Source of the DNA: Parcubacteria group bacterium | GTDB lineage: Bacteria; Patescibacteriota; Minisyncoccia; Portnoybacterales; UBA2143 | DNA: 41,038 nucleotides | NCBI GenBank assembly: GCA_013203625.1 | Contig: JABMPX010000002.1 | Location: 1-41,038, forward strand | Direction of reading: 5' to 3' | Shown here: positions 1-41,038 of the stretch, piece by piece | Numbering within the stretch: the stretch's first letter is position 1 | Layout: each line of letters starts with the position of its first letter | Made by a program: the position numbers and the translations under genes | The notes under the pieces: generated by a model | The model's database searches: none | Told to the model about the DNA's origin: nothing | What the model saw: the letters and a program-made list of their open reading frames with translations, nothing else

Positions 1-1801
1 AGTACATTCTTACTGCATCTGCCCCGTATTGATTAATATATTTATCTGGATTAACTATATTACCTTTTGACTTACTAATTTTGGCTCCATTGCTAATAAG
101 TAACCCATGTGCTCGAAATTTTTTGAATGGCTCTTCTTCTGGGATATATCCCAATTGATGTAAAACCATAGTTATAAAACGGGAATATAAAAGATGTAGA
201 ACGCTATGTTCTTTGCCACCAATATACATATCAACTGGCATCCATTTTTTAAGACGTTTTTTGTCTAAAGCCTGATCATCAAATTCAGTAGAAAGATAAC
301 GCAGATAATACCAACTAGAATCAACAAAAGGATCGGAAACATCTGTTTCTCTTTTAGCTGAACTACCACATTTAGGACAAGTAGTATTAACAAATTCTTT
401 AATCTTGTTTAAGGGACCTTTGCCTGAACCATCTGGTAGAAAATCATCCATATCAGGCAAAAGGACTGGCAAGTCTTTTTCTGGAACTGGCACCCAGCCA
501 CAATTCTTACATTTAATCATTGGGATAGGCGGCCCCCAGTATCTCTGACGACTAATACACCAATCCCGTAATTTATAATTAACTGATCTCTTGCCTAATT
601 TTTTCTTTCCCAGCCATTTAATTATTTCTGTTTCTGCTTTTTTAGTTGCTAAATTATTTAAAAAGTCAGAATTAATTGAAACACTTTCACCTGTAAAACA
701 TTCTTTATCTGTTTTTAAAACCTTAATAATATCTAAATTAAATTTCTTGGCAAATTCCATATCTCTCTCGTCGTGTGCAGGCACAGCCATAATTGCTCCT
801 GTACCATAACCTGACAAAACATAATCAGCTACATATAAAGGAATTTCTTTACCATTTACTGGATTAATAGCCATTAACCCTTTAATTTCCACGCCAGTTT
901 TATCTTTATTCAAATCAGTTCTATCTAGATCTGATTTTATTTTTGCTTTTTTTATATATTTTTCTATTTCTGAATAATTTTTAATTTTTGATTGAAACTT
1001 ACTTAATAATTCGTGCTCTGGGCAGACAACCATGTAAGTACAACCAAATAAAGTATCAGGTCGAGTAGTAAATACTTCTAGAATATAATCTAAATTTTTA
1101 ATTTTGAACTTAACTGAAGAACCTTGGCTTTTACCGATCCAATTTTTTTGGATTACTTTAACATCTTCGCTCCAATCAATCCAATCTAAATTTTTTAATA
1201 ATTTTTCTGCATAATCAGTGATGCGCCAAAACCATTGCTCCATATCTTTTTTTTCTACTTGAGCTTCGCATCGTTCACATCTGCCAGTAATAACCTGTTC
1301 ATTAGAAAGAACAGTTTTACAACTCGGACACCAATTAACTGATGACTTTTTACGATAAGCTAATCCTTTTTCATACATCTTTAAAAAGAGCCATTGTGTC
1401 CATTTATAATAATTAGGCTTATAAGTTTCAACTGTTCTAGCCCAATCATAAGCATTACCAATCATATGAAGTTGTTTATAGAAATTCTTTTCAGTTCGAG
1501 AAGAGACATCTTTAATATGTTCCTTTATTTTAATAGCGTAATTTTCAGAATGTATGCCAAAACCATCTAATCCAATTGGCTCAAAAACATCATGCCCCTG
1601 AAGATGCATAAAACGTCCATAGACATCACTATGAACAAAGGCATACATATTCCCAATATGCAATCCTTCAGCAGAAGGATATGGGAACATCATCAAGTTA
1701 TAATATGGTTTTTTTACTTTATCTAAATCAACTTGATATATTTTGTCTTCTTCCCATTTCTTTTGCCACTTTTTTTCTATTTTATTTGGATTGTATTTCA
1801 T
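1..1801 (-). CDS. leuS: Leucyl-tRNA synthetase, 3' end truncated by window edge
   Basis: Manual minus-strand translation: MKYNPNKIEKKWQKKWEEDKIYQVDLDKVKKPYYNLMMFPYPSAEGLHIGN...; class I synthetase HIGN and KISKSKGN motifs; no stop before the window edge, so absent from the ORF track. Confidence 0.95.
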   Translation of the reverse strand, partial: MKYNPNKIEKKWQKKWEEDKIYQVDLDKVKKPYYNLMMFPYPSAEGLHIGNMYAFVHSDVYGRFMHLQGHDVFEPIGLDGFGIHSENYAIKIKEHIKDVSSRTEKNFYKQLHMIGNAYDWARTVETYKPNYYKWTQWLFLKMYEKGLAYRKKSSVNWCPSCKTVLSNEQVITGRCERCEAQVEKKDMEQWFWRITDYAEKLLKNLDWIDWSEDVKVIQKNWIGKSQGSSVKFKIKNLDYILEVFTTRPDTLFGCTYMVVCPEHELLSKFQSKIKNYSEIEKYIKKAKIKSDLDRTDLNKDKTGVEIKGLMAINPVNGKEIPLYVADYVLSGYGTGAIMAVPAHDERDMEFAKKFNLDIIKVLKTDKECFTGESVSINSDFLNNLATKKAETEIIKWLGKKKLGKRSVNYKLRDWCISRQRYWGPPIPMIKCKNCGWVPVPEKDLPVLLPDMDDFLPDGSGKGPLNKIKEFVNTTCPKCGSSAKRETDVSDPFVDSSWYYLRYLSTEFDDQALDKKRLKKWMPVDMYIGGKEHSVLHLLYSRFITMVLHQLGYIPEEEPFKKFRAHGLLISNGAKISKSKGNIVNPDKYINQYGADAVRMY

Positions 1802-1810
1802 AATTTTAAA

Positions 1811-2662
1811 CTATATCCCAAATAACTTTCTTGCGTTTTGGGTTGTTTGTTTAGCCACTTTTTCAAATTTAATTCCTTTAATTTCAGCTATTTTTTCTGC
1901 AACATATTTTACATATAAAGGTTCGTTTCTTTTATCCCGATGCGGAACTGGAGTTAAATATGGCGTATCTGTTTCTAATAATATTTTTTCTAAAGGTAAA
2001 TTCTTAATTACTTTATCATAATCCCTAGCATAGGTAATAATGCCGTTAAGGCCGAAATAAAAGCCCATTTCTAATAATTTTTCTGCTTGAGACCAGCGAC
2101 CAACAAAACAATGGATTACGCCTCTTAATCCAGATGAGCAAGCCATAGGACAATGAGCGCAACCCATATTAAACATTTGCAAAATCTCTATCAAGTCATT
2201 GTATGCTTTGCAGCAGTGAAAAACAATTGGTTTATTCATTTGCTGGGCTAATTCCAATTGCTCTATTAAAACTTCTTTATGCTTGTCTTTTATCTTTTGA
2301 TTGATGCCATCAATTCCGTATTCCAAACCAATTTCTCCCATAGCAACTACTTTGGGATTCTCTAATAATTTCTGGTATTTCCCCTGGTCAAATTTCTCAA
2401 TTTTACGCTCTTTTTCTAATAATTCGCTTTTATCAAGGCCGTCCTGGCAAATATGAATAGGATGAAGCCCAACAATTGCATAAACCCCCTGTTTATGCTT
2501 TTCTGCATATTTAACAGCTCTTTTACTGCTGCTATATTGAGCTCCAACATTAATTACCCAAATATTTTCTTTTAATGCCCGTTTAATAACTTCATCGCCA
2601 TCATCCTTAAAAGCGTTAAAATTAATATGAGCATGAGTATCAATTAATAAAGGTTTAGACAT
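1811..2662 (-). CDS. tatD: TatD family metal-dependent hydrolase/DNase
   Basis: ORF starts MSKPLLIDTHAHINF; GEIGLEYG and LLETDTPYLTP motifs typical of TatD. Confidence 0.92.
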   Translation of the reverse strand: MSKPLLIDTHAHINFNAFKDDGDEVIKRALKENIWVINVGAQYSSSKRAVKYAEKHKQGVYAIVGLHPIHICQDGLDKSELLEKERKIEKFDQGKYQKLLENPKVVAMGEIGLEYGIDGINQKIKDKHKEVLIEQLELAQQMNKPIVFHCCKAYNDLIEILQMFNMGCAHCPMACSSGLRGVIHCFVGRWSQAEKLLEMGFYFGLNGIITYARDYDKVIKNLPLEKILLETDTPYLTPVPHRDKRNEPLYVKYVAEKIAEIKGIKFEKVAKQTTQNARKLFGI

Positions 2663-2697
2663 AGAAATATATTAGCTCATTTAGAACCTATTTTCAA
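2663..2697 (-). promoter_or_regulatory. Sigma70-like promoter for tatD
   Basis: Minus strand TTGAAA (2697-2692), 17 nt, TAATAT (2674-2669), then 6 nt to the ATG at 2662. Confidence 0.65.
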
Positions 2698-2719
2698 GTA
2701 GAAAAATTCTTGCTATAAT
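2691..2719 (+). promoter_or_regulatory. Extended -10 promoter for the 37-aa microprotein gene
   Basis: TTTTCA (2691-2696), 17 nt, TATAAT (2714-2719) preceded by TGc (extended -10). Confidence 0.7.
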
Positions 2720-2772
2720 AAATTAGGAGTTAATTTGTGTAAAATTTGTTATCGGAAAGGAGGGTCACTGGA

Positions 2773-2886
2773 ATGAGAAAGAACCTTGGATCAGAAAGAA
2801 AAAGAATCGAAGTGTTAAGAGTCCTAAATAAGAAAAAGGCGATAGCAAAGGTAAAGAAACCTATCTGTAAATCTTGTAACAAATAA
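2773..2886 (+). CDS. 37-aa basic CxxC microprotein, hypothetical
   Basis: ATG...TAA encodes MRKNLGSERKRIEVLRVLNKKKAIAKVKKPICKSCNK; strong SD AAAGGAGGG 8 nt upstream; own promoter and downstream hairpins. Too short for the ORF track. Confidence 0.6.
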   Translation: MRKNLGSERKRIEVLRVLNKKKAIAKVKKPICKSCNK

Positions 2887-2902
2887 CAACACGAAAAACG
2901 GT

Positions 2903-2926
2903 GAGCTCTTCAAATAAGAAGAGCTC
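2903..2926 (+). terminator. Hairpin after the microprotein ORF
   Basis: GAGCTCTTC aaataa GAAGAGCTC, perfect 9-bp stem, followed by cccaaaaatttt (no strong U tract). Confidence 0.5.
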
Positions 2927-2968
2927 CCAAAAATTTTACGGTGATACTAGTAATTGCTTACGTATCGG

Positions 2969-3027
2969 AAAGTTAAGAAATAAAAAAGCCCCATCAGGGG
3001 CTTTTTAAAAATAACTTTCTTAACTTT
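2969..3027. terminator. Bidirectional terminator between the microprotein gene and metG
   Basis: Core AAAAAGCCCC atca GGGGCTTTTT nested inside inverted repeat AAAGTTAAGAAA (2969-2980) / TTTCTTAACTTT (3016-3027); convergent genes. Confidence 0.85.
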
Positions 3028-4465
3028 ATAATCGGGGAAATAATGCCTCGGTTTTTTTATTTTGCTTGATTTGCTTTAAAATTTCCTCTGAAGTTTCCGG
3101 CATAAATGGCTCTAATAGTAAAGCAATTTCTCTTATTGTTGTCAATAGTTGAGATAAAACTTCTTTGGCTTTATCTTGATTATTTTCAACAAGCTCCCAT
3201 GGCTTATTTTTCTCAATACACTCATCACAGAAACTAATTAATTGCCAGATTGATTCTAAAGCATCATTAAATTTAATTTCTTCCATTGCTTTATTATATT
3301 TCTCTTGAACTAATCTGATTTCTGAGTTAAATTCTTTATCAGATTCTTCGCTATTGCTCAGAATGACGCCTGCTTTTTCTGACAAAGTTAAAACTCTACT
3401 TACCAAATTACCTAACCCATTAGCTAAGTCAGAATTATAACGCTCTTCTAATCGCTTAATGCTAAAATCGCCATCCTGACCAAAAGAAATTTCTTTCAAA
3501 AGAAAATATCTAATCGTATCTGCTCCGTATTTATCAACCAAATAGATTGGATCAACAACATTGCCTAAAGATTTGGACATCTTTTGTCCATTAATAGTTA
3601 AATAACCATGAACAAAAATTTTCTTTGGTAATTTCAATCCTATGGCTAAAAGCAAAGCTGGCCAAAAAATAGCATGAAATTTAACAATATCTTTGGCTAT
3701 CAGATGTAAATCAGCTGGCCAATATTTATTAAATTTTTTAGAATCATCTTTATAGCCAATAGCAGTGATATAGTTTTGAAGGGCCTCTACCCACACATAT
3801 GTTTTCTGTTCTTTATCAAAAGGCAGATCAATTCCCCATTTTACATTTTGTCGAGAGATAGAAAAATTACCTAAATCCTGTTTTAATAAAGATAAAACTT
3901 CTTTTTTGCGCTCTTTTGGTTCTATTATCAATTTATCGCTTTCGATAAGTTTCTTCACTTGAGGTAGAAAATCATTAAGTTTAAAAAAATAGTTTGTTTC
4001 TGAAATTAATTTTGGCTCTTTTTGATGATCAGGGCATTTGCCATTAATTAATTCTTTTTTAGTAATAAACTTTTCGCAGCCAATACAATATAATCCCCTA
4101 TATTCATCTTGATAAATTTTTCCGCTTTCTTTTAATTTTAATAAAAATTTTTCTACTCCTTTCTTATGTCTTTCATCTGTTGTCCGTATAAAATCACTAT
4201 ATTCAATATTAAGTTTTTCCCACGCCTTTTTAAAAGATTTAACAATCTTATCAACAAATTCTTGTGGTGTTTTTCCTGCTTTTTCTGCTGCTTGGGCAAT
4301 TTTTTCTCCATGTTCATCTGTTCCAGTTAAAAAGAAAACTTCCTCGCCTAATTTACGATGATAGCGAGCTAAAACGTCGGCCGCCACAGTAGTATAAGCC
4401 GTGCCAATATGTGGAGCTTGATTAGTATAATATATTGGAGTAGTGATATAAAATTTCTTTTTCAT
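3026..4465 (-). CDS. metG: Methionyl-tRNA synthetase
   Basis: MKKKFYITTPIYYTNQAPHIGTAYTTVAADVLARYHR, KMSKSLGNVVDP. Confidence 0.97.
   Translation of the reverse strand: MKKKFYITTPIYYTNQAPHIGTAYTTVAADVLARYHRKLGEEVFFLTGTDEHGEKIAQAAEKAGKTPQEFVDKIVKSFKKAWEKLNIEYSDFIRTTDERHKKGVEKFLLKLKESGKIYQDEYRGLYCIGCEKFITKKELINGKCPDHQKEPKLISETNYFFKLNDFLPQVKKLIESDKLIIEPKERKKEVLSLLKQDLGNFSISRQNVKWGIDLPFDKEQKTYVWVEALQNYITAIGYKDDSKKFNKYWPADLHLIAKDIVKFHAIFWPALLLAIGLKLPKKIFVHGYLTINGQKMSKSLGNVVDPIYLVDKYGADTIRYFLLKEISFGQDGDFSIKRLEERYNSDLANGLGNLVSRVLTLSEKAGVILSNSEESDKEFNSEIRLVQEKYNKAMEEIKFNDALESIWQLISFCDECIEKNKPWELVENNQDKAKEVLSQLLTTIREIALLLEPFMPETSEEILKQIKQNKKTEALFPRL
3341..3367. repeat. Palindromic repeat embedded in frame in metG
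   Basis: AGATTCTTCGCTATTGCTCAGAATGAC (minus strand GTCATTCTGAGCAATAGCGAAGAATCT), encoding VILSNSEES; resembles the widespread GTCATTCTGAGC...GCGAAGAATCT repeat (from memory). Confidence 0.65.
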
Positions 4466-4466
4466 A

Positions 4467-5147
4467 TTATTTTTCTACAATAACAACAAATTCTCCTTTG
4501 AATTCTTCTTTTGGTAATAAATTAATTTGTTCAATAATTTCCTCAATATCTCCCCGATAAACTGTTTCAAATTTTTTAGTTAATTCACGACAAACTACAA
4601 TCCTTCTTTCATTTTCTAAAGCATTTTTTAATTCTTCCAGTGTTTTCTTGATTCTATGGATTGATTCATAGAAGATAACTGTTTTCTCCATATTAGAAAC
4701 TTCCTGAAAAAACTTTTTTCTTTTTTTCTTTGCTGGAGGAAAGCCGAGAAAAATAAATTTATCAGCTGAAAACCCAGAAATACTTAAAGCAGAAATTAAA
4801 GCTGAAGGGCCAGGAATAGGAATAATTTTTAAATCAGGCTGTTCCTTGACTAAATAATCAATTAACTTTGCTCCTGGATCACTAATGCAAGGCGTGCCAG
4901 CATCAGAAACTAAAGCCAAATTCTTGTCTTTTTTTAATTGTTCTAAGATACGCTCAATTTTAGTTAATTTGCTATGCTGATGATAGCTAATAGTTGGCTT
5001 TGAAATTTTGTAATGACTTAATAATTTTTTTGTTACCCTGGTATCTTCGCAAAGAATTAAATCAACTTCTTTTAAAATTCGCAGAGCCCTAAAAGACAAA
5101 TCTTCCAAATTGCCAATAGGAGTAGCAATGATGTATAAAGTAGCCAT
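4467..5147 (-). CDS. rsmI: 16S rRNA (cytidine1402-2'-O)-methyltransferase
   Basis: MATLYIIATPIGNLEDLSFRALRILKEVDLILCEDTR, LVSDAGTPCISDPG. Confidence 0.96.
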   Translation of the reverse strand: MATLYIIATPIGNLEDLSFRALRILKEVDLILCEDTRVTKKLLSHYKISKPTISYHQHSKLTKIERILEQLKKDKNLALVSDAGTPCISDPGAKLIDYLVKEQPDLKIIPIPGPSALISALSISGFSADKFIFLGFPPAKKKRKKFFQEVSNMEKTVIFYESIHRIKKTLEELKNALENERRIVVCRELTKKFETVYRGDIEEIIEQINLLPKEEFKGEFVVIVEK

Positions 5148-5153
5148 GGTCTA

Positions 5154-5183
5154 ATTGTATCTAAAAACCGTCCCTTTTGGCAA
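5154..5183 (-). promoter_or_regulatory. Promoter for rsmI
   Basis: Minus strand TTGCCA (5183-5178), 18 nt, TACAAT (5159-5154), 6 nt to the ATG. Confidence 0.55.
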
Positions 5184-5190
5184 GGACGGC
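5163..5190 (-). terminator. Intrinsic terminator of the AI-2E transporter operon
   Basis: Minus strand GCCGTCC TTGCCAAAAG GGACGG TTTTT. Confidence 0.8.
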
Positions 5191-5218
5191 TATGTATTCT
5201 TTCCTTTCTGTATTAAAT

Positions 5219-6235
5219 TTAAGCAGATTTTTTTTGGAAATCTTTAAGAAATTCAGCTACGGCTGCAGCCAAAGGAACAGCTAAAATAAGTCCCAGAATC
5301 CCAGCTAGTTTAGCGCCAATCAACATAACAATAATAATCACTATTGGATTTAGACCAACTGTTTTTCTCATTACTTGAGGCACAATAATATAATTTTCTA
5401 ATTGCTGAATAACAATATAGAGAAGAAGAACTAATAAAGCCAAGAATGGCGCCTGAAAAAAAGCTAAAATAACTGCCGGAATAGCTGCAATAATTGGCCC
5501 GATATAAGGAATAATTTCTAAAATAGCAGCTATTAAAGCTAAAATCAGAACATACTTTATTCCTAAAAAATAAAGACCAATAAAGGTTAAACAGCCAATA
5601 ATTAGCATCAACAAAAGCTGCCCTCTTAACCATCCGCCTATTTTACCTTCAATCCGCCCAATTAGATCAGAAATATAAGATTGATGTTCTTCGGGAGTTA
5701 AAGAAATTAGAAACTTTTTAGCCCCTTTTTCCTGAACAGCCAAATAAAAAGATATAACTAAAATAATAACTGCTGAAAATAAGCCGCCAAAAAAGCTGAT
5801 TGTCGTAGCAAAGACGCTTGAAGCAGCTTGGGCTAATTTATTGCCAAGATTGTCTAAAAACCCCTGTAAATCTCCTTGGGCCTGGTAATGTCCATACCAC
5901 TCTTGAACACTTAATCCTATTTTCCCGGTAATTTCAGGAAAATGAGCAGCTAATTGTTTAATTTGTTCAGACAAAGGAGGAAAAATTAAAGTAACAATCA
6001 AACCTACTAATAAAAGAACAGATAAATAAATAAAAACTACTCCTAAAAGACGATGTATTTTATGTCTTTGGAGCCAGCTAACTGGTCCATTAATAGCCGC
6101 GGCAATAACTACAGAAAGAAAAACAATAATTAAAATATCTCTAATCAGATATAAAAAAACTAAACCTAAAATAATTAGGATAATTCGGAAAACAGTAGAA
6201 GTAGAAATATTAATTGTTTGTGAATTATTATTCAT
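5219..6235 (-). CDS. AI-2E family transporter (permease)
   Basis: Polytopic; IEIIPYIGPIIAAIPAVILAF and VPQVMRKTVGLNPIVIIIVMLIGAKLAGILGLILAVPLAA motifs. Confidence 0.9.
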   Translation of the reverse strand: MNNNSQTINISTSTVFRIILIILGLVFLYLIRDILIIVFLSVVIAAAINGPVSWLQRHKIHRLLGVVFIYLSVLLLVGLIVTLIFPPLSEQIKQLAAHFPEITGKIGLSVQEWYGHYQAQGDLQGFLDNLGNKLAQAASSVFATTISFFGGLFSAVIILVISFYLAVQEKGAKKFLISLTPEEHQSYISDLIGRIEGKIGGWLRGQLLLMLIIGCLTFIGLYFLGIKYVLILALIAAILEIIPYIGPIIAAIPAVILAFFQAPFLALLVLLLYIVIQQLENYIIVPQVMRKTVGLNPIVIIIVMLIGAKLAGILGLILAVPLAAAVAEFLKDFQKKSA

Positions 6236-6236
6236 C

Positions 6237-7502
6237 TTAAATTTTTAATAATTTATCAAATCTATTTTTATCCTTGAATGGTCCGATTAAAGCCAAATTA
6301 AGTTTTTCCGGCCTAAATATGTCCTTAGCCACTCGTTGGATATCATTAACAGTTACTGCATCAATTTTAGCGAACTTTTGCTCTAAAGTCAAAATTTTAT
6401 CAGTTAAAAGCTCTTGAAGAGCGTAAAAAGAAGCTTGTTCATCTGATGATTCCATACTGATTAAAGCTGATCCCTTAATATGATCTTTGGCTTTCTTTAG
6501 CTCTTTTGGACCAACTTTTTGTTTAGTAATTTTTTTAAATTCTTCCAAAATAGTTTTAATAGCCTTATCAACTTTTTGATTATCAACTCCTGAACTAACA
6601 ACTAAACAACCAACATCTGTGTCCATATCTGCTTCGGCTTTTATATAATAAGCTAACCCCTGTCTTTCTCTAACAGAAATAAACAAACGTGAACTCATAT
6701 ATCCACCTAAAATATCTCCTAAAATACTTAAAGCATATCTATCTGGATGAAATATATTATATGCTCTAACTCCTAAGATTAAATGTGTCTGGTCAGTTTT
6801 TTTATAATAAATTGAAGCTTGTGGCTTAACTTGTTTTTCTTTAACTGCTAATTTATTTTCAACTTGATCACAATTAATTTTTTGAAAATATTTTTTGATT
6901 TTATCAATGGTTTCTTTTTGATTAATATTGCCAGCTACAGCAATAATTGTATTTTTAGAAGAATAGTGATTTTTTAAATAATTTATAAAATCATTTTTTT
7001 GCATTCTTTTAATTGTATTTTCATTGCCAACAATATGCCAACCAGATGGTTGGTCTTCGTACAAAAGCTTAAGCCAAAGATATCCTACATAATTCATCGG
7101 TATATCGAAAATCATATTTAATTCTTGCAAAATAGTGCCGCGTTCTCTATCTATCTCTTTTCCATCAAAAAGTGAATTTATATAAATATCAGAAACCCAA
7201 TCAAGAGCTAAATCTAAATGGCTAGCATCAATTTTCGCCCAGTAACCAGTATATTCCTGCGAGGTAAAAGCATTATAATGTCCTCCTATCTGATCTAATG
7301 GTTCAATTAATTTTAAAGTATTAGGACGCTTTTTAGTGCCCTTAAAAAACATATGCTCTAAAAAATGAGAAAGGCCATTAATTTCTTTTGTCTCATACTT
7401 AGAGCCAGTACCAACTAGTAATAAAACAGCAGCTGTCTTAGTATTTTTAGCTGGAACTGTAATAATCCGCAACCCATTTTTAAGAGTAGTTTTTTTGTAC
7501 AT
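6237..7502 (-). CDS. M16 family zinc peptidase
   Basis: HFLEHMFFKGT (HxxEH) near the N-terminus; TILQELNM; C-terminal M16 domain. Confidence 0.93.
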   Translation of the reverse strand: MYKKTTLKNGLRIITVPAKNTKTAAVLLLVGTGSKYETKEINGLSHFLEHMFFKGTKKRPNTLKLIEPLDQIGGHYNAFTSQEYTGYWAKIDASHLDLALDWVSDIYINSLFDGKEIDRERGTILQELNMIFDIPMNYVGYLWLKLLYEDQPSGWHIVGNENTIKRMQKNDFINYLKNHYSSKNTIIAVAGNINQKETIDKIKKYFQKINCDQVENKLAVKEKQVKPQASIYYKKTDQTHLILGVRAYNIFHPDRYALSILGDILGGYMSSRLFISVRERQGLAYYIKAEADMDTDVGCLVVSSGVDNQKVDKAIKTILEEFKKITKQKVGPKELKKAKDHIKGSALISMESSDEQASFYALQELLTDKILTLEQKFAKIDAVTVNDIQRVAKDIFRPEKLNLALIGPFKDKNRFDKLLKI

Positions 7503-7511
7503 ATTGAAAAA

Positions 7512-8870
7512 TTAAGATAATTTATTTCTTAAATACTCAATTAATTCTTTGATTTTAACTCGTTCCTGCTTCATAGTATCACGATCGCGAACTGTTAAAT
7601 CATCGTTTTCTAAGCTGTCAAAATCTATAGTCAAGCACATTAATGTGCCAATTTCATCTTGTCTGCGATAGCGCTTGCCAATATTCCCATTATCATCAAA
7701 TTCACAGATAAATTCTGGCTTAAGCTGTTCATAAACTTCTTTGGCTTTTTTAACTAATTCCGGTTTATTCCTAAGCAAAGGGAAAACCGCTATTTGAATC
7801 GGAGCAATTTCTTTAGGAAATTTTAGGACAATTCTTTTTTCTCCTTTAATTTCTTCTTCGTTATAAGCTGATAAAAGCGCTACTAATAATGCTCTATCAA
7901 CGCCAAATGTAGGCTCTAAAACATGTGGTGTAAATTTTTTATTATTCTCTGCGTCAAAATATTCTAATTTCTCATTAGAGTATTTTGAATGTTGCGACAA
8001 ATCAAAATCTCCGCGATGAGCCAAGCCAAATAATTCTTCAAAGCCAAAAGGATACTTATATTCAATGTCTACTGTTTTCTTAGAATAATGGGAAAGCTTT
8101 TCTTTTGGATGTTCACGCTTACGTAAATTTTCTTTTTTAGCGCCAATTTCCATAATAAACTCTTCCTGAAGATTAAGCCACTCATCAAATAATGATTCCC
8201 ATTTTGCTTCTGGATTAATAAAATACTCTATTTCCATTTGTTCAAATTCACGCGTTCTGAAAATAAAATTTCCGGCTATAATCTCATTACGAAACGCCTT
8301 GCCAATTTGAGCAATGCCAAAAGGTATTTTAACGCGCATAGAATCAATAATATTTTTAAAATTGATAAAAATTGCACCAGCTGTTTCCGGTCTTAAATAC
8401 ACCTTATCTTCAATCCCATTCATTTCTGTCTGAAACATCATATTAAAATTCTTTGCTTCAGTCCAATCAGAAGCGCCGCAATCAGGGCATCTAACTTTTT
8501 TTTCTCTAAGTATTTTGGTCATCTCTTCAAGCTCTCCTTCCATGTCTTCCCCGGCAATCTTTTTTACTAAATGGTCTGCCCTAAATCTTTTCTTACATTC
8601 TTTACAATCAACCATGGCATCATTAAATCCAGTTAAATGACCAGATGCTTCCCATAGCTTAGGATGAAGAAGAATAGAGCCGTCAATCCCAATAATGTCT
8701 TGCCTTTGATGAACAAATTTTTCCCACCAAAGCTTTTTAATATTATTTTTTAATTCTACGCCATAAGGGCCATAATCATAAGCATTGGCAAAACCGCCAT
8801 AAATTTCCGAGCAAGGAAAAATAAATCCTCGTCTTTTGCAAAGTGATACAATTTTTTCCATTGTAACCAT
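7512..8870 (-). CDS. glyS: Glycyl-tRNA synthetase (class II, single-chain type)
   Basis: CKRRGFIFPCSEIYGGFANAYDYGPYGVELKNNIKKLWW; RPETAGAIF; TRDTMKQ-like C-terminus. Confidence 0.95.
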   Translation of the reverse strand: MVTMEKIVSLCKRRGFIFPCSEIYGGFANAYDYGPYGVELKNNIKKLWWEKFVHQRQDIIGIDGSILLHPKLWEASGHLTGFNDAMVDCKECKKRFRADHLVKKIAGEDMEGELEEMTKILREKKVRCPDCGASDWTEAKNFNMMFQTEMNGIEDKVYLRPETAGAIFINFKNIIDSMRVKIPFGIAQIGKAFRNEIIAGNFIFRTREFEQMEIEYFINPEAKWESLFDEWLNLQEEFIMEIGAKKENLRKREHPKEKLSHYSKKTVDIEYKYPFGFEELFGLAHRGDFDLSQHSKYSNEKLEYFDAENNKKFTPHVLEPTFGVDRALLVALLSAYNEEEIKGEKRIVLKFPKEIAPIQIAVFPLLRNKPELVKKAKEVYEQLKPEFICEFDDNGNIGKRYRRQDEIGTLMCLTIDFDSLENDDLTVRDRDTMKQERVKIKELIEYLRNKLS

Positions 8871-8889
8871 AATTTTAAAATTTATATTT

Positions 8890-10755
8890 TTATTCTATAA
8901 CCTTTCCGTCCTGACGAATGCTTAAATCATCAGGCAGATCAGTATCAATAATTTTATCTGCATTGCTTAATTCCGAACTAACAAAATTATCATAACCAGT
9001 TATTTTAGACTGCCCAATCAATTCCATTGTGCTATCAAGATGAGCTAAGCTGGGAGTTATAGCCACTTGAAAAGCTATTTGCTTAACTGGCAAAAGAACG
9101 CCAGTAGCAGCTGGCAAATCGCCAATCTGCCAAAGCAATTGGCCAGTCTGTAAATTGTATTCTAATTCTATATCAGCTGGGCTAATCTTATTCTTCCATT
9201 GAACATGTGGAGGCAAAAAAGCTTCTACTTTTACATTACTCAAATCATTAGCTGTATTAATTAATCTCCATTTAATTGTATAAGTAGTTGTTTGTCCAAT
9301 TTTCGGCGGAATTGGCCCACTATTAGGAATCAAATCGTCATTATAATATCCCTGCGCTTGAACAATTAAATCACTAGCTACCTTGGTTATTGATTTGCTC
9401 TGGCCAGTAACTTGAATATCCTTTAAGGCATCGGAAGTTTCCGAAGAATCTATTTGAACTGTATTAGTGATAATAAAATTCTTGTCATTATAGTTTTTTA
9501 TAGGCAAAGGATCTTTAACTTCAATTGAAAAATTAACAGAACCTTCTTGATAATGATCCAAAAAAGCTAAATCCGGTGAATTGCCAGCATTCCATGTGAT
9601 TGTTTGACTTACTCCATCAAAAGAGCCATTATTAAGCGTTAAACTAGTCAAATCCAGAGCTTCTCCTTCTATTTTAGCTGTAATTATTACATTTTTAATA
9701 CCAATATCAGTAGTATTCTGATAATCAATTTGGTATCCTAATGTTTCGCCAGTCTTAGCGACATAATCGCTTAATCTATTAATAGTCTGGCTGACAAATA
9801 AAGGGGAAACAGAAATTTTAAAAGCGCTAACTGTTTCAGCATAAAGTGTAAATTCGTCATCCTCAAAAGTTCCTATTTGCGCATTAAATGATTTTAGTTC
9901 TCCTTGTTCTCCTTGAATAATTCCTTTAACAAGAATTTCTCCTTGTTCGTTGGCTATTAATTCCCCGATAGGCCAAATTCTATCTTCTTTTAATGATTCA
10001 GGGTCAGATGATTGCAAAGTAAATCCGTCAGGATATTCAACTTGGACTTGTAAATTATCAAAAGAAGTTTCTGACTTATTTGAGTATTTTATAGAAAAAT
10101 CAAAGGATTGGCCGCTAACTAATTTTTCTGGCAAATCAAGATTAATAGCTAAAGGAACAGAAATTATCTTTGTAGAAAATTCAGCTTGGTTTATAAAGCG
10201 AGAACTAATTTTACCTGGTTGATAATTTAATTCAGCTGATACTTTTTTATCTTCATCTTTTAATCCAATGACTTTTACTGGTAGTTTGATTTCATTTTCC
10301 TGTTTTGGCTCTAAATCTGGCAAATCGTATGTCTCAATTAAATTTTCTGTATTTGAAGGAATTGATTTCTCTGGATAACGAAAAATTAATTTAATGTCTC
10401 TTAAAGATAATCGCGTATTATTTTTGTATTTCACAATATAAATTACTTCATCTCCGCTAACCATTTTCTCCGGCCCTTGAATTTCTAAATCAACATTATC
10501 CTTGTCAAAAGAGGTCATGCCATGCCAAACCATAAAACCTGATACAACTAAAAAGGCAATTCCTAAATAAATCGCGCCAAGACGCAAGTATTTTTTCTGC
10601 TTAGCTGACAGTTTTCTTTCTTTTATTTCTTTCCATTCTCCTGATGAAGCTTTTTCTCTTTCTTGTCCAGGCCGAAACATTTCCGGTGTTTCAAGCCGTT
10701 CTTCAAATTCAGATTCTGGTTTATAAAGTTTTCTTCTTAATTTTTTTAGTTCCAT
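8890..10755 (-). CDS. Membrane-anchored DUF11/Ig-like repeat surface protein
   Basis: Charged N-terminus, one TM segment (YLRLGAIYLGIAFLVVSGFMVW), then about four beta-rich repeats of the 'GDxxxYxxxYxNxxxxxLxxVxxxxxxP' style. Confidence 0.7.
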   Translation of the reverse strand: MELKKLRRKLYKPESEFEERLETPEMFRPGQEREKASSGEWKEIKERKLSAKQKKYLRLGAIYLGIAFLVVSGFMVWHGMTSFDKDNVDLEIQGPEKMVSGDEVIYIVKYKNNTRLSLRDIKLIFRYPEKSIPSNTENLIETYDLPDLEPKQENEIKLPVKVIGLKDEDKKVSAELNYQPGKISSRFINQAEFSTKIISVPLAINLDLPEKLVSGQSFDFSIKYSNKSETSFDNLQVQVEYPDGFTLQSSDPESLKEDRIWPIGELIANEQGEILVKGIIQGEQGELKSFNAQIGTFEDDEFTLYAETVSAFKISVSPLFVSQTINRLSDYVAKTGETLGYQIDYQNTTDIGIKNVIITAKIEGEALDLTSLTLNNGSFDGVSQTITWNAGNSPDLAFLDHYQEGSVNFSIEVKDPLPIKNYNDKNFIITNTVQIDSSETSDALKDIQVTGQSKSITKVASDLIVQAQGYYNDDLIPNSGPIPPKIGQTTTYTIKWRLINTANDLSNVKVEAFLPPHVQWKNKISPADIELEYNLQTGQLLWQIGDLPAATGVLLPVKQIAFQVAITPSLAHLDSTMELIGQSKITGYDNFVSSELSNADKIIDTDLPDDLSIRQDGKVIE

Positions 10756-10767
10756 TGATTGTTTCTT

Positions 10768-11304
10768 TTATTTTAACAAATAAAACGCCTCTTGTAAAAA
10801 AGATCTTGAATTTAATTTTTCATTTAAAAGCGCTTCAACAAAATCAAGAAAATTCTTTTGTTTGCCATAACCCAAAAATTCTAATAATCTATTCTCAAAA
10901 TCACTGATAATAACTTTGACATCCTGATTTGGCTGATTGAGTTCCTGGAAACTAGATAAAAACATTTGCCAAATATTTTCATCTTTTTCTGGACCAATAA
11001 TTAATTTATCAATCAATTCAGATAGATAATAGGCAGATGATAAAGAAATTAAATTTTGATGAAGAAAAGAAAATTTTTCCATTGTTTCTGCTCCTGTAAC
11101 AATATCAAATCCCCTGGCCGGAGCAATCATTAAATGCGTATATAAAAAAAGCTCGAGATGACCTTTAAGTTTAGCTTGGTTTTTTCTAATTGATTTGCCT
11201 CTAAGCAAGATTTTGCCGAAATCTTTGGTATAAACAGTTAAAAGCCGGTCAAATTCGCCTATATTCGTTCTTTTAATGATAATGCCTTGGGTTTTATAAA
11301 GCAT
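10768..11304 (-). CDS. recO: DNA repair protein RecO
   Basis: MLYKTQGIIIKRTNIGEFDRLLTVYTKDFGKILLRGKSIRKNQAKLKGHLELF; ATG at 11304 preferred over the track start at 11322. Confidence 0.85.
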   Translation of the reverse strand: MLYKTQGIIIKRTNIGEFDRLLTVYTKDFGKILLRGKSIRKNQAKLKGHLELFLYTHLMIAPARGFDIVTGAETMEKFSFLHQNLISLSSAYYLSELIDKLIIGPEKDENIWQMFLSSFQELNQPNQDVKVIISDFENRLLEFLGYGKQKNFLDFVEALLNEKLNSRSFLQEAFYLLK

Positions 11305-11319
11305 ATGAATCAAGTGAAT

Positions 11320-11381
11320 CAAGGACAGTCCTTAAAATGACATCCTTGTGCATAAGGATGTAATTTTAAGGACTGTCCTTG
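11320..11381. repeat. 62-bp palindromic element, copy 1
   Basis: CAAGGACAGTCCTTAAAATGACATCCTT gtgcat AAGGATGTAATTTTAAGGACTGTCCTTG; 28-nt arms with one mismatch; exact reverse complement of copy 2. Confidence 0.97.
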
Positions 11382-11386
11382 CAATA

Positions 11387-13099
11387 TCATCCTATTTCTT
11401 TATTGTAGCATGCTTCGCAATAAATAATCTCTTTTCTGTCTGGGGCGTATGTTGTTTGGAAGGTAGTATTGCATCCTTTGTTCATACATTGCCTTTCCCA
11501 TAGTTTCATTGGATTTCTTTGTTTAATCCGTTCTCTATGTCTGCAATCAGGGCAGAGTCGTGGCAAAGAAAAGTTCATCTTTTTATAGAATTTTAGTTCT
11601 GTTGGAATTAGACGGAATACTCCTGAGCCAGCGCAGTCATCAGAAGAACATTGTATTACTTCTTTTAATATAGAGTTATCTACATCTTTTATGCTGTCTG
11701 GAAGGTTTTTTGCTTTAATTGTTGGTTTATATTCGCTTTTAGGTTTGTCATGCCATGTATATCCTTGGTCTATTGCTTGTTGTTTGGTTAAGGGGAAGTA
11801 TTCATTGGCTATTGTTTCATTGTAGGCAAAAGGACTTAATTCAACAGGGAAGAATTCTCCATACTTGTATACTCTGCCATTTTTATCAACATAGGGCATC
11901 TTGTTCATGTGTTCTTTGATTTTAGGAACTAATTCTTCATATTGTTCTTTTGTGTATTGCTTGTTTAGGATGCAGTATTGCTTGTGACGGAGGCCTACGC
12001 ATGCGAAGAGGTTGGAGGAGGAGTGACAGGAAAGACAGTATTCCATATCTCGACAATTTGGCCAACAGTTAAAACAGAAACTTAATTGATTAAGGCCATT
12101 CCCCAAAAGAACGCCTTCATAGATTAGACTAGCTTTTTCTCCCCAACAATAATAATCGTAGCAATCTTGAGTTATGTCCCATATGAGATGGCAATACCTT
12201 AAATTTTCTCCTTTTTTAACTAAATATGAATCTTTAACATTTTTAGAATTATCAATATACTCACCAAACACGTTAACATTCTTACGGCCATGCATGTATT
12301 TAACCGGGAATTTTAAATGAAGTTGTTTGGTTTTATTGTTCAATTCTTGAATGCTTTTATAGGAACCTGTGTTAAACTCTTCAAGTTTTTTGAAATATTC
12401 TTCTTTAGCATACGACTTGTTAAAAATATGATACTTTTTGTGTCTCAAATTTGCACAGCCAAAACAATTAGAACAATTAATGCAATCTTTACAAAAATAA
12501 ATCTCTTGACAGTCCGTACAATGGGAAGAAAAAAATGTTTTATAGCAATTGTTTAGCATAAATCCCTCATAACAAAGCTCTGATCTCCTAAGGTGATGAT
12601 TATCATAACAATTATTGGAACGATCAATGCCATTACCATAAGCACAGTTCTCGGAATGGCCGGCAAAAAACAAAAGATAGCAGTTTTTTAAAAAGGAGGC
12701 TTGCATAGAATAATCACTATTAACTAATCCACTTGACATACGACTAGCCCAAGGCACCTCTCTGCTCAATTTTTTAATCTGTTTTAGGAACGACTTGTTA
12801 AAATCATAATCATGACCATATTTTAAAGGATCCCATTTATCTGACCACCAAATTTCCTGATCATAGATTTTAATCGGCGCTTCTGGAGAAAAAACAGAAA
12901 AGGTTTTCTTCTTGGAAAAATCGCATTTCCTCTTATACAAATTTGTCTCATTCTGAAAAGCAAACCTCCTCTGCATCCTACAATCTGGACAAAAGGTTGG
13001 TTCTGGCACGTCTATCTTCTTGTAAAATTCAAAGTCCTCCGGTTCTATAGTGAACTTGGCTTTGCAGTTTTGGCATATTTTTGTTTTAGATTGAGTCAT
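11387..13099 (-). CDS. Cys-rich multi-zinc-ribbon-like hypothetical protein
   Basis: Many CxxC pairs (CQNCKAKF, FCPDCRMQRR, CTDCQEIYFCKDCINCSNCFGCANLRHKKYHIFNK, LCPDCRHRER, CEAC); ATG at 13099 preferred (track start at 13111 is TTG). Confidence 0.75.
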   Translation of the reverse strand: MTQSKTKICQNCKAKFTIEPEDFEFYKKIDVPEPTFCPDCRMQRRFAFQNETNLYKRKCDFSKKKTFSVFSPEAPIKIYDQEIWWSDKWDPLKYGHDYDFNKSFLKQIKKLSREVPWASRMSSGLVNSDYSMQASFLKNCYLLFFAGHSENCAYGNGIDRSNNCYDNHHLRRSELCYEGFMLNNCYKTFFSSHCTDCQEIYFCKDCINCSNCFGCANLRHKKYHIFNKSYAKEEYFKKLEEFNTGSYKSIQELNNKTKQLHLKFPVKYMHGRKNVNVFGEYIDNSKNVKDSYLVKKGENLRYCHLIWDITQDCYDYYCWGEKASLIYEGVLLGNGLNQLSFCFNCWPNCRDMEYCLSCHSSSNLFACVGLRHKQYCILNKQYTKEQYEELVPKIKEHMNKMPYVDKNGRVYKYGEFFPVELSPFAYNETIANEYFPLTKQQAIDQGYTWHDKPKSEYKPTIKAKNLPDSIKDVDNSILKEVIQCSSDDCAGSGVFRLIPTELKFYKKMNFSLPRLCPDCRHRERIKQRNPMKLWERQCMNKGCNTTFQTTYAPDRKEIIYCEACYNKEIG

Positions 13100-13108
13100 G
13101 ATTTGAGT

Positions 13109-13170
13109 CAAGGACAGTCCTTAAAATTACATCCTTATGCACAAGGATGTCATTTTAAGGACTGTCCTTG
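13109..13170. repeat. 62-bp palindromic element, copy 2
   Basis: CAAGGACAGTCCTTAAAATTACATCCTT atgcac AAGGATGTCATTTTAAGGACTGTCCTTG; exact reverse complement of copy 1. Confidence 0.97.
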
Positions 13171-13179
13171 TGCATATCC

Positions 13180-13209
13180 AGTATACCTTATAAATCGCTT
13201 TGTTTTCAA
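13180..13209 (-). promoter_or_regulatory. Promoter for the Cys-rich gene
   Basis: Minus strand TTGAAA (13209-13204), 18 nt, TATACT (13185-13180); expected TSS at the outer edge of palindrome copy 2. Confidence 0.6.
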
Positions 13210-13233
13210 GAATAAAAACAATGATTGTCTATC

Positions 13234-13262
13234 TTGACTAAATTTCAATAAAGAAGTAATAT
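13234..13262 (+). promoter_or_regulatory. Promoter for the 380-aa orphan
   Basis: TTGACT (13234-13239), 17 nt, TAATAT (13257-13262). Confidence 0.7.
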
Positions 13263-13320
13263 CCCAGATATAGTTCATTTACATTTGGTTTGGCAGAAAT
13301 TTAAGGATTTCTTCCAAGGT

Positions 13321-13340
13321 TCTTTCCTTAAGAGGAAAGA
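13321..13340 (+). promoter_or_regulatory. 5'UTR hairpin upstream of the orphan's SD
   Basis: TCTTTCCT taag AGGAAAGA, perfect 8-bp stem, followed by GGGAGGT SD. Confidence 0.5.
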
Positions 13341-13375
13341 GAAACAAAAACAGCTAAGGCTATGGGAGGTGTATT

Positions 13376-14518
13376 ATGAAAAGGAAAGAAAAAGAAACAT
13401 TTCTGGAAAGTCGTCCTCAACACGATAACTTTGAATATCTGTTGGCTAACCAGTTTCTCACTGAAGCATCAGATGAAGGGAAAATCAAAAAACTCAAAAA
13501 AGTTTTTGGGTTGGCCGTTGAATATCGCAATGATGAGGCAGCTTTAAAATTATTAACCCTTATAGATAAGGCGATTTACGAAAAGGAGAGAAGAATTGCT
13601 GAAGGACCTGGTGGCGACGGCCATCTTGGTAGAGCGTATGGACGGGCAAAAAGACAGTTGTACGATTACCTGATGGAAATGTATTGGCAATTACCGGACA
13701 TGAAACCCGACCGTCACGATTGTCGTGACATAATGTGTCCGACAATGCTCCAGACAAAATTCTGGATTCTGGAAGAGGTTATTCTCAATTGGCAACCTGA
13801 AGAACAAGGAGCCGTCAGAACATTTCAATTTCTGATTGCTGCTTATGAACCTCTGTCAAAAGACTGGCAAACTCCTGTAGAAAACGCCGAATTCAAAATA
13901 AAATCCAAAGGACGATGGGTTTCTCAGGAGGAAAGAGGTGAAATTTTAAAGCTAATCCGGAGACAGAACACCAGATTCAAATCAGGAGAGATTGAAAAAT
14001 GGATAAAACAACCTTGGATCCCTCATGAATTTGAAAAAATTTTAGCTATTGCCCGAACCCGCAATGGTGGACCAAAATTATGGCAAGATGACATTCGTAA
14101 CGCTGAACTACTTAAATTATTTTCTCCAGACGAACGAACTGAAGCAGCTATTAATCTTTTCCAACGAGAATGCAAAATCATTGCTGAAATTGACCAAAAA
14201 GTCCAGAAGCTTATTAACCAAATGACATCTGAAGATTATTCAGGAAGAGAAGAAATCGGTGGTTCTGAATACGTCCTTGGCAAGAGAGGAATAATCTACA
14301 ATACCATTTTCGAGATTATAATCCATATTAAACTAAGGCCTGATTGTCCAGAAGCTCTGGTTCGTGACAATTTTGGCCGAGCCAAACGACATATTAAAAA
14401 ATGGCTGAAAGAAAATCATTTTCGTAAAGTAACTCTTAACATGCGTATAGAGGGAACAGATTTTAAGTTAAATGGAGAATTTTATGGAGATCATCATCAT
14501 TTAGCTAAAAAAGGTTGA
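13376..14518 (+). CDS. Hypothetical protein (380 aa), orphan
   Basis: Long ORF, ATG with SD GGGAGGTG, own promoter and terminator; no recognisable family. Confidence 0.8.
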   Translation: MKRKEKETFLESRPQHDNFEYLLANQFLTEASDEGKIKKLKKVFGLAVEYRNDEAALKLLTLIDKAIYEKERRIAEGPGGDGHLGRAYGRAKRQLYDYLMEMYWQLPDMKPDRHDCRDIMCPTMLQTKFWILEEVILNWQPEEQGAVRTFQFLIAAYEPLSKDWQTPVENAEFKIKSKGRWVSQEERGEILKLIRRQNTRFKSGEIEKWIKQPWIPHEFEKILAIARTRNGGPKLWQDDIRNAELLKLFSPDERTEAAINLFQRECKIIAEIDQKVQKLINQMTSEDYSGREEIGGSEYVLGKRGIIYNTIFEIIIHIKLRPDCPEALVRDNFGRAKRHIKKWLKENHFRKVTLNMRIEGTDFKLNGEFYGDHHHLAKKG

Positions 14519-14526
14519 TATTAAAA

Positions 14527-14563
14527 CCCCGTTGGACTGAAACTAGTCTAACGGGGATTTTTT
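14527..14563 (+). terminator. Intrinsic terminator of the 380-aa orphan gene
   Basis: CCCCGTTGGACT gaaact AGTCTAACGGGG ATTTTTTATTT; 12-bp stem with one G-U. Confidence 0.92.
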
Positions 14564-14579
14564 ATTTCTTAAAACCAAT

Positions 14580-14608
14580 TTGCCAGAAGCATAAAAAAAA
14601 TATATACT
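14580..14608 (+). promoter_or_regulatory. Promoter for dnaE-thrS
   Basis: TTGCCA (14580-14585), 17 nt, TATACT (14603-14608), 11 nt to the ATG. Confidence 0.6.
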
Positions 14609-14619
14609 GGAAACAACCT

Positions 14620-17600
14620 ATGAAATTTACTCATTTACATGTTCACTCTCATTATTCCCTATTAGACGGTCTAGCTAAAATAGACCAGCTTTTGGACGCT
14701 TGCCAGGAATTAAAAATGCCTTCTATTGCCTTAACTGACCATGGTTCAATGTATGGATTGGTTGAGTTTTATAAAAAAGCTAAAAAAAGAGGAATCAGGC
14801 CTATTATAGGATGTGAAGCATATGTTGCTTTTGAGGATATGCATCAGAAAAGACCTAATATTGATAATAAGCGTTATCATTTAGTTCTTTTAGTTAAAAA
14901 CGAAGAAGGATATCGAAATTTGGTTAAATTAACTACAAAGGCCTATTTAGAAGGCTTTTACTACAAGCCAAGAATTGATAAGGAATTATTAAAAAAACAT
15001 GCCAAGGGCTTAATTGGATTATCTGCTTGCATTGCTGGTGAAATACCTAGAGCTATTATTTCTGGCAAAATAGATCAAGCAGAGAAATTAACCTTGGAAT
15101 ATCAAGAAATTTTTGGCAAGGGCAATTTCTATTTAGAAATCCAGCATCATTCTAATTTACTAGAACAAAAACAAGTTAATGATGCTTTAATTAAAATTGC
15201 TAAAAAACACAAAGTTCCTTTAATCGCAACAAATGATGTTCATTATGTTAAGCCAGAAGACGCAGAAGCTCAAGATGTTCTAATGAGCATTCAAATTGAC
15301 AAGCGTTTATCTGACCAAGACCGCATAACTATGAAATCTAATGATTTTTCTCTTAGGCCAACAGAACAAATGATTAAAGATTTCAAAGATGTGCCTGAAG
15401 CAATTGAGAATACCCAGAAAATTGTTGAAAAATGCAATTTTGAATTTGAATTAGATAAAATTCAATTACCCTCTTTTGAGGTCCCTAATGGGCAAACACC
15501 TGATGAGTATTTAGAAAGTTTATGTAAAAAAGGATTGGAAAAAATAAGATTTGAAGCTTCTTCTAAAGAAGTTTTAGATAGATTGAATTATGAATTAGAT
15601 GTTATTAAAAAAACTGGTTATGCTTCTTACTTTCTTATCGTGCAAGATTTTATCAATTGGGCTAAATCCAAAAATATTGTTTGCGGTCCAGGGAGAGGAA
15701 GCGCAGCCGGATCAATAGTCTCGTATCTTATTGGCGTCACTGCTGTTGATCCGCTTAAGTATAATTTGCTTTTTGAGCGTTTTTTAAACCCAGAACGCAT
15801 CTCTATGCCTGATATTGATCTGGACTTTGCTGATGATCGCCGCGATGAAGTAATTGAATATGTGGCAAAAAAATATGGCCAAGGACACGTTGCTCAAATT
15901 ATCACTTTCGGAACTATGGCTGCTCGAGCTGCTGTCCGTGATGTAGGCCGAGTGCTTGATTATTCATACAGTTTCTGCGACCAAATAGCTAAAGCAATTC
16001 CTCTTGGTTCAACTTTAGAAAAAGCTATTTATGAATCACAAGAACTGCATAGTAGCTACGAATCAGATGATAACACTAAACGGCTAATTGACATGGCTAT
16101 GAAATTAGAAGGCGTAGTTCGCCATGCTTCCACTCACGCTTGCGGAGTTGTTATTACTAAAGAACTACTTGATGAATTAGTTCCCTGCCAATATCCTACC
16201 CAAAACGACGAATCCATTGTTACTCAATATGAAATGCACTCTATTGAAGATTTAGGCCTTTTAAAAATGGACTTTCTTGGTTTAAAAACTTTAACAGTTA
16301 TTCAAAATACTCTTAATCAGATAAAAGAATACAATAAACAAGAAATTGATTTAGCTAATATTCCCTTAGATGATAAAAAAACATTTAGCTTATTCCAACA
16401 AGCAAATAGCACGGGCGTATTCCAATTAGAATCAAATGGAATGAAGAGATACCTCAAACAATTAAAGCCAACTCAATTTGAAGATATTATTGCTATGGTT
16501 GCTTTATACAGGCCTGGCCCAATGGAATTTATTCCAGAATTCATTGCCCGAAAACATGGTCTTAAGCAAATCGAATATCTCCATCCTTTACTTAAACCGA
16601 TTTTAGAAAACACTTACGGTGTAATGGTTTATCAAGAACAGCTTATGCGTATTGCCAGAGATCTAGCTGGCTTTACTCTTTCAGAAGCTGATGTTCTTAG
16701 AAAAGCAGTTGGCAAGAAAATCAAAAAACTTCTGGATGAACAGGAAGAAAGAATGGTTAAAGGAATGATTAATAATGATATTGAATCAAAAATAGCTAAA
16801 AAAATCTGGAAAACTATTGAGCCATTTGCCCAATATGGATTTAATGCCAGCCATGCTACATGTTACGCTTTAATTGGATACCAAACTGCTTATCTTAAGG
16901 CGCACTTTCCAACTGAATTTATGGCCGCTACTATGACTTCTGAGCAAAATGATATTGAAAGAATCGCATTTTTGGTTAATGAATGCCAACAAATGAATAT
17001 TAAAGTTTTACCGCCTGATATTAATGAAAGCAACCAGAATTTCAGCAGAATAGATGAAAAAATAATTCGTTTTGGACTTAAAGCAATAAAAAATGTTGGA
17101 GAAAATATAGTTCAAAGTATTGTTCAAGAAAGAAAAAATAATGGTCCATATCAATCAATTACTGATTTTATTGAAAGAGTTGAATCTAAAGATTTAAATA
17201 AAAAATCGCTGGAAAGCTTAACTAAATGCGGAGCTTTAGATGTTTTTGGCGAAAGAAATCAAATTTTAACCGCTATGGAGCAAATACTTAATCTGGCTAG
17301 AGAAATCCAAAAAGCTAAAGAAAACGGCCAAGTAAGCCTATTTGCCGGACAACCAGATATTGAAGCTTCTTCCTTTAAATTGCCGAAAGTCATTCCAGCT
17401 GATAAAAAAGAGCGGCTTAGCTGGGAAAAAGAACTGCTTGGCCTTTATGTCTCCGAACACCCTTTTAAAAATTACGAAAAACGTTTGGCTAAAATAGCTA
17501 CTTCCTGCCGTAATCTTTCTAAAAATCAAGTTGGTCAACGAGTCAAAATTGGAGGATTCATTAATAAAATTAGAAAAATTAATACGAGAACCGGCCATCC

Positions 17601-17781
17601 AATGCTTTTTGTTGAGATAGAAGATACTACTGGACGAATAGAAGCTTTGGTTTTCCCTAATACGCTTGAACGAACATCTATGTCATGGCAAGAAGAAAAA
17701 ATTGTTTTGGTTGGCGGTCGTCTAAGTGATCGTGATGGCAACTTGAAAATACTCTGCGATAGTGTTAAAGTATTGAAGTAA
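14620..17781 (+). CDS. dnaE: DNA polymerase III subunit alpha
   Basis: MKFTHLHVHSHYSLLDGLAKIDQL (PHP), CGPGRGSAAGSIVSYLIGVT, PDIDLDFADDRR. ATG at 14620; the track start at 14515 is a TTG upstream of a terminator. Confidence 0.97.
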   Translation: MKFTHLHVHSHYSLLDGLAKIDQLLDACQELKMPSIALTDHGSMYGLVEFYKKAKKRGIRPIIGCEAYVAFEDMHQKRPNIDNKRYHLVLLVKNEEGYRNLVKLTTKAYLEGFYYKPRIDKELLKKHAKGLIGLSACIAGEIPRAIISGKIDQAEKLTLEYQEIFGKGNFYLEIQHHSNLLEQKQVNDALIKIAKKHKVPLIATNDVHYVKPEDAEAQDVLMSIQIDKRLSDQDRITMKSNDFSLRPTEQMIKDFKDVPEAIENTQKIVEKCNFEFELDKIQLPSFEVPNGQTPDEYLESLCKKGLEKIRFEASSKEVLDRLNYELDVIKKTGYASYFLIVQDFINWAKSKNIVCGPGRGSAAGSIVSYLIGVTAVDPLKYNLLFERFLNPERISMPDIDLDFADDRRDEVIEYVAKKYGQGHVAQIITFGTMAARAAVRDVGRVLDYSYSFCDQIAKAIPLGSTLEKAIYESQELHSSYESDDNTKRLIDMAMKLEGVVRHASTHACGVVITKELLDELVPCQYPTQNDESIVTQYEMHSIEDLGLLKMDFLGLKTLTVIQNTLNQIKEYNKQEIDLANIPLDDKKTFSLFQQANSTGVFQLESNGMKRYLKQLKPTQFEDIIAMVALYRPGPMEFIPEFIARKHGLKQIEYLHPLLKPILENTYGVMVYQEQLMRIARDLAGFTLSEADVLRKAVGKKIKKLLDEQEERMVKGMINNDIESKIAKKIWKTIEPFAQYGFNASHATCYALIGYQTAYLKAHFPTEFMAATMTSEQNDIERIAFLVNECQQMNIKVLPPDINESNQNFSRIDEKIIRFGLKAIKNVGENIVQSIVQERKNNGPYQSITDFIERVESKDLNKKSLESLTKCGALDVFGERNQILTAMEQILNLAREIQKAKENGQVSLFAGQPDIEASSFKLPKVIPADKKERLSWEKELLGLYVSEHPFKNYEKRLAKIATSCRNLSKNQVGQRVKIGGFINKIRKINTRTGHPMLFVEIEDTTGRIEALVFPNTLERTSMSWQEEKIVLVGGRLSDRDGNLKILCDSVKVLK

Positions 17782-17783
17782 AT

Positions 17784-19538
17784 ATGTCTAAAAAAGAAGG
17801 GTTACAATTAGAAAAAATACGTCATTCTTTGTCACACTTGATGAGCATGGCAATTATTAAAATATATCCTGATGCTGGCCTGGGGGTTGGACCAGCTATA
17901 GAAAATGGTTTTTACCAGGACTATGGCCTGCCCGAATCTATTTCGTCAGAATTATTACCTAAGTTAGAGAAAGAAATCAAAAAAATGATCCTGAAGAATA
18001 TTAAGTTTGAACAGCATGACATGAGTTTTGACAAGGCCTTAAAGTTATATAAAAAAGATCCGTATAAGAGCGAAATGATAAAAGACTTAAAAAAGGCGGG
18101 TGAAAAGAAGCTAAGCTTTTACAGGTCTGATTGGTTTGAGAACTTATGCAAGGGCCCACACGTTGCATCTACTAAGGAGATTGATCCTGATGCTTTCAAA
18201 CTGACCAAAGTAGCTGGCGCTTACTGGAAAGGCGATGAAAAAAACAAAATGCTTCAGAGAGTTTATGGAGTAGCTTTTGAAACAAAAAAAGAATTATATC
18301 AATATCTAAAACAACAAGCTGAAGCTGAAAAAAGAGACCATCGGAAAATAGGAAAGGAATTAGATCTTTTTGTTTTCTCTGACTTAATTGGCAAAGGATT
18401 GCCTCTTTTAACACCTAAGGGTTCGATAATTAGACAAGAACTAGAAAAATTCATTACTGAAGAAGAAACTAAAAGAGGATATTTACGTGTTTATACTCCT
18501 GATTTAGCAAGATTAGAATTGTATAAGAAATCAGGTCACTGGCAGCATTACAAAGAAAGCATGTATCCATTAATTAATGTTGATGGCGAAGATTATGTTC
18601 TCCGGCCAATGGCTTGTCCTCATCATTTCATGTTATACAATTCACGTCCTAGAAGTTATCGAGAACTTCCTTTAAGATACGCTGAAATTGCTAGACAATA
18701 CAGAAAAGAACAATCAGGAGAACTATCCGGACTTATTAGATTAATGGCTTTCTCTTTAGTTGATGCTCATCTTGTTTGCAGACCAGATCAAATTGAAAAG
18801 GAATTTAAAGATGTTTTAGAATTAATTCAGTATAATATGAAAATTTTAGGCATTAAAGATTATTGGTATCGTTTTTCAAAATGGGATCCTAAGAATAAAA
18901 AGAAATATACTAATAATCCAAAAGCATGGCAGAAAACTGAAAAGTTAATGAAAGAGATATTAGACAAATTAAAACTTAAATATGTTGAAGCTGAAGATGA
19001 AGCTGCCTTTTATGGCCCAAAAACAGATGTTCAAGTTAAAAATGTTAATGGCAAAGAAGATACTCTTTTCACTGTCCAAATCGACTTTGACATGCCTGGA
19101 AAATTTGATATGAGCTATATAGATGAAAAAGGCAAAAAACAAACACCTATGGTGATTCATCGAGCTTCTATTGGATGCATAGAACGGACCATGGCTTTCT
19201 TGATTGAACAATATGCTGGCGCTATGCCAGTCTGGCTATCTCCAGTACAAGCTCAGATTATTCCAATTAGCGAAAAATTCATTAAATACGGCGAGAAAAT
19301 AAAAGAAATGCTTTTAAAAGAGGATGTTCGGGTTGAATTGAATAATGACAATGAAACTTTGGGCAAGAAAATTCGCGAGGGTGAAATGCAAAAAATCCCC
19401 TACCTTTTAATAGTAGGAGAAAAAGAACAAAAAGCTGGATCAGTTGCTGTTAGAGATAGGGAAAAAGGCGATCTCGGCCCTATGAAAACAAACAAGTTTA
19501 TTGAAAAAATTAAGGAAGAGATAGAGAAGAAAATTTAA
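17784..19538 (+). CDS. thrS: Threonyl-tRNA synthetase, apparently lacking the N-terminal TGS domain
   Basis: LEKIRHSLSHLMSMAI editing domain; RPMACPHHFMLYNSRPRSYRELPLRYAEIARQYRKE; starts directly at the editing domain. Confidence 0.96.
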   Translation: MSKKEGLQLEKIRHSLSHLMSMAIIKIYPDAGLGVGPAIENGFYQDYGLPESISSELLPKLEKEIKKMILKNIKFEQHDMSFDKALKLYKKDPYKSEMIKDLKKAGEKKLSFYRSDWFENLCKGPHVASTKEIDPDAFKLTKVAGAYWKGDEKNKMLQRVYGVAFETKKELYQYLKQQAEAEKRDHRKIGKELDLFVFSDLIGKGLPLLTPKGSIIRQELEKFITEEETKRGYLRVYTPDLARLELYKKSGHWQHYKESMYPLINVDGEDYVLRPMACPHHFMLYNSRPRSYRELPLRYAEIARQYRKEQSGELSGLIRLMAFSLVDAHLVCRPDQIEKEFKDVLELIQYNMKILGIKDYWYRFSKWDPKNKKKYTNNPKAWQKTEKLMKEILDKLKLKYVEAEDEAAFYGPKTDVQVKNVNGKEDTLFTVQIDFDMPGKFDMSYIDEKGKKQTPMVIHRASIGCIERTMAFLIEQYAGAMPVWLSPVQAQIIPISEKFIKYGEKIKEMLLKEDVRVELNNDNETLGKKIREGEMQKIPYLLIVGEKEQKAGSVAVRDREKGDLGPMKTNKFIEKIKEEIEKKI

Positions 19539-19541
19539 TTT

Positions 19542-20288
19542 TTACTCTGTCAGCACTCTCGGTCCCTTATTAGTTACTGCTATAGTATGCTCAAAATGGG
19601 CTGATAAGCTATTGTCAGCTGTTTGAAAACAAGATCCATCAGGGCCTTTTTTTATTCCTGGCTGACCCATAACAGCCATTGGCTCAATAGCTAAAACCAT
19701 ACCTGCTTCTAATTTTAAGCCTTTATGCCGCTGTCCGAAATTAAGTATTTCTGGTGATTCGTGAAGCTGTTGTCCAATACCATGGCCACAAAGTTCTTTT
19801 ACTATTTGAAAACCCTGTGACTCAACATATGTCTGAATCGCATGGCCTACATCACCAATAGTCTTGCCTGGCTTGACTCTATTAATAGCTCTTTTAAGAG
19901 CTTTTTTTGTTACTCTAATTAAACGTCCTGCTTCTGGAGAAATAGCTCCTATTGGCACAGTAACAGCCATGTCCGAGCAAAAACCATTATAAATAATTCC
20001 TAAATCCAAACTTAAAATATCACCCTCAATCAATTTCCTTTCACAAGGCGCAGCATGGACAACTTGTTCATTAATTGAAGTACACAAAGCAGCAGGAAAT
20101 CCCTTATAGCCCTTAAAAGCTGGTTTAGCTCCAGAATCAAAAATAAGCTCTTCAGCGAGCTTATTTAAACTTTGTGTAGTAATACCTGGCTTAATCCCGC
20201 TTTTCAATTCTCTCATAATTCGAGACAGAATCTGACCAGCTTGAGCCATTATTTCAATTTGCTCTGGGGTTTTTATTGGTGTAGACAT
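19542..20288 (-). CDS. map: Type I methionine aminopeptidase
   Basis: IKTPEQIEIMAQAGQI, LSLDLGIIYNGFCSDMAVTVPIG, CGHGIGQQLHESPEI. Confidence 0.96.
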   Translation of the reverse strand: MSTPIKTPEQIEIMAQAGQILSRIMRELKSGIKPGITTQSLNKLAEELIFDSGAKPAFKGYKGFPAALCTSINEQVVHAAPCERKLIEGDILSLDLGIIYNGFCSDMAVTVPIGAISPEAGRLIRVTKKALKRAINRVKPGKTIGDVGHAIQTYVESQGFQIVKELCGHGIGQQLHESPEILNFGQRHKGLKLEAGMVLAIEPMAVMGQPGIKKGPDGSCFQTADNSLSAHFEHTIAVTNKGPRVLTE

Positions 20289-20959
20289 TGTATAATCTCT
20301 TGATAAACATCCTCTATTGATTGTTCACCATTAATTTTGATTAATCTGCCTTGTTTTTCATAATAATCAATTGCTGGCTGAACGTCTTTTTTATAAAAAT
20401 CCAAACGCGATTGAATTGCTTCTGGCTTATCGTCAAAACGTGTTTCTAATTCTCCTCCGCATTTATCGCATTTTTCTAAATCTTTAAACTCGCCTACCCA
20501 GGGAATTAATCGACTGCAATTTTTACAAATTCTACGCTTAGTTAATCGGCTAAAAGCTTCTTGTTCTGAGATATCTAATAAAACAACTTTTACATTGTCC
20601 CATTCATACCATTCAAAAGCGCTATCCATTAATTTTGCTTCTATTAAAAAACGGGGACTTCCATCAACAATCAATCCATTTTTATTTATCTTCTTTCTCA
20701 TCTCGGCTATTTTTCCTGCCCAGAATCTAAACATAACTGGCGTCGGAACCAAATCTCCTTTATCCATTACTTGTTTTAATTTCTTGCCAGTAAAATCATC
20801 TTTTTTGGATCTTTCCCTTAATAACTTGCCGCTGCTTAAATAATCAAAGCCAAACTCTTTTATTAAAAGTTTGGCTTGAGTTCCTTTGCCGCATCCAGAT
20901 CTTCCAAGTAAAATAATAATTTGTGGCTGATTATCAGACATAATATTACAATTCTTCAT
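20273..20959 (-). CDS. adk: Adenylate kinase with Cys4-type lid
   Basis: LLGRSGCGKGTQAKLL P-loop; CKNC...CDKCGGEL lid. Confidence 0.93.
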   Translation of the reverse strand: MKNCNIMSDNQPQIIILLGRSGCGKGTQAKLLIKEFGFDYLSSGKLLRERSKKDDFTGKKLKQVMDKGDLVPTPVMFRFWAGKIAEMRKKINKNGLIVDGSPRFLIEAKLMDSAFEWYEWDNVKVVLLDISEQEAFSRLTKRRICKNCSRLIPWVGEFKDLEKCDKCGGELETRFDDKPEAIQSRLDFYKKDVQPAIDYYEKQGRLIKINGEQSIEDVYQEIIQCLHQ

Positions 20960-22229
20960 AATCTCTCATTGTTAATTGAGAATTAATCTGACGAATAGTT
21001 TCTAAAACAACAGAAACAACAATTAAAAGAGCAGTACCGCCAATGGCAAATCCAAAAGCAGTAATGCCTGTAGCTCCTTGAATAATAGAAGGCAAAACAG
21101 CAATTGTTCCTAGAAAAATAGCTCCAAAAAGCAAGACCCTGTTAAGAATAAAATAAAGAAAATCAGAAGTTGATTTACCAGGACGAATGCCTGGAATAAA
21201 ACCGCCCATTTTCTGTAGATTATTAGATACATTTTTAGGATCAAAAGTAACTGCTGTGTAAAAATATGTAAAAAGCACTACTAGGGCGAAATAACAAATA
21301 CCGTAAAACCATGGATTTTGAAAAAGATTTCCAACTATTTGAGCAAAATGAGCCAGCCAGCCAATACTAGAAGCGCCCAAAAAACTAGCTACCATACCAG
21401 GGAAAAGCATGATTGATAAGGCGAAAATAATAGGAATTACTCCAGCTGGATTAACATTCAAAGGCAAATAAGTAGAAACGCCTCCATAAACTCGATGACC
21501 GCGAACACGCTTAGCATAAGAAACCGGAATATTGCGCCGTCCTTCAGTAATCACAACTACACTAGCCGTAATAACCAAAGCTAAAATAAGAAAAGCGATA
21601 TACGAAGGAATTTTAGAAGGATCATAAGTAATTGCCAATTCCCTAATTGAAAGCGGCACACTAGAAACAATACCGGCAAAAATTAACAAAGAGACTCCAT
21701 TGCCTATTCCTTTTTCAGAGACTAGCTCGCCTAGCCACATTAAAAACAAAGCTCCAGCTGTAATCACTAAAATAGAAGTAGCCCATTGGATTGTAGTAAA
21801 AGAACCAAGAATGCCTTGTCTGCCTAAAATATTTAACATAGCATAGGCCTGCAAAGCAGCTAAAGGCACAGTTAATATGCGACTATATTGATTAAATTTC
21901 TGGCGGCCAGATTCGCCTTCTTCTTTGTAAAGAGCTTCTAATTGAGGGAAAATCATTGTTAATAATTGCATAATAATCGTAGCTGTAATAAACGGCCCTA
22001 ACCCTAACATAATAATTGACAAATTACTCATTGCTCCGCCAGTAAATATATTTAATAAACCGAATAACTGATTATTGGAAAAAAACTCTCTTAAACGCTC
22101 AACATCAATACCTGGCACTGGAATATTAGCCGCTATGCGGAAAACAATAAAGATCATTAATACAAAAAATATCTTCTTGCGCAGATCTTTAATTTTGAAA
22201 ATTTGGATAGTTTTTTCTAACCACTTCAT
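20946..22229 (-). CDS. secY: Preprotein translocase subunit SecY
   Basis: Polytopic; RIAANIPVPGID, FNQYSRILTVPLA, VSYAKRVRG, GGFIPGIRPGKST. Confidence 0.97.
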   Translation of the reverse strand: MKWLEKTIQIFKIKDLRKKIFFVLMIFIVFRIAANIPVPGIDVERLREFFSNNQLFGLLNIFTGGAMSNLSIIMLGLGPFITATIIMQLLTMIFPQLEALYKEEGESGRQKFNQYSRILTVPLAALQAYAMLNILGRQGILGSFTTIQWATSILVITAGALFLMWLGELVSEKGIGNGVSLLIFAGIVSSVPLSIRELAITYDPSKIPSYIAFLILALVITASVVVITEGRRNIPVSYAKRVRGHRVYGGVSTYLPLNVNPAGVIPIIFALSIMLFPGMVASFLGASSIGWLAHFAQIVGNLFQNPWFYGICYFALVVLFTYFYTAVTFDPKNVSNNLQKMGGFIPGIRPGKSTSDFLYFILNRVLLFGAIFLGTIAVLPSIIQGATGITAFGFAIGGTALLIVVSVVLETIRQINSQLTMRDYEEL

Positions 22230-22240
22230 ATTTTTAAATA

Positions 22241-22723
22241 TTATTCAGATTTATCTGATTTGCTTTTTTTCTGAACACTTTTTGATAATCTTACTCCTTT
22301 AAATTTCAATTTTTTCTTTAGTTCTCCTTGTCCTAAAATCTTCACTTTAGGAACTCTGCCTTTTATTTTACCAATTAGACCCATCTTTAACAAACTTTGT
22401 GGTGAGACAATTTCATCACTCTTAAATTTTTGCTCAATATCTTTTAAATTAACAATAACTGGTCTGGATTGAAATCTTAATCTGTTTATTTTTGATCCTC
22501 GTTTTACTTTTGTAGTTTTATGTTTACCAGTTGTCCCTCTTCTTTTAGGTAAACGTTTGCTTAATGTTGTATCTCCACCAGCAAAATCCACTCGTGGTTT
22601 TTTCCCTGCTCGAGATTTTTGTCCTTTAACTCCTTTGCCAGAATAAGTTCCTTTTTTACCGCCACGACCAACTCGTTTACGAGATTTCTTCTTATATGTA
22701 GGTTTTAATTGATGTAATTGCAT
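22241..22723 (-). CDS. rplO: Ribosomal protein L15
   Basis: MQLHQLKPTYKKKSRKRVGRGGKKGTYSGKGVKGQKSR. Confidence 0.95.
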   Translation of the reverse strand: MQLHQLKPTYKKKSRKRVGRGGKKGTYSGKGVKGQKSRAGKKPRVDFAGGDTTLSKRLPKRRGTTGKHKTTKVKRGSKINRLRFQSRPVIVNLKDIEQKFKSDEIVSPQSLLKMGLIGKIKGRVPKVKILGQGELKKKLKFKGVRLSKSVQKKSKSDKSE

Positions 22724-22743
22724 AATAGAATTTTAATTTCTAA

Positions 22744-23199
22744 TTATTTGGTCTTTAATTTCTGCAATGCCTTAATAGTTGCCTGCGCATTATTTAATTT
22801 ATTCTTGCTTCTGCCTAAAATTTTTCCTGAAACGTTTTCAACGCCAACTAAATCGCAAACTGCTCGAATGGCTCCGCCAGCAACTATGCCCTTCCCTTTT
22901 ATTCCTGGTTTTAATAGAACCTTTGAACTGCCAAATTTTGCTTCTACTGTGTGAGGAATTGTTCCTTCAACTAAAGAAACCTTGATTATATTTTTCTTTG
23001 CGTCAGTTACTGCTTTTTCAACAGCTATGCTAACATCTTGACCCTTTGCTACGCCTATTCCAACTTTTCCTTTTCTGTCCCCAATAACTACAACTGCTCT
23101 AAATCTAAAACGCCGTCCGCCAGCCATTACCCTAACAACTCGAGCGACATCAAGTAATTTCTGTTCGTATTCTCTTTTTTCTTGTTGTTTAATAAACAT
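22744..23199 (-). CDS. rpsE: Ribosomal protein S5
   Basis: VVRVMAGGRRFRFRAVVVIGDRKGKVGIGVAKG. Confidence 0.96.
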   Translation of the reverse strand: MFIKQQEKREYEQKLLDVARVVRVMAGGRRFRFRAVVVIGDRKGKVGIGVAKGQDVSIAVEKAVTDAKKNIIKVSLVEGTIPHTVEAKFGSSKVLLKPGIKGKGIVAGGAIRAVCDLVGVENVSGKILGRSKNKLNNAQATIKALQKLKTK

Positions 23200-23205
23200 A
23201 TTGAT

Positions 23206-23556
23206 TTAAAACTTTAATCCTTCTTTTCTTGCTCCTTCAGCCATTGCTTTAACCCGGCCATGATACTTATATCCTCCTCTGTCAAAAACAACTTTTCCAA
23301 TTTTCTTATCTAATGCTTTCTTTGCAATTATTTGGCCGACTTTATAAGCAATTTCAACTTTATTAGTTAAAGCCCCTTTCTTTATCTCTGAATCATTAAC
23401 TGAAATTAAAGTAATTCCTTTATCATCATTAATTAATTGTCCGCTGATATGCTGATTACTGCGAAAAACAGAAAAACGAGGGCAACTTTTAGTCCCTTTA
23501 ACTTTTGCTCTGATGCGTTTATGGCGATTATAACGTTTTTCTCTTTTCTTTTGCAT
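23206..23556 (-). CDS. rplR: Ribosomal protein L18
   Basis: RFSVFRSNQHISGQLINDDKG...VVFDRGGYKYHGRVKAMAEGAR. Confidence 0.96.
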   Translation of the reverse strand: MQKKREKRYNRHKRIRAKVKGTKSCPRFSVFRSNQHISGQLINDDKGITLISVNDSEIKKGALTNKVEIAYKVGQIIAKKALDKKIGKVVFDRGGYKYHGRVKAMAEGARKEGLKF

Positions 23557-23591
23557 ATTGTTTGAAAATTAAAAATTGAAAATTAAAAATT

Positions 23592-24149
23592 CTATTCCGT
23601 TCCTGCTGCTTTTTTACCTGCTTTTCTTTTAACAACTTCATCAACATACCTAATTCCTTTGCCTTTATATGGCTCTGGCTTGCGCTGATCTCTAATCTTA
23701 GCTGCAATTTGGCCAACTAATTGTTTATCTGTTCCTGAAATAGTAATAATATTCTTATCTGCCTTGAATTCAATTCCTTTTGGAGCTTCAATGTCAACTG
23801 GATGAGAAAGGCCAATATTCAAACTCAATTTATCGCCTTGAAGAGATGCCCTATATCCAACGCCCTGAATCTCTAATTTTTTTTCAAATCCATCAGTTAC
23901 GCCTTTAACCATATTAAAAATTAAAGCCCTGAATAAACCCCATAAAGCAGAAGCATCTTTTGATTCTTTTTTAGGACTAACCAATAATTCTTTCTGTCCA
24001 TTAGACGAATCTTTCAAAGTTAACTCAATTTGAGAAAGAATTGTCTGATTTAATTCTCCTAGAGGACCTTTTACTGTAATTTGATTATCGCTAATTTTTA
24101 CTTCAACGTTTTCTGGAATTGTAATTGGTTGTTTTCCTATTCTTGACAT
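23592..24149 (-). CDS. rplF: Ribosomal protein L6
   Basis: MSRIGKQPITIPENVEVKI...EPYKGKGIRYVDEVVKRKAGKKAAG. Confidence 0.96.
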   Translation of the reverse strand: MSRIGKQPITIPENVEVKISDNQITVKGPLGELNQTILSQIELTLKDSSNGQKELLVSPKKESKDASALWGLFRALIFNMVKGVTDGFEKKLEIQGVGYRASLQGDKLSLNIGLSHPVDIEAPKGIEFKADKNIITISGTDKQLVGQIAAKIRDQRKPEPYKGKGIRYVDEVVKRKAGKKAAGTE

Positions 24150-24158
24150 AAATTTAGT

Positions 24159-24548
24159 TTAATAAATTTCGCAAAGTATTTCTCCTCCTAATCCTTTTCT
24201 CTTAGCTTCATTGTTAGTCATTAATCCTTGAGGTGTAGAGATAATAATTAAGCCATAACCTTGCCTAATTGGCTTTAATTCATCTTTCTTTATATAAATT
24301 CTTAAACCAGGCTTGCTGATTCTTTTTATGCTGCTAATAATTGGCGTATCATTCTTATACCTTAACTCAATTTCAATCACTTTTTTTGTTTTTTTACCTT
24401 GAGTATCTGTTTTACCGATTAATCCTTCTTTTTCTAAGATTTTGGCCAAATTAAACTTTAATTTAGAAAAAGGAATAGTTACTGTTTTATGAGAAACAGC
24501 TTGAGCATTTCTTATTCTAGTTAACATGTCTGCAATTGGATCACTCAT
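24159..24548 (-). CDS. rpsH: Ribosomal protein S8
   Basis: MSDPIADMLTRIRNAQAVSHKTV; GLIIISTPQGLMTNNEAKRKGLGGEILCEIY. Confidence 0.96.
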   Translation of the reverse strand: MSDPIADMLTRIRNAQAVSHKTVTIPFSKLKFNLAKILEKEGLIGKTDTQGKKTKKVIEIELRYKNDTPIISSIKRISKPGLRIYIKKDELKPIRQGYGLIIISTPQGLMTNNEAKRKGLGGEILCEIY

Positions 24549-24558
24549 ATATTTAAAA

Positions 24559-24744
24559 TTACCATGAAGATTTTTTTATCCCTGGTATTTCTCCTTTATT
24601 AGCTAATTCTCTAAAACATATTCGACATAAACCAAAATTCCGTAAATATCCTTTATTTCTGCCACAACGAAAACAGCGTCTTATTATCCGTGAAGAAAAT
24701 TTTGGCTTTTTCTTGGCTCTAGCAATAACTGATTTTTTAGGCAT
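24559..24744 (-). CDS. rpsN: Ribosomal protein S14 (zinc type)
   Basis: [38 protein letters not shown]. Confidence 0.96.
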
Positions 24745-24758
24745 AAAATTATTTACTA

Positions 24759-25301
24759 TTATTCATTGAATTTTATTGGAAATCCCAATAATTTAAACAT
24801 TTCCCTTCCTTGTTCATGCGTATCAGCCGTAGTAACAATGGCAATTTCCAATCCAAAAATATTTTTAGCGCTTTCTGCTGAAATCTCTGGAAAAATAATC
24901 TGTTCTTTGATCCCGATATTAAAATTGCCTTTGCTGTCAATATTTTTTTCTGGCAAACCGCGGAAATCACGGCTTCGCGGCAAAGCAATATTGACCAACC
25001 TATCTAAAAAATCATACATCTGCTGTTTTCTTAATGTAACTACTAATCCAATAATCATGCCCTCTCTTATTTTAAAACCAGCTTCAGATTTTTTAGCTTT
25101 ACGCGATACGGGCTTTTGGCTAGTAATCGAAGACATATCTTTGGCAATTTCTTCTTGGACTTTTTCATTCTTATTTGTTGGATTAAAGCCAGTATTAACT
25201 ACAACCTTAACGATTCTTGGCACAGCTAAATCACTCTTATACCCAAATTTCTCTTTCATGGCTGGAATAACTTGTTTTTGATATTTTTCTTTAAATTTCA
25301 T
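24759..25301 (-). CDS. rplE: Ribosomal protein L5
   Basis: [55 protein letters not shown]. Confidence 0.96.
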
Positions 25302-25313
25302 AATTAAAAACTT

Positions 25314-25619
25314 TTAAATCTCTTGTTTGCATTTCTTGCAGATCCGATATTTTTTCTTTTCAACTATCTTGTACCCTACTCTTGCAGCCTTGCTGCATTT
25401 AGGACAAATTAATTTAACATTAGAAGCGTCTATTGGTCTAACAACTTCAATAATTTGTCCTTTTTCTCTTTCTTGTTTTGGGCGACGATGTTTTTTAGTA
25501 ATATTAACTCCTTCAACAACAATCTTATTTTTACTAGGAAAAACTGACAAAACTTTGCCTTTTTTGCCTTTATCTTTGCCGGTTGTTACTAATATTGTAT
25601 CGCCTTTTTTAATCTTCAT
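25314..25619 (-). CDS. rplX: Ribosomal protein L24
   Basis: MKIKKGDTILVTTGKDKGKKGKVL; C-terminal CPKC...CKKC. Confidence 0.95.
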   Translation of the reverse strand: MKIKKGDTILVTTGKDKGKKGKVLSVFPSKNKIVVEGVNITKKHRRPKQEREKGQIIEVVRPIDASNVKLICPKCSKAARVGYKIVEKKKYRICKKCKQEI

Positions 25620-25633
25620 AATTCTTTGGGTTG

Positions 25634-25999
25634 TTATAATACTTCTGGAGCTAATGATACTATCTTGTCAAAGCCTTTTTCTTTTAATTCTCGTGGAATT
25701 GGTCCAAAAATACGACCACCTTTAGGATTAAACCCATCAACAATAACTGCTGCGTTTTCATCAAAACGTATATAGGATCCGTCTGCTCGACGAAAAGCTT
25801 TTTTTTGCCGCACAATTACTGCTCTAACAACATCTTTCTTTTTAACCGCTTTTCTTGGTTCCGCTACTTTAACTGAAGCAACAACAATATCTCCAATCTG
25901 AGCATAACGCCGACGGCTTCCTCCTAAAACCTTAAAACATTTGATCATCTTAGCTCCGCAATTATCAGCTATTTTTAATTTTGTTCCTGCTTGTATCAT
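25634..25999 (-). CDS. rplN: Ribosomal protein L14
   Basis: [27 protein letters not shown]...[25 protein letters not shown]. Confidence 0.97.
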
Positions 26000-26003
26000 G
26001 CTT

Positions 26004-26288
26004 TTATTTTAATTGATCTAATTTAATAACCTTCCATTTCTTATTCTTACTTATTGGCCGACATTCCTGAATAATAACTTTATCTTCTTTTTTATACTCA
26101 TTTTTCTCATCATGAACCTTATATTTCTTACCAACCTTATATCTTCTCTTATATTTAGGATGCTTTTTATATCTATTAACTAAAACAACAACAGTTTTAT
26201 CCATTTTATCACTAATAACTACTCCCTTAAAAAAACGGCCTTTTTTTTCTTCAACATTTTTATCTTTTTTAACTTTATTGTTTTTCAT
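26004..26288 (-). CDS. rpsQ: Ribosomal protein S17
   Basis: [67 protein letters not shown]. Confidence 0.94.
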
Positions 26289-26475
26289 TATGGTTTTTTG
26301 ATTTTAAAATAGTTAAAATTCTAGCAATGTTTCTGCGAAGTTCTTTAACCTGCTTAACATTTTTAAGTTTTTTTGAAGCTAAATCAAATTTAAGCTGACC
26401 AAGCTTATACTGGCTCCTATTCAAGAGGTCTCTTAATTCTTTTTCTGTTTTTTGACGTAATTCTTTAACTTTCAT
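26275..26475 (-). CDS. rpmC: Ribosomal protein L29
   Basis: MKVKELRQKTEKELRDLLNRSQYKLGQLKFDLASKKLKNVKQVKELRRNIARILTIL; ATG at 26475; the longer track ORF overlaps rplP. Confidence 0.92.
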   Translation of the reverse strand: MKVKELRQKTEKELRDLLNRSQYKLGQLKFDLASKKLKNVKQVKELRRNIARILTILKSKNHNEKQ

Positions 26476-26485
26476 AAATGTGGTT

Positions 26486-26896
26486 TTAGCGAGTAATAAA
26501 TTTTGTTTTAACTGGTAATTTATGACTAGCGCGACGCATTGCTTCTTTTGCCATTTCTTCAGGAATGCCATCCATTTCAAAAATAATCCGGCCTGGCTCG
26601 ACTGGCATAACATAATGGTCAACACTGCCTTTGCCTCCGCCCATTGGCACTTCTATTCCTTTCTTGGTTACTGGCTTATCAGGAAAAACTCTAATCCAAA
26701 TCTTGCCTCCGCGCTGAACATATCTAGTCATGGCGCGCCGAGCTGCTTCAATCTGCCTTGCGGTTAACCAGCATCCAGCCACAATTTTTAAACCAAAAGA
26801 ACCAAACGATAATTCTGCGCCTCTGGTTGCTTTGCCTTTGCCTCTTCTGCGGCCTTTCTGCCATTTTCTATGTTTTACTTTTTTTGGGGATAACAT
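26486..26896 (-). CDS. rplP: Ribosomal protein L16
   Basis: [37 protein letters not shown]. Confidence 0.97.
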
Positions 26897-26898
26897 AA

Positions 26899-27555
26899 TT
26901 ATTTATCAAATACTTCTCCCTTGTAAATCCAGACCTTTACGCCAACTGTTCCGTAAGCAGTATAGGCAGTTGCTTGAGCATAGTCAATATCAGAACGCAG
27001 GGTTTGCAAAGGAACTCTTCCTTTTTTCAACCATTCTTTTCTGGCAATCTCAGCGCCATTTAATCTCCCGCCAACCATTATCTTGGCTCCTTCAACGTTC
27101 TTATTCTGAATAATTTTATCTAAAGATTGTTTCATCACCCGGCGATAAGGCATTCGTCTTTCTAATTGGCCTGCTATTTCCATAGCCATAACCAAGGCTC
27201 GAGCTGTTGGTTCTCCAACTTCCTCTATTTCTAAACGAACTTCCAAATTGGCTGTTTCTGTCTTGTCTTTTTTAATAATTGCTTTTATTTCTTTCTTAAG
27301 CTCTTCTGCTCCGCTTCCTCCCCTTCCAATAATTAAACCTGGCCGAGATGTTTCAATAATAATATTAATAGCATTAACTGATCGTTCTATTTTTATTAAA
27401 TTAATTCCAGCCTTATCTAATTTTTTCGTAATAAAATCCCGCAATTTTACATCTTGCTCTAAAAAATTTCTATATCTCTTTCGACTAAACCATTTTGATT
27501 TCCAGTCAGTAACTATGCCTAATCGAAAAATGTATGGATGAACTTTATGTCCCAT
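26899..27555 (-). CDS. rpsC: Ribosomal protein S3
   Basis: [76 protein letters not shown]. Confidence 0.97.
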
Positions 27556-27568
27556 GAAATTTTAATAA

Positions 27569-28159
27569 TTAAATGCTTTTTCTCCTAAAAACCTTTTTAG
27601 CGTTGCCAAAAGTCTGCCTGCTGAAAAACTTTTTCTTTGATTGAGAAGTTGTTTGATATGGCTTAGGGGGCAAAACTTTTTTCGGCCTTGAAATAATTTT
27701 TTCATCTTCTCCTGTTTTTTCTACTGGCTGGCTGATTTCCTCTAATAAATCATGTTTTTTTTCTTCTTTAGCAGTTGATTTAATCTGATCTTTGGATGGT
27801 TCTTTTTTGATTTCTTTCTTAATTTCCTTATTAATTTGATCCAAAACTATAGTCAAATGGCTGGTTCTTTTCATTATTGAAGAAGCTCGGCCCATTGCTC
27901 GAGGACGCCATCGCTTTAGTGTTGGGGCAATATCAACAAAAATTTCAGCAATATAGAGATTATTTTTCTCTAAATCAGCGTTATGCTTAGCATTAGCTAC
28001 TGCTGAATTTAAAAGCTTTAAAACATGCTTGGCTGACCTTTTTGTTAAAAATTTTAACTGTTTCTCAGCCTCTCCTACGGTTAATCCCTTAATTAGATTA
28101 GCTGTTAATCTAATTTTTCGAGGAGATATCCTTAAATGTCTTAATTTGGCTGTAATCAT
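27569..28159 (-). CDS. rplV: Ribosomal protein L22 with long charged C-terminal extension
   Basis: AKLRHLRISPRKIRLTANLIKG...APTLKRWRPRAMGRASSIMKRTSHLTIVL, then about 85 aa of K/E-rich tail. Confidence 0.94.
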   Translation of the reverse strand: MITAKLRHLRISPRKIRLTANLIKGLTVGEAEKQLKFLTKRSAKHVLKLLNSAVANAKHNADLEKNNLYIAEIFVDIAPTLKRWRPRAMGRASSIMKRTSHLTIVLDQINKEIKKEIKKEPSKDQIKSTAKEEKKHDLLEEISQPVEKTGEDEKIISRPKKVLPPKPYQTTSQSKKKFFSRQTFGNAKKVFRRKSI

Positions 28160-28170
28160 AAATTTATTGC

Positions 28171-28470
28171 TTATTTGCCTTTTTGCCTAGCAGATGTTTC
28201 CTGCTCTTTTTGCATTTTACCGCCGTGTCTAATAAATTTTCTTGTTGGAGAAAATTCACCTAATTTATGGCCAACCATATCTTCTGTAATAAAAACTGAA
28301 ATATGATCTTTCCCATTATGAACGCCAAAAGTAAAACCGACCATTTCCGGAGTAATTGTGCATGCTCGAGCCCATGTTTTAATTATTGTTTTATCCCCCA
28401 ATTTTAACTTAGCTATTTTCTTTAATAGCTTATCATCAACATATGGGCCTTTTTTTAAACTTCGTGACAT
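28171..28470 (-). CDS. rpsS: Ribosomal protein S19
   Basis: [19 protein letters not shown]...[22 protein letters not shown]. Confidence 0.97.
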
Positions 28471-28489
28471 AATTTAATAAATTACTTTA

Positions 28490-29332
28490 TTATTTTCTTT
28501 TTTTCTTTGCTCTTCTTTTTAAAATTAATTTACTACTTGCTTTTTTCTTTTTTCTTGTCTTTACTCCATAAGCCAATTTCCCCCAAGGAGTTTTTGGCCC
28601 TCTTCTTAAACCAATTGACTGGCGGTTTTCTCCTCCGCCATGCGGATGATCGCAAGCATTCATTGCTGAACCGCGCACTGTTGGCCGACGGCCCATCCAA
28701 CGGCTCCGACCAGCCTTGCCAATAACTACTGCGCCATGCTCTAAATTACTTATTTGCCCAAGACTAGCAAGACAGTTCTCTTTAACCATTCTTATCTCCC
28801 CAGAAGGCAATTTAAGGTGTGTATAGCCGCCTTCATGAGCCATTGCTTGAGCGCTACTGCCAGCTGAACGGACTATTTGTCCGCCTCGATTAGGAAAAAG
28901 TTCAATGTTATATACAAAACTGCCAGGCAAAATATTCTTTAATTGCATTCTATTGCCAATCTTTAATTTTGCTTTTTCCTGACAAATAACTTCATCGCCA
29001 ATTTTAATGCCATCAGGAGCTAAAACATATCTTTTTTCTCCATCTAAATAGTTCAAAAGAGCTATAAAACAGCTTCTATTAGGATCGTACTCTAATGAAG
29101 CCACCTTAGCTGGAACACCCATCTTATCACAGCGTTTGAAATCAATCAATCTATATTTCCGCTTATGTCCGCCGCCTTTATGCCTTACTGTGATTCTGCC
29201 GCGATAACCTCTTCCAGCTTTTTCAACTAATTTTTTAGTTAATTTTTTAGCTGGCTTAGTTTTAGTTAAGACAGAATAATCAACTGAAGTCATTCCTCTT
29301 CTGCCTGGCGTAGTTGGTTTATAACGTTTCAT
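28490..29332 (-). CDS. rplB: Ribosomal protein L2
   Basis: [53 protein letters not shown]. Confidence 0.97.
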
Positions 29333-29339
29333 ATTAATT

Positions 29340-29777
29340 TTATCTAGGCAATAATTCTATTTTCTCCCCTTTTTCTAAAGTCACAATCGCCTTTTTAAAT
29401 CCCTTTTTTAATCCATGCCGCCATCCCTGGCTTTTGCCTAGGCGCCTTCTCTTTGAAGGCATGTGAATCATACTCACTTTCTTTACTTTCACCCCATAAA
29501 GAGATTCTATGGCTTTTTTTGTTTCTGTTTTGTTGGCTTTTGGAGAAACTTTAAAAATATATTTATCTTGTTCTGTTAAGAGAGTTGCTTTTTCAGTAAT
29601 ATGCGGCTCTCTAATAACTTGATAAATTCGCGGTGTTTGCTTGCCAATGATTTTTCTTGGCAATACTTCCTCTTTTGGCTTCTCTTTTTCAACCTTTTTC
29701 TCTACTTTTTCTTTTGTTTTCCCGCCAGCAGCGGGTTCGCCTTTGGCGAATTTTCTAAATTTATCTAATAAAGACAT
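29340..29777 (-). CDS. rplW: Ribosomal protein L23 with N-terminal extension
   Basis: [85 protein letters not shown]. Confidence 0.93.
29721..29750. repeat. Double palindrome embedded in frame in the rplW N-terminal extension
   Basis: CCCGCcagcaGCGGG TTCGCCtttGGCGAA; locally GC-rich in an AT-rich gene; encodes part of [12 protein letters not shown]. Confidence 0.7.
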
Positions 29778-29787
29778 GGTTTTAAAA

Positions 29788-30432
29788 TTATTTTAAATAG
29801 GTTTTCTCAATCACTTTAATTGAATCTTGTAAAATTAATAGATATTGATGCGTTAAAATGTCTAAAACATTTAAACTGTCTGCTCTGATCGTCTTTGTTT
29901 TAGGAATATTTTTGACTGATTGGCTAATTTTCAAATCTGTTTTAGGCAAAACAATTAAAACGCTTTTATTTAAATTCTTTTTGAGTTTTGTTTTTAAATC
30001 ATTAATTATTTCAACCATTAATTTAGTTTTTCTTTTTGTTAATTCTATATTGTCTAATAAAATTATCTCTTTATCTTTTAATTTAGAAGACAAAGTCATT
30101 AATAAAGCTTTTTGCTTCATTTTTTTATTAATTTTCTTACTAAAATTCCTATCTTTGGTTGGCCCAAAAGTTACTCCGCCGCCCCGCCAAATTGGAGAAC
30201 GAATAGAACCATGTCTTGCTCTGCCAGTTCCTTTTTGCCTCCATGGCTTGCGGCCTCCGCCGCGTTTTTCACTCCTGTCTTTAGTATGGGCTATGACCTT
30301 TCGCGAATTAGCCATCTGAGCAACAACTGCTTGATGGACCAAATCCTGATTCATCTTCACGCCAAAAATTTCAGCCGGCAATTTGGCTTTTCCTGTTTCC
30401 TCGCCTTTTTGATTGTATATCTTAATAAGCAT
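29788..30432 (-). CDS. rplD: Ribosomal protein L4
   Basis: RKVIAHTKDRSEKRGGGRKPWRQKGTGRARHGSIRSPIWRGGGVTFGP. Confidence 0.97.
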   Translation of the reverse strand: MLIKIYNQKGEETGKAKLPAEIFGVKMNQDLVHQAVVAQMANSRKVIAHTKDRSEKRGGGRKPWRQKGTGRARHGSIRSPIWRGGGVTFGPTKDRNFSKKINKKMKQKALLMTLSSKLKDKEIILLDNIELTKRKTKLMVEIINDLKTKLKKNLNKSVLIVLPKTDLKISQSVKNIPKTKTIRADSLNVLDILTHQYLLILQDSIKVIEKTYLK

Positions 30433-30435
30433 AAT

Positions 30436-30454
30436 ATTTTAAGGACTGTCCTTG
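30436..30454. repeat. Half copy of the palindromic element at the 3' end of rplC
   Basis: ATTTTAAGGACTGTCCTTG, identical to the right arm end of the 62-bp element; partner arm absent. Confidence 0.9.
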
Positions 30455-31143
30455 ATTTCTTTCTTCCCGGCTTTTTTCTTCTGAGCGTCTGCTTCTTGCT
30501 TTTCTAAATCAGCCATTAGTTTTTCTTCTTTCTCTTCTTTAACAGCTTTAATCTCTTTAGTGACTACTATTTCTAAAAGAGTTCCTTTTCTGCCTGGAAT
30601 TGCTCCTTTAATAGCTATTAAGTTGTTTTCTTTATCTATATCAGCTATTTTCAGTCCTTGAACAACTATTCTATCGTTTCCCATGCGACCAGCCATTTTT
30701 CTTCCTTTTACAACTCTTTCTGGAAAAGCCGAGCCAATTGAACCAGGCGCCCTTTCAGTATGTTTAGTCCCATGAGATGCTGGCATGCCGGCAAATCCAT
30801 GCCGCTTTACCACTCCTTGGAATCCCTTGCCTTTAGAAATGCCTGTTACTTTAACTACTTCACCTGGATTAAATAAAGAAACATTAATTTCATCATTGAT
30901 TTTTAAATCATTTTTCGGAAACTCTTTTAAATAACGGAAAGCTTTGCCTTTCTGCGATTTTTTTATTCTCTTCTCCTTTATTTCTTCAAAGCCAATCTGA
31001 ACAGCAGAATAGCCGTCTTTTTCTTTAGTTTTTATTTGGAGAACAAAACAAGGCCCAGCCTCAATTAAAGTTACTGGGACAACTCGGCCATCTTGATTAA
31101 AAACTTGAGTCATTCCTATTTTTTTTCCTAAAATAAATTTCAT
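30439..31143 (-). CDS. rplC: Ribosomal protein L3
   Basis: MKFILGKKIGMTQVFNQDGRVVPVTLIEAGPC; HGFAGMPASHGTKHTERAPGSIGSAFPERVVKGRKMAGRMG; C-terminus KEIKDSP. Confidence 0.96.
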   Translation of the reverse strand: MKFILGKKIGMTQVFNQDGRVVPVTLIEAGPCFVLQIKTKEKDGYSAVQIGFEEIKEKRIKKSQKGKAFRYLKEFPKNDLKINDEINVSLFNPGEVVKVTGISKGKGFQGVVKRHGFAGMPASHGTKHTERAPGSIGSAFPERVVKGRKMAGRMGNDRIVVQGLKIADIDKENNLIAIKGAIPGRKGTLLEIVVTKEIKAVKEEKEEKLMADLEKQEADAQKKKAGKKEIKDSP

Positions 31144-31162
31144 AAAAGTTAATTTGCCAATA

Positions 31163-31189
31163 AAATACCGGGCATTAAACCCGGTATTT
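31163..31189 (-). terminator. Terminator/attenuator-like hairpin between rpsJ and rplC
   Basis: AAATACCGGG cattaaa CCCGGTATTT, 10-bp perfect stem; minus-strand transcript continues TTATTGG. Confidence 0.6.
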
Positions 31190-31226
31190 GATAAGGGATA
31201 TTGCCGAAATAATTAATTAGAAATAA

Positions 31227-31559
31227 TCATATTGTTTTTATTTCAATATCAACACCAGCTGGCAATGTTAAACCCATTAAAGCGTCTATAATTTTTGGGC
31301 CAGGACTGATAATATCAATTAATCGCTTATGAACCCTCATTTCATACTGTTCTCGCGAATCTTTATGGACAAAACTGGAACGATTAATCGTATATTTATG
31401 AATTTCTGTTGGTAAGGGAACCGGACCGCAAATTTTAGCGCCATAACGATCAACCGCCTCAACAATTTGCTTTACTGATTGGTCAATAAGCTTATGATCG
31501 TATGCTTGAATTTTGATACGGATCTTCTGTTTGACTTCCTTTTCTTTTTTAGGTGCCAT
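31227..31559 (-). CDS. rpsJ: Ribosomal protein S10
   Basis: [72 protein letters not shown]. Confidence 0.97.
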
Positions 31560-31579
31560 TGTTAATTAATTCAAAATAA

Positions 31580-32779
31580 TTATTTTATTATTTTAGTCAC
31601 TACTCCAGCGCCAACTGTTTTGCCGCCTTCTCTAAGAGCAAATCTTTGCTTGTTTTCCAAAGCAACTGGAGTTACTAATTTAATTTTTAAATTAACTGTA
31701 TCTCCAGGCATAACCATTTCAGTCCCTTCGGGTAAAGAAACATCTCCAGTAACATCACTCGTTCTAATGAAAAATTGAGGCTTGTACCCGCTAAAGAAAG
31801 GTGTGTGACGTCCGCCTTCTTCTTTGCTTAAGATATATACCTCGCCTTCAAATTCTTGATGAGGAGTAACACTTCCTGGTTTAGTCAAAACCTGACCTCT
31901 TTCAATGTCTTCTCTTTTAGTGCCTCTTAAAAGAATTCCAGTATTATCTCCAGCCTGTCCTTCATCAAGTGATTTATTAAACATTTCTATGCCAGTTACT
32001 ACTGTTTTCTGAGTATCTTTAACGCCAATAATTTCAACTTCATCATTGATCTTAATCTTGCCACGTTCAATTCTTCCAGTAGCAACAGTTCCTCGCCCTT
32101 CTATAGAGAAAACATCCTCAATTGGCATTAAGAAAGGTTCGTCAACTGCTCGAACTGGCTCAGGTATGCTTTCATCAACAGCTTTCATTAACTGCATAAT
32201 TGGTCCGCATTTAGGACAATCTTCTTTGCCGCATCCGCATTCTACAGCCTGTAAAGCAGAACCTCGGATAATAGGAATTTTATCTCCTTCAAATTCATAC
32301 TTGCTTAAAAGTTCTCTAATTTCCTGCTCAACCAAATCAATTAATTCAGAATCATCAACCTGATCAACCTTGTTTAAAAATACAACTAAAGCTGGCAAGC
32401 CAACTTGGCGAGCTAAAAGAATATGTTCTCGCGTTTGAGGCATTGGACCATCTGAAGCAGAAACCACTAAGATTCCTCCATCCATCTGGGCTGCCCCAGT
32501 AATCATATTTTTAATATAGTCAGCATGTCCTGGACAATCAATATGAGCATAATGACGTTTTTCTGTCTCGTACTCAACATGAGCCACAGCAATGGTCAAG
32601 CCACGGGCTTTTTCTTCAGGCGCGTTATCAATATCATCAACGCCTTTATCCTGAGACTTAAAACCAGCTGCTTTTAAACATTTTAAAATAGCCGCTGTTA
32701 ATGTGGTTTTACCATGGTCAACATGACCAATAGTTCCTACATTAAGATGTGGCTTAGTTCTTTCAAATTTCTCAGCCAT
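31580..32779 (-). CDS. tuf: Elongation factor Tu
   Basis: [56 protein letters not shown] at 32779. Confidence 0.97.
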
Positions 32780-32894
32780 AATAACTATGGGCAATAAACA
32801 ATGGATAACGAACAACAAAAAATAATTGGTCGCTATTAAATGTTTTTACCTTTAATTAACTTATTTTAAATTTTATATGCTTTATGTAAATATA

Positions 32895-32923
32895 AGTTTA
32901 CAAAACATCCTCCACTTAGTCAA
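32895..32923 (-). promoter_or_regulatory. Internal promoter for tuf
   Basis: Minus strand TTGACT (32923-32918), 17 nt, TAAACT (32900-32895); leader of about 110 nt to tuf. Confidence 0.6.
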
Positions 32924-32945
32924 TACCCTGTATCTTTATATTAGC

Positions 32946-33167
32946 TTAAAAAGGCAGATCTTCTACTTTGACCGCTTGATTATCTGTTTCAGTTTCAGGA
33001 ACTTCAATTTGTTTATCCTCTTTTTCTTTCCATTCATTAATGTCTTTATTAACTTCTTCTACTTCATCATCTATTTTCATTACCAAATAAGTCGGTTCAT
33101 TCTCTTCTATTATAATACACTTTCCGCCTTGTTTTTGCAAGATTTTTTTAATAGTTTTCCACAACAT
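32946..33167 (-). CDS. 73-aa acidic hypothetical protein between fusA and tuf
   Basis: MLWKTIKKILQKQGGKCIIIEENEPTYLVMKIDDEVEEVNKDINEWKEKEDKQIEVPETETDNQAVKVEDLPF; colinear in the operon. Confidence 0.7.
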   Translation of the reverse strand: MLWKTIKKILQKQGGKCIIIEENEPTYLVMKIDDEVEEVNKDINEWKEKEDKQIEVPETETDNQAVKVEDLPF

Positions 33168-33195
33168 AATAATTAATAATTTAAAATTTAAAATT

Positions 33196-35322
33196 TTATT
33201 TCTCTTCTCCTATAATCTTCTCTGCCACATTTTTTGGCACTTCAGCATAATGGCCAAATTCCATTGTAAAATTAGCTCGTCCTTGAGTTATTGACCTTAG
33301 CTGTGTTGCATAGCCAAACATGCCAGATAAAGGAACTTGTGCATTAATAACTTTAACTTTATTCATTTCTTCTCCTCTATCTTCCATTTCTTCAATTTTC
33401 CCACGTTTTGAACTTAAATCGCCGATAACATCTCCCATAAATTGTTCTGGAGTAATCACTTGCAGTTTCATAATTGGTTCTAAGAGAATTGGATTAGCTT
33501 GTTTAAATGCTTTCTGCAGAGCAATTGAACCAGCGATTTTAAAAGCTGATTCAGAGGAATCCACATCATGGAAAGATCCGTCATAAAGAGTTGTTTTAAT
33601 ATCGACCACTGGGTACCCAGCTAGAATACCTTTGCTCATTGCCTCTTTAATTCCTTTTTCCACAGCTGGAATGTATTCCTGCGGGATAACTCCTCCTTTA
33701 ATCGCATCAACAAATTCAAATCCTTTGCCTTGTTCCTGTGATTCAACTCGCAGCCAAACATGGCCGTATTGGCCGCGTCCGCCGCTCTGCTTAATATATT
33801 TTCCTTCAGCTTCTGCTGTATCCTTAATTGTTTCTTTATAAGCCACTTGCGGCTGGCCAATGTTCGCTTCTACTTTAAATTCTCTTAACATCCGATCAAC
33901 AAGAACTTCTAAATGCAGTTCTCCCATGCCGGAAATAATTGTTTGTCCTGTTTCTAAGTCTCCCTTGATTTTAAAAGTAGGATCTTCTTCAGCCAGTCGT
34001 TTCAAAGCCAAGCCCATTTTTTCCTGGTCAGCTTTTGTTTTTGGCTCAATAGCAATAGAAATAACTGGTTCTGGAAAAATTATTTTTTCTAAAATAACTG
34101 GATAATCTGGATCAGTTAAGGTATCGCCAGTAGTTGTGCTTTTTAACCCAACTACTGCAACAATATCACCAGCATAAATTTCTTTAATTTCTTCTCGCTT
34201 ATTAGAATGCATTCTTAAAACTCTGCCAACTCTCTCTTTATCCCCTGTACTTGAATTCAAAACATATGAACCGCTTGCTAAGGTACCAGAGTATAATCTT
34301 AAATAAGCCAATTGACCAACAAAAGGATCAGTAGCTACTTTAAAAACTAAAGCGGAAAACGATTCATCATCTTTACTTTCTTTGATTATTTTTTTTGTTT
34401 CGTCTTTTGGATCAAATCCTTGTACAGGAGGCATGTCAATTGGAGACGGCAAATAATCAATAACAGCATCTAATAAAAGCTGAATGCCTTTATTCTTTAA
34501 AGCAGAACCGCAGAAAACAGGAACTAGTTTATAATCAATAACTGCTTTGCGCAAAACTCGTCTTAAATCCTCTTCTTTAATTTCTTTATCATTTAAGTAC
34601 GCTTCTGTCAACTTCTCGTCCTGTTCAGCAATTTTCTCAATTAATTTTTCCCTATAATCCTTACTCTGTTTTTTTAATTCTTCAGGAATTTCTTCTTCAG
34701 TCATGTCTTGGCCATAGTCACCAGCAAATTTATACGCTTTCATTTTAATTAAATCAATTACTCCTTCATGCTTGTCTTCTAATCCAATAGGAATTTGCAT
34801 GGCTATTGCTTTTGGAGTTAGCCGTTCCCAGATTGATTTCAAGCTCGTTTCAAAATTAGCGCCGGTCCTGTCTAATTTATTAATAAGACAGATACGAGGC
34901 ACTTTGAATTTATCTGCCTGATGCCAAACTGTTTCTGATTGCGGTTCTACTCCAGCTACTCCGTCAAAAACAACTACTGCCCCGTCAAGAACCCTTAAGG
35001 AACGCTGGACTTCAACCGTGAAATCAATATGGCCAGGCGTATCAATTATATTAATCTTATGTTCATTCTCTTTGTTAGTCTCTTTAGATAAATATCCCCT
35101 AGGAGTCCAAAAACAAGTTGTGGCTGCAGAAGTAATAGTAATTCCTCGTTCTCTTTCTTGTTCCATCCAGTCCATAATTGCTTCTCCTTCGTGAACTTCG
35201 CCGATTTTATGAGAGATTCCAGTATAAAAAAGAACCCGTTCAGTTACGGTTGTTTTACCGGCGTCTATATGGGCAATAATGCCAATATCTCTTATTTTTT
35301 CAATAGGATACTCTCGTGCCAT
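33196..35322 (-). CDS. fusA: Elongation factor G
   Basis: [59 protein letters not shown]. Confidence 0.98.
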
Positions 35323-35331
35323 ATAATTAAA

Positions 35332-35802
35332 TTACCAAGAAAAGTGAGCAAAGGCTTTATTAGCGTCAGCCATTCTATGCGTATCTTCTTTTTTCTTTAC
35401 GGCTTCGCCTGTGTTTTTAGAAGCATTAAGCAATTCCTCAGCAAGTTTTTGAGCCATTGGCTTTCCTTTTTTTGACCTTGCAATCTGAATAATCCACCGT
35501 ATGGCTAAAGTGGTCTTTCTATCGCCACGCACTTCGCGAGGTATTTGATAATGGGCTCCTCCAACTCTCCGTGATTTCACTTCTACTAATGGAGAAACAT
35601 TTTTGATTGCTTGATCAAACACTTCTAAGGGATCTTTCCCTTTTACAGATTTCTCTATTATTTTAAAAGCATCATAAAATACTCTTTGAGCAACTGATTT
35701 TTTTCCGTCTTTTAATAAATAGTTAATAAACTTAGCAACTAAAGTGCTATTATATTTAGTATCTGGGATAATTGTCTTTTTTATTTTTCTTTTTCTACGC
35801 AT
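35332..35802 (-). CDS. rpsG: Ribosomal protein S7
   Basis: KFINYLLKDGKKSVAQRVFYDAFKII; VKSRRVGGAHYQIPREVRGDRKTTLAIRWII. Confidence 0.97.
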   Translation of the reverse strand: MRRKRKIKKTIIPDTKYNSTLVAKFINYLLKDGKKSVAQRVFYDAFKIIEKSVKGKDPLEVFDQAIKNVSPLVEVKSRRVGGAHYQIPREVRGDRKTTLAIRWIIQIARSKKGKPMAQKLAEELLNASKNTGEAVKKKEDTHRMADANKAFAHFSW

Positions 35803-35813
35803 AGTATTAGTTT

Positions 35814-35875
35814 AAAGGACAGTCCTTAAAATTACGTCCTTATTCACAAGGACGTCATTTTAAGGACTGTCCTTT
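35814..35875. repeat. 62-bp palindromic element, copy 3, between rpsL and rpsG
   Basis: AAAGGACAGTCCTTAAAATTACGTCCTT attcac AAGGACGTCATTTTAAGGACTGTCCTTT; compensatory differences from copies 1 and 2. Confidence 0.97.
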
Positions 35876-36354
35876 GTTTCAGGACTTGAAGATTCTGATT
35901 CAGTTGTCTCAGCTTTTCCCCCTGCTCCTTCTTTTTTAACTGCTCCTTCTTGTTTTTTAGTTCCATAACGGCTTCTTTTCTGCTTGCGTCCATCTACTCC
36001 TTCTGTATCTAAGACCCCTCTAACTACATGATAGCGCACTCCAGGCAAATCTTTAACACGGCCACCGCGAATTAAAACAACTGAATGCTCTTGCAAGTTA
36101 TGCCCTTCGCCAGGAATATATGCAGTTACTTCCATTCCATTAGTCAATCTGACCCTAGCAACTTTCCGTAAGGCCGAGTTTGGTTTTTTAGGAGTCATTG
36201 TGTGTACTTTTAAGCAAACGCCTCGCTTAAAAGGAGAAGGCGTTCTTTTGGGTCTATTTTTTAATGAATTAAAACTTTTCCAAAGGGCTGGTGCTTTTGG
36301 TTTTTTCTTTGAAATTTTTCTTGGTTTTTTAATTAATTGATGAATAGTCGGCAT
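35860..36354 (-). CDS. rpsL: Ribosomal protein S12 with C-terminal extension ending KDSP
   Basis: [82 protein letters not shown]. Confidence 0.97.
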
Positions 36355-36386
36355 TTTTTTAAAGTAAAAAAATAATCTACTTACTT

Positions 36387-36415
36387 AAAATAGCAGATTA
36401 CTATAATAGTGTCAA
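36387..36415 (-). promoter_or_regulatory. Promoter of the str/S10/spc block
   Basis: Minus strand TTGACA (36415-36410), 17 nt, TATTTT (36392-36387) preceded by TGc. Confidence 0.75.
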
Positions 36416-36423
36416 ACAGAATA

Positions 36424-37278
36424 TTATTTTGCCTGATGGATGACTCTTTGAGGAAAAGGGATTTCAATGCCTTCTCTGTCAAAGGCAATTTTAAGCTGTT
36501 TTCTTAACTCACCAAGCACTACCCACTGTTCCAATGGCTTAACCTCTCCTGATATTTTAATAATTACTGATGAATCAGCAAAATCATCAATTCTAACAAA
36601 CTCTGGCGCTTTAATAATTTTGTCTTTCCATTCTGAATCTTTAGCTATTTCTTCCCCAACTTGATTAACTACTTTAATTACCTTTTCTATATCAGTATCA
36701 TAAGCAATGCCTATCTTCATATTAACTCTGGCAAATTCTTTGGACAAATTAGATGCAATTTTTATCTCTCCATTTGGGATATGATGAACAGTGCCGTCTA
36801 TGTCGCGCAAAATAGTCATTCTTAAATTAATATTCTCTACTGTTCCTGCTATATCTCCAATTTTGACTACATCGCCTATTCTGTACTGATTTTCTAGAAT
36901 AATAAAAAGGCCGGTAAAGAAATCACGGATAATATATTGGGCGCCAAAACCGATTGCCAAGCCAAATACTCCAGCTCCAGCTAATAAAGGACCAATATTA
37001 ACTCCTAATTCTGAAACAACCATTAGAATTACTGCTGCCCAGATAATAACTTTTACTGTTCCCTCAAAAACACCAATCAAAGTATCCTCTCTTTTCTTTT
37101 CTTCCGCTGGAGATAAGGATCCTTTGGAAACAATCGCTTTTCTAATAATCCTATCAATCATTGCTCCGGCAAAATAACGGACAATAAAAGCGCCGACAAG
37201 AATAACAATAATTCTTATGCCATGAGCAAAAAACCAAGGGGTTATGCTGTTTATAATGTTTTGTAAAAACTCCTGCAT
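36424..37278 (-). CDS. MscS family mechanosensitive ion channel
   Basis: LLAGAGVFGLAIGFGAQYIIRDFFTGLFIILENQYRIGDVVKIGDIAGTVENINLRMTILRDIDGTVHHIPNGEI; likely start MQEFLQNII at 37278. Confidence 0.93.
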   Translation of the reverse strand: MQEFLQNIINSITPWFFAHGIRIIVILVGAFIVRYFAGAMIDRIIRKAIVSKGSLSPAEEKKREDTLIGVFEGTVKVIIWAAVILMVVSELGVNIGPLLAGAGVFGLAIGFGAQYIIRDFFTGLFIILENQYRIGDVVKIGDIAGTVENINLRMTILRDIDGTVHHIPNGEIKIASNLSKEFARVNMKIGIAYDTDIEKVIKVVNQVGEEIAKDSEWKDKIIKAPEFVRIDDFADSSVIIKISGEVKPLEQWVVLGELRKQLKIAFDREGIEIPFPQRVIHQAK

Positions 37279-37357
37279 AGATTTATAATACCAGTATAAC
37301 AGATTTTTATAAAAAGAAAAGATCTGCTTTTTTAAATCAAGGTGGAATAAAAGATAT

Positions 37358-37386
37358 GAGCCCGTTCTAAAAAAAGAAACGGGCCC
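37358..37386 (-). terminator. Terminator-like hairpin after guaA
   Basis: Minus strand GGGCCCGTT tctttttttagAACGGGCTC; 9-bp stem with one G-U. Confidence 0.65.
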
Positions 37387-37420
37387 AGTTTGCAAAATCT
37401 ATTAGTACGGCTCATAAGAA

Positions 37421-38389
37421 CTAAATGGCCTCTATGGTCGAAGGCGGCTTAGGCGCCTCATTAAAGGTCACACTAACCACGCTGGGAATTGCATCTATAA
37501 CCTCTTTGACCAGTATTTGTTTTACCCATTGCTGTAGATTTGTCGGTTGAGCTGTTCTTGCATCAACGCTTTCCCAGCATCTAACTTCAATTTGCTGGCC
37601 AAAAACCCTCTTGTTGTTTTTCATTCCAGTTACTTTATCTTCGTGCAAAATAGCCAGGTATTGAAAAGCGTTCGTGAATTCTAATGCTTCCTCAACAATC
37701 TCTGTGGCCTTCCTGACTATCTCCACCTTTTCGAAGGTCACTTCGCCGATTATCCGAGTAGCCAGCCCTGGGCCAGGAAAGGGTATCCTGTTATAAGCTG
37801 ATTCAGGCAACCCCAATGCGGCTGCAACTTTTCGCACTCCATCCTTGCGAAGTTGAACAAGAGGTTCAATTATTTTATACCCGAATTCCTTTTGAGGATC
37901 GATTCCTAACTGTTCAAAAACATTATGTTGTCTTTTAATGCCTGCTACCGTCTCATCGACATCAGTCAAAATAGTTCCTTGCAAGAGAAACTTAGCGCCA
38001 CTTTCCTCTACCAAATTGCCAAAAACTTTCTTATAGAAAGTTTGAGTGACTGCCTCTCTTTTTTCTTCAGGGTCAATAATGCCCTCAAGAGCATTAAAAA
38101 ACTCTTCTTGGGCATCGACTATCTCAATAGGAATACCCAACCCCTCAAAAAGAGAAGCCACTTGTTGAGACTCATCTTGTCTCATTAGGCCATTTTCAAT
38201 GAAAAAGGTTTTGAGTTTATTGCCCAGTGCCCTGTGACCAAGCATGGTCACGGCAGAGGAATCGACTCCGCCAGATAGAGCATTGATAGCCAAACCATCA
38301 CCAACTGTTTCTGATATTTCTCTTGTTTTAATTCTGATAAACGCCCCTGGTGTATTCAAAACTCCTATCATAATCTCTTGTATCGCCAT
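37421..38389 (-). CDS. guaA: GMP synthase ATP-pyrophosphatase/dimerisation subunit, no glutaminase domain
   Basis: ALSGGVDSSAVTMLGHRALG; FIENGLMRQDE; PFPGPGLATRIIGEVT; RCWESVDARTAQP; SD AGGAGGT. Confidence 0.88.
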   Translation of the reverse strand: MAIQEIMIGVLNTPGAFIRIKTREISETVGDGLAINALSGGVDSSAVTMLGHRALGNKLKTFFIENGLMRQDESQQVASLFEGLGIPIEIVDAQEEFFNALEGIIDPEEKREAVTQTFYKKVFGNLVEESGAKFLLQGTILTDVDETVAGIKRQHNVFEQLGIDPQKEFGYKIIEPLVQLRKDGVRKVAAALGLPESAYNRIPFPGPGLATRIIGEVTFEKVEIVRKATEIVEEALEFTNAFQYLAILHEDKVTGMKNNKRVFGQQIEVRCWESVDARTAQPTNLQQWVKQILVKEVIDAIPSVVSVTFNEAPKPPSTIEAI

Positions 38390-38565
38390 ACTAATTACCT
38401 CCTCTCAAAAAACTATTAAAATATTTAATTGTTAAGCTAACCTCCTTTTTACTTACATCTTACTAACATATCTAAAAAAGTCAACCAAAAAAACAACCTA
38501 TTAAAAAAGCCATGCTTCTAAGAAATCCAAAAAGATGGACAGGCAGATAAACAAACTAAAACAAA

Positions 38566-38588
38566 AAAACCGCCAGTATGGCGGTTTT
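38566..38588 (-). terminator. Intrinsic terminator after the 165-aa orphan gene
   Basis: AAAACCGCC agtat GGCGGTTTT; minus strand continues TTTTGTTTT. Confidence 0.85.
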
Positions 38589-38614
38589 CATAAAAATACT
38601 CAATAAATATTATG

Positions 38615-39112
38615 TTATGGATCAATAATTTTATGATTGCATTTACGATTTTTTTGATTCTGTTGTGAATTTGAGATAATCTCAACATAAAGACCTTTTT
38701 TCCAAAGAATATCTCTAACATAACAAGATATCGTAGAATAATCTGATGCTGCTATATTCAATGGTAAATTTAAAAAATATATATTATCAGAAGAAGTTTC
38801 TGATGTTATCCCTGTACTTAAAATTTCTTTTTTTATCTCAGATTCAGAATATATTAAATTTTCCTGTTCATCAGGGACAACCCAATCTTTTACTTTCAAA
38901 GCAGTAAAGCGAACTGATTCAATATCGTTTTGTCCATTAGTAGTAATACTTTCAATTACTGACTTACTAGATGATTCAAAAGAAGAACCATCATAAGAAC
39001 ATGTATCTAATTCAAGAATTACACCAATTGTATCGTCTTCTTGATGTAATGATCCCATGTCAGAATTATCTATAAATGTTTTTGAATTTTTTAAATAATA
39101 AATTTTTTCCAT
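38615..39112 (-). CDS. Hypothetical protein (165 aa), S/T/D/E-rich
   Basis: ORF with a good promoter at 39119-39147 and a downstream terminator; no family recognised. Confidence 0.65.
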   Translation of the reverse strand: MEKIYYLKNSKTFIDNSDMGSLHQEDDTIGVILELDTCSYDGSSFESSSKSVIESITTNGQNDIESVRFTALKVKDWVVPDEQENLIYSESEIKKEILSTGITSETSSDNIYFLNLPLNIAASDYSTISCYVRDILWKKGLYVEIISNSQQNQKNRKCNHKIIDP

Positions 39113-39118
39113 ATTGAA

Positions 39119-39147
39119 ATAATATCAGATTATAATTCTTGGGTCAA
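39119..39147 (-). promoter_or_regulatory. Promoter for the 165-aa orphan
   Basis: Minus strand TTGACC (39147-39142), 17 nt, TATTAT (39124-39119), 6 nt to the ATG. Confidence 0.65.
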
Positions 39148-39178
39148 GTAAAGCAAGCAACTTAATTTAATTATAAGT

Positions 39179-39844
39179 TTAATTTATTTTAGCTATTTTT
39201 TTAAATTTATTACCAACCATTGAAACCGTTATTTTAGAAATATCCAAAACTGGCGCTAAATCCTTAAAATATTGATTCGGCTTAGAAACATGACCTTCTC
39301 CCTGAAATCTTTTAAGAAACGCATCTCTTTTAACTTCATAATCAGCATCACTTATTGCCTCTTTTGCAATTTGACCAAGAAAATATTGAGTAGATTCTAA
39401 CTTTTTTCTTATTTGGCTACACAATGCTTCTTTAATTTCATTCACTGCTTGTTCTGCTAATGTGCATTTAGAATAAAAATCATTAATTAAATCCAATTCA
39501 TCTCTATCAAAATCTCTTACAAAAAGATGATTATATTTTATCCAACTATTTACGGGCAAAATAAATATCTTTCTTATTTCATCTGTTGGTCCCATTCCTC
39601 TAATTTGTTCTAATCCTTTTTCTGCATTTCTCATTTCAGTAAGGATAATATTTGCCGCCTCTCTTTTATGGTCTTCTTGCTTCTTAAGATATAAATAAAT
39701 AGCAAAACTACCTACAAGTAATGTTATTAAAGGAACAAACCAACCCGAATTTATTAAGCCAGGATAAAAAGATTCCAGAATAAGAGAAATTCCAATAATA
39801 ATTGCGTTAAAGATAAAAACTTGAATTATTGGGGTTAATTTCAT
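39179..39844 (-). CDS. Hypothetical membrane protein, two N-terminal TM helices and a cytosolic helical domain
   Basis: MKLTPIIQVFIFNAIIIGISLILESFYPGLINSGWFVPLITLLVGSFAIYLYLKKQEDHKREAAN; ATG at 39844 with SD GGAGGT. Confidence 0.75.
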   Translation of the reverse strand: MKLTPIIQVFIFNAIIIGISLILESFYPGLINSGWFVPLITLLVGSFAIYLYLKKQEDHKREAANIILTEMRNAEKGLEQIRGMGPTDEIRKIFILPVNSWIKYNHLFVRDFDRDELDLINDFYSKCTLAEQAVNEIKEALCSQIRKKLESTQYFLGQIAKEAISDADYEVKRDAFLKRFQGEGHVSKPNQYFKDLAPVLDISKITVSMVGNKFKKIAKIN

Positions 39845-39849
39845 AATCC

Positions 39850-40875
39850 CTACCTCCACCCTTGGCTGATTGCTTTCCAAATCACACGTTCTTGCGGAAT
39901 TTGGATTGGGCCTTGGGGAGTTTGTTGGGTTGTTTGAACTTGACCTTTTTTGTATTCTAAAACTAATTCAAAATAATTACTTAAAGAATCACTCTCCACA
40001 AAAGCAATCTTATAATCCTTCTTATTAACTGCTTGATTATCTCCTATCTCAATCTCCGGATTCCATGTTTTATCAAGTTCCATTTCTTTCTTATATTCCT
40101 CATACAATTCAGTCATTAAATCAGCCAAATCAGAATCAGCTGAATTAACAGTTGTTAATCCTAAATCTTCTTTAGCTTCTTTTCTGCCGATAAAATACTG
40201 ATGAGAGTAAAGTTTTTCAGTAAAATAATCAACAATTTTATCTATTTCTACTTCATTAATCGGCTCTTGATGGCTTTTTAAAAGACGCTTAGCCAAAATA
40301 CGAATTAAATTATGAGTCCGGTTAATATTGCCTAATGCCAAAGGATGAATTTGTGGATTTGCTTCAACAAATTTATTAAAGATTTTAGTTAAATCTTCGT
40401 CATTCTTAATGCCGAATTTATTCTTTGCCAAATCAAAATAAGCCATAACATCTTCAACAGAAATTGGAATCTTGTTTTGAGGATTATTTGGGTCTTGAGG
40501 ATTAAAAATATTAGCTGCTGATGGGTCAATTGGAGAAAGTTCTGAAAGATCGCTCATTATAATTTCATCAGCGCCTAAAGAAATCATTGTTGCGGCGCTA
40601 TGCGCTTTATAAGAAATTAAGACAGAAAATTCCTTGCAATATTCGCGAGCCATAGAAACCAAGCGCCAAGGTACCATCGTATCGCCGCCAGTGCTGTATA
40701 AAAATAAATCAATTTTTTCTGTTTTGCCTATTTTTCTTAAATGACCACTAATTACTGGAACAACATCCATAGCAATTCTCGCATTGACTGGACCTTTTCT
40801 ATCGCTAGTTACATAAGTAATAACTTTTGAATCTCTTCTTTCTTCAATTTTTTTGATTAAATTTTGTGTATTCAT
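39850..40875 (-). CDS. SDH-type (ClpP/SppA-fold) serine proteinase family protein
   Basis: KIDLFLYSTGGDTMVPWRLVSMAREYCKEFSVLISYKAHSAATMISLGADEIIMSDLSELSPIDP. Confidence 0.82.
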   Translation of the reverse strand: MNTQNLIKKIEERRDSKVITYVTSDRKGPVNARIAMDVVPVISGHLRKIGKTEKIDLFLYSTGGDTMVPWRLVSMAREYCKEFSVLISYKAHSAATMISLGADEIIMSDLSELSPIDPSAANIFNPQDPNNPQNKIPISVEDVMAYFDLAKNKFGIKNDEDLTKIFNKFVEANPQIHPLALGNINRTHNLIRILAKRLLKSHQEPINEVEIDKIVDYFTEKLYSHQYFIGRKEAKEDLGLTTVNSADSDLADLMTELYEEYKKEMELDKTWNPEIEIGDNQAVNKKDYKIAFVESDSLSNYFELVLEYKKGQVQTTQQTPQGPIQIPQERVIWKAISQGWR

Positions 40876-40883
40876 ATGTTCTT

Positions 40884-40911
40884 ATAATAACACTTTTTTT
40901 ATTATATTCAA
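40884..40911 (-). promoter_or_regulatory. Promoter for the SDH proteinase gene
   Basis: Minus strand TTGAAT (40911-40906), 16 nt, TATTAT (40889-40884), 8 nt to the ATG. Confidence 0.55.
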
Positions 40912-40924
40912 GGTTTATTGGTAA

Positions 40925-41038
40925 TGTGTACACACATATTGCACTTTTAAATAAATGGTATCATTAGGGCATATGAGTAAAATTATGCCCAACAATGAAA
41001 TAGAAGAACGCTATCGCTGGATAGGACCAATAGTTGAT
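40925..41038 (+). mobile_element. Possible left end of an IS with truncated transposase
   Basis: Palindrome TGTGTACACA (40925-40934) followed by ORF from ATG 40974: MSKIMPNNEIEERYRWIGPIVD..., running off the edge; N-terminus resembles helix-turn-helix IS481/integrase-type proteins. Confidence 0.35.

Follow-up and report, generated by a model that had tools for sequence, protein, structure and literature searches.

The stretch of DNA analysed here (the window, 41,038 nt) belongs to a Patescibacteria-type genome of 470 kb in 22 contigs, which is 89% complete (G000). Two 62-nt arms (11320–11381 and 13109–13170), located 1727 nt apart and 100% complementary to each other, enclose a single gene of 1.7 kb (11387–13099, minus strand) that encodes an intact Cys-rich protein of 570 aa (P0001), contains no internal stop and belongs to a multicopy family; the first-pass annotation had described the exact arms and the enclosed gene correctly. 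The first arm (palindrome copy 1, plus strand) lies between the TGA stop of the Cys-rich gene, which is 5 nt away, and recO (10768–11304, minus strand), the ATG start of which, at 11304, was set by comparison with the related genome G001. The second arm (copy 2, minus strand) is the exact inverted copy of the first one and is located 9 nt 5' of the ATG of the Cys-rich gene, in the predicted 5' UTR; the RNA hairpin computed for copy 2 has an energy of −43.4 kcal/mol (z −10.1). Each arm is in itself a near-perfect palindrome (31 + 31 nt, 94%), with the 60-nt core of copy 1 at 11321–11380 and its 13-nt dyads at 11321–11333 and 11368–11380. Chance accounts for neither the complementarity of the arms nor the palindromy of each of them. 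Since each arm is palindromic, the pair is a direct repeat as well, with 93% identity over 67 nt.

A promoter-like match, TTGAAA-18-TATACT (13180–13209, minus strand), is located upstream of the Cys-rich gene and outside the repeats, where a promoter had been proposed earlier; of the 15 such matches found, against 9.2 expected from shuffled sequences, it is one of the best two, with 10 of 12 bases matching, and it can be regarded as a plausible but weak promoter candidate. For an ORF of 380 aa preceding dnaE (13376–14518), neither Pfam nor PHROGs gave a match, and the eight other genomes of the family showed no homologue.

In G001, a Cys-rich gene is also located directly 5' of recO, in the same order and orientation, and has no flanking repeats, which speaks against the cassette or invertible unit suggested previously; 9 nt, TAAtattatactATG, separate the stop of this gene from the recO ATG, and no palindrome is present there. 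The orthology depends on joining two contig ends, which share an overlap of ~90 nt containing one mismatch, the gene being split across both. The genomes G004, G005, G006, G007 and G008 contain a gene of ~950–985 aa upstream of recO instead. The geometry of the window locus, in which the 62-nt arms are exactly inverted and a promoter-like match lies beyond them, would fit an invertible switch, where recombination between the arms turns the gene away from the promoter, but this is highly improbable: the arms, being direct repeats too, would equally permit deletion, no recombinase gene is found among the identified neighbours, and the orientation of the gene relative to recO is the same in G001 and in the window. 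At 62 nt, the arms are short enough for ordinary reads to span them.

A palindrome dispersed through the genome

The palindromic element is composed of a 13-nt end, AAGGACAGTCCTT, a variable spacer of ~34 nt and then AAGGACTGTCCTT, the ends being inverted and the whole forming one long hairpin. In ten 60-nt copies, 27–29 of the 30 pairs are Watson–Crick pairs, and compensatory double changes are observed at several of them, e.g., pair 22–39 is either A-T or G-C, and a GTC/GAC variant is present at C14:16863. A whole-genome search revealed further copies in the contigs C3, C5, C7, C11, C14 (two) and C19, as well as a third full palindrome in the window (35815–35874, minus strand); counted as loci, G000 contains ~11 full elements and ~9 solo or decayed 13-nt ends. 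The 13-nt end AAGGWCNGWCCTT has 30 exact occurrences in the 470 kb of G000, compared with one for the reversed control pattern. Against this background, the exact identity of the window pair barely stands out, since the C11 copy reaches 98% and other well-preserved copies 89–95%.

Among the other members of the taxonomic family, the 13-nt end is frequent in G003, G004 and G007 (30–35 sites, with 35 AAGGWCNGWCCTT sites in G007) and absent in G005, G006 and G008. Exact two-ended elements are rare elsewhere (4 of 286 genomes of the class), and in sister genera the palindrome is absent or has another sequence. An Rfam search gave only sub-threshold matches, chiefly to microRNA hairpins. No constant target-site duplication was legible in the flanks, which are AT-rich, and a constant GTAG or CGTC tag is absent from the aligned copies and their flanks.

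The element is mostly situated at gene ends or shortly past them, and many of its sites adjoin unrelated genes (S12, L3, def, lytR). The palindrome end reads AAG GAC AGT CCT TAA or TGA, i.e., K-D-S-P-stop, on either strand, which offers a mobile repeat a simple route into gene ends with little harm. Four core genes end in KDSP-stop at a full or half copy because the palindrome supplies their last codons and the stop: the S12 gene (35860–36354 in the window), at the third full palindrome; the L3 gene (30439–31143 in the window), at a half palindrome, or solo end (30425–30454, plus strand); and the genes of peptide deformylase (Def; L024 6971–7432) and of a LytR-family protein (L025 6434–7510). 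One copy is located in frame within a WecG/TagA-like glycosyltransferase gene (contig C14 of G000; L024 9747–9806), where it seems to replace the stretch between VVD and LFVALG.

The Cys-rich family and its 5' junctions

Protein P0001 contains Cys pairs close to both ends and shows a weak N-terminal match to a treble clef. Sequence searches against Pfam, NCBIfam, PHROGs and the PDB suggested no function, the matched phrog_15341 being itself of unknown function, and a search of a viral collection yielded one partial match. An AlphaFold2 model built on a four-sequence alignment was set aside (pLDDT 43). The family as a whole is large, has conserved cysteines and an unknown function, and has multiplied repeatedly; its distribution is patchy and sometimes multicopy (10 of 55 genomes, including G000). 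G000 contains no fewer than five long copies, along with several fragments, many of them at contig ends; several of its contigs stop inside copies of the gene, and the arrays are incompletely resolved. The neighbourhoods of the copies include two TraG/TrwB-like ATPase genes, the vicinity of alaS, a secF-like gene and positions 5' of ligA and of recO. Tandem arrays of the gene are found in G037 and G050, with starts devoid of palindromes; contig C21 of G037 (L037, L049, L052, L053) carries a tandem of about four genes, and the starts examined there have no palindrome.

The G000 paralogues are 55–63% identical and do not form one clade in the tree, where one of them pairs with a G005 sequence (support 100/99) and the window copy is not resolved. 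This branching indicates that the paralogues are old and predate the genera, the genes forming an old multicopy family of Patescibacteria.

A palindrome or a solo 15-nt end precedes the ATG by 6–12 nt at five of the six visible Cys-rich starts in G000 (the window copy, two copies on C11 and those on C19 and C5; C17 has none), compared with a chance expectation of ~0.24 such starts, given ~20 loci and ~500 genes (gene number estimated) and with the copies not being independent; the link between the palindrome and the Cys-rich family is not random. One conceivable reason is regulation, with the 13-nt dyad serving as an operator, or the hairpin as an RNA element, selected at the 5' ends of these genes. 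In four paralogues the full or solo element occupies a fixed spot 9 nt before the ATG, the 5' UTR hairpin is highly stable, G004 possesses a different palindrome at the equivalent place, and G048 has one just before the ATG. Such a role is very unlikely to explain the arms, however, as no palindrome precedes the ATG in C17, G001, G003, G023, G050 and G037, and the identical palindrome is found downstream of, and within, unrelated genes.

The flanks of the element are shared too: the window copy, C19 and the two C11 copies have them in common (ACTCAARTYATG), and at the window, C11, C19 and C20 the element has CCTTG-ACTCAARTCATG upstream and GAAATAGGATGA, followed by TRTYA or TATTG, downstream. 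Solo ends occupy exactly the position of the full copy at paralogous junctions. Since the paralogues are old and no sister genus is seen to carry the palindrome at its family members, these common flanks are indicative of 5' conversion or unequal exchange; the link as a whole finds its best explanation in gene conversion or duplication among the paralogues. In columns 1–43 of the codon alignment, the fraction of identical codons is 0.69 within G000, compared with 0.56–0.60 over the remainder of the gene and 0.53 when different genomes are compared. All this provides modest evidence that the 5' ends may have been homogenised by gene conversion or unequal exchange among paralogues. From the exact identity of the arms, the first-pass annotation had suggested recent duplication, gene conversion or co-mobilisation; a spread of the palindrome together with the gene gains some support from the five starts and the four shared flanks.

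The same starts and flanks, the presence of Cys-rich copies at many G000 loci and, on C11 after the TraG2 gene, a short remnant resembling the Cys-rich 3' end and followed by a palindrome, could also be interpreted as traces of a composite mobile cassette, with the palindromes as its ends and the gene between them moving, or being duplicated, as one block, either through a RAYT (Y1 transposase) acting in trans or through homologous recombination between palindromes. This interpretation seems rather unlikely. Full palindromes on both sides are seen at the window copy only, some flanks being hidden by contig ends; in G000 the dispersed palindrome is mostly found beside unrelated genes, and no second family gene was seen between two full copies, let alone the multiple loci of a composite transposon. 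The C17 copy has no palindrome, the 3' ends of the second C11 copy (C11b) and of the C5 copy have none, and in G037 and G050 the family has multiplied without any. Target duplication was not seen in the flanks, and paralogues so divergent and dispersed over the tree are not recent transposed copies.

Relation to REPINs and the putative mover

The plan of the element is the same as that of REPINs, where two ends are inverted (PMC3116915). As in REPIN/REP-RAYT systems, the ends are inverted and conserved, the spacer is variable, a single hairpin with compensatory changes is formed, solo ends occur as decayed copies, and the copies are dispersed, over-represented and located near gene ends. Published REPtrons include RAYTs flanked by TIRs, with overlaps, and cases of loss by deletion (PMC3733652); in the relatives of G000, palindromes are likewise located at the RAYT ends or overlap them. 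The differences include the low copy number (~11 full elements), a 13-nt dyad end, the lack of the GTAG/CGTC tag, the lack of a cognate RAYT in G000, RAYT–palindrome pairs (with related or other palindromes) occurring only in relatives, and the confinement of the element, among the genomes searched, to part of one Patescibacteria family. No paper dealing with REPINs or RAYTs jointly with Patescibacteria was found in the literature searched.

Other known systems show a more partial resemblance. Rickettsia palindromic elements (~150 nt) reside in frame within protein genes (PMC10969869), as do the inserts in the WecG-like gene and in the Cys-rich gene of G001, but the present element is 60 nt long, and most of its copies are at gene ends, where several supply the stop. 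The element is short, non-coding and dispersed and has terminal inverted repeats, like MITEs, but neither a target-site duplication nor, in G000, a parent transposon with matching ends was found. Integron-like attC sites seem unlikely, as the palindromes adjoin single unrelated genes and no array of different cassettes is present.

A Y1 transposase (Y1_Tnp) or RAYT was not found in the 89% complete assembly of G000, and Y1 transposases are present in 32 of the 55 genomes of the search among relatives, commonly with palindromes near their ends. Palindromes with the AGGTCNGACCT core adjoin RAYTs in G003 and G004; the AAGGAC palindrome was sought beside the RAYTs of the G003 contigs C12 and C96 and was not found there. 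The best RAYT match in G007 is flanked by another palindrome, GGGGGCTGCCCCC, despite the 35 AAGGWCNGWCCTT sites of that genome. The RAYT connection is clearest in G001, where GTTAGACCCTTAGGGTCTAAC occurs exactly twice genome-wide, once overlapping the RAYT stop codon and once in frame in the recO-linked Cys-rich gene. A RAYT may be a candidate for moving the AAGGAC element.

With a probability of roughly 0.7, the window arms are two instances of a REPIN-like palindrome dispersed through the genome, and the gene next to them belongs to an expanded family, with a recurrent 5' junction that has been spread among the paralogues. The element would be non-autonomous and moved in trans by a RAYT that has been lost from G000 or is missing from the assembly. 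The Cys-rich gene, to judge from G001, probably adjoined recO before the palindromes arrived; a palindrome would have landed shortly 5' of one family member, recombination between paralogues would have passed this 5' junction to others, and another copy would have come to sit between the Cys-rich gene and recO. The likely effects are local, namely strong hairpin formation, both within the 5' UTR and between the Cys-rich gene and recO, and a substrate for recombination. Several points speak against this REPIN-like reading: no RAYT was found in G000, the best RAYT match of G007 has a different palindrome, a consistent target-site duplication and a GTAG or CGTC tag were not seen, the G001 orthology depends on two contig ends, and the tree leaves the window copy unplaced. 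Moreover, the element is over-represented at the Cys-rich family (five of six starts), more than would be predicted if insertion were simply random.

A closer association is conceivable, in which the Cys-rich family and RAYT-linked palindromes are partners: the palindromes would mark the 5' junctions, and recombination or a RAYT would shuffle and multiply the copies, keeping the ends conserved while the middles diverge. Palindromic inserts are also found inside the Cys-rich gene in G001 and C11, in line with such a partnership, which is nevertheless unlikely; if it did exist, a genome of ~0.5 Mb would possess a cassette-like diversification system for a fast-diverging gene family.

In the linker of the Cys-rich protein near residues 484–489, differing sequences of palindromic or repeat-like character are inserted in frame in G001 (L110, ~9596), in the C11a copy of G000 (L022) and in the Cys-rich gene of G004 (L114), and this linker can be considered a recurrent insertion site. 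The 21-mer GTTAGACCCTTAGGGTCTAAC is present within an ORF in G007 as well, and in G000 it lies in frame, together with a different palindrome, AAGGTCAGACCTT, in one glycosyltransferase-like gene (G000:C19:15217–15387; L138 3218–3388).
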